Of a DNA stretch of 64,000 nucleotides, positions 1 through 64,000 are shown piece by piece (the first letter of the stretch is position 1; each line of letters begins with the position of its first letter). The translations under genes and the position numbers were made by a program. The DNA comes from Pontibacter lucknowensis (GTDB lineage: Bacteria; Bacteroidota; Bacteroidia; Cytophagales; Hymenobacteraceae): positions 496,001 to 560,000 of the forward strand of contig NZ_FTNM01000002.1 in the NCBI RefSeq assembly GCF_900156415.1, read 5' to 3'. The notes beneath the pieces were generated by a model. It ran no database searches and had not been told where the DNA came from. It worked only from the letters and a program-made list of their open reading frames with translations.

Positions 1-837
1 CAGTTTAGAGCCATCAGCGCTATAGGTTGGGTGGGTGTCGTAGCCTAGGTTGCCTTCGGTGAGGTTGGTCGTTTTTCTGCTGGCGATGTCATAGCGGTAA
101 ATATCGGTGTTGGTACTCACGGCGTAGTCCTTGCCGAACTTCTTCTTGCTCACGTAAAGGATCGCCTTGCTGTCCGGGCTCCAGATGACGTCTTCTTTGC
201 CACCGAAAGGCTTTTGAGGCGCATCGAATGGCTCGCCTTTCATCAGGTCAACCGGTGTGCCCAACTGCCCATTATTGTAGCTGGCGTAGAAGATGTGCTG
301 AAACTTACCGTCTTCCCATGTATCCCAGTGGCGGTAGTTCAGGTCGTCGTACACGTAAGCATTGGACTTTTTTAGCTCCGGGTATATGTCGGAGCTGTGC
401 ATCTTTCTCACTTCCACTTCGCGGGAAAATAGTAGGTTTTTTCCGTCCGGAGAGAAGCGCACGTTGCTCAGTCCGCCTTCCACGCTGGTTAGTTGTTTGG
501 GTTCACCTTTGCCGCCGGCTAACTGCCACAGCTGACCTTTGTGCAGGTATACGATGTTGCCTGTCGCCTTGTCGATGTGCACCACGCTTTCGCCGCCTTT
601 GCTAGAAGTGAGCTGCGTTGGCTGTCCGCCTGAAACAGGTATAGCATAGAGGTTACGCTCACTGTTGTTTTCCTGTACATTGGGGTAGCTTACGCCGTAG
701 ATCACCGATTTACCGTCAGGAGTAACGGTTTCGGCAGAAACACGGCCCAGTTGCCAGAGTATTTCCGGTGTCATACGCTGTTGTGCCTGCACCATCGTTG
801 CGGCAAACACGCCAGCTAGTATCATTATCTTTTTCAT
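1..837 (-). CDS. S9-family peptidase, C-terminal part beyond window
   Basis: The 279 visible codons run from an ATG at 837 to the window edge with no stop, so the catalytic domain lies outside. A signal peptide is visible (MKKIMILAGVFAATMVQAQ, likely cleaved after AQA/AQ), so the protein is exported. The remainder shows repeated propeller-type blades with FSPDGKNLLF, WSPDSKAILYV and YSADGSKL motifs, typical of the N-terminal beta-propeller of prolyl-oligopeptidase/acylaminoacyl-peptidase (S9) proteins. A TolB-like propeller protein is the main alternative, because the Ser-Asp-His hydrolase domain cannot be seen. It is divergent from the his leader region. Confidence 0.75.
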   Translation of the reverse strand, partial: MKKIMILAGVFAATMVQAQQRMTPEILWQLGRVSAETVTPDGKSVIYGVSYPNVQENNSERNLYAIPVSGGQPTQLTSSKGGESVVHIDKATGNIVYLHKGQLWQLAGGKGEPKQLTSVEGGLSNVRFSPDGKNLLFSREVEVRKMHSSDIYPELKKSNAYVYDDLNYRHWDTWEDGKFQHIFYASYNNGQLGTPVDLMKGEPFDAPQKPFGGKEDVIWSPDSKAILYVSKKKFGKDYAVSTNTDIYRYDIASRKTTNLTEGNLGYDTHPTYSADGSKL

Positions 838-935
838 GCTCCAAAAATAACCGAAAACCCGACATCTTGAAACGACAATCGTATACCTTGTGAAAAAGAA
901 TCAGGTATAGGCATGGTATTACGCCAGCCGCAACC

Positions 936-943
936 TATATTTG
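936..943 (+). promoter_or_regulatory. Candidate -7 element of the his leader promoter (TAnnTTTG)
   Basis: The octamer TATATTTG matches the Bacteroidota sigma-A -7 consensus TAnnTTTG exactly. It would place the transcription start near 947-950, just before the his leader peptide. No strong -33 TTG is evident at the usual spacing. The match plus position supports it; nothing else does. Confidence 0.5.
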
Positions 944-960
944 CAGCAATGAAAGGCACA

Positions 961-1026
961 ATGGCACATCTGCACCATCATCATGCACGAAGCAATCGTT
1001 TCGGAGCCGTCTGCCTATGGATTTGA
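961..1026 (+). CDS. hisL: his operon leader peptide
   Basis: This is a 21-codon ORF starting MAHLHHHHARSNRF and ending at TGA 1024. Five of its codons are His, four of them consecutive, the signature of a histidine attenuator: ribosome stalling at the His run when charged tRNA-His is scarce. An in-frame ATG at 949 would add four residues (MKGT), but the predicted transcript start is close to it, so 961 is preferred. It is followed 25 nt later by a perfect terminator hairpin and then by hisH. It is far too short for routine gene calling. The role follows from the well-known his leader logic; the exact alternative pairing was not resolved. Confidence 0.85.
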   Translation: MAHLHHHHARSNRFGAVCLWI

Positions 1027-1051
1027 TTTAGTTTACTAAAATATTCTTTCC

Positions 1052-1087
1052 AAAAGCCTGACTCCGAACAGAGTCAGGCTTTTTTTG
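1052..1087 (+). terminator. his attenuator terminator
   Basis: A perfect 13-bp inverted repeat (1052-1064 with 1071-1083) with loop CGAACA is followed by a T-rich run. It sits between the His-rich leader peptide and hisH, so it is an attenuation terminator and not an end-of-operon one. A weak upstream hairpin (ATTTAGT..ACTAAAT, about 1025-1041) could be part of the alternative fold. Confidence 0.85.
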
Positions 1088-1160
1088 TTGTCTGAATCAG
1101 GATTTACAGGATTCAAGGATTTACTAATCATTCGTCACTATTGATTACACATTCAATATA

Positions 1161-1742
1161 ATGGATTTAGTTATAGTTGATTACAAAGCGGGTAATGTGC
1201 AGTCGGTGCAGTTTGCGCTGGAGCGACTCGGTGTACAGGCCACACTGAGCTGCGATTTTGAGACGATCAAGGCGGCGGACAAGGTCATATTTCCGGGCGT
1301 GGGGGAGGCCTCGTCGGCCATGGCACAGTTGCGGGCCCGCAATCTGGATAAGCTGCTACCGACACTTGAGCAGCCTTTTTTTGGAGTTTGTCTGGGTATG
1401 CAGTTACTCTGCGAACATTCTGAAGAAGGTGATACTGATTTGCTCGGCATTATCCCTTTGCCGGTAAAGCGTTTTGAGACAGACCTGAAGGTGCCACACA
1501 TGGGCTGGAACCAGTTAGAGAAGCTGCAATCTCCTTTGTTTGAAGGTATAACCGAAAGGGAATACGCCTATTACGTGCACAGCTATTACGTGCCCTTGAG
1601 CGAATATACTATCGCCCAGACTTCTTATCCGGAGCCATTCTCGGCCGCTTTGCAATACAAAAACTTTTATGCTGCGCAGTTTCACCCCGAAAAAAGTGGT
1701 CCTGCCGGTTCACAGATCCTTAAAAACTTCCTTGCCTTATGA
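1161..1742 (+). CDS. hisH: Imidazole glycerol phosphate synthase glutaminase subunit HisH
   Basis: This 193-aa protein belongs to the class I glutamine amidotransferase family. It supplies ammonia from glutamine to HisF for conversion of PRFAR to IGP and AICAR. The triad is visible: nucleophile Cys77 in GVCLGMQLL, and His175 and Glu177 in QFHPEKS. Length is normal. It is the first structural gene behind the attenuator and its stop overlaps the hisA start (ATGA). The hisG, hisD, hisC and hisB genes that often precede it are absent here, so the pathway is split in this genome. Confidence 0.97.
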   Translation: MDLVIVDYKAGNVQSVQFALERLGVQATLSCDFETIKAADKVIFPGVGEASSAMAQLRARNLDKLLPTLEQPFFGVCLGMQLLCEHSEEGDTDLLGIIPLPVKRFETDLKVPHMGWNQLEKLQSPLFEGITEREYAYYVHSYYVPLSEYTIAQTSYPEPFSAALQYKNFYAAQFHPEKSGPAGSQILKNFLAL

Positions 1743-2461
1743 TGGAGATTATCCCTGCCATTGACCTGATCGGCGGCCAGTGCGTGCGCCTGACTGAGGG
1801 CGACTTCGCTCAGCAAACCACCTACGACAGCAATCCACTCGAAGTAGCCAAACGTTTTGAAGCGAACGGCATCAAACGGTTACACCTGGTAGACCTTGAC
1901 GGTGCCCGCGCCCGAAAGCCAGTGAACTTAAATGTGCTCGAAAACATTGCCGCCAACACCAGGCTCACCATCGATTTTGGCGGTGGATTGCAGTCAGACG
2001 AAGCCGTTAAACAGGCTTTTGATGCGGGTGCAGCACAGATTACGGCAGGTAGTATAGCGGTGCGTGAGCCGGAGAAGGTGAAAAACTGGCTGTTGCAGTA
2101 CGGGGCCGATAAGATCATCATTGGGGCCGATTTCAAAGGCACTAACATCGCCATCAGCGCCTGGACCGAAGAGAGCAAATACCCGCTGCAGGATTTTATG
2201 TCGGGCTATCTGAAGACGGGAGCCAAACTTTTCATCTGCACCGATGTTAGCAAAGACGGCAAGTTGCAGGGACCGTCCACCAACACCTACCGTCACCTGA
2301 AACTCACCTTGCCTGATGCTCAAATAATTGCCAGTGGCGGCGTAACAACCGTACAGGATCTGGATGAACTGCAGGAGATCGGGGTAGCCGGTGCCATCAT
2401 CGGAAAGGCGATCTATGAAGGAACGATTACATTGAAGGACTTAGCGCGATTTTTATGTTAA
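1739..2461 (+). CDS. hisA: ProFAR isomerase HisA
   Basis: This is a 240-aa TIM barrel starting [18 protein letters not shown]. It performs the Amadori isomerisation of ProFAR to PRFAR. The N-terminal Asp in IPAIDL and the second acid in [10 protein letters not shown] match the catalytic pair, and the C-terminal phosphate-binding motifs ASGGV and [11 protein letters not shown] are present. It starts at 1739 (ATGA overlap with the hisH stop) or at the next ATG, 1742. It overlaps hisF by 7 nt, which suggests translational coupling. Confidence 0.97.
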
Positions 2462-3213
2462 CTAAACGCATTATACCTTGTCTGGACATCAAAAACGGCC
2501 GCACCGTTAAAGGAGTCCGTTTTGAGAACATCCGCGATGCGGGCGACCCGGTGGAGCTGGCCAAATGGTATGCCGAACAGGGTGCCGACGAACTGGTGTT
2601 TCTAGACATCACCGCTACCAACGAAGAGCGTAAAACTTTTGCCGAGCTGGTACGCGACATTGCCCGCCACATCGATATTCCTTTCACTGTGGGCGGCGGC
2701 ATCAGTGCCGTGGCTGATGTGGAAGTGCTGTTGCAGGCCGGTGCCGATAAAGTGTCGATCAACTCCGCCGCTATACGCAATCCGCAATTAGTGGAGGACT
2801 TGGCTAAGCGCTTCGGCAGTCAGTGTGTGACGGTGGCCATCGACACCAAGTATACCGAAGCGACCGGCTGGAAGGTATACGCCCGAGCTGGGACCGTAGA
2901 GACAGAACATGCCACCGTGGACTGGGCAAAGAAAGTGGTGGAGCTGGGTGCTGGCGAGATCCTGCTGACCAGTATGAACAACGACGGCACCAAAGCCGGC
3001 TTTGCGCTGGACATTACCAAGGCCGTTTCGGAAGCTGTTTCTGTACCGGTGATTGCTTCGGGTGGGGCAGGAACGAAGGAACACTTCGCCGACGCTTTCC
3101 AGGAAGCCCAAGCAGATGCTGCCCTCGCCGCCAGCCTCTTTCATTTCCGAGAGCTTGATATTCCTGACTTGAAGACATACCTGAAAACGGAAGGTATAGT
3201 GGTGAGGATCTGA
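2455..3213 (+). CDS. hisF: Imidazole glycerol phosphate synthase cyclase subunit HisF
   Basis: This 252-aa TIM barrel is the cyclase partner of HisH and forms IGP and AICAR. Catalytic Asp11 is in [15 protein letters not shown] and the second Asp (about 130) in [10 protein letters not shown]. Phosphate-site motifs VGGGIS and ASGGAG are present. Length and start agree with the family. It follows hisA with a 7-nt overlap and is separated from hisIE by 72 bp. Confidence 0.97.
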
Positions 3214-3285
3214 TATTTTTGAATGAGTGATGGGGTGAATGTGTGGAATATTTAAAGCACTTGACTCATAATTTTAACGCTTAAC

Positions 3286-3903
3286 GTGCATAACGTGAAA
3301 ATCGACTTTGATAAAATGGGTGGGCTAGTGCCTGCTGTGATACAGGACGCTGCTACAAGTCAGGTGCTAATGCTGGGGTACATGAACCAGGAAGCCCTGG
3401 ACAAGACGCAAAAAGAAGGGCTGGTGACTTTTTTCTCCCGCTCTAAAAACCGCCTTTGGACGAAAGGCGAAACCTCTGGCCATACCTTGCAGGTGGTTAG
3501 CATCGTCGATGACTGTGACAATGATTCGCTTTTGATCAAGGTGAACCCCAACGGGCCTACCTGCCACACCGGCGACACCAGTTGCTTTGGCGAAGATCCA
3601 TCAGCTAAACGCTTGGCGGCGGTTCAGTTCATCGCCAGACTGGAGGAGGTGATACAACAACGCAAAGCGAACCCGACAGAGGCGTCTTATACCAATTTCC
3701 TGTTTGACAAAGGCGTGAACAAAATTGCCCAGAAAGTAGGGGAGGAAGCCGTGGAAACTGTAATTGACGCAGTAGCCGGTAAAACTGATACCATGAAAGG
3801 TGAGGCTGCCGACTTGCTTTATCACCTGCTAGTGTTATTGGCAGCCACAGGGCTGGAGCTAGCCGATGTAGTGGCTGTATTGGAAGAACGTCATAAAAAG
3901 TAA
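3286..3903 (+). CDS. hisI: Bifunctional PRA-CH / PRA-PH HisIE
   Basis: This 205-aa fusion enzyme has an N-terminal phosphoribosyl-AMP cyclohydrolase (residues about 1-115) with the metal-binding DDCDND and PTCHTGDTSCF motifs. Its C-terminal phosphoribosyl-ATP pyrophosphatase (about 115-205) carries the helical KVGEEAVETVIDA and GEAADLLYHLLVLL segments. It catalyses steps two and three of histidine synthesis. It is the last gene of the operon and is followed at once by a terminator hairpin. Confidence 0.97.
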   Translation: MHNVKIDFDKMGGLVPAVIQDAATSQVLMLGYMNQEALDKTQKEGLVTFFSRSKNRLWTKGETSGHTLQVVSIVDDCDNDSLLIKVNPNGPTCHTGDTSCFGEDPSAKRLAAVQFIARLEEVIQQRKANPTEASYTNFLFDKGVNKIAQKVGEEAVETVIDAVAGKTDTMKGEAADLLYHLLVLLAATGLELADVVAVLEERHKK

Positions 3904-3930
3904 AGACCAGTCGCGGTGGCGGCTGGTCTT
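3903..3930. terminator. Terminator after hisIE
   Basis: A 12-bp stem (3903-3914 with 3919-3930, one G-U pair) closes a GGTG loop right after the hisIE stop, with a T-rich run at 3949-3954. The convergent lipoprotein gene ends at 3955, so the hairpin may serve both directions. Confidence 0.75.
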
Positions 3931-3954
3931 CAAAATACTTTTTTCTGCTTTTGC

Positions 3955-4551
3955 TTAGGCGTTAGCCAACTTCAGATTATTGAATTTCCCCTTCAGGGTA
4001 ATGTTGCACTTGCGGGGCTTTTCCTGATTGCTGCCGTAGGAAGTAGGATCGGTGACATTCGTTATCGTTACTTCAAAGCTGCCGCTTGCAAGGCCGGTTG
4101 AAGCATTGTAAGCTTTGATCTCAATCTGCCCCTCCATACGGTTTCCGCTGCTAAATAAGGCACTCTTGCTGGTCTTGTTGTAGTAGTGGTAGTAGGTCAG
4201 GTCAGCACGCCCTGTTTTGTTATTTGAAAGGGAACGCACCGTATAAGTTCCGATATAGCCGTGCAGCAGGTCCGCCTGCTTGATGTTAAATACCAGCGCG
4301 TCGATGGTGGCGGGCTGTGACGGTGCAAAATTCAGCTGCAGCTTTTCTTCATCTGACACAAGTTGCATCTCTTTCAGACTAAGGCTGTAGACTGCCTTTT
4401 CCTCTTCTGCAGATTCCAGGTAATTAAAAGATCTTTCCATCGTAGCCTCTACCTTGGGCATGATCGAGGTGCTTTCATCCTTCTCTTTATCGCACGATAC
4501 GCAGAGAAATGTTATGACTAAAAGCCATGTAGAAAGTATGATCTTTTTCAT
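3955..4551 (-). CDS. Lipoprotein of unknown function
   Basis: This 198-aa protein has a type II signal peptide, with lipobox FLCVSC (Cys20) followed by an acidic stretch DKEKDE. The mature part is predicted beta-rich, with a G-x-Y-T core (HGYIGTYTVRSL) and a GQIEIKAYNA...SGSFEVTITN segment. This layout is common in small Bacteroidota outer-membrane lipoproteins, but I do not recognise a named family with certainty. It is monocistronic, convergent with hisIE. Confidence 0.75.
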   Translation of the reverse strand: MKKIILSTWLLVITFLCVSCDKEKDESTSIMPKVEATMERSFNYLESAEEEKAVYSLSLKEMQLVSDEEKLQLNFAPSQPATIDALVFNIKQADLLHGYIGTYTVRSLSNNKTGRADLTYYHYYNKTSKSALFSSGNRMEGQIEIKAYNASTGLASGSFEVTITNVTDPTSYGSNQEKPRKCNITLKGKFNNLKLANA

Positions 4552-4616
4552 AGTTTTAATTTGACTATAAAGGTATGAAAAAGATTACTTTAGCTGCAAT
4601 AAATATTAAAAATTCT

Positions 4617-5480
4617 TTATATAAAATCTTTGATGGCGTCAGCGATTTCGCCTCCCTTTTCCTCCTGCACAAAATGACCAGCCTCTAATCGCCTGACTTT
4701 TGCTTCCGGGAATGTGTTCTGCCACTGTTCAAGCAGGTTTAACGGAAGCAGTTTGTCTTTTTCTCCCCACAGAATCAGTTTAGGTATGGTACGAAGCTTT
4801 TCGCGCTGCTCCCAAAGGCTGGCAAACCAGGAGCCCGATGCTTTGAGTGCAATTGCAAAATGCCAGGTGCCCATGCGGCTGCGGCTGTTGCTGAGGGGTT
4901 TTAGGTAGTGCTGGTGCACATCCTTACTCAGGTGGCGTTTCTGGTGATAGCCTCTGGGCAGGAGCAGGCGGGGCGAAAAACCCAGGTTCAGGTATAGGAA
5001 CCGCCCTATGCCGCCATTGAGGAAACCGCTGATCTTCATTATTTGCGCTTCATTCTCCAGCGACCACATCCAGGTGTTCAGTATGATAAGGCGCTTCACA
5101 TTCTGGGGATGTCTCAAAGCATAGTTCAGCCCGATGGGGCCGCCAAAATCATGTATTACCAGCGTAATGTCCCGGAGTTGCAGGTGCTCAATCAATTGCT
5201 CCAGGTTCTGCGCGTGCGCCGCTGGGGTATACGCAAAGGCATCAGGAGCAGGCTTGTCTGAGAGACCAAAGCCCAGATGGTCAGGGGCAATGCAGCGGTG
5301 TGTCCGGCTGAGTGCTTTTATTTGCTGTCGCCATACAAACGACCAGGTGGGCGTGCCATGCACAAAGACGATGGGTTCGCCCTGCCCTTCATCTACATAA
5401 TGCATCTGCCCGGCTTGCAGCGCCATTGTATGGTGTGCAAAGGGGTATAAAATGCGATCAAGCCATCGGGGAGATTTCAT
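4617..5480 (-). CDS. Alpha/beta hydrolase, haloalkane dehalogenase-like
   Basis: This 287-aa alpha/beta-fold enzyme has HGTPTWSF (oxyanion region), a nucleophile elbow VIHDFGGPIG with Asp111 in place of Ser, an acid Asp242 in GEKDKLLP and His269 in AGHFVQEE. An Asp nucleophile plus HG-x-PTWS is the haloalkane dehalogenase/epoxide hydrolase pattern. The residue after the nucleophile is Phe, where classical dehalogenases have a halide-binding Trp, so the true substrate is open. It is downstream of a tetR gene (23-nt gap) in a likely autoregulated operon. Confidence 0.85.
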   Translation of the reverse strand: MKSPRWLDRILYPFAHHTMALQAGQMHYVDEGQGEPIVFVHGTPTWSFVWRQQIKALSRTHRCIAPDHLGFGLSDKPAPDAFAYTPAAHAQNLEQLIEHLQLRDITLVIHDFGGPIGLNYALRHPQNVKRLIILNTWMWSLENEAQIMKISGFLNGGIGRFLYLNLGFSPRLLLPRGYHQKRHLSKDVHQHYLKPLSNSRSRMGTWHFAIALKASGSWFASLWEQREKLRTIPKLILWGEKDKLLPLNLLEQWQNTFPEAKVRRLEAGHFVQEEKGGEIADAIKDFI

Positions 5481-5503
5481 GCTGATTTTCTAAAATTCAA
5501 TTA

Positions 5504-6058
5504 TCACTTCTTATACTTCATGATCAGGAGGGAAGCCACGTCATCTATGGGGTAGTTGTCGTAAAACAAAAAATGGTTTGCCATCCCGTCGATGGAAGCG
5601 AAGAGGAGTTTAGCTTCGAGTTCAGGGAATGGAATACCCGCCTCCATCAGATTCTGTCGGATGCGCTCTTCGATGTAAGCAGTCTCCTCCTGCATATCGT
5701 GCAGGAGTTGCCTGACTACCTCTGACTGCATCCGGATGCCGTGCAGCAGTTTCCAGAAGTCTTTTTTTTCTTTCAGCAGTTTTACAGTCTGCTGAATATG
5801 TTGCGCTATACCTGAGCCAGCCTGTTCAGAAGCGGGCTCAAAGGAAGCATGAATGTCTTCTACGCCGCGGCGGAAGATTTCTGCCAGCAACTCGTCTTTG
5901 CTTTTAAAGTAATTGTAAAGCAAACCGAGTGACATGCCTGCCTCTTTGGCAATACTGCGGATCGAGGTGGCTTCATAGCCTTGCGATGCAAATAGCCTCA
6001 GGGCTACCTCAACTAACCTGTTAATACTGTGCTCTCTTCTTTCCTGAAACCGGGTCAT
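5504..6058 (-). CDS. TetR/AcrR-family transcriptional repressor
   Basis: This 184-aa protein has an N-terminal helix-turn-helix (residues about 8-55: RLFASQGYEATSIRSIAKEA, GLLYNYFKSKDELL) and a variable ligand-binding C-terminal domain. It is co-directional with the hydrolase gene at 4617-5480. A palindrome typical of TetR operators lies 34 bp upstream of its start, supporting self-repression of the pair. Confidence 0.93.
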   Translation of the reverse strand: MTRFQERREHSINRLVEVALRLFASQGYEATSIRSIAKEAGMSLGLLYNYFKSKDELLAEIFRRGVEDIHASFEPASEQAGSGIAQHIQQTVKLLKEKKDFWKLLHGIRMQSEVVRQLLHDMQEETAYIEERIRQNLMEAGIPFPELEAKLLFASIDGMANHFLFYDNYPIDDVASLLIMKYKK

Positions 6059-6091
6059 GGGAGGGTGAATATTTGCTCAAATATACTATGA

Positions 6092-6107
6092 TTGAACGTT
6101 CGTTCAA
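6092..6107. promoter_or_regulatory. Probable TetR operator
   Basis: TTGAACG-TT-CGTTCAA is an inverted repeat of two 7-nt arms around a 2-nt centre, upstream of the tetR start at 6058. TGAACG..CGTTCA is a classic TetR/AcrR half-site arrangement. Its location fits autorepression of tetR-hydrolase. Confidence 0.7.
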
Positions 6108-6289
6108 AGATTAAGTTGAGTTTTGACCTGCACTATTTTACCAAAACGCATATTTTTTCAAAAGCGTATACCTGGCGCCAGCATAGATGATACGTGGTAT
6201 TTTATCTATACCGGGTTAGAACATATAAGCGACAGCCAGGTTATAAACACATAGTGCCTGTGCCCGTATTCATCTGAAACTGACTCTAC

Positions 6290-7992
6290 GTGAAAATTAA
6301 AACGCTCCTTCAAAAATGGTGGGTATGGCTACTCCTCATACTCGCCTCTCTTTTAATCATTATCGCAATTCTGACATCTCAATATTTTAATCCCTGGCTG
6401 CAGCGTGAGTTGGAGTCGCGTGTGAGAGAAGAATCAAACGGCCTCTATACCTTGAAACTGAACGGGCTTGATTCATCCCTGCTAAGCGGGCGCATCACAG
6501 CAGACTCTATCCACTTGATACCTGACTTTGAAGCCTGGGACAAGCAGCATGAAATCAGCCAGCAGGACACGGCTGCGGCAGCGGCGCCTCGTACACTAAT
6601 GAATCTCAAAACAGACAGACTGGTGTTGGCAGGCATTAACTTCATCGGCATCCTAAGAGGGAAGCCGCTCGATTTGAACAAGCTTAGGGTTCTTCAGCCT
6701 ACTGTGCTGATTACCGAAATGCGTCAGGACACGACGGCGAGCCACGAGCCGCTGCACAAGTCTGTGGACGGGATTATGAAAAACCTGCAAATCGGTACGA
6801 TTGAGGTGGAGAAGGCGACGCTGCGTATCCGTGAAGGCCAGGATGCGGAGACAGACCGGATCTCCTTGTGGGACTTTACCATGGAGGTGAGAGATCTTCA
6901 GCTTGACAGTACCGCATTTGAAGAAGAGAAGCGGGCTTATTATGCCAGACTTATTGCGTTTGAATCTGGAAAAGCTGAATTCACCCTTCCTGACGGAACG
7001 TATCGCTTGCAGGCTGCAGCCCTCAAAGCCAATACCGAAGACGGGACGCTTAACATTGGCAACCTCCAACTCATCCCGCTTCTGGACAATGCGGCGCTTG
7101 CCCGCCAGAAAGGCAAGGCCGTGTCGACCATCGGCTGGAGGTGCCGGAGATCAATCTGAGCGGCGTAGACTTTGCATTGCACTCCCGGCATAATAACCTA
7201 GTGACTAAGCATGTAGTGATCAAGAACCCGTCTCTGAGCGCGTTTATGGATCGGAAGAACTTCACTGCCAAAGGAAACAAACCACTGCCGCATGACATCA
7301 TCCAGCAATTGAAAACCGGCCTGACCCTTTCGAAAATAGAGGTGCAGGGCATGCACATCCGGTATGAAGAACTGGCAGAGGAAGCGACTGAGAAAGGCAT
7401 CATTACCTTTGAGAATCTGTATGCCATCATCACAAATGTGACCAATGACAGGAACCGCATGTCAGCTGACAACCCGGCCGTTATCGATGCCAAAGCCGAA
7501 CTATATGGAAAGGCGCCTATAGCCGTTACCATCCAGCTTGACCTACTGGATCCCAATGCCTATCATACGATACAGGGCACTGCGGGGCCGGCTGATCCGG
7601 CGGTGCTAAATCCGATATTAGAGCCGACCACTTTTATTAGTGTTAAAGAGGGAAGTCTGCAGAAAAGCGATTTTAAGATGGAGCTGTATCGCAATAAGGC
7701 CAGTGGCAACCTGAATGCTCGCTATCAGAATTTTAAAGTGGATGTGCTGACCAAAGACGAGGACAAGCGCCAGTCATTTGGGAAGAAGATACTCTCGAAA
7801 GTAGCCAACAAAATAGTGATCACCTCTGATAATCCGAAGCAAGGCGAAGAGCTTCGACCCGGAGACATTCAGGTGGTACGCGCCAAAAGCCGCTCTGTCT
7901 TCAACTTCTGGAAAGACTGCCTCGTCAGCGGCTTCCGAACAGCTGCCGGTATAGAAGGTATCGGCGCAGACCTTAGCGACCCAAACAGGTAG
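6290..7992 (+). pseudogene. AsmA-like membrane-anchored protein, split by a frameshift
   Basis: Two consecutive reading frames form one protein. Codons from 6290 give a short cytoplasmic start, one TM helix (about residues 12-30, WVWLLLILASLLIIIAIL) and a beta-rich AsmA/DUF748-type periplasmic region. This frame stops at 7157-7159. The second frame, open from before 7141 to 7992, continues the same type of sequence (VPEINLSGVDFALHSR). Reading switches frame near 7118-7125, where adding one base to a CC run would restore continuity. The rejoined length is about 567 aa. This is either a genuine inactivating deletion or a sequencing error. Function is unknown. Confidence 0.65.
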
Positions 7993-8145
7993 AGGAGTTT
8001 AAGAATTTAAGAATCAGAGAATTTGGGAATTTCTGGTGTGGAATGGTTCAGAACCCGATTAATTATATTTCAACTTCTTTTTCAGCGCAATACTTACTGC
8101 TTTCTATCTCCTTGACTCCCAAAATCTAAAACTCCTAAACTTTCA

Positions 8146-9924
8146 TCAGTTTCCCGTTGTTTTGATGAGCAACTTGCGGTATTTGGTAAAGATGCTTGAT
8201 TTGGAAACGAAGCCCAGGTATAGCTCACCTTGGAGGACGGGCAGGTTCCAGGCGCCTGTCTCGTCAAATTTTTTCATCACTTCAGCCATTGTGTCGTTGT
8301 GGCGCACTACGGCAGGTGGTGCCGACATCAGTTCTGTTACCAGCACCTTGTCATACTTTTCCTGCTTGAACATGATCTCCCGCACATCTTCGAGTAGGAT
8401 AATGCCTCTCAGTTTCTGCTGCTCGTCCACCACCGGGTATAAATTTCGGCGGCTGTGTGCGATCACCTCTACCAATTCACGCAGTGTGGCGCTATACCTG
8501 ACAGGTTGAAAGTCCGTCTCGACCAGGTGCCGGATCTGCATAATGCGCAGCACAGTGCGGTCTTTATTGGCAGTAAGCAGTTCTCCTTTCTGGGCCAGCT
8601 TTTTGGTATCGAGCGAGAAGGGTTCAAAGTACTTCACCATAGCAAAAGCAGTGGCCGATACGATCATCAGCGGGATCATTAGGGTATAGCCGCCCGATAT
8701 TTCGGCAATCAGGAAAACGGCGGTCAGCGGAGCATGCATCACACCGCTCAGGATGCCGGCCATCCCGACCACCGTAAAGCTGCCTTCCGGCAATTTGTGG
8801 ATCTGCAGCATATTAGCAAGCCGGCTAAAAAAGAAACCCACGTGCGCCCCCACGAACATAGAAGGAGCGAAGTTACCACCATTGCCGCCACCTGCAATGG
8901 TGAAGGTGGTAGCCGCTACTTTTACCAGTGCCAACATCCCGACAAAACCCAGTACCAGCCATTCATTCGTGCCAAAGAACGATAGCCAGCTGTCCTGCAG
9001 CAGTGCTTCGGGTTTGCCGCTTTCAAGAAGTTTGACGGCACCGTAGCCTTCCCCAAAAAGCGGAGGAAACAACATGATCAGCAACCCGAGCAATACACCG
9101 CCCACCAGTGCCCGGCGGTAGGGCTGGTCCTGGAAGGGCTCAAAAAGTGCTTCGATGCGCCAGGCGGCCCGGCTGTAGTACACCGACATCAATCCGGTGA
9201 GGATACCCAGCAGGATGTAGAAGGGGACATGCGAGGCGGCGAAAACACCCAACTGGTCTGCAAAGAAAAGCAGCTCTTCCCGCAGGATGATGCGCGAACA
9301 AAGCGCCCCGACCACTGCCGAGATGATCAATGGTATAAAGGCGGAGATGCTGATATCGGTGAGCAGCACTTCGATGGCGAAGAGCACACCGGCAATAGGC
9401 GCATTAAAAACAGCCGCTATACCTGCCGCGGCGCCACAGGCCAGCAGCAGGGTACGGTCGCGGTAATTCAGGTGATACTCCCGCCCGAAATTAGAGCCGA
9501 TGGCAGAGCCTGTTACCACAATCGGAGACTCCAGACCAGCTGAGCCTCCAAAACCAGCCGTAATACCACTGGTAAGTACGTGGGAGTACATTTTATGCGC
9601 TTCCACCATGCTGGATTTTTGCGATATGCTGTGCAGGATGCTGGCCGTGCCACGCCCCAGTTGTCCGTTGAACATGACCCGCACCAGGAACACCACCAGC
9701 AGAATACCCACCAGCGGAAACACCACCAGCCAGACAGGCTCCTCAAGCAGGCGGTTGCCATACGCCAGCAGCTGCTGAATGTAATGCACCAGCGTTTTGA
9801 GCACCACGGCGGCAAGGCCTGCCGTGAGACCGACCAGCACACTGGAGATCAGGATGAAGTTACGTGTAGAGGTATGGCGGCGAAGCCAGAGAAGGGGTAT
9901 TTTATACTTGCGGAACTGTGGCAT
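8146..9924 (-). CDS. ClC-family chloride channel/transporter with CBS pair
   Basis: This 592-aa inner-membrane protein has selectivity-filter motifs GSAGLESPIV (gating-type Glu132), AAVFNAPIAGVLFAIEVL and GGNGGNFAPSMFVGA. A cytosolic C-terminal region (about 455-590) carries two CBS domains that may sense nucleotides. The residue matching the internal proton glutamate of the E. coli exchanger is Val186 here (IEV, not IEE), as in eukaryotic ClC channels, so coupling to protons is uncertain. It is convergent with the AsmA-like gene. Confidence 0.93.
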   Translation of the reverse strand: MPQFRKYKIPLLWLRRHTSTRNFILISSVLVGLTAGLAAVVLKTLVHYIQQLLAYGNRLLEEPVWLVVFPLVGILLVVFLVRVMFNGQLGRGTASILHSISQKSSMVEAHKMYSHVLTSGITAGFGGSAGLESPIVVTGSAIGSNFGREYHLNYRDRTLLLACGAAAGIAAVFNAPIAGVLFAIEVLLTDISISAFIPLIISAVVGALCSRIILREELLFFADQLGVFAASHVPFYILLGILTGLMSVYYSRAAWRIEALFEPFQDQPYRRALVGGVLLGLLIMLFPPLFGEGYGAVKLLESGKPEALLQDSWLSFFGTNEWLVLGFVGMLALVKVAATTFTIAGGGNGGNFAPSMFVGAHVGFFFSRLANMLQIHKLPEGSFTVVGMAGILSGVMHAPLTAVFLIAEISGGYTLMIPLMIVSATAFAMVKYFEPFSLDTKKLAQKGELLTANKDRTVLRIMQIRHLVETDFQPVRYSATLRELVEVIAHSRRNLYPVVDEQQKLRGIILLEDVREIMFKQEKYDKVLVTELMSAPPAVVRHNDTMAEVMKKFDETGAWNLPVLQGELYLGFVSKSSIFTKYRKLLIKTTGN

Positions 9925-10118
9925 GGGGGACTATACGCGAAAGGTCAGCCGGGTTTACGAAAAATACAATCAAAGGTCCGGTCTAAAAAAAACCTTGCGC
10001 ATAAAAGTATAAACTATAGCCCGTTAGAAAAAAAATAACATAGGAAATCTAACCTGCAGGGCCGTTTTTTAGTTAATATAGTGGTTAATACCTAGCAGAA
10101 AACCTTACAAAATAGTCT

Positions 10119-10925
10119 ATGCATCACGAGCCAGACAGAAGCGGAAACCTGATACTGAAAGACTTGCACGGCCATTTCCATGTCATTGGAGATGTGCACG
10201 GCTGTTTTGATGAATTGGTGCTCCTCCTCCGAAAGCTCGGATACACGATAGAGGATGACAAAGCTGACGGCAGGTACCGCGTGACACCGCCCGAAGGCTG
10301 CATGGCCGTGTTTGTAGGTGACCTGGTGGATCGGGGGCCTAACTCACCGGAAGTGCTGCGCCTGGTAATGGACATGATGGAGCAGGATGTGGCGCTTTGT
10401 GTGAGCGGCAACCATGACGACAAGCTGTACCGCAAACTGATGGGCCGTAACGTGCAGGTGCGTCACGGACTGGAACTGACCATGGCGCAGCTCGAAAATT
10501 ATAGCAAAGCCTTTATTGACAGGGTTCGTGAGTTTCTGGGCCACCTGCCGCACCACATCATATTGGACGAAGGCCGCCTGGTAGTGGCGCATGCCGGCCT
10601 GGAGGAGCGCCTGCATGGGCGGCACAGCAAGTCGGTGCGCGACCTTTGTCTCTATGGCCCAACCACCGGAGAGTTGGATGCCCACGGCCTGCCTGTCCGC
10701 CTCGACTGGGCCGCTGAATATTCCGGCGTAGCAGTCGTGGTATACGGCCACACGCCTGTTCGCGAGCCCCGCTGGAAAAACAACACCATCAACATTGACA
10801 CGGGCTGCGTTTTTGGAGGAAAGCTAACTGCGCTGACCTATCCCGACCATATCCTGACTACCGTCGACGCCCTCGATACCTATGCCGAGTCCATCCGGCC
10901 CTTCCTTCATCATCCCACGCATTAA
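10119..10925 (+). CDS. Metallophosphoesterase (PrpE/ApaH-like)
   Basis: This 268-aa calcineurin-like phosphoesterase has the canonical metal-binding blocks: GDVHG (about residue 24), GDLVDRG (about 67), GNHDDKLYRKLMG (about 96), and later His motifs VVAHAGLEERL and YGHTPVREP. This set resembles PrpE, the bis(5'-nucleosyl)-tetraphosphatase/Ser-Thr phosphatase group. Natural substrate is not determinable. It is convergent with the mrp operon. Confidence 0.88.
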   Translation: MHHEPDRSGNLILKDLHGHFHVIGDVHGCFDELVLLLRKLGYTIEDDKADGRYRVTPPEGCMAVFVGDLVDRGPNSPEVLRLVMDMMEQDVALCVSGNHDDKLYRKLMGRNVQVRHGLELTMAQLENYSKAFIDRVREFLGHLPHHIILDEGRLVVAHAGLEERLHGRHSKSVRDLCLYGPTTGELDAHGLPVRLDWAAEYSGVAVVVYGHTPVREPRWKNNTINIDTGCVFGGKLTALTYPDHILTTVDALDTYAESIRPFLHHPTH

Positions 10926-10930
10926 GCCTG

Positions 10931-11332
10931 CTATACCTGCTTGTTGTCACGCTCGTGGTCTCGGTGGGCAGTGTGTTCTTTGTGCAGGTATTCCTTGAAC
11001 TCATCTAGATTAGTACGGTCCCAGAAAGGAATCTTATTGCGCACAGCGGTACGCCCGATCACGTGTGCCGCTACCGGAGAAGTCAGGAACGTAAAGCCGA
11101 TGATCAGCACCACTTTCAAAAACATATCGGGCTCGTTGAAGTAGATGCCCATACCTGACAGGATAAGCCCCAGCCCCAGTGTGGCCCCTTTGGTGATGGC
11201 TGACATGCGGATGTAGAAGTCCGGAAAACGTAAGAGGCCGATCGTGGATATCAGCATAAACATAACGCCGATGATGATGAGCACCGAGCTGATGATCTCG
11301 CGGATGAGTAGAAAATTGATGTCTTCAAGCAT
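10931..11332 (-). CDS. mnhG: Na+/H+ antiporter subunit MrpG
   Basis: This 133-aa small membrane subunit has three predicted TM helices, including the typical LISTIGLLRFPDFYIRMSA motif and FLTSPVAAHVIGRTA. The charged C-terminal tail (HKEHTAHRDHERDNK) is longer than usual. It is the last gene of the mrpABCDEFG operon. MrpG is required for assembly of the hetero-oligomeric Na+/H+ antiporter. Confidence 0.93.
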   Translation of the reverse strand: MLEDINFLLIREIISSVLIIIGVMFMLISTIGLLRFPDFYIRMSAITKGATLGLGLILSGMGIYFNEPDMFLKVVLIIGFTFLTSPVAAHVIGRTAVRNKIPFWDRTNLDEFKEYLHKEHTAHRDHERDNKQV

Positions 11333-11335
11333 AGG

Positions 11336-11605
11336 CTAACGGGTTGATTTCATGAGGTAATAGGCAAAAGAGATAGAGCCCAGAAAACCGAACAGGGATA
11401 AGATGATGGCCACGTCAATGAAGTCTTCGTTGCCAGTGAGCTCAGTATAAATAGCCACGATGCCGATAACATTGGCCACGAACAGGTCGAATGCCGTGAT
11501 GCGGTCAGGCAGCGAAGGACCAATGGCAAACCTGATACCGGTCATGATCAGGCAGAGGCTCAGGGCAGCCATGGCAAATATCAGTGTGAATGAAAAAAAA
11601 CTCAT
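11336..11605 (-). CDS. mnhF: Na+/H+ antiporter subunit MrpF
   Basis: This 89-aa three-helix membrane protein has the family motif GPSLPDRITAFDLF, whose Asp is conserved, and FIDVAIILSLFGFLGSISFAYY. It overlaps mrpE by 4 nt and lies 3 nt from mrpG. Confidence 0.94.
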   Translation of the reverse strand: MSFFSFTLIFAMAALSLCLIMTGIRFAIGPSLPDRITAFDLFVANVIGIVAIYTELTGNEDFIDVAIILSLFGFLGSISFAYYLMKSTR

Positions 11606-12099
11606 CTTGTAAGTTGTAATAGTCTGCGTTCGAAACCGTGTTTTATAGTCTGTTTCGCCAGCTCCAGATCATTGTGCTTGATGTAAAGCGTGTGTATGTA
11701 CAACACCTTTCGGTCAGCACTCACATCAATGGAAAGTGAGCCGGGCGTGAGTGTGATGATACCGGACAGCAGGGTGATCTCCATATCGGTTGAGGCTGCC
11801 AGGGGCAGTGCAATCACCGTCGGTTTCATACGGTAGTTGGGCGTCAGGATGTCATAAGCTACCTTGAGATTGGCCACGACCAGCTCCTTCAGAAAAAACA
11901 CGATAAAGGAGATAGCCTTCGGTAGTTTATGGAAGTAGGAGCGATGGTAGGAGGGCGTGGTCAGCCACAGGATAAACATGATGAACACAGCCACCACGAC
12001 CGCCCAGATCGCATTGTACGGAAACATCGGCTCGCCATATTCGAAGTAGATGTAGCTGCCAAAGAAAGCGATCAGGAAGTGGATGATAAATGTTTTCAT
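11602..12099 (-). CDS. mnhE: Na+/H+ antiporter subunit MrpE
   Basis: This 165-aa protein has two or three N-terminal TM helices and a cytosolic domain with the characteristic LLSGIITLTPGSLSIDV motif. It is part of the Mrp complex, overlaps mrpF by 4 nt and follows mrpD with 1 nt between. Confidence 0.94.
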   Translation of the reverse strand: MKTFIIHFLIAFFGSYIYFEYGEPMFPYNAIWAVVVAVFIMFILWLTTPSYHRSYFHKLPKAISFIVFFLKELVVANLKVAYDILTPNYRMKPTVIALPLAASTDMEITLLSGIITLTPGSLSIDVSADRKVLYIHTLYIKHNDLELAKQTIKHGFERRLLQLTR

Positions 12100-12100
12100 G

Positions 12101-13609
12101 CTATTTCTTCAATACGGCGTTGATGTATAATTCGCTGTTCAGGAGCTGCTCGGCTGCCAGTTGCGCCATCGATACCACCGGCTCGGCATACACCCCGATA
12201 AAGAGAATGAACAGTACCAGAAACAGCACCGGCAGATGGAGCAGGCGGTTGTCTTTTTTCTCGCGTGCTGTCACCACATCATCCAGCGGATCTGTCTCGG
12301 GCTTGTTTTTCCAGAATACCTCGTTCCAGATCTTGGTCATCGAAAAGATAGTGATCAGGCTGACGGCCAGGGAAACGAGTACGATAACAAAGCTGTCGAT
12401 CTCAAAGCCTGCCTTGGCCAGCATGAACTTACCCCAGAAGCCGGAGAAAGGTGGGATGCCGGCCAGTGAGAAAGCCGATATAAAGAAAAGCACCGAGAGA
12501 AAAGGATGCTGCAGGTATACGCCACCCAGCTTTTTGAGTGCGAAGGTGCCCCGGTTATGCGCCACCACACCGCTGATCAGAAACAGATTGGTTTTGACCA
12601 GTATGTTGTGGATGATAAAGTATACACTTCCTGCAATCGCCAGTGGCGTGAATAGTGCAAGCCCCATCAGCATATACCCGATCTGGCTCACGATGTGGAA
12701 AGACAGGATCTTGCGGAAGTCATTCTGGGAAGCTGCACCAAACACCCCGATCACCATCGTGAAGCCCGCCAGCACAGTGAAAAGTGGAATGGTCAGCTCC
12801 TGATCGGTGACAAATACCAACGTGAAGAGGCGGATCAGTGCATACATCCCTACTTTGGTGAGCATACCCGCAATAAAGGCAGAGATGGCAATGGGTGGCG
12901 TATGGTAAGAAGCCGGTAGCCAGAAAAACAGCGGAAAAATAGCCGCCTTGATACCGAAAGCAATCAGGAAAAACATGCCAGCCATGGTAATGAGGGCTGG
13001 GTGCGATACCGGCGTGCGTACGAGAACAGCCAGTTCCGCCAAATTGAGGGAGCCGAGTATGCCGTACACCACGCCTATACCTGTGAGCAGAAAGCCGGAG
13101 GCCAGAAAGTTGATGGTGACGTACTTGATAGCCCCTTCCAGCTGCGGCTTGGTGCCGCCCAGCGCGATCAGCACAAAGCAGCAGATCAGCAGCACCTCAA
13201 ACCAAACGAAGAGGTTGAAAAGGTCACCTGTCAGGCAGGCCCCTGACACACCCATCTGCAGGATGAGCAGCACCGGGTAGTAGCCAAAGGTCTGGCGGGC
13301 TTTGTCGAGCCCTTTGATGGAAAACAAGTAGATGGCCATGCCGATGATCGAGCTCGTGATCACCATCATGGAGCTGAACAGGTCTGCCACTAATGAAATA
13401 CCGAAAGGGGCGGGCCAGCTCCCCACCTGGGTTGTTCGGATGCCATTGTCGTTCACATCGAAGAGCAGCAGGAAAGAGGCAATCAGCATACAGGCTTGTG
13501 CCAGAATGCCGATCACTTGTTGCGCTCGCACATACCGCCATGAGAAGAGGCTCAGGATAGCCCCAAACAGCGGAATGAGCAGTGGCAACATGATAAGCAG
13601 GTGGTTCAT
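12101..13609 (-). CDS. mnhD: Na+/H+ antiporter subunit MrpD
   Basis: This 502-aa, roughly 14-helix protein of the proton-translocating NADH-quinone oxidoreductase ND2/4/5 fold is one of the two ion-translocating Mrp subunits. The TM5 Glu is visible in FVWFEVLLICCF and the TM7 Lys in FGIKAAIFPLFFWLP. The following PPIAISAFIAGMLTKVGMYA loop is typical. Length is normal. Confidence 0.95.
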   Translation of the reverse strand: MNHLLIMLPLLIPLFGAILSLFSWRYVRAQQVIGILAQACMLIASFLLLFDVNDNGIRTTQVGSWPAPFGISLVADLFSSMMVITSSIIGMAIYLFSIKGLDKARQTFGYYPVLLILQMGVSGACLTGDLFNLFVWFEVLLICCFVLIALGGTKPQLEGAIKYVTINFLASGFLLTGIGVVYGILGSLNLAELAVLVRTPVSHPALITMAGMFFLIAFGIKAAIFPLFFWLPASYHTPPIAISAFIAGMLTKVGMYALIRLFTLVFVTDQELTIPLFTVLAGFTMVIGVFGAASQNDFRKILSFHIVSQIGYMLMGLALFTPLAIAGSVYFIIHNILVKTNLFLISGVVAHNRGTFALKKLGGVYLQHPFLSVLFFISAFSLAGIPPFSGFWGKFMLAKAGFEIDSFVIVLVSLAVSLITIFSMTKIWNEVFWKNKPETDPLDDVVTAREKKDNRLLHLPVLFLVLFILFIGVYAEPVVSMAQLAAEQLLNSELYINAVLKK

Positions 13610-13618
13610 AGGGTGTGC

Positions 13619-13981
13619 TTAGTGTTTTTCTTCTATCTGGTCGGTGGTGTTCATGTCGTCGAGGTCGGTGGTGCCGAACGACTGGTATACCCGCTTGATC
13701 AGCACGATGGCGAAGGCCTGAATACCGAAGCCGATCACGATGGCCGTGAGTAGCAGGGCCTGCGGCACCGGATCGGCAAAAGGCTCTGTGGCCACACGCT
13801 CATCCTGCCCGATAATGGCTGAACCCCCGCGGGTAAGGCGACCGATCACAAACAGAAACAGGTTGGTTGCCAGGCCGAACAGGATCAGCCCAAGTATAAG
13901 CTTAAAGAAATGCCGGTGCAGAATCAGGTACAGACTCGCTGAAAAAAGGATACCGATCAAAAAGGGTAGTATGAGTTCCAT
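13619..13981 (-). CDS. mnhC: Na+/H+ antiporter subunit MrpC
   Basis: This 120-aa NuoK-like three-helix subunit carries FKLILGLILFGLATNLFLF and the signature DPVPQALLLTAIVIGFGIQAF. Its C-terminal tail is polar. It lies between mrpB (4-nt gap) and mrpD (9-nt gap). Confidence 0.95.
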   Translation of the reverse strand: MELILPFLIGILFSASLYLILHRHFFKLILGLILFGLATNLFLFVIGRLTRGGSAIIGQDERVATEPFADPVPQALLLTAIVIGFGIQAFAIVLIKRVYQSFGTTDLDDMNTTDQIEEKH

Positions 13982-13985
13982 GGTT

Positions 13986-14528
13986 TTATTCTTCTGACAT
14001 CACAAAAGTTATTTTGAGCACCACCCCGATCACCAGCAGGTATACGCCAATATCGAACAGGATAGGGGTGCCCGGCTTGCCAATGATCGGGATGTAAAAG
14101 TCAGCCCAGTAGGCATGCATGAACGGCTGGCCAAATACCAAGCCCACGACCCCGCTGCCAGCTGCCAGGAGCAGTCCGGTGGCAATGATGTAGATGGGCT
14201 CGACGCGGATCATACGCTCTTTAATTTCCGGATGGTGGGCCATTTTTCTGCGGCGCCATACATTGACCCGCATCATGCGCATCAGGTAGAGCGACCGGCT
14301 CTGGTTGGGCTGCCGCGGATAGCCATAAAGGTTTATCTTCAGGAAGGTATCCACGGTTTGCTGCGGACCGTGCGTCATGGTATGAAACACGAAGGCAATG
14401 GCTCCGATCAGTCCACCGATAAAGCCCCCGCCCGGGTGGTTATGGCCCCGAAACAGGGTGTAGACCGAGAAGATAATAAAGATCGGTATGAGGATGCGGA
14501 TGGCGACCGCAAGAATGACGGTTTTCAT
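13986..14528 (-). CDS. mnhB: Na+/H+ antiporter subunit MrpB
   Basis: This 180-aa membrane subunit has the family hallmark RGHNHPGGGFIGGLIGA. The C-terminal half (GKPGTPILFDIGVYLLVIGVVLKI) is typical MnhB. It contains an Arg-rich cytosolic loop (NQSRSLYLMRMMRVNVWRRR) somewhat longer than in compact MrpB proteins. It overlaps mrpA by 4 nt. Confidence 0.94.
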   Translation of the reverse strand: MKTVILAVAIRILIPIFIIFSVYTLFRGHNHPGGGFIGGLIGAIAFVFHTMTHGPQQTVDTFLKINLYGYPRQPNQSRSLYLMRMMRVNVWRRRKMAHHPEIKERMIRVEPIYIIATGLLLAAGSGVVGLVFGQPFMHAYWADFYIPIIGKPGTPILFDIGVYLLVIGVVLKITFVMSEE

Positions 14529-16840
14529 GGTTTGTCTCCTTTCTGCATGCGTAGTTTCAGCATCGCCAGTATACCTATCGCTGCTACGGCCAGCACCACG
14601 ATCTCACCCAGCGTATCCAGTGCCCGGAAGTCTACCAGGATCACGTTCACAATGTTGCGCCCCTGCCCGAGCAGGTAGCTGTTTTCGCCATAGTAGGCTT
14701 TCAGTTGCGAGTCGAGCGGGTACTGCTTCACGATCAGGATCACATAAGTCATCATGGCTCCGAAGGCCAGCGAAAGCAGCACATACTTGTAGCGCTCTGA
14801 AGCATGTGAGAGGTAGCGGAATGCTGGTAGTTTGTGAAGTATCAGTACGAAGATCACAACCGTTAGCGTTTCGATGAGCAGCTGAGTGGCAGCCACGTCC
14901 GGCGCCCCGAAGAGGATGTAAAACAGTGCCATGGAATAGCCGATGATACCCATTACGGCAATGGAGGTGAGGCGGGAGCGTGACTTAAACAGGAAGATCA
15001 GCGCCGGCACAATCATCAGTAGCAAGACCACCTCGTACATGCGCAACTGGGAGAGCTCCTGTAGGCGGTTAGTGAGCTCCAGCCGCGGCCCGTCTTTCCA
15101 GAGGGAGAGCACGATCAGGGCGATATGCGCCGTGATAATGGCGGCGATATAGCTGCGCAGGTAACCGTTCTGAATGGCGGCTGTGATTTTGGTAGCGCCG
15201 GCCAGGAAACCTTTGAGCGAAAGCTGGTACAGGTTGGCCGGACCTAAGCGATAGATTCCGTTGAAACGGTTGGCGTAGCTAAGCAGTCGGTTTGAAAAGC
15301 GGTAAACGACATAGCCCAGCGCCACCGTGAGCAGGCTCAGGCCCAGCACCAGGTTGAAACCATGCCACAGCGCCAGTTCAAACACCTGCTCCACTCCCAG
15401 CATCGCCTCGGCAGCGCGGCGCAGCAGCGGCGTTACAAAAAAGCCCGGCAGCAGGCCAAACACCAGCCCGGTGCTGGCCAGGATGACCGGTGGCAGGTAG
15501 AGCATGGCTTTGTCGGGGTGCTGCAGGGGAGTGGCCTTAACGGCACGACGCCAGAAAACTCCATACCCTATGGCAATCGCCACAGCTACAAACACCATCC
15601 CAGAAAAGAAACTCACTGCAAAGAGCATCCAGCGAAAAGGACTTTCTTCGAGTGTGGCCTCGTACACGAGTTCTTTGCCAATAAAGCCAAAGAAGGGTAG
15701 CAGGCCAGCCATAGACATGCCGGCCAGCAGTGCCGCGATAGCCGTGAAGCGCATGGAGCCGGACAGACCGGTAAGCTGGGTCAGGTCCCGTGTGCCGGTG
15801 GCGTGGTCCACGTTGCCGGCCACCAGGAAGAAGGTGCCTTTGTAGAGCGCATGTGCCAGCAGAAACACTACCATTGCCTCCAGTGCAGGAGCAGTGCCGA
15901 TACCTGTCATGGTCACCAGCAGACCCAGTGCGCTGATGGTGGTGTAGGCAAGAATCGCTTTGAGGTCCACGTGCTGGGTGGCGAGCAGGGCGCCAAGTAT
16001 GGTCGTGATGCCACCGATCAGCATTAAGGTATACTGCCATTCGTCTGTGCCTCCCATGACGGGGGTAAGTCGGGCCAGCAGGTATACGCCCGCTTTCACC
16101 ATCGTGGCTGAGTGCAGGTAGGCACTGACAGGTGTGGGCGCCGCCATGGCATTAGGTAGCCAGAAGTGAAATGGAAACTGGGCCGACTTGGTAAAAGCAC
16201 CCAGCAGGATCAGCACGAGTGCCGGCAGGTATAGCGCATGCTGTGTCACCACATGCCCCCGCTCCAGCAGTTCGCTCAGCGTATAGGTTTCGCCAGCCAT
16301 GCCTACCAGGATCAGGCCAGCCATTAGGGCCAGTCCCCCAAGTCCGGTAACCAGGAGTGCCTGCAGGGCTGAGCTGCGGGACGTTTCCTTGTCATGCCCG
16401 AAGCCGATAAGCAGGTAAGAGCTGATACTGGTTAGTTCCCAGAAAATGAAGAGCGAGATGATATTGCCTGCGAGTACCAGTCCCAGCATTGCCGTCATGA
16501 ACAGCGTCAGGTACAGGTAGAAACGCCCAAGCAGGGGATGACCTTTCAGGTAGCCGCCCGCGTATATCATAATGAGTGTACCGAAGCCCGTGATCAGCAG
16601 GGCAAAGAGCAGGCTGAGTCCGTCCAGAAAGAAGTGCAGGTTGATGTTGAGAGAGGGAGCCCATTGTTGCACTTCGCCTAAATTGTTGCCTCCCAGCACG
16701 GCAGGAGCCAGTGTGAGCAGGTATATAAAAATAGATAAGGGCAGCAGGGCCATGGGCACGTATACCCATTTGCCGAGCCAGCGATAAAGCATAGGCGCGG
16801 CAAATGCCAACAGGAAACCTGCGAGTATAGCTAAAAACAT
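14525..16840 (-). CDS. mnhA: Na+/H+ antiporter subunit MrpA
   Basis: This 771-aa protein is the largest Mrp subunit: an ND5-like antiporter domain (about 1-500) followed by the MrpA-specific C-terminal helices (about 570-770) with MGIIGYSMALFYILFGAPDVAATQLLIET and VVLAVAAIGILAMLKLR. Key residues are visible: Glu in FWELTSISSYLLIGF and Lys in GAFTKSAQFPFHFWLP. The ATG at 16840 is preferred over the TTG one codon upstream. It is first in a seven-gene operon in the order A-B-C-D-E-F-G. Confidence 0.96.
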   Translation of the reverse strand: MFLAILAGFLLAFAAPMLYRWLGKWVYVPMALLPLSIFIYLLTLAPAVLGGNNLGEVQQWAPSLNINLHFFLDGLSLLFALLITGFGTLIMIYAGGYLKGHPLLGRFYLYLTLFMTAMLGLVLAGNIISLFIFWELTSISSYLLIGFGHDKETSRSSALQALLVTGLGGLALMAGLILVGMAGETYTLSELLERGHVVTQHALYLPALVLILLGAFTKSAQFPFHFWLPNAMAAPTPVSAYLHSATMVKAGVYLLARLTPVMGGTDEWQYTLMLIGGITTILGALLATQHVDLKAILAYTTISALGLLVTMTGIGTAPALEAMVVFLLAHALYKGTFFLVAGNVDHATGTRDLTQLTGLSGSMRFTAIAALLAGMSMAGLLPFFGFIGKELVYEATLEESPFRWMLFAVSFFSGMVFVAVAIAIGYGVFWRRAVKATPLQHPDKAMLYLPPVILASTGLVFGLLPGFFVTPLLRRAAEAMLGVEQVFELALWHGFNLVLGLSLLTVALGYVVYRFSNRLLSYANRFNGIYRLGPANLYQLSLKGFLAGATKITAAIQNGYLRSYIAAIITAHIALIVLSLWKDGPRLELTNRLQELSQLRMYEVVLLLMIVPALIFLFKSRSRLTSIAVMGIIGYSMALFYILFGAPDVAATQLLIETLTVVIFVLILHKLPAFRYLSHASERYKYVLLSLAFGAMMTYVILIVKQYPLDSQLKAYYGENSYLLGQGRNIVNVILVDFRALDTLGEIVVLAVAAIGILAMLKLRMQKGDKP

Positions 16841-17000
16841 CAAAAATGCTTAGTTTGTAAATGTATCCTTGTTAATTTCGTAGCTGATTTAACACTTAGT
16901 ACCAATCTGCGCATTTATTGTTACGTCAGGGTCGAAATTGAGAGGGAGAGCAGGAAAAGGACAAGCGCAGCAAACGATAACCCAAAACCAAAACATCATC

Positions 17001-17924
17001 ATGAACACGCTGAAACGTATTATGGTGGGGCTCGACCTGACGGAAATGGACGATACCCTAATCTCCTACACCGCATTTCTTTGCTCCATTTCTGAAATAG
17101 AGAAAGTATACTTTATCCACGCCGAGAAAAGCCTCGATATACCTGCAGAGGTGCTGAAGGGAATTCCGAACGGCATGGCTGCCGACGAGAAAATCCGTGT
17201 GGCCATGGAGGAGAAGATTTACAGTTACTTCGGACCGGAGCAACGATCGAAAGTAGAAGTGCAGGTAGTGGAGGGATCTCCGCTGAAGGAGCTGTTGCAC
17301 TGGTCGAAAGAAAAGCAGATCGACATGGTAGTCGTAGGCCGCAAGTTCCATTTGCGCGGAAGTGGCGTACTGGCCCAGAAGATCCTGCGCAGTGGCCGCG
17401 TGAGCGTACTGTTCGTGCCCGAGAATGAAGATCCGATCCTGAACCACATCATGGTCAGTGTTGACTTTTCTGAATACTCCTTGATGGCGCTCGACCGCAT
17501 CCTGCACTCAGCGCTTACAAGACCGGAAGTGCGCATTACCTGTCTGCATGTTTACGAAGTGCCAACCGGCTACATTACGCTGGGCATCAGCTACGAGGAC
17601 TTTGACGAGCGCATGAAAGGCTTTGCCCGCGACAAGTTTGAGCAGGTACTGGCCCGTTTCCCTGAGCTGCGTGACCGTGCCACACTGCGACTTGTGAAGC
17701 AGGAAAACGAGGATGATGTAGGTGAACTGATCGTAGTGGAGGCAAAGCGCGCCAGAGCCGACATGCTGGTGATTGGCGCCAAAGGAAAGTCAGCCGCCGC
17801 TCTCTTTGTGCTGGGCAGCGTGACAGAGAAAATCCTGCGCCACAACGACGACATGCCTATGATTGTCTATAAAAAGGAAAAAGAAGAGCTTGGTTTCCTG
17901 GATGCTCTCCTGGGCAACGATTAA
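17001..17924 (+). CDS. Universal stress protein, tandem USP domains
   Basis: This 307-aa protein has two UspA folds: RIMVGLDLTEMDD (residues about 6-145) and HIMVSVDFSEYS (about 150-300). The second domain ends with an ATP-binding signature (GAKGKSAAALFVLGSVTEKI). The first is less canonical (GRKFHLRGSGVLAQKIL). The ATG at 17001 is chosen over an upstream TTG (16938) because the domain starts right there. It is divergent from mrpA and convergent with the NhaA-like gene, which suggests a stress-related neighbourhood. Confidence 0.9.
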   Translation: MNTLKRIMVGLDLTEMDDTLISYTAFLCSISEIEKVYFIHAEKSLDIPAEVLKGIPNGMAADEKIRVAMEEKIYSYFGPEQRSKVEVQVVEGSPLKELLHWSKEKQIDMVVVGRKFHLRGSGVLAQKILRSGRVSVLFVPENEDPILNHIMVSVDFSEYSLMALDRILHSALTRPEVRITCLHVYEVPTGYITLGISYEDFDERMKGFARDKFEQVLARFPELRDRATLRLVKQENEDDVGELIVVEAKRARADMLVIGAKGKSAAALFVLGSVTEKILRHNDDMPMIVYKKEKEELGFLDALLGND

Positions 17925-17968
17925 TAACTGCTTATACCTGCTTCTAAAGCAGAAACACTATAGCGTTT

Positions 17969-18008
17969 AAAGACCTGCTATACCTTAGGGTGTGGCAGGT
18001 CTTTTTGC
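17969..18008. terminator. Bidirectional terminator between USP and NhaA-like genes
   Basis: A 10-bp stem AAAGACCTGC/GCAGGTCTTT (17969-17978 with 17995-18004) encloses a loop containing the octamer CTATACCT and is followed by a T tract. The NhaA-like stop codon lies at its left arm. Confidence 0.7.
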
Positions 18009-19324
18009 TTGCCAGCTACTGACAATACCAACATTCCGAACACACCAGCCAGTGCTGAGGCAGCATAAATACTGATCTTCACAAGCGTGAGCTGCTCCGG
18101 GATAGCAAAAGCCTGCTGCGCCTGGAAAAGCGACAGTATAAAACCAGCACCCAGCAGCAAAGCGCCGCCAGTCAGTTGTCCCCAGTGCAGCCCGGGAGGT
18201 TTATGTGCTACACCTGTGAGTGAAAGCAGCCAGACAAAAAGCAGTATACCGATTGGTTTGCCGAGGACCAGGGCGAGGAATACACCCATGGGTACGGGGC
18301 CAAGCAAGTCACGCCAGGCAAAGCTGTTATAAGCGAAGGGCACAAAAGCCAGCGCAAAAAGGGGCATTGCCAGGTAGGAAGCCCAGGGCAGGAGCCTTTG
18401 CTGCAAACGCCGCAGCGGTGACAGGGCTTTTGTGCAGTTAGCCCGCAGGGTATGAACAGCCGCCTGAAAATCTTCCTCCATCTCTTCGCCGGGTTCCGGG
18501 CGCTTCATCATGCGCAGGGCATGGAGCTGCCCCATTACGGTATCAGTGGAGGTTACAAAGTCTTCTTCTCTCACCCGCGAGTGGATAGGTATGACCAGCG
18601 CCAGCAATACACCTGCTACGGCCCCCTGCACACCTGCCAGCAGAAAACTCACCAGCATGACAAGGCCCAGCAAAAGGTATAGCCACATGGTACGGTTGCG
18701 AAGCGCCCGTAGCACCACGAGCAGGCCAAACACACCGGTGGCAACCGAAAGGGCCAGCAGGTTTTGGATGGAGGTATAAAGCACCTGACTAAGCAACAAA
18801 CTGCCTATACCTTGCATGATCGCGGTGGACGACAGAAACGCACGCAGGGAAAGCGGCAATGAATTACTTGCCAGCGCCAACAGTGCCAGAACTGCCGCCG
18901 CATCGGCAGTGGCCACTACCGGCCAGCCTGCCTGCGCAGCAGGGGGAACCAGGTATAGGTAGATCGCAACTGGGATAAGCATACCTCCCAAAGCGGCTGC
19001 CAGGGCAAAAATCATGGAAGTCCGTTCCTTCAGCTCACCCACTCGCAGCACACGTTTCAGTTCCATGCCAAGTATGAGGTAGACCAGGGGCAACAAAACC
19101 TGCTGCACCCAAGAGCCGATCGGCTTGGCTATAGTGTAGGTCCCATATGAAATGGTCAGCGGATTTTCCCACAGGTATAGCCAGGAGGCGCCCCAGGGAG
19201 AGTTGAGCCAGGACAGAGCCAGAAGCGCAACAACCAGTGTCAGGGTACCTCCACGCACCAGCACCTGTTCGAACTTTTCGAAGGAGTAGGTTATGCGAGT
19301 GAGCAAAGTGGGTTCAGCAGCCAA
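17978..19324 (-). CDS. nhaA: NhaA-family protein lacking the catalytic Asp pair
   Basis: This 448-aa, about 12-helix protein is clearly NhaA-like: GMELKRVLRVGELK, LGGMLIPVAIYL, GKPIGILLFVWL (Lys356) and GAGFILSLF. In E. coli NhaA the ion site is Asp163-Asp164 in AIIDDLGAI. Here the aligned stretch AIMQGIGSL has Gln171-Gly172. The pH-sensor region His225 is Gln233 and ANAG is AFVP, while the Asp133 equivalent (Asp141) and Lys300 equivalent remain. Normal electrogenic 2H+/Na+ exchange is therefore doubtful. Extra loops (about 245-300) are long. Annotation as antiporter should be tentative. Confidence 0.85.
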   Translation of the reverse strand: MAAEPTLLTRITYSFEKFEQVLVRGGTLTLVVALLALSWLNSPWGASWLYLWENPLTISYGTYTIAKPIGSWVQQVLLPLVYLILGMELKRVLRVGELKERTSMIFALAAALGGMLIPVAIYLYLVPPAAQAGWPVVATADAAAVLALLALASNSLPLSLRAFLSSTAIMQGIGSLLLSQVLYTSIQNLLALSVATGVFGLLVVLRALRNRTMWLYLLLGLVMLVSFLLAGVQGAVAGVLLALVIPIHSRVREEDFVTSTDTVMGQLHALRMMKRPEPGEEMEEDFQAAVHTLRANCTKALSPLRRLQQRLLPWASYLAMPLFALAFVPFAYNSFAWRDLLGPVPMGVFLALVLGKPIGILLFVWLLSLTGVAHKPPGLHWGQLTGGALLLGAGFILSLFQAQQAFAIPEQLTLVKISIYAASALAGVFGMLVLSVAGKQKDLPHPKV

Positions 19325-19408
19325 GGTATAAAGGAATAGCGATATTCAGATTCACCTTAGAGACGTAGCAAGTCCTGAAAGGTTTTGGAGCTGCTATACC
19401 TTAATCTG

Positions 19409-20482
19409 CTATTCTACCACTTCTTTGGCGATATAGCGGGAGTTCATGATGCTGAGTGCCCCCATGTACTTCAGGTTAAAGTTCAGCACATCGCCCACCT
19501 TGTAATTCTGTTCGTTTACGCCGAGCTCCACCACCAGCATGTCAGAGCTGGCACCCACTACGCTCATACCATCGTCTTTGGGTATAAGATACTTCGGGTT
19601 GATGTCCAGCAGTCCCACATCCAGGATGGCACGGTGTGAGGTTTTGCCGTAGAGACTCTCGTCAATTTCAAAGCTCTCGCCACTTGGGTTCTCTGCCAGC
19701 ATACCAATCGGGATCATGGGCTTTTCGTTCAGCTCGATGATCTCGGCGCTAAGCTCAAACACATCGTCGTGCATGCCTTCAAAGGTTTCGCCGGTAAACA
19801 GGTTGAGTCCGAAAAACAAGGCCTCTCCAATCCGGAAATGGTTGATGCCCTTTGGCATCTGATGGTTGAAGAGCAGCGGAATGGTTACCGAGGTTCCACC
19901 CGACACCCAGGGGATTTCAATGTTGAACTTCGCTTCGATGATTTGCTTGTACAGGCTCAGCTGAATCAGTTTGTCCTGTGTGGGCATCACGCCGTGGAGG
20001 CAGTTGAAGTTGGCACCAAGCCCGATGACGGAGATGCCGGGCAGGTTGAAGATCTGCTCGTAGAAATCCACCAGGTCATCACCCATCACACCTTCCCGCA
20101 GGTCACCCATCTCAATCATGATGATGACCTTATGCGTTCTGTTCTGCCGCTCAGCCTCTTCAGACAGCAGCCGGATAATGTCGAGCTCTGTCTCAAAGCT
20201 CACGTCGGCATATTTGATAATGTCGGGAATGCTTTGCTTCGGTGCGGGTTTGATGTATACGGTTTGCACATCGGGTGCCATGTTCTTGATTGCGATCAGG
20301 TTGGTCACCCTGGAGTCGTGCACCTCCTTTACGCCGAGGGCAAGCACCTCCTTCAGGAAAGTCTCTTCGCCGCAAAGCAGCTTGGTGACGATGCCCCAGT
20401 CGATGTTCCTTTCGCGGAGCACCTGGTCGATGTGGTTGTAATTGTGTCTGAGTTTGGAGCGGCACAGTTTTAAGACTGCCAT
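19409..20482 (-). CDS. Alanine/ornithine racemase-family PLP enzyme
   Basis: This 357-aa protein has the alanine-racemase N-terminal barrel fold. The likely PLP lysine is Lys34 in GIVTKLLCGEE. Motifs EVHDSRVTNL, MIEMGDLREGVM, LGANFNCLHG and WVSGGTSVTIP match the ornithine/alanine racemase (Orr/YhfX-like) group and not cell-wall Alr. Third gene of an operon after symporter and GNAT (4-nt gap). Substrate is inferred only: an amino acid such as ornithine or alanine. Confidence 0.85.
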   Translation of the reverse strand: MAVLKLCRSKLRHNYNHIDQVLRERNIDWGIVTKLLCGEETFLKEVLALGVKEVHDSRVTNLIAIKNMAPDVQTVYIKPAPKQSIPDIIKYADVSFETELDIIRLLSEEAERQNRTHKVIIMIEMGDLREGVMGDDLVDFYEQIFNLPGISVIGLGANFNCLHGVMPTQDKLIQLSLYKQIIEAKFNIEIPWVSGGTSVTIPLLFNHQMPKGINHFRIGEALFFGLNLFTGETFEGMHDDVFELSAEIIELNEKPMIPIGMLAENPSGESFEIDESLYGKTSHRAILDVGLLDINPKYLIPKDDGMSVVGASSDMLVVELGVNEQNYKVGDVLNFNLKYMGALSIMNSRYIAKEVVE

Positions 20483-20486
20483 TGTA

Positions 20487-20939
20487 TTATCTGATAAGTC
20501 TGTATTCTAAATATTTGTTGGTGAAGCCCATTTTTTCGTAAAGGTGGCGAGCCGGATTGTCGGGCTCCACATGCAGCGCGATGCTGCCATCGGCAGTTTC
20601 GGAGGCCAGCTGCACCAGTTTCTTGCCAACGCCTTTGCCACGCTGGTTGCCATGCACGGCTACGTATACGAGTATGTTCTCCGGTATATACCCGCTCATG
20701 CCGGTATTGTTCAGAATCAGCGCCCCCACTACCTTGCCAGCTTCACGGGCTACGATCACCGATCCGCCTTTGCCCTCTGCATCCGAAAGCGCATAGTCCA
20801 TGCACTTGGCGATGTCTTCGCGGGCGTCGCCGTACTGGTCTAGGTGCTCAAAGAGGAAGTCAAGTACCTCGTCGCGTTTTAGTTGCTGGTGATTGGTAGG
20901 GGTGTGGATCTCGTATTGGACGGAGTTGTTTTCTGCCAT
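20487..20939 (-). CDS. GNAT-family N-acetyltransferase
   Basis: This 150-aa acetyl-CoA-dependent acyltransferase has the acetyl-CoA loop motif VHGNQRGKGVGKKL (A motif), VPDN-like HVEPDNPARHLYEKMGF and LEYRL at the C-terminus. Start at 20939 makes it overlap the symporter 3' end by 61 nt in another frame; no closer internal start preserves the fold. It sits between a sodium/solute symporter and an amino-acid racemase, so an amine or amino-acid substrate is likely. Confidence 0.88.
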   Translation of the reverse strand: MAENNSVQYEIHTPTNHQQLKRDEVLDFLFEHLDQYGDAREDIAKCMDYALSDAEGKGGSVIVAREAGKVVGALILNNTGMSGYIPENILVYVAVHGNQRGKGVGKKLVQLASETADGSIALHVEPDNPARHLYEKMGFTNKYLEYRLIR

Positions 20940-22486
20940 TTTTCTTTTCCAGTTTTATTGGGGTATAGTATAGTTAACGTAATGTAAAGCACAAGGGAAG
21001 CCGTGAGGCCAAATAAATTGGGGTCGAGGCCATAAGGCAAGCCAAAGCTCAGGTCGAGCCACGGCATGTGTACGATGCCTTCGGCATTCATGGTTACCTG
21101 CAGCAGGATGGTGGTAAAGCCACCCACCAGCATCGCCCAGAATGCAGCCACACTGCTGCGGCGCTTCCAAAACAAAGCCCCGATGATCGGCACAAACAGG
21201 CCCGACACCATGAAAGCGTAGGAGTAGAGCATCAGATCGAGCACGTTGGTCATGGTAGTAGCCAGCCAAAGCGCAAAGGCTCCCACCAGCAGTGTGGTCA
21301 GTTGCGACAGGCGTAGCATCCTGGGTGAATCCGGGTCAAACTTCGTGAAATGGCCGATTACATCGGTTACAATGTTTCCCGACGAAGCCATCAGGCAGCT
21401 GTCGGCTGTTGACAGAATCGCTGAGAAATAAGCCGAGAGCATCAATCCCATCAGGCCAACCGGTAGTACCGAACGCAGGAGCATCGGCAATCCTGATTCA
21501 GGATCTACATCCGCGCCCACTCCAAGTGCCTCAAACATACCTTGTTCCGCAGCCACGCGTGCCAGTATACCCAGGCTCACGCCCATAAAGGCCATGATCG
21601 GCCACTCAAACAAACCTGCCAGGTACCAGGCACGTTTAGCCGTTTTCTCGTCGCGGCAGGCGTATATGCGTTGGTAGAGGGTCATGCCCACAAACCAGAT
21701 CGGGATAATGGTAATGGCCCAGTTCACGATCTGCTGCCAGGTGATATTGGTCAGCGTCAGAAATTCTGCTGGCAGGCTGCTGCGGATGGCTTCCATGCTG
21801 CGACCCGACTGTGCCGATATCCAGGCAAAATCTGTGAGCTGCCCAAAGCCGATCTGTTCCACACCGCCTCCGACTGCCAGAAAGGAAACAGGTATACCGA
21901 TGAAGATGAGTCCGCCCATCAGGATCGCCCACTGCACAGTATCGGTATAGATCACTGCTTTGAGGCCTCCCATCACGGTATAGACCACTGCTATGATGCC
22001 CATGATCAGCAGGGCCGTGTTGAGGTCGAGGTTAGCGAATGTGCCACTTGCCAGCTTTGCTCCGGCCAGTATTTGGGAACTGGTAAAGCCGGTATAGCCA
22101 ATGGCCGAGATGATGCCCGCCAGCAGCGCCACACGAGCATTGAAGTAGTGCCCGAATATCTGGGGGAAGGTGAGAAATTTGTCAAAAGCAGGATTGCGCT
22201 TGACCTTAGGTATAAGAAAGACTGCCGCCAGCCAAGCACCGAGCAGTCCTGTGAACAGCATCCAGGCACCTGAAAGGCCCATCACAAAACCTAGTCCGCC
22301 CAAGCCGATGGAGAAGCCGCCGCCCACATCCGTTGCCACTACAGACAGACCAATGTGTCCGCTGCCCATGCCTCTGCCACCCACATAATAATCGTCTGCA
22401 CCCTGGTTCTTTTTGAGGAAGTAAAATCCAACGCCCAACATGGCCATCATGTAGAGCACAAAGATGGTGAGATCAAGTATGTGCAT
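20879..22486 (-). CDS. Sodium:solute symporter (SSS family)
   Basis: This 535-aa, about 13-helix protein starts LDLTIFVLYMMAMLGVGFYF. Family motifs seen: DDYYVGGRGMGSGHIGLSVVATDVGGG, IGYTGFTSSQILAGAKL and SAYFSAILSTADSCLMASSGN (Na2-site Ser-Thr). It imports an unknown solute with Na+. First gene of the operon with GNAT and racemase; its C-terminal tail overlaps the GNAT start. Upstream of it lies a 456-bp gene-free stretch. Confidence 0.92.
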   Translation of the reverse strand: MHILDLTIFVLYMMAMLGVGFYFLKKNQGADDYYVGGRGMGSGHIGLSVVATDVGGGFSIGLGGLGFVMGLSGAWMLFTGLLGAWLAAVFLIPKVKRNPAFDKFLTFPQIFGHYFNARVALLAGIISAIGYTGFTSSQILAGAKLASGTFANLDLNTALLIMGIIAVVYTVMGGLKAVIYTDTVQWAILMGGLIFIGIPVSFLAVGGGVEQIGFGQLTDFAWISAQSGRSMEAIRSSLPAEFLTLTNITWQQIVNWAITIIPIWFVGMTLYQRIYACRDEKTAKRAWYLAGLFEWPIMAFMGVSLGILARVAAEQGMFEALGVGADVDPESGLPMLLRSVLPVGLMGLMLSAYFSAILSTADSCLMASSGNIVTDVIGHFTKFDPDSPRMLRLSQLTTLLVGAFALWLATTMTNVLDLMLYSYAFMVSGLFVPIIGALFWKRRSSVAAFWAMLVGGFTTILLQVTMNAEGIVHMPWLDLSFGLPYGLDPNLFGLTASLVLYITLTILYPNKTGKEKWQKTTPSNTRSTPLPITSN

Positions 22487-22942
22487 GTATTAGAATAGTA
22501 TAAGTTTGAGTATTGGCTATTTGTATCGTCGATTATGAATATACTCAAAATTATGCTGAAAAGCTTGTTTTAGCAGTTAAAAGTGGCCTCAAAGACGAAG
22601 ATTAGCTAAAATGATGTGTGGTTTTTATGCAAGTTGTTAGAAGGGGCAAGGCTGAGAGAGTGTGAACAAAAAAGGTATGAAAGGGTAAATTTTGTTAGGA
22701 TAATAATATTTAGGAGGAGTTGATGAAGTGTGTAATTGGATTGATGATACAGACAGTTAACGGAAGTGGATTTTACTATATTTTTTAGAAAAACTGAAGT
22801 ATAATTTCAAGGTATTGTTTATATTGGGTTGGTGCTATATTAGCTGCTGGCGGGAAGTAAGGTAAAGAAGGTTGTAACACCTTAGATAATGCAGATAGTA
22901 GAAGTAGGTACTACTGTTATACTGTAGTTGTAGCTCATTAAA
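22487..22942. other. AT-rich gene-free region
   Basis: This 456-bp stretch separates the symporter operon (leftward) from the SUKH gene (rightward). I see no convincing ORF or RNA gene. A short imperfect dyad AAGGT-TGTAAC-ACCTT lies near 22868-22883. Promoters for both flanking units must be here, but none matches TAnnTTTG cleanly. Base composition is visibly more AT-rich than the flanking core genes and no AGGTATAG octamer occurs. Confidence 0.5.
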
Positions 22943-23371
22943 ATGAATCTAAAACCTCAATTAGACAAAATAAATTCAATGGGACTCAAGTGTGAAGGCT
23001 CAACCATTGAAAGTATCGAAAAAGAGCAAAATAAGCGTGGGATTCGATTACCTAAGGCTTATAAGGACTTTTTAAGAGTTTGCGGTGAGGGCGCAGCCCA
23101 ACTGTTTTGCGGAGATGTTATTGAACTACGACACCTTGATTACATTAATGATTCTGGAAGAGAGACATACGAAGCCGCTTTCGGACAGAAGTGCCCATCT
23201 AATATTTTCTTTATTCTGGAGCACCATGGATATTCATACTGTTACTTTAAACTGAATGATGGTGATAATCCTGACTTATACTTATTAGTTTATGGAGATG
23301 AAGTAACTAATGAACTATTTGGGAAAATAGACCACCTTCTTGACTACAAAATAGGACTACTAAAAAAATAA
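22943..23371 (+). CDS. SMI1/KNR4 (SUKH) family protein
   Basis: This 142-aa protein has the SUKH signature: an N-terminal helix with IEKEQNKRGIRLPKAYKDFLRVCGEG, then aromatic-rich strands (IFFILEHHGYSYCYFKL) and YLLVYGDE. SUKH proteins typically act as immunity proteins against polymorphic or contact-dependent toxins. No toxin gene is adjacent, so it is an orphan immunity gene or part of an accessory island. AT-rich composition supports recent acquisition. Confidence 0.85.
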   Translation: MNLKPQLDKINSMGLKCEGSTIESIEKEQNKRGIRLPKAYKDFLRVCGEGAAQLFCGDVIELRHLDYINDSGRETYEAAFGQKCPSNIFFILEHHGYSYCYFKLNDGDNPDLYLLVYGDEVTNELFGKIDHLLDYKIGLLKK

Positions 23372-23461
23372 ATAACGTGCTACAACCACACCTTTACCAT
23401 AGCTACACCTTTACCATAGCTACGCCATGGCAAAGCCAAGTCCGTTGCGGCACATAAATAC
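23372..23461. repeat. Cassette-boundary-like inverted and tandem repeat
   Basis: Between two accessory genes lies an imperfect inverted repeat, GTGCTACAAC (about 23377-23386) against GTTGCGGCAC (about 23445-23454), 8 of 10 paired. It encloses a tandem duplication of ACACCTTTACCATAGCT. A similar start TAACG-GC-ACAAC follows the next gene. The form resembles integron attC-like boundaries, but the consensus 7-bp boxes do not match strictly. Confidence 0.4.
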
Positions 23462-24109
23462 ATGGAAATGACTTATAATTTGGGTTTACTGATTAAAATT
23501 GGGGATGAACAACATATAGACAAGCTCCAAAAATCTGGTTTGATTTACTCAAAGACTGTCAAATACTTTAGAGAAAGAGAAATCGAAGAATTCGAGTTAA
23601 GGCGTGACAAACATGAAGGTGCTCAAAGCTCGATAAGGATAAATAACCTTAAGCTTTCAGTTGACAATCAAGAGCTGCCTTTTAAATTTCGAAAAGGTAG
23701 ATTTAGTACATTTAACCAGAATATAGATTTTAGCCATATTTTTTGTCTCTATGCTGCATCTGAAGAACAAGCAAATGGAAAGCCCTTTGTTGATGAAAGA
23801 GTTGCAAGTTTTGGTAATACAGCCCTATTGATTACAAATCCGGGAGAATTTATTAGACGAGTTGAAGAGTTTTCAAGGAACAATTTTGGTTGTTCATATA
23901 ACCTCGTAAAATATTATCCGGACAATAAAGATTATTCACAACTTACTGTCTTCCACAAACCCGACTACTACAATTTTCAACGAGAATTTCGATTTCACTT
24001 TGACCACATTACCGAAGAAGATTTAGTGTTCGAAATCGGTTCAATAGAAGATATCAGCATCAAAATGGAAGCTGCGAAATTAGTTGGACTAACGATGGAG
24101 AAAAAATAA
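23462..24109 (+). CDS. Hypothetical protein in accessory island
   Basis: This 215-aa soluble protein has no signal or TM segment. Visible patterns are an N-terminal IDKLQKSGLIYSKTVKYFR stretch followed by a charged block RRDKHEG, a central SHIFCLYAAS strand, and a C-terminal HKPDYYNFQREFRFHF segment. I know of recurring hypothetical proteins with an F-x-K...Q-x-E-F-R pattern in accessory regions, but cannot assign a function. AT-rich, flanked on both sides by similar repeat-like boundaries. Confidence 0.65.
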   Translation: MEMTYNLGLLIKIGDEQHIDKLQKSGLIYSKTVKYFREREIEEFELRRDKHEGAQSSIRINNLKLSVDNQELPFKFRKGRFSTFNQNIDFSHIFCLYAASEEQANGKPFVDERVASFGNTALLITNPGEFIRRVEEFSRNNFGCSYNLVKYYPDNKDYSQLTVFHKPDYYNFQREFRFHFDHITEEDLVFEIGSIEDISIKMEAAKLVGLTMEKK

Positions 24110-24175
24110 CGAGCCACAACAAAGTGCAGCTCTTATGCTTGGCTACGCCTCGCCCAGCGGCTGCACCAGCACGTT
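24107..24175. repeat. Second cassette-boundary-like structured repeat
   Basis: Directly after the hypothetical gene, AACGAGCCACAAC starts a region containing nested inverted repeats: GTGCAGC (about 24124) with GCTGCAC (about 24160), and an outer AACG(A)GC with AGCACGTT (about 24167-24174). The outer-inner arm layout is what a folded attC-type site would show. The 5' end repeats the start of the boundary at 23372. Confidence 0.35.
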
Positions 24176-24204
24176 CCCAAAAAACCCATCCAACACCAAA
24201 CCAT

Positions 24205-24687
24205 ATGAAGCTAAAACTCTATCTCATTCCCATCGCTTTTCTGGCAATCTCTTGCAGTACATCCAAAAATACCGGATCCACTTCAAATATTACCTCCGCT
24301 AAAGGTATGGTTGACTACGGCAGTCCGATGCACCAGCAAAAGCTATTGGATGAAACTACTTTCGTGATAGCAGAAGTCAGCGAGGACAAAACCTACGGCT
24401 ATGACACCAAAAACCCGATCATGGTCGGAGGTGCTGATAAGTCGGAGGGACCGCTTAATGAAAGACGATTCCTGAACGCCTTGGCAGGTCCTAATGGGGA
24501 ACCCATCAGTTATCACCGGCTTGGAAGCTGCTGTAGTTTTCAGTCGAAAAACGGGATGATGGGCGGTGGCCTGCTCGACAAGTATAGCATCACCTACGAA
24601 GGTCTGGCAGAGCCTATCATTCTTTACATCAACATGTATGACTCTGACAAACTAAAGGTACCGGTTGGTTTTACCTTGAAGCAATAA
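24205..24687 (+). CDS. Lipoprotein of unknown function
   Basis: A 160-aa protein starting at the ATG at 24205; the frame is open upstream but that part is not signal-like. Lipobox FLAISC (Cys17). The mature part carries VIAEVSEDKTYGYDTKNPI, EGPLNERRFLNALAGPNGE and the double cysteine GSCCSFQ, a pattern conserved among Bacteroidota small lipoproteins, sometimes mislabelled as an aldolase. No catalytic motif is seen. Function unknown. Confidence 0.8.
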   Translation: MKLKLYLIPIAFLAISCSTSKNTGSTSNITSAKGMVDYGSPMHQQKLLDETTFVIAEVSEDKTYGYDTKNPIMVGGADKSEGPLNERRFLNALAGPNGEPISYHRLGSCCSFQSKNGMMGGGLLDKYSITYEGLAEPIILYINMYDSDKLKVPVGFTLKQ

Positions 24688-24703
24688 GTTTAATTGAGTG
24701 AAT

Positions 24704-25273
24704 ATGACCACAGTAACTACAAAAGTCTTATCTGCAGCACAGCAGGAAGAATTACTCAGCACTCTGAAAGCTCGCTTTGAAAAGAACATGCAGCGCCATG
24801 CAGGTATAGCCTGGACGGATGTGCTAGCGAGACTAGAGGCGAACCCTGCTAAACTATGGTCGCTTCACGAAATGGAGCGCACTGGCGGTGAGCCGGATGT
24901 GGTAGGGCATGATCAGCAGACAGGAGAATACATCCTTTACGACTGCGCAGCAGAGAGCCCCAAAGGACGCCGAAGCGTGTGCTACGACCGTGAAGGACTT
25001 GAGTCCAGAAAAGAGCACCGGCCAGAAAACAATGCCGTGGATATGGCAGCTGAAATGGGCATAGCGCTATTGACGGAAGAAGAGTATCGGGAGCTGCAGA
25101 AGCTCGGCAGGTTCGATCAGAAAACTTCGAGCTGGATCAGAACACCGGCTGATATCCGTCAGCTCGGCGGTGCACTCTTTGCCGATTTCCGATACGGGAA
25201 TGTGTTTGTCTACCACAACGGGGCACAATCCTACTATGCTGCAAGAGCATTCCGGGGCTCCCTAAGGGTTTAA
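24704..25273 (+). CDS. DUF4256 family protein
   Basis: This 189-aa cytosolic protein starts MTTVTTKVLSAAQQ at ATG 24704 (a GTG two codons upstream is possible). Hallmarks: KLWSLHEMERTGGEPDVV, YDCAAESPKGRRSVCYD, ALLTEEEYRELQKLGRFD and RYGNVFVYHNGAQSYYAARAFRG. All match DUF4256. Function unknown. It carries one copy of the octamer AGGTATAG at about 24802, the only copy between 22.2 and 29.1 kb. Confidence 0.88.
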   Translation: MTTVTTKVLSAAQQEELLSTLKARFEKNMQRHAGIAWTDVLARLEANPAKLWSLHEMERTGGEPDVVGHDQQTGEYILYDCAAESPKGRRSVCYDREGLESRKEHRPENNAVDMAAEMGIALLTEEEYRELQKLGRFDQKTSSWIRTPADIRQLGGALFADFRYGNVFVYHNGAQSYYAARAFRGSLRV

Positions 25274-25383
25274 TAAGAAAATTCGATATTGGAGCTTTGA
25301 CCTGCCCATTCCGGAAAATACTCGCTATGGCTATCTATTTTTTTAACTACTTCAACGATAATGCAAACTTATTATTACGCTTC

Positions 25384-26217
25384 ATGAAGATCAGATCAAT
25401 TCTAACCTTAATGCTGGCAGTTATTCTTGCAGGCTGTCAGCTCAGTCAGGAAGCAGACCCTGTAGAAGAAGAAGATAACTTGCTGGTTGTCGATTGGAAG
25501 GGCCGGAAAAGCGACACGCATGGAAAGGAAAAGGCCATGGTATACCTCTACGATTCTGAGGAGGCCTGGCGCACACCTTATGCAACACCTGTAGCATCAG
25601 CGAGTCTGTCCGACATAAGGCCCAAGAATGGAGGCACTATCACTCCCGTAAATTCAGCGACCTTCAAAAACCTGGCTCCCCAGAAATACTGGATCAAAAT
25701 TATTAATGCCTACAACCATAATGCTTTAATTGAGCACAACCAGAACCTTCCCTACATTCTGGAAACGCCCCTGCACAAAGGGACTATAACTTCAACAGCT
25801 GTTGAAACCGAAGCAGAGACACTGCTGGAATACAGGCTTAAAAAACTGACAATAAATGCTTTGCCTGAGATAAAGGCCAACCCGGGTAAGCGTGTAAAAG
25901 TTATTTTCAAAAAGTTTTATCCCAGCGGGTATGCCGGGCCACTTCCTACCACTTATTACGAGCAAGTGGTGTCTACAAATGATTTTCCGCTCAGCATAAA
26001 CCTAAACGTGCCCATCAGAGAGTTTAATTCATGGTGGTGGCATCCCTACTTTTACATTTACTTAGAAACGGTTGATTTTCAAATCTACAGATCGGCGGAG
26101 CTAAATGTATTTAATCTAATTAATAGCAATGGAGGAATGTACGATCGCCTGCATTACAAAGACCAGAACAATGAACTGGTGTACACTATAAATGGAGATT
26201 GGATCATAAAAGAATAA
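25384..26217 (+). CDS. Lipoprotein, first gene of a lipoprotein/barrel/WD40 operon
   Basis: This 277-aa protein has lipobox VILAGC (Cys18) and an acidic linker (EADPVEEEDN). The start at ATG 25384 fits the signal peptide; an upstream in-frame start (25297) would add an unlikely extension. The mature part is rich in beta-strand sequence, Tyr and Trp (EFNSWWWHPYFYIYLETVDF). No family recognised. Two nt separate it from the next gene, so the three genes to 28217 are one operon. Confidence 0.75.
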   Translation: MKIRSILTLMLAVILAGCQLSQEADPVEEEDNLLVVDWKGRKSDTHGKEKAMVYLYDSEEAWRTPYATPVASASLSDIRPKNGGTITPVNSATFKNLAPQKYWIKIINAYNHNALIEHNQNLPYILETPLHKGTITSTAVETEAETLLEYRLKKLTINALPEIKANPGKRVKVIFKKFYPSGYAGPLPTTYYEQVVSTNDFPLSINLNVPIREFNSWWWHPYFYIYLETVDFQIYRSAELNVFNLINSNGGMYDRLHYKDQNNELVYTINGDWIIKE

Positions 26218-26219
26218 CC

Positions 26220-26939
26220 ATGAAGAAATTTTTAGGAACCTTTATGGTGCCGTTTCTCCTGCTGCTTTGCAATCAGGTTCAAGGTCAGCATACTCACCAG
26301 TTAGAAGTTAAGATAGGCGGCGGACTTGCAGCTACTGCTGAAAGCCACAGCTTTGACAGCAAAGGGTTTACTATTACACAGAAAGCCGAGCGGGAAGGTT
26401 ACTTCTTTTCAGCAAGTGTCGGGACAAATAAACTGCTGAAGGTGGTAGAGACTAGCTATAGCCTGCGCTACCTTACTTTCGATGATACACAACTGCAATA
26501 CACCAGCCCCGGAGCCGATATAACCTCTCCCTTGCAGCAACTGAGCGCAATACAGCATTACGTGGGCGCTACCTATTACCCGTTCACAAATTATAACAGC
26601 CGTTTTTCTCCGTTTGTATATGCTGGCCTGGGGTATAACGTGCTGCAGTTTAGCCAGGAGAAAGGTGACGTAATTGCCAGTACTCCCGCCAAAGGAGATG
26701 TACTTCCAACCGTGGTAACATGGAATTTACCCGCTGCTAAAAGTACATTGGGCGCATTAGGCTACGAGGCCGCGATCGGGTTAAAGTATCTGGATTCAGA
26801 AAAATTTGGTGTCTTTGTGCAGCTACGGTACAATCAGATACATCAGAGCAAGACAGACAGGTTGGCTGATAAGCTAAACATGCTGCAGGTGGAGGGTGGT
26901 TTTATTTGGAGAACACTTAAACAAAAGAGGGCTTTTTAG
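26220..26939 (+). CDS. Outer-membrane beta-barrel protein
   Basis: This 239-aa protein has a Sec signal (FMVPFLLLLCNQVQGQ) and alternating amphipathic strands such as VKIGGGLAATAES, FFSASVGTNKLL, PFVYAGLGYNVLQF and GVFVQLRYNQIHQS, ending in an aromatic-containing strand near GGFIWRTL. This is the small OM barrel (OmpW/porin-like) pattern. The start is ATG 26220, 2 nt after the lipoprotein stop. Confidence 0.75.
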   Translation: MKKFLGTFMVPFLLLLCNQVQGQHTHQLEVKIGGGLAATAESHSFDSKGFTITQKAEREGYFFSASVGTNKLLKVVETSYSLRYLTFDDTQLQYTSPGADITSPLQQLSAIQHYVGATYYPFTNYNSRFSPFVYAGLGYNVLQFSQEKGDVIASTPAKGDVLPTVVTWNLPAAKSTLGALGYEAAIGLKYLDSEKFGVFVQLRYNQIHQSKTDRLADKLNMLQVEGGFIWRTLKQKRAF

Positions 26940-28217
26940 ATGAAGAAGATATTTCTGGCAGCAGCTTTTTTACCCGCCCTGGCTACAAACGCGCAAAATC
27001 AGACGCTAAAGCCATTCGACCTACAGGGGAAGGTAGTGCACAGTATTGATTATTCTCCTGACGGATTGTTGCTAGCCGGTGCCTACGATAACAACATACA
27101 GCTGTGGCAGCTGGGCAAAGACAGCAGCAGTTTTAAGCTTTCCGATACTGTCGGACCAGTTACGGACCTGGACTTTTCAAATGATAGCAGACACTTGCTT
27201 GCCGCGCACGGCAACAGCGCAAAGATCTGGGATGTAGAAAAGAGAGAAGTGGTCCGCACTTTCGAGCAAAAGGGTGCTCTGTTGGCAGTTGCCTATAGCC
27301 CTGATAGCAGATATGTGGCTTCGGGAGGAAGAGACAGAAAAGTGCAGGTATGGCAAGCTGATTCAGGTGAACTACTCCATACTTTCGAAGGACATGGTAA
27401 AGAAATAACAGATCTGATATTCAGCCTCGACGGTGGCCTGCTGGTTTCTGCTAGTGCCGATAAAACTATTAAAGTATGGGATCTGCAGGCGAAGAAACTT
27501 CTGAAGACACTCAAAGGACACAAAGACTGGGTAAAAGCGCTTGCCCTGAGCAAAGACAGCACCCAACTTGTCAGCGCTGGTTTTGACGGTCGGATACTCC
27601 TTTGGAACTTACCTGATAAAGAAGCAACAGCTTACACTGCCAAGTTAAAACACCCGCATTCCAACTGGGTATCTGCACTGGATATCAGTAACAACAACGT
27701 TCTGGTAAGTGTGGGCCATGACTACAGAATAGCGTTGTATAACCTTAACGTTCAGGCTGATAAAAAAGGACCGCATTACTTTCAGGAAAAAATGTTCCGT
27801 CTGATTGAGCAACAGCCAAATGCTGTGCGCTTTAATCCTGGCACGCTTCAGTTAGCTGTAGCCACATTAGGTAATGGTATTTATTACGATGACTATTTCC
27901 AGCTTAAAGTAAAGACTGCTCACGAATTCAAAATCATTTCGATTGACGGGGAGGGAGTTGGAGATGTCTTTACTGCTGTCGGTAACACGGCCACTCTGAG
28001 CGCCATGGTGACCCGCCCGGAAGAGGTAAAGAAAATCAGCATAACAAATGAGAAGACAAAGGAGGTGCAGGAGTACACAGATCCTGTTAGCGCTGAATTT
28101 ACCTTTGAGGTAAAGCTGCCAGAGCAAAGTAATGCCTTTCAGGTGGTGATTGAAGACAAAGACAAAAATATAAGTCCGGTAAAGTATTTTTTCAAATTAG
28201 AGACTACTGTCCAATAG
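26940..28217 (+). CDS. Secreted WD40-repeat protein
   Basis: This 425-aa protein begins directly after the previous stop codon. Signal peptide MKKIFLAAAFLPALATNAQ. About seven WD40 blades occupy residues 25-320 (for example SADKTIKVWDLQAKKLLKTL, SGGRDRKVQVWQADSGELL). A C-terminal Ig-like domain (about 330-425) follows. A propeller of this kind is a binding platform, probably at the periplasm or cell surface, working with the co-transcribed barrel and lipoprotein. No enzymatic motif. Confidence 0.88.
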   Translation: MKKIFLAAAFLPALATNAQNQTLKPFDLQGKVVHSIDYSPDGLLLAGAYDNNIQLWQLGKDSSSFKLSDTVGPVTDLDFSNDSRHLLAAHGNSAKIWDVEKREVVRTFEQKGALLAVAYSPDSRYVASGGRDRKVQVWQADSGELLHTFEGHGKEITDLIFSLDGGLLVSASADKTIKVWDLQAKKLLKTLKGHKDWVKALALSKDSTQLVSAGFDGRILLWNLPDKEATAYTAKLKHPHSNWVSALDISNNNVLVSVGHDYRIALYNLNVQADKKGPHYFQEKMFRLIEQQPNAVRFNPGTLQLAVATLGNGIYYDDYFQLKVKTAHEFKIISIDGEGVGDVFTAVGNTATLSAMVTRPEEVKKISITNEKTKEVQEYTDPVSAEFTFEVKLPEQSNAFQVVIEDKDKNISPVKYFFKLETTVQ

Positions 28218-28252
28218 TTCTTTGCACGCAAAAGCACCATTACGGTCGCCCT

Positions 28253-28453
28253 ATGTTCGGGAACTACGAATCTGTATTGTTATACCTTTCAAAATATGAT
28301 AAGGACAACAAGCTCTACCATCAAAAATATCAATACGACCCAGTTAAGAAGCACGACAACGGAAACCGGACAGGGTTGAATGAGGGAAGTATAGCGGAGC
28401 TGTTTGAGAAAAAGAAGAACGAAGTGTTTAAAGTTCGTGGGATATTTAATTGA
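28253..28453 (+). CDS. Short ORF of doubtful status
   Basis: This 66-codon ORF begins with ATG at 28253 and encodes MFGNYESVLLYLSKYDKDNK and a charged tail. It has no signal, TM segment or recognised domain, and lies in a stretch with gene decay (the next ORF is a truncated S41 peptidase start). It may be a fragment of a larger lost gene. Confidence 0.3.
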   Translation: MFGNYESVLLYLSKYDKDNKLYHQKYQYDPVKKHDNGNRTGLNEGSIAELFEKKKNEVFKVRGIFN

Positions 28454-28488
28454 ACATCCTCTATGGACAACCATACCAATCTAGGAGA

Positions 28489-28725
28489 CAAATTTACCTG
28501 TTATTCACTCTGCTTGCCCTGCTTTTATTTGCCCTTCCTGCTCAGGCACAAGACTGCAACTGCACTGATGCCTTTGAGCAGACCGTACAGAATTATGAGA
28601 AGAATTACTCCCTGTTTCGCCTGAAAGTAACTGATAAGAATCAGGAGATCTACAAAGCGCACACGTTCGAGTTCGTGAATTTTAACAACTGGGCCAAGGC
28701 CAGAACTCAGCGGAGGTTTAACTGA
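28489..28725 (+). pseudogene. Decayed N-terminal fragment of an S41-type peptidase
   Basis: The frame encodes a signal peptide-like segment (IYLLFTLLALLLFALPAQAQ) followed by DCNCTDAFEQTVQNYEKNYS and LKVTDKNQEIYKAH, the N-terminal pattern of exported C-terminal-processing (S41) proteases of Bacteroidota. No ATG precedes it in frame, and the frame drifts into unrelated sequence and stops at 28723. The catalytic PDZ and protease domains are missing, so this is a remnant. Confidence 0.6.
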
Positions 28726-28766
28726 AGCTTTCTTATTATCTTGCACGTCAATCCCTGATCTAAATA

Positions 28767-29504
28767 ATGAAGCCCTTGAAATCTGTAAAAATCACCCTGG
28801 CACTGGCTTCACTCATGCTGAGCAGCTGTGCCTCCGAACCGACGCAACAAACTGCCACAACCCCGCAAGAGGTGCAGGTCGTAGGTGCCATGCGCAACGT
28901 GATGTGGAAAGGAGAACTGGCCGGTACGATTGACCTGGATACCATTTCACAAAAAGAGCATCTGGTGGGGCTGGGGCCTGTAGAGTACCTGGCTGGTGAA
29001 TTGATGATCCTGGATGGCAGAGCTTATAAATCGGTGGTGACCAGCGACACGAAAATGCAGGTTGAAGAGACCTTTTCCGCCAAGGCTCCCTTTTTTGTCT
29101 ATACCCATGTGCCGGGCTGGAGTGAACAAGTACTACCCGATTCCATTCGCACCTTGCAGCAGCTGGAGCTATACCTGGATAATGTGACGCAAACCAGCAA
29201 ACGGCCTTTTGCATTTAAAATAAGCGGAGAGGTAGAGCAGGCTATTATCCATATCGTCAACCTGCCGGCAGGTTCTACTGTCAGCTCACCCGACGAGGCC
29301 CACGAGGGGCAGGTGAACTATACCTTAGCTGATGAACAAGTAGAGATACTGGGCTTTTTCTCGACCGAACACAAAGCGGTATTTACCCATCACGACACTT
29401 TTATGCACCTGCACCTGATTACCAAAGACCGCTCTAAAATGGGGCACCTGGATTCAGTGGCATTCAAGCCCGGTACACTGAAGCTATACCTGCCTACAGA
29501 ATAG
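28767..29504 (+). CDS. budA: Alpha-acetolactate decarboxylase, lipoprotein form
   Basis: This 245-aa protein has a lipobox (LMLSSC, Cys21), then the acetolactate decarboxylase core: GLGPVEYLAGELMILDGRAYK, KAPFFVYTHVPGW and THHDTFMHLHLITKDRSKMGHLD, whose histidines form the zinc site. The enzyme converts acetolactate to acetoin. An export/lipid-anchor signal is notable since the classic enzyme is cytosolic. No acetolactate synthase gene is adjacent, so the role is not obvious. Confidence 0.88.
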   Translation: MKPLKSVKITLALASLMLSSCASEPTQQTATTPQEVQVVGAMRNVMWKGELAGTIDLDTISQKEHLVGLGPVEYLAGELMILDGRAYKSVVTSDTKMQVEETFSAKAPFFVYTHVPGWSEQVLPDSIRTLQQLELYLDNVTQTSKRPFAFKISGEVEQAIIHIVNLPAGSTVSSPDEAHEGQVNYTLADEQVEILGFFSTEHKAVFTHHDTFMHLHLITKDRSKMGHLDSVAFKPGTLKLYLPTE

Positions 29505-29532
29505 ACCAAAGCTCTTCGATTCAACCCTTCAT

Positions 29533-29585
29533 AACAGCTGCTATACCTGAGCAATAATACCAGGTATAGCAGCTGTTTTTTTTAT
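29533..29585 (+). terminator. Terminator of the acetolactate decarboxylase gene
   Basis: A perfect 17-bp stem (29533-29549 with 29561-29577) and 11-nt loop are followed by a T tract. Each arm contains one copy of the octamer CTATACCT/AGGTATAG, so the stem is built from an inverted pair of this dispersed motif. Confidence 0.85.
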
Positions 29586-29700
29586 GGGGTTTCCTCAATT
29601 TTTTCAGAATAACATGCAACTGATGGAGGTTAAATTGCATCTTAACTATATATTGCGGTAAGTATTCTTTTATACGCTGCTTCTACCTTTATCCCTTTTT

Positions 29701-32337
29701 ATGAAGACTAACTTTACGCCCTATCTGTGCTGTTTGCTTACCTTCTTACTGTTGCTGTCACAGCTTTCGCTTTCTGCCCAGGGTATACGCGGCAGCATCA
29801 AAAACCAGAAGGGCGAGGCGCTGCCTTTTGCCTCGGTCTATATTACCAACCTCAACAACGGCTCCTCAAGTAACGCCAATGGCGATTTTGAAATCAAGCT
29901 TCCGGCAGGAAAGCACACGGTGGTAGTGAAGTACATCGGCTACGAAGCGCAGCAGGTGGAGGTCGAGATCACGGATAAGTGGGTGCAGCGGGACTTTCGA
30001 CTGGGAGAGCAGACCTTCGCGCTGAAAGAGGTGCAGGTGAAAGGCAAAGGGGAGGACCCGGCTTACACCATCATGCGCAAGGCCATCGCCAAGAAGAAAT
30101 ACCACCTGCTGCAATACGACAGCTACAAGATGAAGGTATACGTGAAAGGCACCGGCGAACTAACCAATGCCCCCTTCTTTCTGAAGAATAAGCTCAAAGA
30201 AGAAGGAGTGAAACTGAACGAGGCTTATACGGTGGAGTCGGTGAGTGAGATCAAGTTTGCGCAGCCGAACAAGTTTGAGGAAAAGGTGATCTCTATCCGA
30301 ACTTCCGGCGACAACAAGGGCACCATTTCGCCGATGTCGTTTGTGAGTGCGAGTTTCTATGATGATAAAGTAGTAGAGATGGTTTCACCGCTGTCACGTT
30401 CTGCTTTCGCCTATTACAAGTTTCAGTACGAGGGTAGTTTTCAGGAAGGCAACATCGACGTGAACAAGATTAAAGTAACCCCACGTTCACGCGGCGACAA
30501 TGTATTCGAGGGTTACATCTATATCATCGAGGGCTACTGGGCCATACACAGTCTCGACCTCAAAACCAGCATGATGGGTTTCCCGATCAAGGTGAAGCAA
30601 AACTATGCCGAAGTGGCTCCGACTGTCTGGATGCCGACCACACACCAGTTCCATTTCTCGGGCAAAGTGATGGGCTTCGGAGGAGAGTTCCGCTACCTGG
30701 CCTCCATCTCTGATTACCAGGTGGTGCTCAACAAAAAACTGGTGGCGCCAAAAAAGATCATTGACGAAAAAGTAGAGGAGGTGCCGGAGGCGATTGCCGC
30801 CATTAAAGCGACAGGCAAAAACCAGAACCTGGAGGCACTGGCCAACCAGGACAAGCTGACCCGCAAGCAGTTCCGGCAGCTGATTGTGGAGCAGGAGAAG
30901 GAGGCATTGAAGGAGCGCAAAGACCCGGAAGTGGTATCGGAGCGGAGGTATACAGTTGACAAGCTGGCTACCAAGCGAGACTCGGCCTACTGGGATTCCG
31001 TGCGCCCGGTTCCGCTGAGTGACAAGGAACTCAGAGGCTATCAGCGCGACGACTCCCTGGCACAGATCAGGTCGGCCGAGCTGACGGGCAAGGATTCCAC
31101 CAAAGTGATCAAGAAGCGGAAATTCAAGCCGCTGGACCTAGTGACAGGTGGAGGTTACAGGCTTTCACCACGTACTCGCCTCAACATTGACCCGACGTTC
31201 ACCAACGTGTACTACAACACCGTGGAGGGCTGGAATGTGAACCTAAGCGGCAAGCTGCGTCACCAGTACGATAGTTTGCGCCGCAGCTTTGAGGTGGCAC
31301 CAACGCTCCGGTATGGTTTCGACAGCGAAACGTTCTATGCCAAGACGAGGCTGACGCATACGGTCAGGAGTAAAGGTAAATCGCACCTGCTATACCTGGA
31401 AGGCGGTCAGTTTGTGGAGCAGTTCAACAGCGATAATCCGATCCACCCGCACATCAACACACTCAGCACGCTGCTCTTTCGCCGCAATTACATGAAGATC
31501 TATGAAAAGAGTTTTGTGGAAACCGGCTTTGAGTACAAGCCTTCGGTATGGCTGAAGGTGAGCGGAAACCTGGAGTGGTCGCAGCGCAGTCAGCTCTACA
31601 ACAACACCGACCGCAGCTTCTTCTATTCCGACGCAGACAGGTTCTTCACGCCCAGCACACCTGATAACATAGAGCTGGAAAGCACGGAGTTTCCGAAGCA
31701 CGAGGCGCTGGTGCTGCAGGCTAATGTAAGCTATCGCCCGGTGCAGCGTTACCGCATGTACAATGGACGTAAGTATCCAATCATGGAAAAGTCGCCGGAG
31801 CTATTGCTGATGTACCGCAAGGGTGTATCGGGTATTTTGGGCAGTGACGTGAATTTTGACCAGGTGCAGCTGGGCATCAACCATGCGCTGGCTTTTGGGG
31901 TGCGGGGCAAGCTGGAGTTCGAGCTACGCGGGGGCACGTTCCTCAACAGCAAGAGCATGTACTTCATGGACTACAACCACTTCGACGGCAACCGCACCAT
32001 CCTGAGCAGTCTCAAACCGGCCGGTTCTTTCCGCCTGCTCGACTACTACCAGTACAGCACCAACGACAGCTACCTTTCGGCGCACACGCACTACCAGTTC
32101 CGCAAGTTCCTGCTCACCCAGATACCGGAGGTACGCTTCACAGGTATAAAAGAGAACATCTTCTTCAACTACCTCAAAACGCAGTACTCGCCGCACTACT
32201 ATGAAGTTGGCTATTCGCTGGATAATGTGTTCCGGGTGTTCCGCATCGAAACGGCGGCCTCTTTCAATGACCGCAGCTTCCAGGAAATGGGTTTCAGGAT
32301 AGGTATAGCCACGCTTCTGAAGTTTAACCAGAATTAA
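29701..32337 (+). CDS. DUF5686 outer-membrane protein with CarboxypepD_reg domain
   Basis: This 878-aa protein has a signal peptide (FLLLLSQLSLSAQG), an N-terminal carboxypeptidase-regulatory-like domain (residues about 28-120: SIKNQKGEALPFASVYITN, HTVVVKYIGYEAQQVEV) as in SusC-type plug extensions, then the DUF5686 region with many aromatic amphipathic strands to the C-terminus (FRIGIATLLKFNQN). DUF5686 proteins are predicted OM barrels of unknown function. No TonB box was identified. Confidence 0.88.
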   Translation: MKTNFTPYLCCLLTFLLLLSQLSLSAQGIRGSIKNQKGEALPFASVYITNLNNGSSSNANGDFEIKLPAGKHTVVVKYIGYEAQQVEVEITDKWVQRDFRLGEQTFALKEVQVKGKGEDPAYTIMRKAIAKKKYHLLQYDSYKMKVYVKGTGELTNAPFFLKNKLKEEGVKLNEAYTVESVSEIKFAQPNKFEEKVISIRTSGDNKGTISPMSFVSASFYDDKVVEMVSPLSRSAFAYYKFQYEGSFQEGNIDVNKIKVTPRSRGDNVFEGYIYIIEGYWAIHSLDLKTSMMGFPIKVKQNYAEVAPTVWMPTTHQFHFSGKVMGFGGEFRYLASISDYQVVLNKKLVAPKKIIDEKVEEVPEAIAAIKATGKNQNLEALANQDKLTRKQFRQLIVEQEKEALKERKDPEVVSERRYTVDKLATKRDSAYWDSVRPVPLSDKELRGYQRDDSLAQIRSAELTGKDSTKVIKKRKFKPLDLVTGGGYRLSPRTRLNIDPTFTNVYYNTVEGWNVNLSGKLRHQYDSLRRSFEVAPTLRYGFDSETFYAKTRLTHTVRSKGKSHLLYLEGGQFVEQFNSDNPIHPHINTLSTLLFRRNYMKIYEKSFVETGFEYKPSVWLKVSGNLEWSQRSQLYNNTDRSFFYSDADRFFTPSTPDNIELESTEFPKHEALVLQANVSYRPVQRYRMYNGRKYPIMEKSPELLLMYRKGVSGILGSDVNFDQVQLGINHALAFGVRGKLEFELRGGTFLNSKSMYFMDYNHFDGNRTILSSLKPAGSFRLLDYYQYSTNDSYLSAHTHYQFRKFLLTQIPEVRFTGIKENIFFNYLKTQYSPHYYEVGYSLDNVFRVFRIETAASFNDRSFQEMGFRIGIATLLKFNQN

Positions 32338-32576
32338 CCAACGTGGCAGTAGCTGAAGCGCTGACTATACCTGTAAAGTGACTCCCACCGCCACTTGTTA
32401 CCTACAGCTATAACAGCGCTTCTCTGTTACAATCTGCATCATAAATTGCTTTAAGGGAAGAAAAAAATCTGCGCAATGTTGCACTAAAGCAATATTATTC
32501 AGTATCCATACTATCCTGGTTTAAAATCTACGTATACTAATAAGACTGATTGTCTGTGTCTTATGTAGTTTTTGTC

Positions 32577-33824
32577 ATGACAAGGTTTTCCCGCTTCATC
32601 CTGCTTTGTCTTTGCTTCTGTCTGTTGTTCTCCGAAGCAATAGGGCAGGCCTTTGCCAGCGATACGGTTTACTTTACGTCAAAGCGCAAGAGCATTACCA
32701 TTCCCTTCAAGCTGGTTCACAATCTGATCATCATTCCAGTGCAGATCAATGACTCCAAACAGCTCAACTTCATACTGGACTCCGGTGTGAAAAATACATT
32801 GATTACCCGTTTGCATTACTCTGACTCCCTCAGCCTGCACGAATCCGGTCGTATTTCGATACAGGGTCTGGGCACCGGGCACGAGATAGAGGCGCTTTAC
32901 TCAAAAGGAAACTACATGCGCATGCCGGGCATCATGGGAATGAACCACGAGGTGTATGTGCTGATGGAAGATGTTTTCAATCTGTCGACCCGTATGGGAA
33001 TGTCCATACACGGTATTATCGGGTATGATATCTTCCGCAATTTTATCGTCAAGATTAACTACAGTAGCAAAACTTTAACGCTATACCGACCCGACCTTAA
33101 GCTCAAAATTCCGAAAAAAGGAGAGGTATACCCGCTCCACATCGAGAACACCAAGGCCTATGTGGAGGCGGGAGTGCGGCAGCACAATGGCGACTCAATC
33201 AAAGTGAAACTGGTGATCGATACGGGGGCAAGCCATTCAGTTTCGCTCTACCTGCCCACAAACGATCGCCTGCAGTTGCCGCCCAAAGTGATGGAGGCTT
33301 ACCTGGGGCGCGGATTAAGTGGCGACATCAACGGTAAGATCGGGCGGATCAATAGTTTTTCGCTTGGCAAGTATGAGCTGCAGGATCTGCCTGCTTCCTT
33401 TCCGGACGAAGAGTCGATCAAAGCAGCGCTCAACCTGGCGAACCGCAATGGCAACCTGGGCTCCGATATTCTGAAACGATTCACCGTTATTTTTGACTAC
33501 CCGCACGAGCGCATGATACTCGTTCCTAACCGCAAATACCGCGACCCGTTTTACTACAACATGACAGGCTTCGAGATTAGTACACCCTTGCCTGGTGCCA
33601 ACTTTTACATTGTGTCGCATGTGATAGACGACTCCCCGGCCAAGGAGAGCGGACTGCTGCCAGGTGATCAGCTCATCAACATCAACGGCCGCGATTGCAA
33701 AGAACTGGCGCTGGATGAACTGCTCGAGCTCTTTGACACCAAGCCAGGCCGCAAGCTGAGAATGAGGCTTAAGCGCGACTCCAAATTAGTTAACGTGGAA
33801 ATGGTTCTGCAGAGCAGGATCTGA
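32577..33824 (+). CDS. Retropepsin-like aspartyl protease with PDZ domain
   Basis: This 415-aa exported protein (signal MTRFSRFILLCLCFCLLFSEAIGQ at ATG 32577; an upstream TTG is less likely) has two aspartyl-protease half-domains: NFILDSGVKN (Asp-Ser-Gly) and LVIDTGASHS (Asp-Thr-Gly). Both lobes are in one chain, so it can be a monomeric protease. A PDZ domain (about 325-415, SPAKESGLLPGDQLININGR) follows. Related to the gag-asp/pepsin-like family with PDZ in Bacteroidota; target unknown. Confidence 0.88.
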   Translation: MTRFSRFILLCLCFCLLFSEAIGQAFASDTVYFTSKRKSITIPFKLVHNLIIIPVQINDSKQLNFILDSGVKNTLITRLHYSDSLSLHESGRISIQGLGTGHEIEALYSKGNYMRMPGIMGMNHEVYVLMEDVFNLSTRMGMSIHGIIGYDIFRNFIVKINYSSKTLTLYRPDLKLKIPKKGEVYPLHIENTKAYVEAGVRQHNGDSIKVKLVIDTGASHSVSLYLPTNDRLQLPPKVMEAYLGRGLSGDINGKIGRINSFSLGKYELQDLPASFPDEESIKAALNLANRNGNLGSDILKRFTVIFDYPHERMILVPNRKYRDPFYYNMTGFEISTPLPGANFYIVSHVIDDSPAKESGLLPGDQLININGRDCKELALDELLELFDTKPGRKLRMRLKRDSKLVNVEMVLQSRI

Positions 33825-33825
33825 T

Positions 33826-34104
33826 TTAGGCCTGTTGCATATCCGTGTATACCTGTACCCCCAGCAGAACAACAGCCATCACGATCAGGGCAATGCCGAC
33901 ATAGAATCTAACCTTAGGGACAGGTGTTGCTACCATATTTCCGGCTGCATCAGGTCTGCTAAATCGCAGATTCGACAGGATAAGTCCGTTACCAAAGCTG
34001 AGCCAGATGGCAGCCATGAGCGGGTCACGGGTCAGGAAAAGGGAGGCAGTGCCAATAGCAGAGAAAAGGATGCCGATGATGACACTTAAAGACAGATTTT
34101 TCAT
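33826..34104 (-). CDS. Small membrane protein
   Basis: This 92-aa protein has two clear hydrophobic segments (LSVIIGILFSAIGTASLF, about 5-23; FYVGIALIVMAVVLLGVQVY, about 67-86) and a polar loop between. No family recognised; the first part could also run into a third short helix (MAAIWLSFGNGLIL). It ends 2 nt from the convergent protease gene. Confidence 0.7.
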   Translation of the reverse strand: MKNLSLSVIIGILFSAIGTASLFLTRDPLMAAIWLSFGNGLILSNLRFSRPDAAGNMVATPVPKVRFYVGIALIVMAVVLLGVQVYTDMQQA

Positions 34105-34264
34105 GGTGCCGCAAGATACACAAAACCCGTCTTTTCACAGGTACCGTTACATCTCTGTTGATTGGATAATCCGTATTTAAGGTGAAGTCTTAGTAGTACG
34201 TGAGGTAAATGTTGTAACATTTTATCAGATTGTGTAAATTTTACAATAAACTACAACTCTTTGT

Positions 34265-34655
34265 TGTTTAATTCGATATTATTTCAAAACCTTTGCTTTC
34301 CATAACAGGCAGAGGCCTGTTTAACAGATCGAACCGAATTTTTAAAATGAAAAAAAAGCCGACTTTATCATCAGCGATGGTAAATCACCTTTCTCCGAAG
34401 GGTGCGTCTTTTTCTATCCTGTCTGCCAGGATAGTTTTGAGGGCCATTAACGCCGTGGTCCGCTACAGGCCCTAGGCCGACGTGCTTCCCGACTGCTCAA
34501 GTGGTGGTCATTCTTCCCCATTTCTTTTTGTGATAACATGTTGCCTGACGAAGGTATGCGTAGCTGCATAACCTGTCCACAGCATTGTTTCTTATTGTTT
34601 TAGTTCTGTATCAGCTGGTTATGCGCAGCCATAGCCGGGGTATATAATTTCTATA
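34265..34655 (+). promoter_or_regulatory. Possible structured 5' leader of the arginine operon
   Basis: The roughly 550-bp gap before the arg operon holds a promoter-like TTG..TATTATTT (34265-34290 area), a short hairpin AACAGGC/GCCTGTT, a 42-codon ORF from ATG 34347 with four Arg codons in its last 15, and complementary segments GCTGCATAACC (34563-34573) and GGTTATGCGCAGC (34618-34630). This resembles an attenuation leader, but no clean terminator was found. The structure is only suggestive. Confidence 0.35.
34347..34475 (+). CDS. Candidate arginine-operon leader peptide
   Basis: A 42-codon ORF, with start MKKKPTLSSAMVNHLSPKG and C-terminus ARIVLRAINAVVRYRP, lies 180 bp upstream of the arg operon. 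Arg codons (AGG, AGG, CGC, AGG) cluster near the stop, and branched-chain residues are also common, so specificity for Arg is weak. The analogy is to the certain his leader in this window. It could also be a non-coding coincidence. Confidence 0.3.
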   Translation: MKKKPTLSSAMVNHLSPKGASFSILSARIVLRAINAVVRYRP

Positions 34656-35324
34656 ATGAATCCATCACCTTTTATCATTACTGTTGCCGATGCGCAACAC
34701 ACCGGCTACGCTGCCCAGATCTGCGATGAAATGGAGGCGTCTGCCAAGGCCAGAGGTACAGGTATAGCCAAGCGCACACCCGAGTATATCGCCCAGAAAA
34801 TGCTGGAAGGCAAAGCGGTGATCGCCCTGGACATGAACGGCGTGTGGGCAGGTTTCTGCTACATCGAAACCTGGAGCCATGGCAAGTATGTGGCCAACTC
34901 GGGCCTGATCGTATCGCCGGAACTGCGCAAAAGCGGATTGGCCAAACTGATCAAGCAGAAGATATTTGAGCTGTCACGCACCAAGTACCCGGATGCCAAG
35001 ATCTTTGGTCTGACCACCGGTCTGGCCGTGATGAAGATCAACTCCGATCTGGGTTATCGCCCGGTTACCTACTCCGAGCTGACGGATGACGATGCTTTCT
35101 GGAACGGCTGCAAAAGCTGCGTGAATTATGATATCCTCATGATGAAGAACCGCAGTAATTGCCTCTGCACCGCCATGCTCTATGACCCGGCCCGTGAGCA
35201 GAAGCCGATTGCACGGGAGCAGTTGCAGATACTGACTCCAATAGACGAACCGGCTATACCTGTTGGCTACGGCACCTTTGCGCAGGGCCACGCAAATCCA
35301 AACATTAATCCGACAAGCATTTAA
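34656..35324 (+). CDS. GNAT acetyltransferase, probable N-acetylglutamate synthase
   Basis: This 222-aa acetyltransferase opens the arginine operon. Its central GNAT region has GFCYIETWSHGKYVANSGLI and VSPELRKSGLAKLIKQKIF (acetyl-CoA site). The Cys-rich C-terminus (NGCKSCVNYDIL, RSNCLCTAML) is unusual. No classical argA or argJ is present, so this protein likely makes N-acetyl- or N-succinylglutamate. Position as first gene, 7 nt before argG, is the main evidence for the role. Confidence 0.75.
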   Translation: MNPSPFIITVADAQHTGYAAQICDEMEASAKARGTGIAKRTPEYIAQKMLEGKAVIALDMNGVWAGFCYIETWSHGKYVANSGLIVSPELRKSGLAKLIKQKIFELSRTKYPDAKIFGLTTGLAVMKINSDLGYRPVTYSELTDDDAFWNGCKSCVNYDILMMKNRSNCLCTAMLYDPAREQKPIAREQLQILTPIDEPAIPVGYGTFAQGHANPNINPTSI

Positions 35325-35331
35325 AGATAGC

Positions 35332-36528
35332 ATGAAAAAGAAAGTTGTTTTGGCCTTCAGTGGCGGCCTGGATACCTCATACTGTGTAAAATACCTGAAA
35401 GAGGAAAAGGGCCTGGAAGTACACTCGGTGCTGGTGAACACCGGCGGTTTTACAGAAGAGGAACTGCAGCAAACCGAGCAGCGGGCCTATGATCTGGGCG
35501 TAACGGAGCACACGAATCTGGATGAAACCGAGTACTACTACCAAAGTTGCATCAAGTACCTGATCTTCGGGAACGTGCTGAAAAACAATACTTATCCGCT
35601 GTCGGTGAGTGCGGAGCGTGTGACGCAGGCCATGGCCATTGCACGTCATGCCAAAGCCCTGGGAGCGGACTACGTGGCCCACGGCAGTACCGGCGCAGGC
35701 AACGACCAGGTGCGCTTCGACATGATTTTTCATGTGATGATCCCGGAGATTGAGATCATCACACCGATCCGTGACATGAAGCTGTCGCGTGAGGAGGAAA
35801 TTGAATACCTGAAGCAGCACGGCGTGGAATACGACTTCGTAAAGGCGCAATACTCGATCAACAAAGGCATCTGGGGAACCTCCGTGGGAGGCAAAGAAAC
35901 CCTGACTTCGCACCAGCCGCTGCCGGAGTCGGCTTACCCAACACAACTGACCAAAGAGCAACCTGAGCGCGTGACTTTGCATTTTAAGAAAGGCGAGTTG
36001 GTAGGCATAAACGAGCAGGTATACGGTAGCCCGGTGCAGGCGATTCAGGCACTGCAAGGTATAGCCGGCCCTTTCGCCATAGGCCGCGACATCCATGTAG
36101 GCGACACGATCATTGGTATCAAAGGCCGCGTGGGCTTCGAGGCAGCCGCTCCGATGGTGATTATCAAGGCGCATCATACCCTGGAGAAGCACGTGCTCAC
36201 CAAATGGCAGCTGTATTGGAAAGACCAACTGGCGACCTGGTACGGCAACTGGCTTCACGAAGGGCAGTTTATCGACCCGACCATGCGCAACATCGAGACT
36301 TTCCTGCAGGAAACGCAGGAGAACGTGACCGGCAAAGTACATGTGCTGCTGGCACCTTACCGCTTCCAGGTGGAAGGCATCGAGTCGGAGCACGACCTGA
36401 TGTCGTCGAAGTTCGGCAGCTACGGCGAAATGAATAATGCCTGGTCAGGTGAAGATGTGAAAGGCTTCTCGAAGATATTTGGCAACCAGGCCATGATGTA
36501 TCACAAGATCAACAACACCGAACTATAA
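35332..36528 (+). CDS. argG: Argininosuccinate synthase
   Basis: This 398-aa enzyme joins citrulline and aspartate with ATP. The ATP P-loop VVLAFSGGLDTSYCVKYL, SVSAERVTQAMAIARHAKALGADYVAHGSTGAGNDQVRF and KGIWGTSVGG match ArgG. The ATG at 35332 is chosen because upstream codons (open from 35263) overlap the GNAT gene. Its stop shares a base with the argC start (TAATG). Confidence 0.96.
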   Translation: MKKKVVLAFSGGLDTSYCVKYLKEEKGLEVHSVLVNTGGFTEEELQQTEQRAYDLGVTEHTNLDETEYYYQSCIKYLIFGNVLKNNTYPLSVSAERVTQAMAIARHAKALGADYVAHGSTGAGNDQVRFDMIFHVMIPEIEIITPIRDMKLSREEEIEYLKQHGVEYDFVKAQYSINKGIWGTSVGGKETLTSHQPLPESAYPTQLTKEQPERVTLHFKKGELVGINEQVYGSPVQAIQALQGIAGPFAIGRDIHVGDTIIGIKGRVGFEAAAPMVIIKAHHTLEKHVLTKWQLYWKDQLATWYGNWLHEGQFIDPTMRNIETFLQETQENVTGKVHVLLAPYRFQVEGIESEHDLMSSKFGSYGEMNNAWSGEDVKGFSKIFGNQAMMYHKINNTEL

Positions 36529-37529
36529 TGGCAGCTACGATAAAAGCAGGTATAGTAGGCGGGGCAGGCTACGCGGGTGGCGAGCTGTTGCGTCTGTTAC
36601 TCCTGCACCCCAACGTGGAGCTGGCCTTTGTGCAGAGCCGCAGCCAGGCGGGCAAGCCGGTATACGCTGCACACCCAGATTTGCTGGGCGAAACGGAAAT
36701 GCTTTTTTCTGCTGATGCGGCTATACCTGTCGATGTGCTTTTCCTGTGCGCCGGGCATGGGGAGGCTGCTAAATTTCTGGCCGAATACGAAATGGCTGCC
36801 GAGACCAAGGTCATTGACCTGAGTCAGGATTTCCGCTGGAACGAAAGTACTTTAAGTGATAGGGTTGAGGCCGGAGAAAGAGGCTTTGTGTACGGTTTGC
36901 CGGAGTTACAGCGTGATCAGATACAGCAGGCGCAGCACATTGCCAACCCGGGCTGTTTCGCTACAGGTATACAGCTGGCTTTGCTGCCGCTGGCTCAGCA
37001 GAATTTGCTTAATGCTGAGGTGCATGTGAGCGGTATAACCGGATCGACAGGAGCAGGCCAGAGTTTGAGCGCGACTTCACATTTCAGCTGGCGTACCGAG
37101 AATATCTCGACCTACAAAGTGATGGAGCACCAGCATCTGCGCGAGATCAAGCGCAGTCTGCTGAGCCTTCAACCAGAGAATCAGCCAGACATACACTTTA
37201 TACCTTACCGTGGACCTTTTGCAAGGGGCATTTTCATCACAGCTTACTTGCAAACCGATTTGTCGCTGGAGGAAGCACAGGAACTGTACAAGAACTACTA
37301 TTCTTCGCATCCTTTTACCATTGTCACGACACAAAACCCGGACCTGAAGCAGGTGGTGAACACCAACAAGTGTTTGTTATACCTGCAGAAGCACGGTCAG
37401 ATGCTGGTCATCACCAGCCTGATCGACAATCTGCTGAAAGGCGCTGCGGGACAGGCCGTGCAGAACATGAACCTTGTATTCGGGCTGGAGGAGACAACTG
37501 GCTTGAAGTTGAAAGCAACGGCCTTCTAA
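36528..37529 (+). CDS. argC: N-acetyl-gamma-glutamyl-phosphate reductase
   Basis: This 333-aa NADPH-dependent reductase has GIVGGAGYAGGELLRLL (dinucleotide fold), the catalytic Cys in ANPGCFATGIQLAL and HFIPYRGPFARGIF. It produces N-acetylglutamate semialdehyde (or the succinyl analogue). Length is normal. It overlaps argG by 1 nt; a 27-bp inverted repeat element follows before argD. Confidence 0.96.
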   Translation: MAATIKAGIVGGAGYAGGELLRLLLLHPNVELAFVQSRSQAGKPVYAAHPDLLGETEMLFSADAAIPVDVLFLCAGHGEAAKFLAEYEMAAETKVIDLSQDFRWNESTLSDRVEAGERGFVYGLPELQRDQIQQAQHIANPGCFATGIQLALLPLAQQNLLNAEVHVSGITGSTGAGQSLSATSHFSWRTENISTYKVMEHQHLREIKRSLLSLQPENQPDIHFIPYRGPFARGIFITAYLQTDLSLEEAQELYKNYYSSHPFTIVTTQNPDLKQVVNTNKCLLYLQKHGQMLVITSLIDNLLKGAAGQAVQNMNLVFGLEETTGLKLKATAF

Positions 37530-37543
37530 TATAATTGAACACG

Positions 37544-37665
37544 CCCTCGCTCGCGTCCCGCGAGTGTGAGCTATTCAGTGGCGTCCCGCCACTTGTGCCG
37601 AGAGATACAGAAAGTAGCGGCCGGAGTCCGCTAAATAACTCACACTCGCGGGACGCGAGCGAGGG
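37544..37665. repeat. Palindromic intergenic element, 27-bp perfect arms
   Basis: Perfect 27-bp inverted repeat arms (37544-37570 and 37639-37665) enclose two further hairpins: AGTGGCG-TCC-CGCCACT (37577-37593) and AGCGG..CCGCT (37616-37632). As RNA or single strand it folds into a three-way junction. It lies between argC and argD. GC-rich, with no ORF or terminal duplication visible. It looks like a REP/MITE-type mobile palindrome. Confidence 0.75.
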
Positions 37666-37778
37666 TACTCTAGAAGATTAAAGCAATTAACAATCAGCAA
37701 TTAAAGTAAGCATGCTAAAATACCCAAGAACCCTGTTTTACATCTATTTTCTAACCTCCTACATCTAATTCCATAGCC

Positions 37779-38927
37779 ATGAACCTCTTTGATGTTTACC
37801 CGCTCTTCGATATCGAACCTGTAAGAGCCGCTGGTCTTTCTGTTTGGGACAAAGAAGGCCGCAAATACCTCGACCTGTACGGCGGTCACGCTGTTATCTC
37901 CATCGGTCACTCTCACCCGCACTATGTGAAGCGCATCGCGCGTCAGCTATACGACATCGGCTTTTACTCCAACGCCGTGCAGAATCCGCTGCAGGTAGAA
38001 CTGGCCGAAAAACTTGGCAAGCTCAGCGGCTACGTAGACTATAGCCTTTTCCTGTGCAATTCCGGCGCCGAAGCTAACGAAAACGCCTTGAAACTGGCTT
38101 CTTTCCAGACAGGTCGCAAAAAGGTCATCTCCTTTAAGGCATCCTTCCATGGCCGCACCTCAGCTGCCGTCGCTGCCACGGATGATCCGAGCATCGTGGC
38201 TCCGATCAACCAGACCGAGAATATCATTTTCCTTCCTTTTAATGATGTGGCTGCCTTTGAAGAGGCCTTGCAACAGCATGGGCAGGAACTGGCTGCTGTG
38301 ATCGTGGAAGGTATACAGGGTGTTGGAGGGGTAAACATCCCACATATGGATTTTTTAAAAGCATTGGAAGCCGGCTGTAAACAGGTGGGTGCGCTGCTGA
38401 TACTGGATGAAGTGCAGTCAGGCTACGGCCGTTCCGGTAAATTCTTCGCGCACCAGCATGCAGGCATCAAGCCAGATCTGATCACCGTAGCCAAAGGTAT
38501 GGGCAATGGTTTTCCGGTGGGTGGCGTACTGATCAGCCCGGAAATAGAGGCGCGCCACGGATTACTGGGAACCACCTTTGGCGGCAATTACATGGCTTGT
38601 GCGGCGGCTATTGCGGTGCTGGAGGTAATTGAGAAGGAAGAGTTATTGTATAATACTACCATCATGGGGCATTACCTGCGTGAGAAACTCGAAGGGATGC
38701 CGGGCGTGAAAGAAGTGCGTGCAATGGGTTTGATGATCGGGATTGAACTGCACGAGCCGTGCGCAGGTATACGTAAGCTGTTGCTTAATGAGTTCGGCAT
38801 TTTCACGGGCAGTTCTTCTAACAAGAATACGCTACGCTTGTTGCCGGCACTCACCATCAGCAAATCCGAAGCCGACCAATTCCTGAAAGCATTTTCCACG
38901 ATCCTTAGTAAAAAAGTAACTGCCTGA
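37779..38927 (+). CDS. argD: Acetylornithine aminotransferase
   Basis: This 382-aa class III PLP aminotransferase has DLYGGHAVISIGHSHP, FCNSGAEANENALKLA, LILDEVQSGYGRSG, and the PLP Lys in TVAKGMGNGFPVGG. It converts N-acyl-glutamate semialdehyde to N-acylornithine with glutamate. Its stop overlaps the next ATG by 1 nt. Confidence 0.96.
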   Translation: MNLFDVYPLFDIEPVRAAGLSVWDKEGRKYLDLYGGHAVISIGHSHPHYVKRIARQLYDIGFYSNAVQNPLQVELAEKLGKLSGYVDYSLFLCNSGAEANENALKLASFQTGRKKVISFKASFHGRTSAAVAATDDPSIVAPINQTENIIFLPFNDVAAFEEALQQHGQELAAVIVEGIQGVGGVNIPHMDFLKALEAGCKQVGALLILDEVQSGYGRSGKFFAHQHAGIKPDLITVAKGMGNGFPVGGVLISPEIEARHGLLGTTFGGNYMACAAAIAVLEVIEKEELLYNTTIMGHYLREKLEGMPGVKEVRAMGLMIGIELHEPCAGIRKLLLNEFGIFTGSSSNKNTLRLLPALTISKSEADQFLKAFSTILSKKVTA

Positions 38928-39877
38928 TGAAGCAATTCACTTCCGTACACGATGTGCAGGACGTAGCCGCCTTGGTGAACGAAGCACTCAAACTAAAAAA
39001 GAACCCTTACGCGCACAAAGCCCTTGGTCAGGACAAAACACTCGGACTGATCTTTATGAACCCGAGCCTGCGTACCCGCCTGAGCACCCAGAAGGCAGGA
39101 TTGAACCTGGGCATGAACGTGATGGTGATGAACCTTGACAAAGAAGGCTGGGCGCTGGAAACACAGGACGGCGTGATCATGGATGGCACCACCGTGGAGC
39201 ACATCCGCGAAGCCGCCGCTGTGATGGGGCAGTATTGCGACATCATCGGCATCCGCTCTTTTCCGAAACTACAGGATAGAGAAGAGGACTATAGCGAAGA
39301 CTTGCTGAACAAATTCATCGAGCTGACCGGCGTTCCGATTGTTAGTCTGGAGTCGGCCACGCGTCACCCGCTGCAGAGTCTTGCCGACTTGGTCACGATA
39401 AAAGAGCAGGCGACAGCTGGAAAGAAACCGAAGGTAGTACTGAGTTGGGCACCGCACATCAAACCGATTCCGCATTGCGTGGCTAATTCTTTTGCGGAGT
39501 GGATGCAGCAGGCGGATGTAGAGCTCGTGATTACCAATCCGGAAGGCTACGATCTGGCAGAAGAATTTACCAAAGGCGCACAGGTGCTGCACAATCAGGA
39601 TGAGGCGTTGCAAGATGCTGACTTTGTGTATGTGAAAAACTGGTCAAGCTACGAGCAGTACGGACAAGTACTAACAGACGGCGAAGGCTGGATGATCACC
39701 AACGAAAAGCTTGCCCTGACTAACAACGCCAAAGTAATGCATTGCTTGCCTGTGCGCCGCGGTCTGGAGTTAAGCCATGAAGTGCTGGACGGACCGAACT
39801 CACTGGTTATTGAGCAGGCAAACAACCGGCTTTATGCGGCGCAGGCTGTACTAAAGCGGATGCTGGAGGGGAAATGA
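38927..39877 (+). CDS. argF: N-acylornithine carbamoyltransferase
   Basis: This 316-aa transcarbamylase has carbamoyl-phosphate motif NPSLRTRLSTQ, RHPLQSLADLVTIKE, and MHCLPVRRG. The pattern of EAAAVMGQYCDIIGIRSF with the long TTVEHIREA region fits the Bacteroidota N-succinyl/N-acetylornithine carbamoyltransferase class, which uses acylated ornithine. Whether acetyl or succinyl cannot be settled: the aligned proline of the succinyl form appears to be Ala here. A palindromic element follows. Confidence 0.9.
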   Translation: MKQFTSVHDVQDVAALVNEALKLKKNPYAHKALGQDKTLGLIFMNPSLRTRLSTQKAGLNLGMNVMVMNLDKEGWALETQDGVIMDGTTVEHIREAAAVMGQYCDIIGIRSFPKLQDREEDYSEDLLNKFIELTGVPIVSLESATRHPLQSLADLVTIKEQATAGKKPKVVLSWAPHIKPIPHCVANSFAEWMQQADVELVITNPEGYDLAEEFTKGAQVLHNQDEALQDADFVYVKNWSSYEQYGQVLTDGEGWMITNEKLALTNNAKVMHCLPVRRGLELSHEVLDGPNSLVIEQANNRLYAAQAVLKRMLEGK

Positions 39878-39916
39878 TTTAGTGGTTTTTGATTGAGTGG
39901 TTTTGCGATATTTCAG

Positions 39917-40064
39917 GTGTAGGGACAGTTCGCGACCTGTCCGAATCAAGCACGAATCACATATAGTAGTTGTGTGTTATATGTGATGGTACAAAAACAA
40001 ATCATTTTTTGTTTGTAGTCGCCGATCGCTATACCTGCGCACAGGTCACGACCTGTCCCTACAC
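39917..40064. repeat. Second palindromic intergenic element
   Basis: Outer arms of 23 nt (39917-39939 and 40042-40064), 21 of 23 complementary, enclose two inner hairpins (39956-39965 with 39978-39987; 39995-40001 with 40008-40014). Each outer arm is itself close to a self-palindrome around TCGCGA or TCACGA. The topology equals that at 37544-37665 but the sequence is unrelated. It sits between argF and argB. Confidence 0.65.
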
Positions 40065-40167
40065 AATCATCGACTTCGCTAGACCATTTCATTGACTCCA
40101 TCGACCACTCACAAACCTACTATTCAAATCGCTAACTCACTCATTCACCAAATCACTCAATCACAAT

Positions 40168-40965
40168 ATGTACATCATAAAAATTGGCGGAAATGTTTTG
40201 GATGACCCGGAGCGGTTGCAGCGTTTTTTGATTGATTTCGCTGCGCTGCTTGGTCCGAAACTACTGGTGCATGGCGGCGGCAAAATTGCCTCTACGATCG
40301 GGCTGCAGCTCGGCATAGAACCCGCTTATGTAGAGGGCCGCCGCCTGACCGACGCTGAGACACTCAAGCTGGTGACGATGGTTTATGCTGGGCTCATCAA
40401 CAAAAACGTGGTAGCGCAGCTGCAGGCTTTGGGCTGCAATGCCATCGGTATGACCGGGGCCGATGCCAATGCCATACCTGCCACCAAGCGTCCTGTTAAA
40501 ACAGTTGACTATGGTTTTGCCGGCGACATAGCAGGACCGGAGACTGTAAACGCAAATGCATTAGAAGCGCTTTTACAGGCAGGTCTTACGCCTGTGTTTG
40601 CTCCGCTCACACACGATGGCCAGGGCAGTTTGCTCAACACCAATGCCGACACCATTGCCTCTGTATTAGCTACGGCGCTGGCCCCACACTACGAGGTGAA
40701 GCTGGTATATTGCTTTGAGAAAAAGGGGGTGCTGGCTGATGCCGAAGATGATGATGCTGTTATTTCACACATCGATCAGCACAGGTATAGCAGCCTGAAG
40801 GCCGAAGGTGTGGTGAAAGACGGGATGATTCCAAAACTCGACAACGCTTTTGCTGCCTTGCAACATGGCGTCAGTGCGGTACTGATCGGGGAGGCAGAGG
40901 CTCTACCCTCACTTGCTACAGCCCAGGGATTCTCAGGCACGACTATCACCTTGAAACATGGATAA
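40168..40965 (+). CDS. argB: Acetylglutamate kinase
   Basis: This 265-aa amino-acid kinase has the N-terminal KIGGNVLDD, LLVHGGGKIAST, SLLNTNADTIASVLA and C-terminal VVKDGMIPKLDNAFAAL motifs. It phosphorylates N-acetylglutamate. Overlaps argE by 8 nt. One AGGTATAG copy falls in frame AGG-TAT-AGC (Arg-Tyr-Ser) at 40783. Confidence 0.95.
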   Translation: MYIIKIGGNVLDDPERLQRFLIDFAALLGPKLLVHGGGKIASTIGLQLGIEPAYVEGRRLTDAETLKLVTMVYAGLINKNVVAQLQALGCNAIGMTGADANAIPATKRPVKTVDYGFAGDIAGPETVNANALEALLQAGLTPVFAPLTHDGQGSLLNTNADTIASVLATALAPHYEVKLVYCFEKKGVLADAEDDDAVISHIDQHRYSSLKAEGVVKDGMIPKLDNAFAALQHGVSAVLIGEAEALPSLATAQGFSGTTITLKHG

Positions 40966-42022
40966 GAAGAACCTATACCCAGAGGCACTGGATCTGTTAC
41001 AGCAGCTGATCGCTATACCCTCTTTCAGTAGAGAAGAGGACAAAACAGCTAGTACAATTGCTGCTTTCATAGAGTCAAGAGGAGTGGAGGTGCACCGGAG
41101 GCTCAACAATATATGGGCTTTTAACAAGCATTTCGATCCGATACTGCCTACGCTGCTGCTTAATTCACACCACGATACCGTAAAGCCAAACACTGGTTAT
41201 ACCCGCGATCCGTTTGCAGCTACTGTAGAAGATGGGAAACTGTACGGGCTGGGAAGTAATGATGCCGGTGGCTGCCTTGTGTCGTTATTGGCGACTTTTC
41301 TATACTTCTATGAGCAGGAAGGGCTTCGATATAACCTGGTGTATGCCGCTACTGCTGAGGAAGAAGTTTCTGGCCGGAATGGGCTGGAACTGGTGCTGCC
41401 GGAGCTCGGTGAGTTGGAGGCAGCTATTGTCGGGGAACCAACGCTGATGCAGTTGGCTGTGGCTGAAAAAGGGTTGCTGGTGCTGGACTGCGTGGCTATC
41501 GGTCGCTCCGGCCATGCTGCCCGTGAAGAAGGTCTGAACGCCATCTATGAAGCACTGCCGGATATCACCTGGTTCCAGACCTATCGTTTCCCGAAAGTGT
41601 TGGAGCATCTGGGGCCGGTGAAAATGTCTGTGACGATGCTAGAGGCGGGCACACAGCATAACGTGGTACCGGACAAGTGCAGGTTCACGGTAGACGTGCG
41701 CCTGACCGATGCCTATAGTATGGAAGAAGTGCTCGAGGTAATCCGGCAGCATGTGAAAGCTGAAGTGACGCCTCGTTCCATGCGGCTGAAGCCCTCCTCT
41801 ATACCGATGGAGCACCCGCTGGTACAAACAGGTATAGCCCTCGGGCGCAGCACCTATGGTTCACCCACCACTTCTGACCAGGCGCTACTTTCTATACCTT
41901 CACTCAAACTCGGTCCCGGCGACTCTGCCCGTTCACACATGGCGGATGAGTTCATCTACCTGGATGAAATAGAAGAGGGTATAGCGCTTTACATCAATAT
42001 ACTTGAAAAGGTAGTAAAATAA
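40958..42022 (+). CDS. argE: M20-family acetylornithine deacetylase
   Basis: This 354-aa zinc hydrolase has metal-binding LLNSHHDTVKP, the bridging Asp in YGLGSNDAGGCLVSL, catalytic Glu-Glu in ATAEEEVSG and a late His (GDSARSHMADEFIYL). It removes the acyl group late in the pathway. It could alternatively act on N-acetylcitrulline, since the carbamoyltransferase makes N-acylcitrulline. The start overlaps argB by 8 nt. Confidence 0.92.
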   Translation: MDKKNLYPEALDLLQQLIAIPSFSREEDKTASTIAAFIESRGVEVHRRLNNIWAFNKHFDPILPTLLLNSHHDTVKPNTGYTRDPFAATVEDGKLYGLGSNDAGGCLVSLLATFLYFYEQEGLRYNLVYAATAEEEVSGRNGLELVLPELGELEAAIVGEPTLMQLAVAEKGLLVLDCVAIGRSGHAAREEGLNAIYEALPDITWFQTYRFPKVLEHLGPVKMSVTMLEAGTQHNVVPDKCRFTVDVRLTDAYSMEEVLEVIRQHVKAEVTPRSMRLKPSSIPMEHPLVQTGIALGRSTYGSPTTSDQALLSIPSLKLGPGDSARSHMADEFIYLDEIEEGIALYINILEKVVK

Positions 42023-42037
42023 TTGTAAACAGGTTGC

Positions 42038-42117
42038 TGTCATTTCGACGTTAGGAGAGATCTGAATCAATTACGAACCAGACCTAATTCAGATTTCTCA
42101 TTGCATTCGAAATGACA
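42038..42117. repeat. Third palindromic intergenic element
   Basis: Outer arms TGTCATTTCGA (42038-42048) and TCGAAATGACA (42107-42117) are perfect complements; an inner 13-nt arm pair (42055-42067 and 42087-42099) has one mismatch, forming a long nested hairpin. The sequence style (TGTCATTTCGA...GAGATCTGAAT) resembles repeats I know to be common in Bacteroidota intergenic DNA. It sits between argE and argH. Confidence 0.65.
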
Positions 42118-42155
42118 TAAAGTATTCACTCAATTACTCATTCAAAAATAACCCC

Positions 42156-43487
42156 ATGAAACTCTGGCAAAAGAACACCGACGTCAAAAAAGAGATCGAG
42201 CAGTTTACCGTGGGTCGTGACCCTGAATTTGACATGCAGCTGGCTGCTTTTGATGTGCTGGGGTCTTTGGCGCACACGCGTATGCTGGAGCAGGTGGGCT
42301 TACTGGAGAAGGAAGATTTGGAACTCCTGCAGCAAGAGATGAAGGCGATCTACCACCGCATTGTGGCAGGTGATTTTGAGATTGAGCCGGGAGTGGAGGA
42401 CATTCACTCCCAGGTAGAGCTGGAGCTGACCCGCAAGCTGGGGGAAGCAGGAAAGAAGATCCACAGTGGACGTTCGCGCAATGACCAGGTACTCGTCGAT
42501 CTTAAGCTATACCTGCGCCATGAACTGCAGCAACTCGTGCAGGAAGTTAGAGCGTTGTTTGATGTGCTGCAAGATCAGAGCGAGCGGCACAAAGACAAGC
42601 TTTTGCCTGGCTATACCCACCTGCAGGTAGCCATGCCGTCTTCTTTTGGGTTGTGGTTTGGCGCCTATGCCGAGAGTCTGGTAGACGATGTGCTTTTGCT
42701 GCAGGCGGCTTACAAAGTGACTGACAAAAACCCACTGGGTTCTGCCGCCGGTTATGGTTCATCTTTTCCGCTCAACCGCCAGATGACAACTGACTTATTG
42801 GGTTTCAGCACCATGAACTACAATGTGGTGTATGCACAGATGGGCCGTGGTAAAACGGAACGTGTAGTCAGTACAGCTATTGCCTCGGTTGCCGTGACGC
42901 TGGCACGCATGGCTATGGACCTGTGTTTGTACATGAGCCAGAACTTCGCTTTTGTGCGTCTTCCGGATAACCTCACCACCGGCTCCAGCATCATGCCGCA
43001 CAAAAAGAACCCGGACGTGTTTGAGATCATGCGGGGTAAGTGCAACAAGCTGCAGGCGCTGCCCACGGAGATCTCCATGCTGCTCATCAACCTGCCCTCT
43101 GGCTATCACCGGGAGCTCCAGCTGCTCAAGGAATCACTTTTCCCAGCCATCACGGAACTGAAAGACTGCCTGCAAATGATGACCTTCATGCTGCCGCAGC
43201 TGGAGGTGCGTGACCAGATCATGGAAGAAGAGAAATACAAATACGCCTTCAGTGTCGATGCCGTAAATGCGGAAGTACTGGCAGGTATGCCTTTCCGGGA
43301 TGCGTATAAGGTGGTAGGAGAGCGAATTGAAGCAGGTACTTTTGTTGTTCCTGAAGCTGTGCGCCATAGCCACGAAGGAAGCATCGGAAATCTTTGCAAC
43401 AGCGAAATTGGCTCTCTAATGAACCAGACAATAGCCGACTTCAATTTTGAAAGAGCCAACAAAGCCATCAGTGAACTGGTAAAGTAA
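42156..43487 (+). CDS. argH: Argininosuccinate lyase
   Basis: This 443-aa fumarase/aspartase superfamily enzyme has the signature GSSIMPHKKNPDVFE and SGRSRNDQVLVDLKLYL, with TVGRDPEFDMQL at the N-terminus. It cleaves argininosuccinate to arginine and fumarate. Last gene of the arginine operon, closed by a strong terminator. Confidence 0.96.
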   Translation: MKLWQKNTDVKKEIEQFTVGRDPEFDMQLAAFDVLGSLAHTRMLEQVGLLEKEDLELLQQEMKAIYHRIVAGDFEIEPGVEDIHSQVELELTRKLGEAGKKIHSGRSRNDQVLVDLKLYLRHELQQLVQEVRALFDVLQDQSERHKDKLLPGYTHLQVAMPSSFGLWFGAYAESLVDDVLLLQAAYKVTDKNPLGSAAGYGSSFPLNRQMTTDLLGFSTMNYNVVYAQMGRGKTERVVSTAIASVAVTLARMAMDLCLYMSQNFAFVRLPDNLTTGSSIMPHKKNPDVFEIMRGKCNKLQALPTEISMLLINLPSGYHRELQLLKESLFPAITELKDCLQMMTFMLPQLEVRDQIMEEEKYKYAFSVDAVNAEVLAGMPFRDAYKVVGERIEAGTFVVPEAVRHSHEGSIGNLCNSEIGSLMNQTIADFNFERANKAISELVK

Positions 43488-43511
43488 AAGAGTCGACAGC
43501 TTTTGACATCA

Positions 43512-43548
43512 AAAAAGGGAAGCAAGAAATTAACTTGCTTCCCTTTTT
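43512..43548. terminator. Terminator of the arginine operon
   Basis: A perfect 15-bp stem (43512-43526 with 43534-43548) closes a 7-nt loop and ends in a T run on the + strand. An A run on the other side allows it to stop the convergent gene ending at 43577 too. Confidence 0.85.
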
Positions 43549-43576
43549 CATAAATCAGGCAACCTACCTGACCTCT

Positions 43577-44263
43577 CTAATTCCAGTGATAATTCTGGGG
43601 CTTGATGTTCTTCAGCTTGCGTGTAGCCTGTAGCAGTGTAGCAATCAGCAGGGCTATGAACACCGACATACCGATTACCAGGTATGAAAGTACTTTAAGC
43701 GTTTTAACCTGTCTGTCGGCCGACTGATACAGTTCTTTTCCAACTTCTCCCTGTAGCGCGATCAGCTCATGCAATGGCTCCAGTAGATGCAGAAAGGCCT
43801 GGTGTCCCTCTGTGCGGTACAGGTTTTCAGCTTTGGCCTTGTCGCCTGCACTGCTTAGCTGCAAAATACGATCCTGCACAGCCACTAGCTTTTTAAACTC
43901 TATCTTATAAGTGGCCAGACCTTCGCTCTCGCGCTCGATCAGGTATGTGCTTTCAAATTTGTCAATCAAGGACTCGATCTCTTCCGTATTTGCCAGCACC
44001 AGCTGATGGAGACTGTCCTGCTCTGATGCAGCGGTGGACAGGATGTGGTCTTCGAGTGTCAGGCGGTTCTGATAGTAGCGTTCCATCACATCCGATATAA
44101 CCAGCGAAGGCACCAGGCGGTCGTGGTATACTTCACGGAACTGATTGCTTACACGACCAATGCTGTAGCTGGCAAACCAGTTAGCCAGGATGATGATAGC
44201 AAACACTGAACCCAGCGCAAATGCTACTTTATCACGTTTTGTTATCCGATAGGCCCAGTTCAT
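43577..44263 (-). CDS. Stand-alone 4HB-MCP sensor-type membrane protein
   Basis: This 228-aa protein has two TM helices (about 14-32, FALGSVFAIIILANWFASY; about 190-212, VLSYLVIGMSVFIALLIATLL) flanking a long helical periplasmic domain, the four-helix bundle MCP N-terminal layout. There is no HAMP, kinase or methyl-accepting signalling domain after TM2, so the sensor lacks an output domain unless it acts through a partner. No partner gene is adjacent. Confidence 0.7.
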   Translation of the reverse strand: MNWAYRITKRDKVAFALGSVFAIIILANWFASYSIGRVSNQFREVYHDRLVPSLVISDVMERYYQNRLTLEDHILSTAASEQDSLHQLVLANTEEIESLIDKFESTYLIERESEGLATYKIEFKKLVAVQDRILQLSSAGDKAKAENLYRTEGHQAFLHLLEPLHELIALQGEVGKELYQSADRQVKTLKVLSYLVIGMSVFIALLIATLLQATRKLKNIKPQNYHWN

Positions 44264-44461
44264 AACAGGTAAGTTTTAGGTAAAAGACAATATACATTTT
44301 ATGGCTTAGATTCCCCAATGAAACACATTTAATTACACGCAAGAATTGTGCTGGACTTGCGGCATATTGTTAATTCTTCTTTCTAAAATACAGATAACTT
44401 CTTGCATGGTCCGCGTATAACAGGCACACTGATATAAAGTGCAACGCAAAAGTAGCTGCCC

Positions 44462-45184
44462 GTGATACCGATCAAGATCCATACGCAACCTGATGATTCC
44501 ACTTGCGGACCTACCAGTTTGCATGCGGTTTATCGCTATTTCAAAGATCCCATCTCACTGAGCGAGGTGATCAAGGAAGTGCCCTACCTGGACGAAGGCG
44601 GAACGCTGGAGGTGCTGTTGGCTTGTCATGCCCTGGAGCGCGGCTATCGGGCCCGCATCTATACCTACAACCTTCATATCTTCGACCCCACCTGGTTTCA
44701 GCTCAGCAATGATGAGATCATTGCCAGACTGGAGGAGCAGCTGGAGTTTAAGAAAGGCACCAAGTTCAGAAGGGCCACCCTGGCCTACATTGATTTCCTG
44801 CAGCGGGGTGGTGAGTTGCGCTGTACCGACCTGACCAAGGGTCTTTTGAAAGAGTATTTTGAGCGGGACATTCCGCTGCTGACAGGGCTCAGCGCGACCT
44901 ACCTCTACCAGAGTGCCCGCGAGTTCAGCGACGAAAGCGGAAACTCCATTTACGATGATGTGCGAGGTTACCCGATGGGACACTTTGTGGTGCTTTGCGG
45001 GTTTGCAGAGGATCAGAAACACATTGTGGTGGCGGATCCTTACCAGGAGAATCCATTCTTTCAAAACAATTATTACGAGGTGAAGGCATCGCACCTGCTC
45101 AACTCCATTATGCTGGGCATGGCTACCTACGATGCCAACCTGCTGGCCATACAGCCCGCAAAATCTGAACCTATCGACGAATAA
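44462..45184 (+). CDS. C39-like (papain-fold) peptidase of amidoligase cluster
   Basis: This 240-aa protein starts with GTG at 44462. The catalytic-type Cys15 sits in HTQPDDSTCGPTSLHAVYR, His in YPMGHFVVLCGF and Asp in IVVADPYQ, the cysteine-peptidase triad of C39-like proteins; no ABC transporter is attached. First of four tightly spaced genes with an ATP-grasp ligase, a GCS2-type ligase and N-formylglutamate amidohydrolase. Role inferred: hydrolysis, transfer or trimming of a small peptide. Confidence 0.8.
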   Translation: MIPIKIHTQPDDSTCGPTSLHAVYRYFKDPISLSEVIKEVPYLDEGGTLEVLLACHALERGYRARIYTYNLHIFDPTWFQLSNDEIIARLEEQLEFKKGTKFRRATLAYIDFLQRGGELRCTDLTKGLLKEYFERDIPLLTGLSATYLYQSAREFSDESGNSIYDDVRGYPMGHFVVLCGFAEDQKHIVVADPYQENPFFQNNYYEVKASHLLNSIMLGMATYDANLLAIQPAKSEPIDE

Positions 45185-45187
45185 ATC

Positions 45188-46666
45188 ATGCGAAAAATAG
45201 TAGTTGTGGACTATCCCAAAGACTGGGATGTGGCGATTGAAGACGTGGAAGTAGTGGATGTGCAAACCTACCTGACCGATACTGCCTATACTGATATAAA
45301 AAATGCCCGTATTTTTAACCTGTGCCGCTCTTACAGATACCAGAGCGCCGGTTACTACGTATCGCTTCTGGCTGAAGCCAGGGGGCATAAACCCATCCCT
45401 AGCGTGGCCACTATGCAGGATCTCAAGAGCCCGACCATTGTGCGGGCGATTACCGTGGAGCTGAATGAACTGATCCAGAAGACGCTGGGAAGTCTGCGGT
45501 CCAAGTCCTTTACCCTGAGCATTTACTTCGGGCAGAACGTGGCCAAGAAATACGAAAAGCTCTGTAAGCATTTGCATGACCTGTTTCAGGCTCCCCTGCT
45601 GCGTGCGCAGTTTGTTTACAAAGATGAATGGGTGCTGCAGAGTATTTCGGCTATACCTATCAATGATGTACCGGAGCACCATTGGCGTTATCTGTTACGC
45701 TATGCCAAATCCTATTTCGCACGTCATCGCTTTTCGGGTGCCAAGATCGGGCGCAACAAAATCTATGACCTGGCCATTCTGGTGGACCCGGACGAAAAAG
45801 AGCCTCCCTCAAACAAAAAGGCATTGCAGCACTTTGTAGAGGCCGGTGAGGGAATGGGCTTCTATGTGGAGATGATCACCAAAGACGACTACCGTCGCCT
45901 GCCGGAGTTTGATGCCCTCTTCATCCGCGAAACAACTTCTGTCAATCACCACACTTACAAGTTTGCCCGTAAAGCCTATGCTGACGGTTTGGTGGTGATC
46001 GACGACCCGATTTCGATCCTGCGCTGTACCAACAAGGTATACTTGGCTGAGCTGCTGACCAAAGCCAAAGTGCCGATACCGAAGACGATGATCATCCACA
46101 AAGACAACCGCGAACTTGTAGAGCAGGAACTCGGTATACCCTGTGTGCTGAAGAAGCCGGACAGCTCTTTTTCGCAGGGTGTCGTAAAGGCCAAAGACAG
46201 TGCAGGTCTGCAGCGTGAGCTGGATGAAATGCTCGTTGATTCAGAGCTGATCATCGGGCAGGAGTTCACACCGACCGACTTTGACTGGCGCATCGGGATC
46301 ATGGACAAGCAGCCGCTTTATGCCTGCAAGTACTACATGGCCAAGGGGCACTGGCAGATCTACAACTGGAACGGCAAGAAGAAAAACGACACAGAGGGTG
46401 ATCACGAGACAGTGCCATTTGAAGAAGTGCCTTTTGTGGTGCTGCACACGGCCATTAAGGCAGCAAACCTGATTGGCAATGGGCTGTATGGGGTGGATAT
46501 AAAGGAAATAGACGGCAAGGCCTATGTGATTGAAGTGAATGACAACCCAAGCATTGATGCCGGCTGTGAGGATCAGATATTGAAAAAAGAACTTTATACC
46601 GCTATCCTTAAATCCATAAAGAAACGCATAGATGACAACAAGAACGTTAGAACAGATGAGTACTAA
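45188..46666 (+). CDS. RimK-like ATP-grasp ligase with RLAN domain
   Basis: This 492-aa ligase has an N-terminal RimK-like ATP-grasp N-terminal (RLAN) domain (residues about 1-160) with RSYRYQSAGYYVSLLAEARGHKP-type sequence, then an ATP-grasp domain (about 270-480) with VLKKPDSSFSQGV, GQEFTPTDFDWRIGI and metal-binding YVIEVNDNPSIDAG. ATP-grasp ligases form amide bonds via acyl phosphate. It follows the C39-like gene by 3 nt and overlaps the GCS2 gene. Substrate unknown. Confidence 0.88.
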   Translation: MRKIVVVDYPKDWDVAIEDVEVVDVQTYLTDTAYTDIKNARIFNLCRSYRYQSAGYYVSLLAEARGHKPIPSVATMQDLKSPTIVRAITVELNELIQKTLGSLRSKSFTLSIYFGQNVAKKYEKLCKHLHDLFQAPLLRAQFVYKDEWVLQSISAIPINDVPEHHWRYLLRYAKSYFARHRFSGAKIGRNKIYDLAILVDPDEKEPPSNKKALQHFVEAGEGMGFYVEMITKDDYRRLPEFDALFIRETTSVNHHTYKFARKAYADGLVVIDDPISILRCTNKVYLAELLTKAKVPIPKTMIIHKDNRELVEQELGIPCVLKKPDSSFSQGVVKAKDSAGLQRELDEMLVDSELIIGQEFTPTDFDWRIGIMDKQPLYACKYYMAKGHWQIYNWNGKKKNDTEGDHETVPFEEVPFVVLHTAIKAANLIGNGLYGVDIKEIDGKAYVIEVNDNPSIDAGCEDQILKKELYTAILKSIKKRIDDNKNVRTDEY

Positions 46667-47912
46667 AACCGCGACGCTGCACCTGTTTGAAGGCTATGGC
46701 GTGGAGATGGAATACATGATCGTGGACCGGGACACGCTGCAGGTACGGCCTATCACAGATCAATTGATCTATGATGAGGTAGGTGCCTACGTGTCGGATG
46801 TGGAGTTCGGCAAAATGGCCTGGTCCAATGAACTGGTTTTGCATGTTGTGGAGCTGAAGACGCAGACCCCTACCCATACTTTGATCGGTCTGGAAAACGA
46901 CTTTCAGGAGCATGTGAAGAAAATAAATCAGATGCTGGAGAAGCATAATGCCATGCTGTTGCCGACGGGAGCGCACCCCCTGATGAATCCCTTCGAAGAA
47001 ACTAAACTGTGGCCCCACGAGCATAATGCTGTTTACGAAGCCTACAACCGCATTTTTGACTGTCGCGGGCATGGCTGGGCCAACTTGCAGAGCACCCACC
47101 TGAACCTGCCTTTTGGCAACGACGAGGAGTTTGGAAAGCTGCATGCGGCCATCCGGATGGTGCTGCCGCTTATACCTGCCTTGGCTGCCTCTTCACCTGT
47201 GCTGGATGGAAAGCTCTCTGGTCTGCTGGACACCCGCCTGGATGTATACCGCCACAACCAGGATAAGATTCCGGCCATTGCCGGCAAGGTGGTGCCCGAG
47301 CCTGTTTTCACGCAAAAGGATTACCGGGAGCAGATCCTTAACCGGATGTATGCAGCTGTAGCACCTCACGATCCGGAGGGTGTGCTGCAGGAAGAGTTCC
47401 TGAACTCACGCGGAGCCATCGCCCGCTTCGATCGCAATGCTATCGAGATTCGCATCATTGACATACAGGAGAGTCCGGTGGCTGACCTGGCCGTGCTGCA
47501 AGCTGTGGTGGCGACCATACAGGCGCTGGTAGGGGAGCGCTGGGTAGGTATAGACAAATTGAAGCAATGGGATGAAAACCGACTGTCTGACCTCTTCCTG
47601 CAGGTGGTGCGCAGCGGACAGGAAACCGTGATCAATGACCGAGATTTCATCGACTGCTTTGGCTTCGATTGTGAAGATAATTGTACCGTGGGTGAATTGT
47701 GGAAGCATATTGTGGCCGAAACCCTCAATCTGGAAGAGCAACCCCATGTGGCCCATGCACTGAATGTGATCCTGTCGCGTGGCTGCCTTTCTAAGCGTAT
47801 TGTCGAAGCCTTGGGTGAAAATCCGGGCGAGGAGGACATTCATCGCGTATACCTGAGCCTTGCCCGCTGCCTGGGGCAGGGCGGTGTATTTATACCTGAT
47901 AAGCCATGCTGA
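46656..47912 (+). CDS. GCS2-family carboxylate-amine ligase
   Basis: This 418-aa protein belongs to the glutamate-cysteine ligase type 2 (YbdK-like) family: GYGVEMEYMIVDRDTL, NELVLHVVELKTQTP, TGAHPLMNPFEE and HLNLPFGNDEEFGKL (metal and substrate sites). It ligates the gamma-carboxyl of a glutamyl-type acid to an amine. The ATG at 46656 gives an 11-nt overlap with the ligase; an earlier ATG (46632) is possible. Not necessarily a glutathione enzyme since neighbours differ from gsh genes. Confidence 0.88.
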   Translation: MSTKTATLHLFEGYGVEMEYMIVDRDTLQVRPITDQLIYDEVGAYVSDVEFGKMAWSNELVLHVVELKTQTPTHTLIGLENDFQEHVKKINQMLEKHNAMLLPTGAHPLMNPFEETKLWPHEHNAVYEAYNRIFDCRGHGWANLQSTHLNLPFGNDEEFGKLHAAIRMVLPLIPALAASSPVLDGKLSGLLDTRLDVYRHNQDKIPAIAGKVVPEPVFTQKDYREQILNRMYAAVAPHDPEGVLQEEFLNSRGAIARFDRNAIEIRIIDIQESPVADLAVLQAVVATIQALVGERWVGIDKLKQWDENRLSDLFLQVVRSGQETVINDRDFIDCFGFDCEDNCTVGELWKHIVAETLNLEEQPHVAHALNVILSRGCLSKRIVEALGENPGEEDIHRVYLSLARCLGQGGVFIPDKPC

Positions 47913-48631
47913 GACTATTACTCACCTGCGAACACGGAGGAAACCTGATCCCATCTGCCTATGCGCCACTCTTTCATGGTCAGGAGGACGTACTCAAAAC
48001 GCACCAGGGCTACGACATCGGAGCATTGGAGCTATATCAGACCATGAAACCAATTGCTGATGTGGGATTCTACGCTGAAACAAGCAGGCTGCTGGTAGAA
48101 CTGAATCGTTCGCTGCACCATGCCAGGCTATTCTCTGAATTCACACAAGTGCTGCCGCCCGCTGAAAAGGAGCGTCTGCTTGAAAAACACTACAAGCCTT
48201 ATCGGGAACAGGTGGAGCAAATGGTTTCTGATTTTGTGTCAGCGGGACGTCGCATGCTGCATGTGGCGGTCCATACCTTCACGCCGGTGCTGGATGGGGA
48301 TGAGCGGCAGGCTGACATCGGCTTACTCTATGATCCGAAGCGAAAGCACGAGCAGGCCTACAGCAAGGAGTGGAAGGCCGCTCTGAACAAAGCCGACAAA
48401 GAACTGCTGGTCCGTTTCAACTACCCATACCTGGGCATATCCGATGGTTTCCCGACATACCTGCGTCGCAAGTTCACGGCTGATGAATATGTGGGCATTG
48501 AACTCGAAGTTAACCAGAAATTCCCGCAGCAAGGAGGTGCCCGCTGGCAGGAAATACAAGCTTTACTGGCCACCACACTGCAGGAAGTAGTGCTCCGAAA
48601 CAGGACCCTGCTATCTGAGAATGCTATTTAG
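47906..48631 (+). CDS. N-formylglutamate amidohydrolase family protein
   Basis: This 241-aa hydrolase has TCEHGGN (metal ligands near residues 8-13), HQGYDIGALELY, LVELNRSLHHARLF and VAVHTFTPVLDGDERQADIG. The family hydrolyses N-formylglutamate in histidine degradation, but no hut genes are here. As the last gene of the C39/ATP-grasp/GCS2 operon (7-nt overlap) it probably deacylates or hydrolyses an N-acyl glutamyl intermediate. Confidence 0.88.
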   Translation: MLRLLLTCEHGGNLIPSAYAPLFHGQEDVLKTHQGYDIGALELYQTMKPIADVGFYAETSRLLVELNRSLHHARLFSEFTQVLPPAEKERLLEKHYKPYREQVEQMVSDFVSAGRRMLHVAVHTFTPVLDGDERQADIGLLYDPKRKHEQAYSKEWKAALNKADKELLVRFNYPYLGISDGFPTYLRRKFTADEYVGIELEVNQKFPQQGGARWQEIQALLATTLQEVVLRNRTLLSENAI

Positions 48632-48649
48632 AGAACAAAATAACCTGTA

Positions 48650-48691
48650 ATACAGTACTGTATGTTATATATGAAGAGTTTTGCATATAAC
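48650..48691. promoter_or_regulatory. Palindrome and hairpin upstream of YqaE-lipoprotein gene
   Basis: A 14-bp perfect palindrome ATACAGTACTGTAT (48650-48663) is directly followed by an inverted pair GTTATAT/ATATAAC (48664-48670 with 48685-48691). It may be an operator or a terminator remnant of the amidohydrolase gene; no T run is present on the + strand. Symmetry is the only evidence. Confidence 0.35.
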
Positions 48692-48773
48692 CATAGCACT
48701 ATCTCTTTCTGTAATATACACCCTTTGTCAGGGATCAATCTTTTTATTTTTAATACTTTAAAAACCTAAAACT

Positions 48774-49382
48774 ATGAAGATCAAAAGTTTACTTAATCTG
48801 GTATTTGTTCTGGTAGCGGCGCAACTGATGTTTGCCTGTAGCTCAGCCAAGTACTACGAGTTTGCCGGCCACAAGCAGGCTCCTTATCATGACATGAAAA
48901 AGCCTGCGCCACAGCAGGAGGTAGCCCCTGAAATATCGCTGAGCGAAGTAGCCATGGCTGCAGCCGAAGAAAAGGCCACTGAGAAAGCTGTGGAGGAACC
49001 TGTACTGGAGGCTAGTGCTGCTGCTATACCTGCCGCTCCTGTTGCACCAGCTCCTAAAGTGGCTCCGATTGCCCCTGCTCCTGCAGAAGAACTGACGGTG
49101 ACAGAGGCTGAAGCGCTGGCGATGGCGAAAGAGCGTTTGGCCAACATGACCAAGGCAGAGAAGAAAGAGTTTAAGAAAGAGGTGCGCGAAGCCCTGAAGC
49201 AGGATCGCCGTGGTGGCGGTGTGAGCATCATCAAGATCATTCTGGCAGTACTGCTTCCGCCGTTGGCCGTATTCCTGCACGTAGGTCTTGGCACACAGTT
49301 CTGGATCAGCCTTATCCTGACGTTACTCTTCTGGATTCCGGGTGTGATCTACGCACTGCTCGTCGTGACAGATACCATCTAA
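48774..49382 (+). CDS. Lipoprotein with C-terminal YqaE/Pmp3 membrane domain
   Basis: This 202-aa protein has lipobox LMFACS (Cys22), a Pro/Ala/Glu-rich linker (about 55-120) and, near the C-terminus (about 140-195), the YqaE/Pmp3 signature IIKIILAVLLPPLAVFLHVG followed by LTLLFWIPGVIYALLVV. Pmp3-type proteins are small two-helix membrane stress proteins. Fusion to a lipoprotein linker is a Bacteroidota arrangement that would place the two helices far from the lipid anchor. Confidence 0.85.
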   Translation: MKIKSLLNLVFVLVAAQLMFACSSAKYYEFAGHKQAPYHDMKKPAPQQEVAPEISLSEVAMAAAEEKATEKAVEEPVLEASAAAIPAAPVAPAPKVAPIAPAPAEELTVTEAEALAMAKERLANMTKAEKKEFKKEVREALKQDRRGGGVSIIKIILAVLLPPLAVFLHVGLGTQFWISLILTLLFWIPGVIYALLVVTDTI

Positions 49383-49405
49383 ACGCAACGAATTCCACAT
49401 CGATT

Positions 49406-49439
49406 AAAAGCACTGCCTCCCGGGGCAGTGCTTTTTGTT
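49406..49439 (+). terminator. Terminator after YqaE-lipoprotein gene
   Basis: A 12-bp stem (49406-49417 with 49424-49435) closes a short loop and runs into a T tract. It directly follows the stop at 49382. Confidence 0.8.
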
Positions 49440-49509
49440 TAATACCTGCTTAACTCCCTGTGCAGGTTTGCGTTTTATACCTGTAGCTGACCTTTATACC
49501 TTTACAGGC

Positions 49510-50445
49510 ATGGAATACAAGGACTATTATAAAATACTGGGCGTAGAGAAATCTGCCTCACAGGCTGAGATCAAAAAGGCCTACCGTGCTTTAGCCAAAA
49601 AGTATCACCCGGACAAAACCAAAGGGGACAAAGCGGCCGAAGAGAAATTTAAAGATATAAGTGAGGCCTACGAAGTGCTGGGGGATGAGCAGAAGCGCAA
49701 ACAGTATGACGAGCTGGGCGCTAACTGGCGACACTTCCAGCAGCAGGGCGGTCAGTACCAGGGGCGTCCCGGCAGTGGCTATGGCGGCACTTATTACGAA
49801 GTTGACATGGGTGACATGTTTGGGGGCGGCAGCGGATTCTCAGACTTCTTTGAGCAGTTCTTTGGCGGAGGGTTCTCGCAGCAGGGGAGCGGTTTCCGAT
49901 CTGGCAGACGTACACCCAAAGGGCAGGATTACGAAGCTGAAATGCTTATCACCATGCAGGAAGCCTATAATGGCACCTCCCGTTTGCTGACTGTCAACGG
50001 CCAGCAATTGCGGATTACGACCAAACCCGGGGTTTCTGACGGGCAGGTGCTACGTATCAAAGGGAAAGGCGGGCCGGCTGGGGCTGGGGGCGTAGCCGGC
50101 GATTTATATATACGCGTTCAAGTACAGCCTTTGCCAGGCTTTGAGCGCCAGGGCGATGATCTGCACACCAGACTCAACCTCGATATGTATACCGCCATAC
50201 TGGGGGGAGAGGTACAGGTCAATACGTTGACCGGTAAAATCAAACTCAAAATACCAGCCGGCACTCAAAACGGGAAAACGCTTCGTCTGCGGGGAAAAGG
50301 CATGCCCGTCTATGGGAAAGCAGACCAGCACGGCGATTTGTACGTAAAAATAGAAGTACAGCTACCTGTGCATCTCACAGAAGAGGAGCGGAGCCTGATG
50401 GAGCGGCTTAGAGAACTGCATCAACGCAAGACCGCCAGCGTATAA
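49510..50445 (+). CDS. DnaJ/CbpA-type co-chaperone
   Basis: This 311-aa J-protein starts at ATG 49510 with [16 protein letters not shown]. The J domain (1-68) contains HPD (33-35). A Gly/Phe-rich linker ([17 protein letters not shown]) and a C-terminal substrate-binding region (about 140-300) follow. The zinc-finger of DnaJ is missing, as in CbpA. It partners with DnaK. A short possible modulator gene follows. Confidence 0.9.
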
Positions 50446-50477
50446 CAGTAAGAGTACACCATTAAGCCCACCTTGCC

Positions 50478-50834
50478 ATGTTAATGACCATCGACCATAT
50501 CAGTATCCATAACCCCATCGAAGATTTTGTTGATAGCCTGGCAGATCGTAACCTAACCTGCTATGCCAGCGACTTACTGGAACAGCAGGGCTGTCAGAGT
50601 CTGCAGGAACTGAGCGATGCCGTGAAGCGGGCTACGGAAGTATGCAATTGCATGCATGTACCGCTTCAGGAAAATTTTAAAGTGGTGTACCGCTCACGAA
50701 ACGGTGAAGTGGTGCAGGACTGGCGGCTCTCGCGCATGGCCTATCTGCTCACCGCCCTCAATGCCGATTCCAGAAACGCTTTTGTCGCTCAACTGCAGCT
50801 CGAAATGGTGAAGCAGATGCTACATCATACCTAA
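50478..50834 (+). CDS. Hypothetical protein downstream of dnaJ-like gene
   Basis: This 118-aa protein has a C-terminal segment DWRLSRMAYLLTALNADSRN that recalls the LSRYACYL..NGD pattern of DinD/BRO-type proteins. The similarity is short and partial. Alternatively a CbpM-like chaperone modulator given its position 32 nt after the J-protein gene. Function is not assigned. It overlaps the convergent truC by 4 nt. Confidence 0.55.
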   Translation: MLMTIDHISIHNPIEDFVDSLADRNLTCYASDLLEQQGCQSLQELSDAVKRATEVCNCMHVPLQENFKVVYRSRNGEVVQDWRLSRMAYLLTALNADSRNAFVAQLQLEMVKQMLHHT

Positions 50835-51568
50835 TTCAAAGAAGGGTCGGTCACTAAACTATCTTTCTGTAAAACATCCTTCCAGCCAAACTGCAGGCAC
50901 AAGCGCTGAAAGTGTTGGGGCAGGGGAGCCTTGAGCTCAATCATATCACCATGCACAGGATGCACAAATGCGAGGGTGGCGGAGTGCAGTAGCATGTGAG
51001 GTGACCCGAGTTGCTCACGGAACATCTGGTTATGACGCCAGTCGCCGTGCCGCTTGTCGCCCACGATGTAATGTCTGATGTGCGCAAAGTGCTTTCGGAT
51101 CTGGTGCATACGCCCGGTTTCCGGTTCCACTTTCACCAGCGAGTAACGGGAGGTGCTGTAGCGACCGACAGGTATAGGAAGCTCGACTGTAGCCAGGCGC
51201 TCGTAGTGCGTTACAGCATCTTGCGGCGCCTTATGCTTATGGTCTTTATCCGGTCGTATGGGGCTGTCAATTGTGTCTTCTTCAGGGGTATAGCCGCGCA
51301 CGATAGCATAATATACCTTGTTTACCTGTTTATCTTCAAATGCGCTTACAATAGGCGCAACTGATTTTGGATTTTTAGCAAACAGCAGTACCCCGGAGGT
51401 GCCTCGATCCAATCGGTGTGCGGCATATACCTGAAAACCCAGTTGGTCGCGCAGCATTTGCAGGGCAAACTCTTTCTTTTCCTCAGCAATGCGTGTACGG
51501 TGCACCAGCAGTCCATTTGGTTTGTTGACCGCTACGTAGCTTTCGTCTTCGTATAAAATCTCTAGCAC
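50831..51568 (-). CDS. truC: tRNA pseudouridine synthase TruC-like
   Basis: This 245-aa RluA/TruC-type enzyme carries catalytic Asp in AAHRLDRGTSGVLLFAK, plus NKPNGLLVHRT and TGRMHQIRKHFAHI. Predicted to make pseudouridine 65 in tRNA-Asp. Length agrees with TruC. Isolated on the minus strand. Confidence 0.88.
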   Translation of the reverse strand: MLEILYEDESYVAVNKPNGLLVHRTRIAEEKKEFALQMLRDQLGFQVYAAHRLDRGTSGVLLFAKNPKSVAPIVSAFEDKQVNKVYYAIVRGYTPEEDTIDSPIRPDKDHKHKAPQDAVTHYERLATVELPIPVGRYSTSRYSLVKVEPETGRMHQIRKHFAHIRHYIVGDKRHGDWRHNQMFREQLGSPHMLLHSATLAFVHPVHGDMIELKAPLPQHFQRLCLQFGWKDVLQKDSLVTDPSLN

Positions 51569-51662
51569 CTTAAATTATTTTTCAGGCAAAGATAGCCATA
51601 TATTAAGAATTGACCTGAAAGCTGCCTATACTTGCCGAAAATCGTCAAAAAGAAATTAGAGC

Positions 51663-51863
51663 ATGGCCATATCGTTTGACAACCTGCGGAGAGGGAAGAA
51701 ATATGTGTTGGAGAATTACGGGGAGCGCTTCGAGTTTCAGGTGCTGGATATGCCAGAGGAGGGAGCCTACCGTGTGAAGGATCTCCATACCCTGGAAGTA
51801 TTCATGCTGCACGACCTGATCAGGTACGGCCGTGGCAAAGACTTTGACATGCAAGAGCTCTAA
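51663..51863 (+). CDS. Small conserved-looking hypothetical protein
   Basis: This 66-aa protein of mixed polar and aromatic residues reads MAISFDNLRRGKKYVLENYG and ends FDMQEL, with no signal or TM segment. The compact fold-like pattern (KKYVLEN..EFQVLDMPEEGAYRVKDL) suggests a small beta-barrel-type domain, but no family is recognised. Confidence 0.6.
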   Translation: MAISFDNLRRGKKYVLENYGERFEFQVLDMPEEGAYRVKDLHTLEVFMLHDLIRYGRGKDFDMQEL

Positions 51864-51865
51864 GA

Positions 51866-52129
51866 TCAGTTACTGCGTGTCACCTTGCCCTTCAGATCCC
51901 AGTGACTTCGAAGCACTTTCCCGGTCTTGCTATCACGTACGATCTTGCGTACATAGCGCTCCCCTGAAATCGCACCATTCTCCAGCCGCTTGCCGATAAA
52001 CAAGGTAACCGCCTCTCCCTTTTCATTGGTGATGAGGGTCAGGTCCTTGCCATTGTAATGCTGGTCAAGTCTGCTGTCAGGCGTATAAAGCTTGTTAAGC
52101 TTTTCGATCAGTTTTGGTCCAAGCGCCAT
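51866..52129 (-). CDS. Small conserved-looking hypothetical protein
   Basis: This 87-aa basic protein starts MALGPKLIEKLNKLYTPD and holds strand-like segments DLTLITNEKGEAVTLFIGKR and RYVRKIVRDSKTGKVLRSHWD. No signal peptide. Convergent with the previous gene, 2 nt apart. Function unknown. Confidence 0.6.
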   Translation of the reverse strand: MALGPKLIEKLNKLYTPDSRLDQHYNGKDLTLITNEKGEAVTLFIGKRLENGAISGERYVRKIVRDSKTGKVLRSHWDLKGKVTRSN

Positions 52130-52160
52130 GAATCTGGAAGGTATAGTTTGGTTTCGTTGA

Positions 52161-52580
52161 TTAATTCACTGAAAGCAGGTTAAGTTGCGCGCACCAGACC
52201 TGGGCATCTTTCGAGTTATGAAATACTTCGTACTCTATGGTAGTAACAGTCAGGTCATTAATTTGATTGAGAATCTTATGTGTTAACAATTCCTGAAACA
52301 CATCCATCGGCGTCACGCGGGCAAATCTTTTAAGGGACGTATACTTCATCCGACTAGCTGCCAGTTGAGCTAAGGCACGCTGCATCGAAAGGTCTGGTTG
52401 AAACCCAATACTATTGTCTGTTACCCAGCTCACTGCCTGGTTTTTAATGGCCATTTCAAATCCTTTTTCATAGCAATGGATTAGTTTTGATTCGCATGGG
52501 GGAAGGTGCCACTTCAGATAGATTTGATTGGTATCCGGAAGGTAACTTATATGACAATAATTGTCTTTATAATGATTCAT
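52161..52580 (-). CDS. SpoIIAA-like/STAS-fold candidate protein
   Basis: This 139-aa soluble protein has a layout (SYLPDTNQIYLKWHLPPCES, MKYTSLKRFARVTPMDVFQEL, EYEVFHNSKDAQVWCAQ) that parallels its neighbour at 52759-53169, transcribed divergently. Both have a W near a conserved strand and end in a helix followed by a Trp (AQVW/ARQWL). This suggests a diverged pair of alpha/beta sensor-like proteins. Fold assignment is a guess. Confidence 0.5.
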   Translation of the reverse strand: MNHYKDNYCHISYLPDTNQIYLKWHLPPCESKLIHCYEKGFEMAIKNQAVSWVTDNSIGFQPDLSMQRALAQLAASRMKYTSLKRFARVTPMDVFQELLTHKILNQINDLTVTTIEYEVFHNSKDAQVWCAQLNLLSVN

Positions 52581-52758
52581 TTAAGTTTATTATCGAATGA
52601 GCAGTGTTAATACAATACTTTAAAAGGGGTTTAAAGTTCAAAAAACGTTATATTTAAGAGTGTATTATTAGGATAGTTCAATGATTAGCATGGCTAAAGT
52701 AACATTAGGTCTATTTAACAGGTAAAAAATACAAGAAGATATAAAAGCGCTAATCGTT

Positions 52759-53169
52759 ATGTTGTATGTGCATGAAAATCAGGAATCTTTGGTGCATCAG
52801 AGTGAATTTCTGGAGATCAGGGTCAACCCAAAGGAGAAAATTTTGCTGTCGAACTGGACAGGCTGGCTGAATACCGAGAAAGGCCACACTGGATGTTTAA
52901 AAATACTTGACTATGTAAATGAGTACAAAATTACCAAGATCTTGAATGACAACTCGAAAGTGACAGGACACTCAGGTGACACGAAATGGATGAACGAGGT
53001 TTGGATACCGAAATTGCGTGAGGCAGGCGTAAAATACTTTGCCTGGATCTATTCTTACGAATTCTTTACACAGCTCGAGATTGATAATACAGTGGACAGA
53101 AGCACTGGAATTTCCATGCGAACTTTTTTCCTTCCGGAGGATGCCCGTCAATGGCTGCAGGTTTTCTAA
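52759..53169 (+). CDS. SpoIIAA-like/STAS-fold candidate protein
   Basis: This 136-aa protein (VNPKEKILLSNWTGWLNTEK, KITKILNDNSKVTGHSGDT, VKYFAWIYSYEFFTQLEID, FFLPEDARQWLQ) matches the general scheme of proteins with a strand-helix repeat found singly in Bacteroidota genomes. Divergent from its apparent relative at 52161-52580. Function unknown. Confidence 0.5.
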   Translation: MLYVHENQESLVHQSEFLEIRVNPKEKILLSNWTGWLNTEKGHTGCLKILDYVNEYKITKILNDNSKVTGHSGDTKWMNEVWIPKLREAGVKYFAWIYSYEFFTQLEIDNTVDRSTGISMRTFFLPEDARQWLQVF

Positions 53170-53216
53170 CCAGGCGATGCATCTCTCGTATACCATGAAA
53201 CAAACTTACCTTTTTT

Positions 53217-53498
53217 ATGCAGCCAGACCAGCACGCAAATCACTACTATGTTTACATCATAGGCGACCAATCGCAGCCTCAGTTAAACATTGGCGTTTCT
53301 GAAAATCTTCTACAGCAAATTTCGCTTCATGGTGCATACAATAGCCCGCCTAAACTGGTGTACTACGAGCATTATGACCGGGAAGAAATAGCGCGGGTGC
53401 GTGAGCGCCACATCAAATCCTCCAGCCCCGATGAGCACCTTCGACTGGTTGAATCCATGAACCCGAATTGGCTGGACCTGGCAGATACCTTGAGCTGA
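53217..53498 (+). CDS. Degenerate GIY-YIG-like protein
   Basis: This 93-aa protein keeps the GIY-YIG outline: HYYVYIIGDQSQPQLNIGVSENL and KLVYYEHYDREEIARVRERHIKS. The first motif is VYI, the second NIG in place of YIG, and the Arg normally following (as in LERR) is missing, so nuclease activity is doubtful. Confidence 0.65.
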   Translation: MQPDQHANHYYVYIIGDQSQPQLNIGVSENLLQQISLHGAYNSPPKLVYYEHYDREEIARVRERHIKSSSPDEHLRLVESMNPNWLDLADTLS

Positions 53499-53559
53499 TT
53501 TTTGCACCTCTTTTCAAATTACGCTATACACTATGTTTGCCTTCGGCGTCTGTTCCTTG

Positions 53560-53573
53560 TACCTTGTAAGGTA
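53560..53573. promoter_or_regulatory. Candidate metal-responsive operator before CDF gene
   Basis: TACCTT-GT-AAGGTA is an inverted repeat of 6-nt arms about 43 bp before the cation efflux gene. ACCTT..AAGGT dyads occur in MerR-type promoters, but no regulator gene is near and the left arm also contains common local sequence. Weak evidence. Confidence 0.3.
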
Positions 53574-53615
53574 TAGGGTGGTACGACTTGTACCTACCGA
53601 AAACAAGCTAACACA

Positions 53616-54653
53616 ATGATAAAACTGCTGCAGCAGCAAAACGAGAACATACGCATGCAACTGCTCGTGCTGGTTGTAGGTGTGCTGCTGCTGCTTGCCA
53701 AATTCCTGGCTTTTTATCTTACCAACTCCAACTCCATACTGACCGATGCCCTGGAGTCTATTATCAATGTGGTGGCGGGCGGCTTCTCATTGTACAGTCT
53801 CGTGCTTTCAGCCCGGCCTCGAGACCTGAACCATCCCTATGGACATGGCAAAATAGAGTTTGTGGCCGCTACCCTGGAGGGTTCTCTCATCCTGGTGGCA
53901 GGTGGTGCTATCATTCTGAAATCGGTGTATAACCTTTTCGAGCCTCAGGTCATCTCCCGACTCGATGCAGGTATATACCTGATTGCTTTTTCTGGCATTG
54001 TCAATTACATAGTGGGCTACCTGACAGAGCGGCATGGGAACAAGGCCAAATCCATGGTGCTGGTTGCCGGAGGCAAACACCTCAAAACAGACGCCTACTC
54101 AACTGCCGGCATTCTGATAGGGCTTTTGCTCCTGTACCTGACCGGCCAGGTATGGCTTGACAGTGCGGTGGCTATTCTGTTCGGAGCCTTTATCTGCTAT
54201 ACTGGTTACCGCATTTTGCGTGTGTCTCTGGCAGGTATAATGGATGAGGCGGACTACGAGCTGCTAATGCGCATTGTACAGGTGCTGAATGAGAACCGGC
54301 GTGAGAACTGGATCGATATTCATAATCTGCGCGTCATCAAGTATGGTAACACACTGCATATAGACTGCCACCTGACCGTGCCATGGTACCTGACGGTGTT
54401 GGAAGCCCACGAAGAAGTAGAGGCTGTCGGCATGTTGGTACGTGAGCATATTGATCCTGATATTGAGCTTTTCATTCACACAGATCCCTGCGTAGAAGTG
54501 TCCTGCCCGGTTTGTACGAAGTCAGATTGTAATGTAAGGCGTGCTCCCTTCAGGAAGCGAGTAGAATGGGATCTGGACAAAGTGATAGCCGATAAAAAGC
54601 ATGGTATTCATAACCCGGACAGCAGTGAAAGGTCGGAGGGGAGAGGTACTTAA
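53616..54653 (+). CDS. Cation diffusion facilitator (CDF) transporter
   Basis: This 345-aa membrane protein has about six TM helices, the CDF motif SNSILTDALESIINVVAGG (Asp/Glu metal site), DLNHPYGHGKIEF and a cytosolic C-terminal domain (about 220-330) ending in a Cys-rich tail (VEVSCPVCTKSDCNVR) that may bind metal. Exports divalent cations such as Zn or Fe/Mn by H+ antiport. Substrate not determined. Confidence 0.92.
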   Translation: MIKLLQQQNENIRMQLLVLVVGVLLLLAKFLAFYLTNSNSILTDALESIINVVAGGFSLYSLVLSARPRDLNHPYGHGKIEFVAATLEGSLILVAGGAIILKSVYNLFEPQVISRLDAGIYLIAFSGIVNYIVGYLTERHGNKAKSMVLVAGGKHLKTDAYSTAGILIGLLLLYLTGQVWLDSAVAILFGAFICYTGYRILRVSLAGIMDEADYELLMRIVQVLNENRRENWIDIHNLRVIKYGNTLHIDCHLTVPWYLTVLEAHEEVEAVGMLVREHIDPDIELFIHTDPCVEVSCPVCTKSDCNVRRAPFRKRVEWDLDKVIADKKHGIHNPDSSERSEGRGT

Positions 54654-54717
54654 AATTTCAACAAAAACTTATACCAACCGGTTAAATTAGCGTAGCCAAT
54701 AGTAAGGCTTGTGGCGT

Positions 54718-55398
54718 ATGGAACGAAAATATACTTACCTGTTTTTTCCCTTATTACTGCTGCTCTGGGCTTGTACGGAGTCTGGGGGAGAGCAGCGGAC
54801 TATTTTGCAACAGAGTGCGTACAGTTACGGCGACAGTGCAGATACACTCGGACTTAGCAAAGCGACGTTCGCCGGAGGTTGCTTCTGGTGCACGGAGGCT
54901 TATTTTGAACGTCTTAAAGGCGTGGACCGTGTGGAGTCCGGCTATACGGGCGGGAGTGAAGAGCGCCCAACATATGAACAGGTTAGCAGCGGTAAAACAA
55001 GTCATGCAGAATCAGTGCAGATCTGGTACAGGCCAAATGTAATCACTTACCGGGAACTGCTCGAAGTGTTTTTTGCCACACACGATCCCACCACACTAAA
55101 CCGCCAGGGGCCCGATGTAGGCAAGCAGTACCGATCGGCCATCTATTACCACGACGAAGAGCAAAGGAGACAGGCCCGTAACTATATGCGCGCCTTAGAA
55201 GATGCCGGTACTTTTCGTAACCGGATTGTCACAGAGCTCAAGCCAGCCAGTAAATTCTGGATTGCCGAAGATTATCACCAGGATTACTACCGCAATAACC
55301 CGGATGATCCTTATGTAATATCCATCACGCATCCCAAGGTTTTAAAATTCGAAGATGCCTTTCGCAGTAAGCTTAAGCCCAGTTACACCAGACAATAG
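54718..55398 (+). CDS. msrA: Lipoprotein peptide-methionine (S)-S-oxide reductase MsrA
   Basis: This 226-aa protein starts at ATG 54718, with lipobox LLWACT (Cys19). The MsrA domain (about 49-215) has the catalytic GGCFWCTE (Cys55), SGYTGGSEERPTYEQV and IYYHDEEQ. An anchor to the membrane means it repairs oxidised methionine outside the cytoplasm. The cytosolic MsrA is probably encoded elsewhere. Confidence 0.92.
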   Translation: MERKYTYLFFPLLLLLWACTESGGEQRTILQQSAYSYGDSADTLGLSKATFAGGCFWCTEAYFERLKGVDRVESGYTGGSEERPTYEQVSSGKTSHAESVQIWYRPNVITYRELLEVFFATHDPTTLNRQGPDVGKQYRSAIYYHDEEQRRQARNYMRALEDAGTFRNRIVTELKPASKFWIAEDYHQDYYRNNPDDPYVISITHPKVLKFEDAFRSKLKPSYTRQ

Positions 55399-55494
55399 CT
55401 GAAGGGCCATACAAGCTTTTGATTACAGTAAGAACATCTATAAGCGTTCATATCCGTATTAGGACAAAATCTTGTCACTAAAACACTATAAACT

Positions 55495-55929
55495 ATGGAT
55501 TTTATACTCAACTTACTGGTAAGTGCTGGTGTCATTGTGTTATTGGCCTATATAATGCCACAAGTGCATGTTAAGAGTTTTCTGACAGCGCTCTGGGTGG
55601 CTTTTCTGATCGGCTTGTTCAATGCAACCATTGGCTGGCTGCTGCGCGGCGTACTTAACCTGGTTTCATTTTTCCTGCTGGAAGCCATTATCGGGCTGAT
55701 TGTGACCGCCCTTATGATTAAACTGGTTGATAAACTGGTAGGTAACTTTAAGGTTGACGGCTGGTGGCCAGCTTTTGTGATAGCCATTGCCACAGCTATT
55801 GCCTTAGCGCTCCTAGGTTGGGCCCGTGGTGGAGACGATGATTACGCCTTGCTTGAGACCAAACCTAAAATCGAGCAGCTATATGCTAAGCAAGCCGGTG
55901 AATCCAATTGCTATACTATTTATCTGTAA
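55495..55929 (+). CDS. YvlD-like (phage holin 4 superfamily) membrane protein
   Basis: This 144-aa protein has four predicted TM helices: NLLVSAGVIVLLAYIMP, LWVAFLIGLFNATIGWLL, LLEAIIGLIVTALMIKLVD and WWPAFVIAIATAIALALLG, the YvlD/DUF-type layout, and ends in a polar tail of 35 residues. Likely a stress or envelope membrane protein; not evidence for a prophage. Confidence 0.82.
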   Translation: MDFILNLLVSAGVIVLLAYIMPQVHVKSFLTALWVAFLIGLFNATIGWLLRGVLNLVSFFLLEAIIGLIVTALMIKLVDKLVGNFKVDGWWPAFVIAIATAIALALLGWARGGDDDYALLETKPKIEQLYAKQAGESNCYTIYL

Positions 55930-55952
55930 TAGGGAAATCATAAAACAATAAT

Positions 55953-56005
55953 TAACATAGTAAGAGGCGGTATCAGACTATATGATGCCGCCTCTTACTG
56001 TGTTA
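55953..56005. terminator. Long bidirectional terminator
   Basis: A 23-bp stem (55953-55975 with 55983-56005, two G-U pairs) lies between convergent genes ending at 55929 and 56037. There is no strong T run, but its position between two gene ends and its length support termination. Confidence 0.6.
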
Positions 56006-56036
56006 GCTGTACAAGGTATGGCAGGAGATGCCTTCT

Positions 56037-56399
56037 CTACATCGTTTGCAACCGCTCCATTTCTTCATCAGTAAAAATTCTGGACCTGATATGGAAGCGC
56101 AGTCCCAGCGGTATTTCTAAGGAGAAACTGGACCCTCTGCCTGGCACAATGTCGAGGGTTAGCTGCGTATGCTTCCAGTATTCAAACTGGTCACGGTTCA
56201 TGTAAAAATTGCAGCCGTGTACCTGCCCAAGCAGCACATCACTGTCTCCAATCTTAAACTCACCTTCTTCAAAGCACATGGGCTGTGACCCATCACAACA
56301 GCCGCCGCTCTGGTGAAACATGAGCGGACCGTGCTTCGCTCTCAGTTCGTCAATTACTTTTTTAGCTGCTTCGGTAATTTTTACGCGTTCTAAGTCCAT
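56037..56399 (-). CDS. DUF779 family protein
   Basis: This 120-aa protein has the Cys/His-rich DUF779 motif FHQSGGCCDGSQPMCFEEGEF and the strand GCNFYMNRDQFEYWKHTQLT. DUF779 genes usually sit beside aldehyde dehydrogenases, as here (63-nt gap). Role unknown; a cofactor or regulatory function is inferred from synteny. Confidence 0.92.
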   Translation of the reverse strand: MDLERVKITEAAKKVIDELRAKHGPLMFHQSGGCCDGSQPMCFEEGEFKIGDSDVLLGQVHGCNFYMNRDQFEYWKHTQLTLDIVPGRGSSFSLEIPLGLRFHIRSRIFTDEEMERLQTM

Positions 56400-56461
56400 A
56401 CTTTCATATAAAAAGGAATCCCTGCTTATTTAACGAGCAGGGATTCCGGTTTTACTATCTC

Positions 56462-57994
56462 TTAAAAGAAACCGAGCTTATTCTTATCATAGGATATAAG
56501 CATGTTTTTGGTCTGGCGGTAATGATTGAGCATCATTTTATGCGTTTCGCGTCCAAAGCCTGACTTTTTATACCCGCCGAAAGGAGCATGTGCCGGGTAA
56601 GCATGGTAGCAGTTTACCCAAACTCGTCCAGCCTGTATAGCACGTGGTATCTGGTAGATCTCATGGGCATCGCGTGTCCAGAGACCTGCACCCAAGCCGT
56701 AAAGCGTATCGTTCGCGATGGAAACAGCTTCTTCTGCATCTTTAAAAGTAGTAACTGAAACAACAGGGCCAAAGATTTCCTCCTGGAACACCCGCATCTT
56801 GTTGTTCCCCTTAAAGATCGTAGGCTCAATGTAGTAGCCATTCTCAAGACCATTGTTTAGTTTGGCTATACCTCCGCCACATAGAACTTCTGTACCTTCC
56901 TGCTTTCCGATGTCCATGTAAGATAAAATCTTTTCAAACTGATCGTTAGAGGCCTGTGCGCCCATGGTGGTATCTTCAGCAAGCGGATGGCCCACCTTAA
57001 TGGATTTTGTTCTGGCCACGACACGCTCCATAAAGCGGTCGTAAATGCTTTCGTGAACTATCAGGCGCGATGGACAGGTACAGATCTCGCCTTGGTTCAA
57101 GGCAAACATAACAGCCCCCTCCACACACTTATCAAAGAACTCGTCATCTGCATCAGCTATGCTAGGCATGAAAATGTTCGGCGATTTGCCTCCCAGTTCC
57201 ATAGTAACAGGTATAAGGTTTTCGGATGCGTACTGCATAATAAGGCGGCCAGTGGTTGTTTCACCGGTAAAGGCAACTTTGGCAACGCGAGGGGAGGTGG
57301 CGAGTGGTTTTCCTGCCTCTGGTCCGAAACCAGTAACGATGTTGAGCACCCCTGGAGGTAGCAGATCATGGATCAGCTCCATCAGTACCATAATGCTGGT
57401 CGGAGTCTGTTCAGCTGGTTTGAGTACTACCGTACAGCCTGCGGCCAGGGCCGGGGCTATTTTCCAGGTAGCCATTAGCAGCGGAAAGTTCCAGGGTATA
57501 ATCTGGCCTACTACGCCGAGTGGCTCCTGTAGGTTGATGCTGATCGTGGTTTCATCGAGCTCAGACATGGTGCTTTCGTCTGCTCGAATCACACCAGCAA
57601 AGTAACGGAAGTGGTCGATGGCTAGCGGAAGGTCAGCAGCGCGCGTCTCACGGATAGCTTTGCCATTATCTATTGTTTCAACCCGGGCCAGCATTTCCAG
57701 GTTTTTCTCCATGCGGTCGGCAATGGCGAGCAGAATATTGCTGCGTTTCGTGGCAGAGGTTTTTGACCAGGATGGAAAAGCATGGTGCGCAGCATCCAAT
57801 GCCTGATCAATGTCCTCCTTAGTGCCTCGTGCAGCCTTTGTAAATGGTTTGCCGTCAATGGGAGAGAGGTTGTCAAAGTATTCCCCATTCACCGGTGCTA
57901 CCCATTCACCACCTATGAAGTGTTCATACTTTTCTTTGAACTGAGGGCGTTCCAGCACATTTTGTGCTTCAGCTGTCATATCTAAAGTTGCCAT
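56462..57994 (-). CDS. NAD(P)-dependent aldehyde dehydrogenase (ExaC/AldB type)
   Basis: This 510-aa enzyme of the ALDH superfamily has [22 protein letters not shown], the general-base Glu in [13 protein letters not shown] and the nucleophile Cys in GEICTCPSR. The full-length NAD-binding and catalytic domains are present. Close relatives (acetaldehyde/propionaldehyde dehydrogenases) pair with DUF779. Divergent from the AraC regulator at 58117. Confidence 0.94.
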
Positions 57995-58116
57995 AAAATA
58001 AAGGTTTTGGTTACAAGGCTAATCTCCTGACTTATATCTTTTTAAACTAAACTTATTGTCTCAAAAAATGTATCTTTAATATCAGAATAATTCAGATTAA
58101 TCTCCGTTAGAGCTAT

Positions 58117-59042
58117 ATGTCCATGAAATACCAACTTCAACAGTTGCCTACGCTCAAAGAACAGTCGCTTATGACGCTGGTGGAGAATCGTTCAGCTTAC
58201 ACGCTTGAAAACTGCGAGCGAACGTATTTGAAACACATCAGGCTGCGGAGAAAGTAAGCCTGGTTTTTAATGATTTGGTGCTAACCAGTATGTTGCGGGG
58301 CAAAAAGGTGATGCACTTGTTCGGTAAGCAGGGATTTGACTATCTGCCGGGCGAGTCAGTTATTGTTCCGCCCAATGAGTTGATGAAGATTGATTTTCCA
58401 GAGGCTGAGCGCGATAATCCCACACAGTGCATTGCACTCGCCATATCACAAGAGCAGATTCAGACAACTGTCGCAATGCTGAATGTGCGATTTCCAAAGG
58501 TAGAACGGAATGACTGCTGGCACATTGATCAGGAAATGTTTCACTTGGTGAACAATCAGGAATTGGCCGATATCATTAACCGCTTGATCCGGATCAGCAT
58601 CCATGAAAAGAACAGAGAAAAGGATGTATTAGCTGGCTTAGCACTGCGCGAGCTGCTTGTACGACTGATGCAGACACAGGCCAGGCAGCTTTTTGAAGCA
58701 AATTATGTAAGTCTGGCGACCAACTACAGATTTGCGCACATCATTAAATACATCAAAGTCAGTATTCGGGAGAAGATCGATGTAGACAAGCTAAGTGACA
58801 AAGCCTGTATGAGCCGAGCCAGTTTCTTCAGGAAATTCAAAGAGGAGTTTGGCTATACACCAGCCGATTATATTTTAAAGGAGCGTATCAGGCTTGCGAA
58901 AGACTATCTGCGTAATCCGCTCAACTCTGTGACACAATCATGCTACATGGCGGGATTTCAGAATCTGAATTATTTTATTCGTGCTTTTAAAAAAGAAGTC
59001 GGTATAACACCGAAATCGTTTCAGCAGCAGAAAAGTCACTAA
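58117..59042 (+). pseudogene. AraC-family regulator with a 1-nt frameshift
   Basis: Reading from ATG 58117 (or 58123) gives MSMKYQLQQLPTLKEQSLM and breaks at TAA 58255. The +2 frame continues ANVFETHQAAEKVSLVFND through the AraC N-domain and two HTH motifs (DKLSDKACMSRASFFRKF, VTQSCYMAGFQNLNYFIRAF) to 59042. Joining needs one extra base near 58219. The intact protein would be about 308 aa. It would be the regulator of the adjacent aldehyde dehydrogenase. Either decayed or sequencing error. Confidence 0.7.
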
Positions 59043-59060
59043 CCAGGATCAGAATTTCCG

Positions 59061-59151
59061 TACTTAACATAAAGTATATTATCAGTGACACTTATTATAG
59101 AGTATTATCACTCGTATATAATCAGTCTTATAATTTATATTATGTTAAGTA
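59061..59151. repeat. AT-rich palindromic element
   Basis: TACTTAACATAA (59061-59072) and TTATGTTAAGTA (59140-59151) are perfect 12-bp arms enclosing an AT-rich core containing three similar TTATCA/ATCAGT-type units. It lies between convergent genes (AraC and TPR), followed by a separate hairpin. Unknown function. Confidence 0.5.
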
Positions 59152-59167
59152 ATGTAAGTGGTAATAA

Positions 59168-59196
59168 GAAAGGGAGCCTGTAACAAGCTCCCTTTC
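59168..59196. terminator. Bidirectional terminator between AraC and TPR genes
   Basis: Stem GAAAGGGAGC/GCTCCCTTTC (59168-59177 with 59187-59196) closes a 9-nt loop, with T-rich sequence on the + strand. Serves as terminator for both convergent genes. Confidence 0.75.
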
Positions 59197-59220
59197 CTTC
59201 TTTTATCTTAGCGAGTAAGA

Positions 59221-60354
59221 TTAGTTTTTTAGTTTCTTACCAATTCTTTCTGCATCAGCAGTACGCTTCAAACGTGTATATACACGCTGCAGGTTGGCAA
59301 GTGTTGCCTGATCTTCCGGCTGAATTTCTAGGGCTTTTTCAAAGTATGGCAATGAAGCTTCGTAGTGCTTTACAGCCTGCTTCTCCAATGCCGGACCTTG
59401 CTTCTTGTAAGTCGCATAGTCCATTTTGGCAGCTTTGTTGTTGAACTCACTACCCTTGTTGTACTCCAGTACACCCAGGTTAAAGAAACCATCGAAGTTA
59501 TTTGGATCTACTTCTACTGCTTTCTTATAGTTTTTGTAAGCAGCGTCGATGTTTCCTTTGCGCTCTTCCAGGTTACCACGAACCGCATAAAGGCTTGCAT
59601 TCTTCGGGTCAGCTTCGATTGCTTTGTCCAGTTTAGCCATTGCCTCGTCAGCACGGTCGTTTTTCAGGTAGTAACGCAGTTCCTCCTGCATCAGGTATAC
59701 ACTGTTAGGGTGCTTTTCCAGGCCAGCGGCGATCGAAGCCATTACTTCTTCGTCGCTCGCTTCGATAGCCTGCTGCAACTGAATTTTGTTTTTGTAAACA
59801 TCTTCAGTTGTATGGCCAATACCGATCAGTTTATCATAATATTTAACTGCTGAGGCATAGTCCTGCTTAGCAGTTGAGGCATAAGCAGCATAAAGCACAG
59901 CTGTTGTATCAGTCGGATTTAACTTGGAAGCCATATCATACTTAGCAATGGCATTGTCCCAGTCCTGGTTGTTGTGGAATTCAACGGCCTGGTTCAGAAC
60001 CTGACCATAAAGGATCTCCATACGCTCTGGTACCATTTTGCCAAACTGACCGTTTTCACCGTCAATCTCAAGCGTCTTGTTGAACGAAGCTAGCGCAACT
60101 TCAGGAGTTTTCTCAGTAGCCAGTTTGCCGTAGATTGGGTGACCGATCAGGTCCTGGTTGATCACGCCATGATAGAACCAGGTTTTGGCTTTGTCTTGCG
60201 TCTTTTTGTGCTCTGTGGCTTTATTGATGTCTTCTAGCGCTTTGTCAAGCGTACCGTTCTTGTGATTAAGCACGGCGCTATTCACGGCTGAGTTCTGAGC
60301 GACAGCAACCTGAACGCTTACGGCTGCCATGGCTGTCATCAGTATTTTTTTCAT
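59221..60354 (-). CDS. Exported tetratricopeptide-repeat protein
   Basis: This 377-aa protein has a signal peptide (ILMTAMAAVSVQVAVAQ) and about seven TPR units (for example WDNAIAKYDMASKLNPTDTT, IDAAYKNYKKAVEVDPNNFD). A periplasmic scaffold for protein binding is the likely role. Monocistronic before gyrA, with its own terminator. Confidence 0.88.
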   Translation of the reverse strand: MKKILMTAMAAVSVQVAVAQNSAVNSAVLNHKNGTLDKALEDINKATEHKKTQDKAKTWFYHGVINQDLIGHPIYGKLATEKTPEVALASFNKTLEIDGENGQFGKMVPERMEILYGQVLNQAVEFHNNQDWDNAIAKYDMASKLNPTDTTAVLYAAYASTAKQDYASAVKYYDKLIGIGHTTEDVYKNKIQLQQAIEASDEEVMASIAAGLEKHPNSVYLMQEELRYYLKNDRADEAMAKLDKAIEADPKNASLYAVRGNLEERKGNIDAAYKNYKKAVEVDPNNFDGFFNLGVLEYNKGSEFNNKAAKMDYATYKKQGPALEKQAVKHYEASLPYFEKALEIQPEDQATLANLQRVYTRLKRTADAERIGKKLKN

Positions 60355-60424
60355 ACAATTCAGAGATTGGTTTTTGTTTGTTTGTTAAACGATTAATAAA
60401 TAAAATAAAATTCCATTTTACAGA

Positions 60425-62983
60425 TTAAACTTCATCCTCAGTTGTTTCCGGATCTATCTGAGTATCAGGTTGCAAAGAGTCTTCCGGCTTCAGTTCTGAG
60501 TTCTCCATCAAGGCTTCAGCTACTTCTTCTTCGTTCTCCATCTCCACTTTGGCTACAGATGAAATCTGATCGCCTTCTGTCAACTTGATGAGTCGTACAC
60601 CCTGTGTAGCGCGGCCAATTACACGTATATCAGCTACGCGAAGTCGGATTGTGATACCTGAACGGTTAATGATCATCAGGTCATCCGTATCTACTACGCC
60701 CTTAATGGCAACCAGATTACCGGTTTTATCCGTTACATTCAGGGTCTTCACCCCTTTTCCGCCGCGGTTCGTTATACGGTATTCTTCCAGTAATGAACGC
60801 TTGCCGAAGCCGTTTTCAGATACTACCAGCAGTTCTGTGTTCTCGTTTTCTACACAAACCATACCAACTACCTTGTCATCCGGTCCGGCTAGTGTTACGC
60901 CGCGCACACCGGCAGCGTTACGACCCATCGGACGGACCTGGTGCTCGTTGAAACGGATAGCACGGCCAGAACCCAGTGCAATGATGATCTCACTGTTGCC
61001 GGTAGTCAGCTGTACGTCCAGCAGACGGTCACCTTCATTGATCGTGATCGCATTGATACCATTGGTACGTGGTCTGGAGTATGCCTCCAGCACGGTCTTT
61101 TTGATCGTGCCTTGCTCGGTACAGAATACCAGGTTGTGGTTCAGAACGAAATCCTGGTTTTTCAGGTCACGCACATTGATCACCGCACGGATTTTATCAT
61201 CCTTTTCAATGTTGATCAGGTTTTGGATAGCGCGACCTTTGGTGGTCTTCCCTCCTTCCGGAATCTCATATACCTTCATCCAGAACACACGGCCGAACTC
61301 CGTGAAGAACAGCATGTGGTGGTGAGTGCTGGCAACAAACAGGTGTTCTGTAAAGTCGCTCTCTTTAGAGGCGGCCACGCCACGTGAACCAACACCACCA
61401 CGGCTTTGGCTACGGTACTCACTCAGTGAAGTGCGCTTGATGTAACCTTCGTGCGATATGGTGATCACCATGTTCTCTTCAGGGATCATGTCCTCGTAAG
61501 AAATATCGCCGGTAGAAGCCTCGATGCTGGTGCGACGTACGTCGCCGTAGCGCTCTTTTATTTCATTTAACTCGTCTTTGATGATTTGCATACGCAGGCC
61601 CTCGTCATTCAGAACAGAGTTCAGGTAGTCGATCAGTTTCATGATCTCGGCATACTCCGCCTGAATCTTGTCACGCTCCAGACCGGTCAGACGCTGCAGA
61701 CGCATGTCAAGGATTGCACGAGCCTGGATCTCAGACAAAGCAAAACGCTCCATCAAGCCGTTGCGGGCGATTTCCGGGTCACGTGATGAACGGATCAGGT
61801 TGATCACTTCGTCCAGGTTATCCAGCGCGATCAGCAAGCCTTCCAGAATGTGGGCACGCTTTCTGGCTTCGTCCAGTTCGTACTGCGTTCTGCGGATCAC
61901 TACCTCGTGCCTGTGGTCTACAAAGTGGTGGATCAGGTCCTTCAGGTTCAGCGTCATCGGGCGTCCTTTCACCAGGGCCACGTTGTTCACGCCAAACGAA
62001 GACTGCAGTTGCGTATACTTGTATAAGTTGTTGAGTACTACATTAGGTATGGCATCGCGCTTCAAGTCATACACGATGCGCAAACCGTCACGGTCAGACT
62101 CGTCGCGCAGGTCAGCTATACCTTCGATTTTCTTCTCATTTATCAGGGCAGCAGTCTTCTCGATAAGAGAAGCCTTGTTCACCATGTAAGGAATCTCCGT
62201 TACGATGATCTGCTCTTTACCCGTAGAAGTTGTTTCGAAATTAGCGCGTCCACGCATCAGTACACGGCCACGACCAGTTTCGAAAGCGGCCTTCACGCCA
62301 TCATAACCATAAATGATACCGCCAGTCGGGAAGTCAGGCGCTGTGATGTAGTGCATCAGTTCAGCTATCGTGATCTCCCTGTTGTCGATATAAGCGATCG
62401 TACCGTTGATGACTTCGGTCAGGTTGTGTGGCGCCATGTTCGTTGCCATACCTACCGCGATACCGGACGTCCCGTTTACGAGCAGGTTCGGGAACTTGGC
62501 TGGCATGACAGACGGCTCCTTCAGGGAGTCGTCAAAGTTCGGCACGAAGTCGACCGTGTTTTTGTCGAGGTCGGCCAGTAACTCGTCGGCTATACGCTTG
62601 AGGCGGGCCTCTGTGTAACGCATCGCAGCTGGTGAGTCACCGTCAATGGAGCCGTAGTTACCCTGACCGTCAACCAGCGGGTAACGAAGCGACCACTCCT
62701 GTGCCATACGCACCATGGTCTCGTATACCGAGGAGTCACCGTGCGGATGGTACTTACCCAGCACCTCTCCTACGATACGCGCTGACTTCTTGTAGGACTT
62801 GTTATAGGATACCCCCAGTTCGGACATGCCGTACAGCACACGGCGGTGTACTGGCTTCAGGCCGTCTCTCACATCGGGTAAGGCTCTGGAAATGATAACA
62901 GACATTGAGTAGTCGATGTATGCACCGCGCATCTCGTCTTCAATGTTGATCGGTATTATTCGTTCGCCTTCGTTCATGTTCAA
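60425..62983 (-). CDS. gyrA: DNA gyrase subunit A
   Basis: This 852-aa topoisomerase II subunit has the quinolone region [17 protein letters not shown] (Ser84, Glu88, the E. coli Ser83/Asp87 equivalents) and catalytic Tyr123 in AAMRYTEAR. The C-terminal pinwheel holds a GyrA-box-like SQSRGGVG. The acidic tail ([19 protein letters not shown]) is normal for the phylum. The wild-type serine suggests quinolone sensitivity at this site. Confidence 0.96.
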
Positions 62984-63044
62984 AGTCTAAATAATAGTTT
63001 TGTGTTGGTTGATATACTTTTCAGGCGAAAGCCTGTAACGTTCA

Positions 63045-63287
63045 TTAGTTTTTGCGCTGGCTCTTATCGTTTGTGCGCTTGTGCACCTCCCCTGTTTGCT
63101 TCGGCAGCTTTTCGCCTATTTTAGGGTTTTGTTTTTTGTAAATGGGCTGGCCGCGAAATTCCTGCTCCCCATGTGCATGTACCATGCGTACCTGACAGGC
63201 ACTGATAGGACAAAGCGGTTTACAGGAGGATACAGATAGAAGCAGCAGAGCAGCGCTAAGGGGTAAAAGCAGTCGGAATTTTGCCAT
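63045..63287 (-). CDS. Small Cys-containing lipoprotein
   Basis: This 80-aa protein has lipobox LLSVSSC (Cys22) followed by CKPLCPISACQVRMVHAHGE and a basic tail rich in Lys. I recall similar short lipoproteins next to core genes in Hymenobacteraceae. Function unknown. Confidence 0.7.
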   Translation of the reverse strand: MAKFRLLLPLSAALLLLSVSSCKPLCPISACQVRMVHAHGEQEFRGQPIYKKQNPKIGEKLPKQTGEVHKRTNDKSQRKN

Positions 63288-63434
63288 GCATGTCGGGTTT
63301 TGAAGAGCACTTAAAATTGTTGTTGCGCTCTTGCAGCCTTATCATACAAAAGTAGTAAAATTTGGATTAATAAACCAGCGTTTCAAGGGATAGTTTAGCT
63401 GCCTGGAGCGTTGCTTTTATACCCTTTTTATACC

Positions 63435-64000
63435 TCAGGCGGGGTGAAAGCCATTGATGGTAAAACCACCGTCGACTGCCAGCGTCTGACCGGTAATGTA
63501 GGCTGCTGCCGGCATGCAAAGATAGGCCACTGCACCTGCTACATCCTCGGGTTTGCCAATTACTCGCATCGGCGTTCTGACCAGTACTTCGTGCAGGTAC
63601 TGTTCGTTCTGCAGCACGGTCTGCGCAAGTGGCGTACTGATGTACCAGGGGGCAACGGCATTGACACGAATTCCGTCTGCAGCCCACTCCCCTGCCAGGT
63701 TTTTGGTAAGTTGCACCAGCGCAGCTTTGGTCATGCCATAGATGGCACCGGTCCGCACATGTGTAAGACCCGCCACCGAAGTTACATGGATAATGTTTCC
63801 CTGTTCTGAAGCTTTAAGCAGCGGGTAAAAGCCCCGGCTCAGTTCAAAAGCTGAGCGCAGATTAGTGCTCATCACAAAGTCGTATTCTTCCGGAGTGTAT
63901 TCTGTCGCCGGTTTTCGGATGTTAGTTCCTACATTGTTCACCAGCATATCCAGTGCTCCCCAGGTGTTTTGCACCTTGTCTAGCAGCGTCTGCCGACCTG
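63435..64000 (-). CDS. SDR-family dehydrogenase, N-terminus beyond window
   Basis: The visible part (188 codons, no start in window) has [16 protein letters not shown] with catalytic Ser, [11 protein letters not shown] (Tyr-x-x-x-Lys) and a C-terminal [17 protein letters not shown], the classic short-chain dehydrogenase pattern close to tropinone reductase-like enzymes. The Rossmann GxxxGxG motif lies outside. Substrate unknown. Confidence 0.9.

Follow-up and report, generated by a model that had tools for sequence, protein, structure and literature searches.

RimK, LysX, ArgX and the D-Ala-D-Ala ligases work by activating a carboxylate and coupling an amino acid, and known RimK-like enzymes often add glutamate. 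The text of the Pfam entry PF14401 reportedly lists GCS2 among the neighbours of the RLAN domain, and we know of no report of a small peptide made by an RLAN system. The closest described systems are reportedly those set out in 2009 by Iyer, Abhiman, Burroughs and Aravind (Mol BioSyst 5:1636), in which RLAN is said to be fused to a RimK-like ATP-grasp ligase, to lie in a GNAT-peptidase neighbourhood and to have a predicted role in peptide synthesis. Here we compare with these systems a cluster of four genes from Pontibacter lucknowensis, located in a stretch of 64,000 nucleotides of contig NZ_FTNM01000002.1 (the window, in which all coordinates below are counted). The genes are as follows.

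44462-45184, plus strand: C39-like (papain-fold) cysteine peptidase, 240 aa, GTG start (ORF list and Pfam)
45188-46666, plus strand: RLAN domain fused to a RimK-like ATP-grasp ligase, 492 aa (ORF list and Pfam)
46632-47912, plus strand: GCS2-family carboxylate-amine ligase, 426 aa (ORF list and Pfam)
47906-48631, plus strand: N-formylglutamate amidohydrolase (FGase)-family hydrolase, 241 aa (ORF list and Pfam)

A gap of 3 nt separates the C39-like and RLAN genes, and overlaps of 35 nt (RLAN/GCS2) and 7 nt (GCS2/FGase) follow, which bears out the gene order and tight packing described in an earlier note on this DNA. An in-frame ATG at 46656 is a possible true start of GCS2, in which case the RLAN/GCS2 overlap would be 11 nt. 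The family assignments made in the same note also hold, with Pfam matches for all four proteins and structural matches for the models of both ligases. In a genome-wide search the RLAN and GCS2 families were each represented by a single gene in this genome and the FGase family by two. None of the four cluster proteins reached an NCBIfam cut-off, and scans for promoters and terminators gave matches at chance level only. The anti-phage defence models of PADLOC returned 0 matches for the four proteins, on which basis a defence role for the cluster was rejected. The genes upstream, at 40168-43487, encode an amino acid kinase, an M20 peptidase and a lyase by family (Pfam); we read them as arginine-pathway genes, and relatives of theirs are also upstream in 6 or 7 Pontibacter loci. 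The minus-strand gene at 43577-44263 encodes a four-helix-bundle sensor domain with no match to a signalling domain (Pfam) and is found near the cluster in 5 Pontibacter loci, and the gene at 48774-49379 encodes a C-terminal Pmp3 membrane domain (Pfam) behind an N-terminus that reads as lipoprotein-like.

The locus shares with the systems of Iyer et al. 2009, as these are reported, the RLAN–RimK-like fusion, a papain-like peptidase nearby and a prediction of peptide synthesis. Specifically, the RLAN match of the ligase (residues 26-166; 1.5e-48, 164.7 bits against a cut-off of 25) lies N-terminal to a match to the RimK ATP-grasp family (residues 282-458; 5.8e-11, 42.8 bits against a cut-off of 21), which places the protein in the RLAN-RimK-like ATP-grasp family. 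PF14403 was also considered as the ATP-grasp family and was rejected, the genome being without a match. The best structural matches of an AlphaFold2 model of the ligase (pLDDT 87.6) are RimK, LysX, ArgX and D-Ala-D-Ala ligases, and RimK and LysX/ArgX are likewise among the best profile matches of its ATP-grasp part; the window's ligase differs from RimK and LysX/ArgX in its added RLAN domain, in its other partners and in its scores, which lie under the NCBIfam cut-offs. Whereas the usual form of the 2009 systems reportedly has a GNAT-peptidase fusion, the window instead has GCS2, a separate peptidase gene and an added FGase-family gene. GNAT models had no match among the ten proteins encoded between 42156 and 51568, where GCS2 and the separate C39-like gene are present, and the window is not an instance of the GNAT form of these systems. 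Because an RLAN and GNAT-peptidase neighbourhood was reportedly described in 2009, the window's set is not a new kind of system. The present analysis adds the nearly exclusive exchange of GNAT and GCS2 on one core, a natural fusion of the two ligases, and the breadth of the distribution. No paper describing the four-gene set was found among the matches listed in our literature searches, and the available portions of PMC12239564, PMC2922099 and PMC10092738 do not describe it.

With respect to the GCS2 protein, its Pfam match (PF04107; 2.6e-26, 93.1 bits against a cut-off of 21) and the GCS fold of its structure model (pLDDT 93.6) place it in the GCS2 family. The best structural matches, together with the sequence family match, liken it to YbdK-family ligases (YbdK 1r8g, E 2.1e-13, and 1tt4), and the model also matches the plant glutamate-cysteine ligase 2gwc and the bifunctional glutathione synthetase 3ln6. 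It differs from the YbdK family in being placed in a four-gene operon and in its score of 53.8 bits, which is below the YbdK/glutamate-cysteine ligase subfamily cut-offs of 371 (PRK13515) and 176.4 (TIGR02050). PafA and Dop are matched as well, ranked below YbdK and the glutamate-cysteine ligases, and GCS2 has the same fold as the Pup ligase PafA. Since the model also resembles PafA and Dop, the cluster could serve to tag proteins or peptides: the RimK-like ligase would add amino acids to a C-terminus or side chain, GCS2 would add or branch the tag, the C39-like enzyme would expose the acceptor, and the amidohydrolase would remove the tag. Such a role is favoured by the activity of RimK, which attaches glutamates to a protein of the ribosome (PMC12239564). 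The closest matches of GCS2 are nonetheless small-molecule ligases, and we consider tagging rather improbable, in keeping with two further observations given below.

The combination of a GCS-fold ligase and an ATP-grasp ligase, separate or fused, is also that of glutathione synthesis, as in the bifunctional synthetase 3ln6. This pairing, along with the lack of a second GCS2 in the genome, would fit an ordinary glutathione or glutathione-analogue pathway run by divergent enzymes. We nonetheless hold this to be very unlikely, as the ATP-grasp ligase is RimK/LysX-like and scores 31.3 bits against a cut-off of 408 with the NCBIfam glutathione synthetase model, the RLAN domain, the extra peptidase and the hydrolase are foreign to glutathione synthesis, and the GNAT alternative documented below removes the gamma-glutamyl step. 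The earlier statement that the cluster is not for glutathione is thus correct at the level of families, although a GCS-type ligase paired with an ATP-grasp ligase follows the same logic as glutathione synthesis. The synthesis of N-acetylglutaminylglutamine amide (NAGGN) uses a TIGR03103-type GNAT/ATP-grasp enzyme and an asparagine synthase-like amidotransferase; for NAGGN-type enzymes there was no NCBIfam match up to E 0.1 among the six proteins scanned.

In terms of the two hydrolases, the C39-like protein matches Peptidase_C39_2 (PF13529; 1.2e-7, 32.8 bits against a cut-off of 24) and contains Q9, C15, H174 and D192, none of which varies across an alignment of 32 proteins. In this fold, Q9 would be the oxyanion Gln and C15, H174 and D192 would form the Cys-His-Asp triad, and the Pfam score and the invariance of these last three residues place the protein among the C39-like peptidases. 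Its Pfam matches up to E 0.1 were Peptidase_C39_2, Peptidase_C39 and Guanylate_cyc_2, and the phytochelatin synthase domain was not among them. The amidohydrolase-family protein matches the FGase family (2.3e-21), and the top-scoring relative of solved structure in profile comparisons is 2odf (hypothetical protein Atu2144; 3e-33), with H10, E65, H119, H123 and E199 among the columns invariant in 12/12. As to whether it is a HutG, the FGase family is matched, NCBIfam gives no match, and no hut gene is present among the ten neighbours scanned. Invariant columns are also present in the alignments of the RLAN ligase and of GCS2, and their occurrence in both ligases, the peptidase and the amidohydrolase is what active enzymes would be expected to show.

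All 15 genomes sampled from the window's genus (its own genome counted) carry the RLAN family, as do 33 of the 60 sampled from its taxonomic family. Even draws by phylum gave 35 of 296 genomes for the window's own phylum, 72 of 398 for Pseudomonadota (the phylum of Thiobacillus) and 53 of 199 for Planctomycetota (the phylum of Blastopirellula), and the family was found in 0 of 14 well-known control genomes. The nearest locus among those compared is that of Pontibacter sp. HSC-36F09, with a ligase 97% identical. Profiles of five families, all built from loci of the survey itself, the GNAT profile included, were then applied to 230 non-identical RLAN loci, made up of the three phylum draws and 77 named loci. 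The draws, which are even, supplied 34 of 34 loci for the own phylum (the window's own apart), 75 of 75 places for Pseudomonadota and 45 of 53 genomes for Planctomycetota, where one genome left out was already in the survey as L110 and seven had weak or partial matches; the 80 named loci are the top-ranking ones among at least 591 relatives and are biased towards the window's type. Four loci (L076, L108, L131 and L157) were dropped before counting, their ligase stretches being identical to others. Some stretches stop at contig ends, and absence here means that a gene was not found within the stretch examined.

GCS2 is present in 127 of the 230 loci and without exception follows the RLAN ligase on the same strand (127 of 127), with no more than 150 nt between aligned ends in 117. 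The C39-like gene is upstream in 111 of these 127 loci (not found in 16), and the FGase gene is downstream in 80. Because of this recurrent arrangement, the four-gene set is real and widespread rather than a product of chance. The FGase gene was not found beside the other 47, and the proposal in the earlier note that the product is processed by the C39-like peptidase and the amidohydrolase is not supported. Record titles of the GCS2 loci carry more than 10 phylum-level names, many of them for metagenome-assembled genomes, and include Bacteroidota, Ignavibacteriae, Planctomycetes, Verrucomicrobia, Omnitrophota, Fibrobacter, Spirochaetes, Desulfobulbaceae, Nitrospirae, proteobacteria, Uhrbacteria and others. 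RLAN, ATP-grasp and GCS2 domains are joined in one open frame of 990-1028 codons at four Planctomycetota loci (L243, L245, L246 and L247; Pfam on each), a fusion comparable to the GCS-ATP-grasp enzyme 3ln6, with a domain order that is the reverse of that in GshF. The concern that the genes might lie apart in most relatives therefore does not apply to the ligase pair of the GCS2 type, which is in order at 127 of 127 loci and fused in four genomes, but 91 of the 230 RLAN loci are without GCS2 and have GNAT in its place, so that the system comes in two forms, of which the four-gene set is one. In Legionella adelaidensis (NZ_LR134436.1), genes annotated as RimK family, glutamate-cysteine ligase family and N-formylglutamate amidohydrolase stand in a row in the window's order (locus L266). 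A plasmid search returned 11 records, 7 of them from Azospirillum, and a search for carriage by phages was without a match.

The exchange between the two forms is nearly exclusive: the profile survey of the 230 loci found GCS2 only in 125, GNAT only in 91, both in 2 and neither in 12. The own phylum contributes 23 GCS2 and 11 GNAT loci, and the 74 loci of Pseudomonadota comprise 72 with GNAT and without GCS2 and 2 with neither, the sole GCS2 locus of that phylum (L157) being identical to L116 and counted under the named loci. Planctomycetota has 37 GCS2 and 6 GNAT loci, 1 with both and 1 with neither, and the corresponding figures for the named loci are 65, 2, 1 and 9. At both loci that contain the two families, the GNAT looks unrelated to the system, being a separate gene about 1.3 kb upstream in L106 and a 36-bit fragment on the other strand in L259. 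A P. aeruginosa copy of RLAN, for which we take PA1345 as a name (not mentioned in any of the papers listed by a search for it), is found on plasmid pZYPA1927 (L265), where the ligase lies near a glutamate/aspartate transporter, ggt and pagP, and neither GNAT nor GCS2 is annotated in the 6 kb flanks.

Fifteen of the 91 GNAT loci have GNAT and the ligase as one fusion; in the remaining 76 the nearest GNAT shares the ligase's strand 47 times and lies on the other strand 29 times, so that the link in these last is one of adjacency rather than of a shared operon. For 74 of these 76, no more than 1 kb separates the GNAT domain from the ligase. The motif [RQ]xxGx[GA], presumably the acyl-CoA motif of GNAT, is present in 80 of 93 GNAT sequences. 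On a FastTree phylogeny of 208 ligases (that of the window plus those from 207 among the first 210 loci, with 20 later loci left out), the GNAT/GCS2 label changes at least 4 times, and at least 3 of these changes are forced by well-supported branches, compared with a mean of 65 for shuffled labels. The exchange thus happened several times, but only several, with 3-4 independent events, and kinship inflates the locus counts. A swap of GCS2 for a GNAT acetyltransferase is also harder to explain if the system tags proteins or peptides.

The two forms have more than the ligase in common. At 57 of the 91 GNAT loci, 53 of them among the 72 of Pseudomonadota, GNAT carries a fused C39-like DUF3335 domain, which was not found at the other 34. 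This domain is a homologue of the C39-like protein seen in the window's type (hhalign probability 96.9). With a C39-like domain in both types, the common part is the ligase plus, in most loci, a C39-like enzyme, and the exchangeable part is the enzyme that acylates an amine. Indeed, GCS2 and GNAT share the formal job of amine N-acylation, from a carboxylic acid and ATP in one case and from acyl-CoA in the other. The leading position of the C39-like gene in 111 of 127 GCS2 loci, and the fusion of its counterpart to the capping enzyme in 57 of 91 GNAT loci, would also suit a salvage or repair system, in which the C39-like enzyme acts first to cleave an already known cofactor or peptide, such as one of gamma-glutamyl or acyl type, that the ligases then rebuild. 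We regard salvage as unlikely, since 16 of 127 GCS2 loci have the ligases but no C39 gene within the stretch examined and the 40 largest neighbour clusters, viewed by eye, include no cofactor pathway common across groups.

Taken together, these observations lead us to propose, with about an even chance of being right, that the system is a cytosolic non-ribosomal pathway to a small N-capped peptide, cap-X-Y. The exchange suggests, by analogy with glutathione, that an amine is capped by a gamma-glutamyl group (GCS2) or an acyl group (GNAT) and that the carboxylate is extended by the RimK-like ligase. GCS2, using ATP, would join the gamma-carboxylate of glutamate, or of a similar acid, to the amino group of X (an amino acid or an amine), and the RLAN/RimK-like ATP-grasp ligase would activate the carboxylate of capped X and add an amino acid Y to give gamma-Glu-X-Y; in the GNAT branch, X would be capped with an acyl group from acyl-CoA to give N-acyl-X-Y. 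The order of steps, cap first and ATP-grasp second, is borrowed from glutathione, and glutamate is a candidate substrate of GCS2 by family membership. As guesses, the C39-like peptidase might trim or transpeptidate the product, much as phytochelatin synthase acts on glutathione, and the FGase-family hydrolase might take off the cap or salvage the product. The 12 of 230 loci and the P. aeruginosa copy with neither capping enzyme count against this pathway, as do the opposite-strand GNAT at 29 of 91 loci, the small number of independent exchanges and the lack of a C39 module at 16 of 127 GCS2 and 34 of 91 GNAT loci, and the exchange could also reflect different pathways built on one ligase. A product that is "gamma-glutamyl or N-acyl", as put forward in the earlier note, was a good guess in view of the GNAT/GCS2 exchange, but a concrete product and glutamate as the substrate are not supported. 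If the capped-peptide pathway is right, a large, if scattered, proportion of bacteria makes a small peptide, at the frequencies seen for RLAN in the three phylum draws, and the exchange makes a vague prediction of peptide synthesis testable, in that the same X-Y should bear a different cap. In a bolder and more tentative form, which we think somewhat improbable, the products would be small peptides of the cytosol that form a class of their own, so far undescribed, gamma-glutamyl in some bacteria and N-acyl in others, made by one conserved ligase and mostly one papain-fold enzyme acting like phytochelatin synthase; this glutathione-like family would span more than 10 phyla and was perhaps overlooked because none of the well-known control genomes carries the ligase.

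Clustering of neighbouring open reading frames (at least 100 codons, within 6 kb, 210 loci, 40 largest clusters) gave a broad PAS-domain-like cluster, variable in position, at 24 loci, followed by DUF155 (17 loci), GGDEF (16; Pfam on one member), DUF2817 (15) and a sigma-factor-like cluster (11), with the others in at most 9; clusters that appear transporter-like by eye reach at most 7 loci. No acceptor gene for a tag is apparent among these clusters, which also speaks against tagging, with the proviso that an acceptor shorter than 100 codons would escape. Of the clusters, DUF155 and DUF2817 stand out in our view. The DUF155 gene (RMND1 family; Pfam on two members) lies near RLAN at 13 loci of the GNAT type, 3 of the GCS2 type and 1 with neither. 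It is upstream of C39 in, for example, L054, L056 and L058, and directly downstream of RLAN in L169, L175, L176, L179, L184 and L185, among others, and could be a functional partner of the RLAN system. Fourteen of the 15 loci with a DUF2817 gene (L183:3246-4394 and 14 more; Pfam on one member) are of the GNAT type, and at these 15 loci DUF2817 might stand in for the FGase-family hydrolase.
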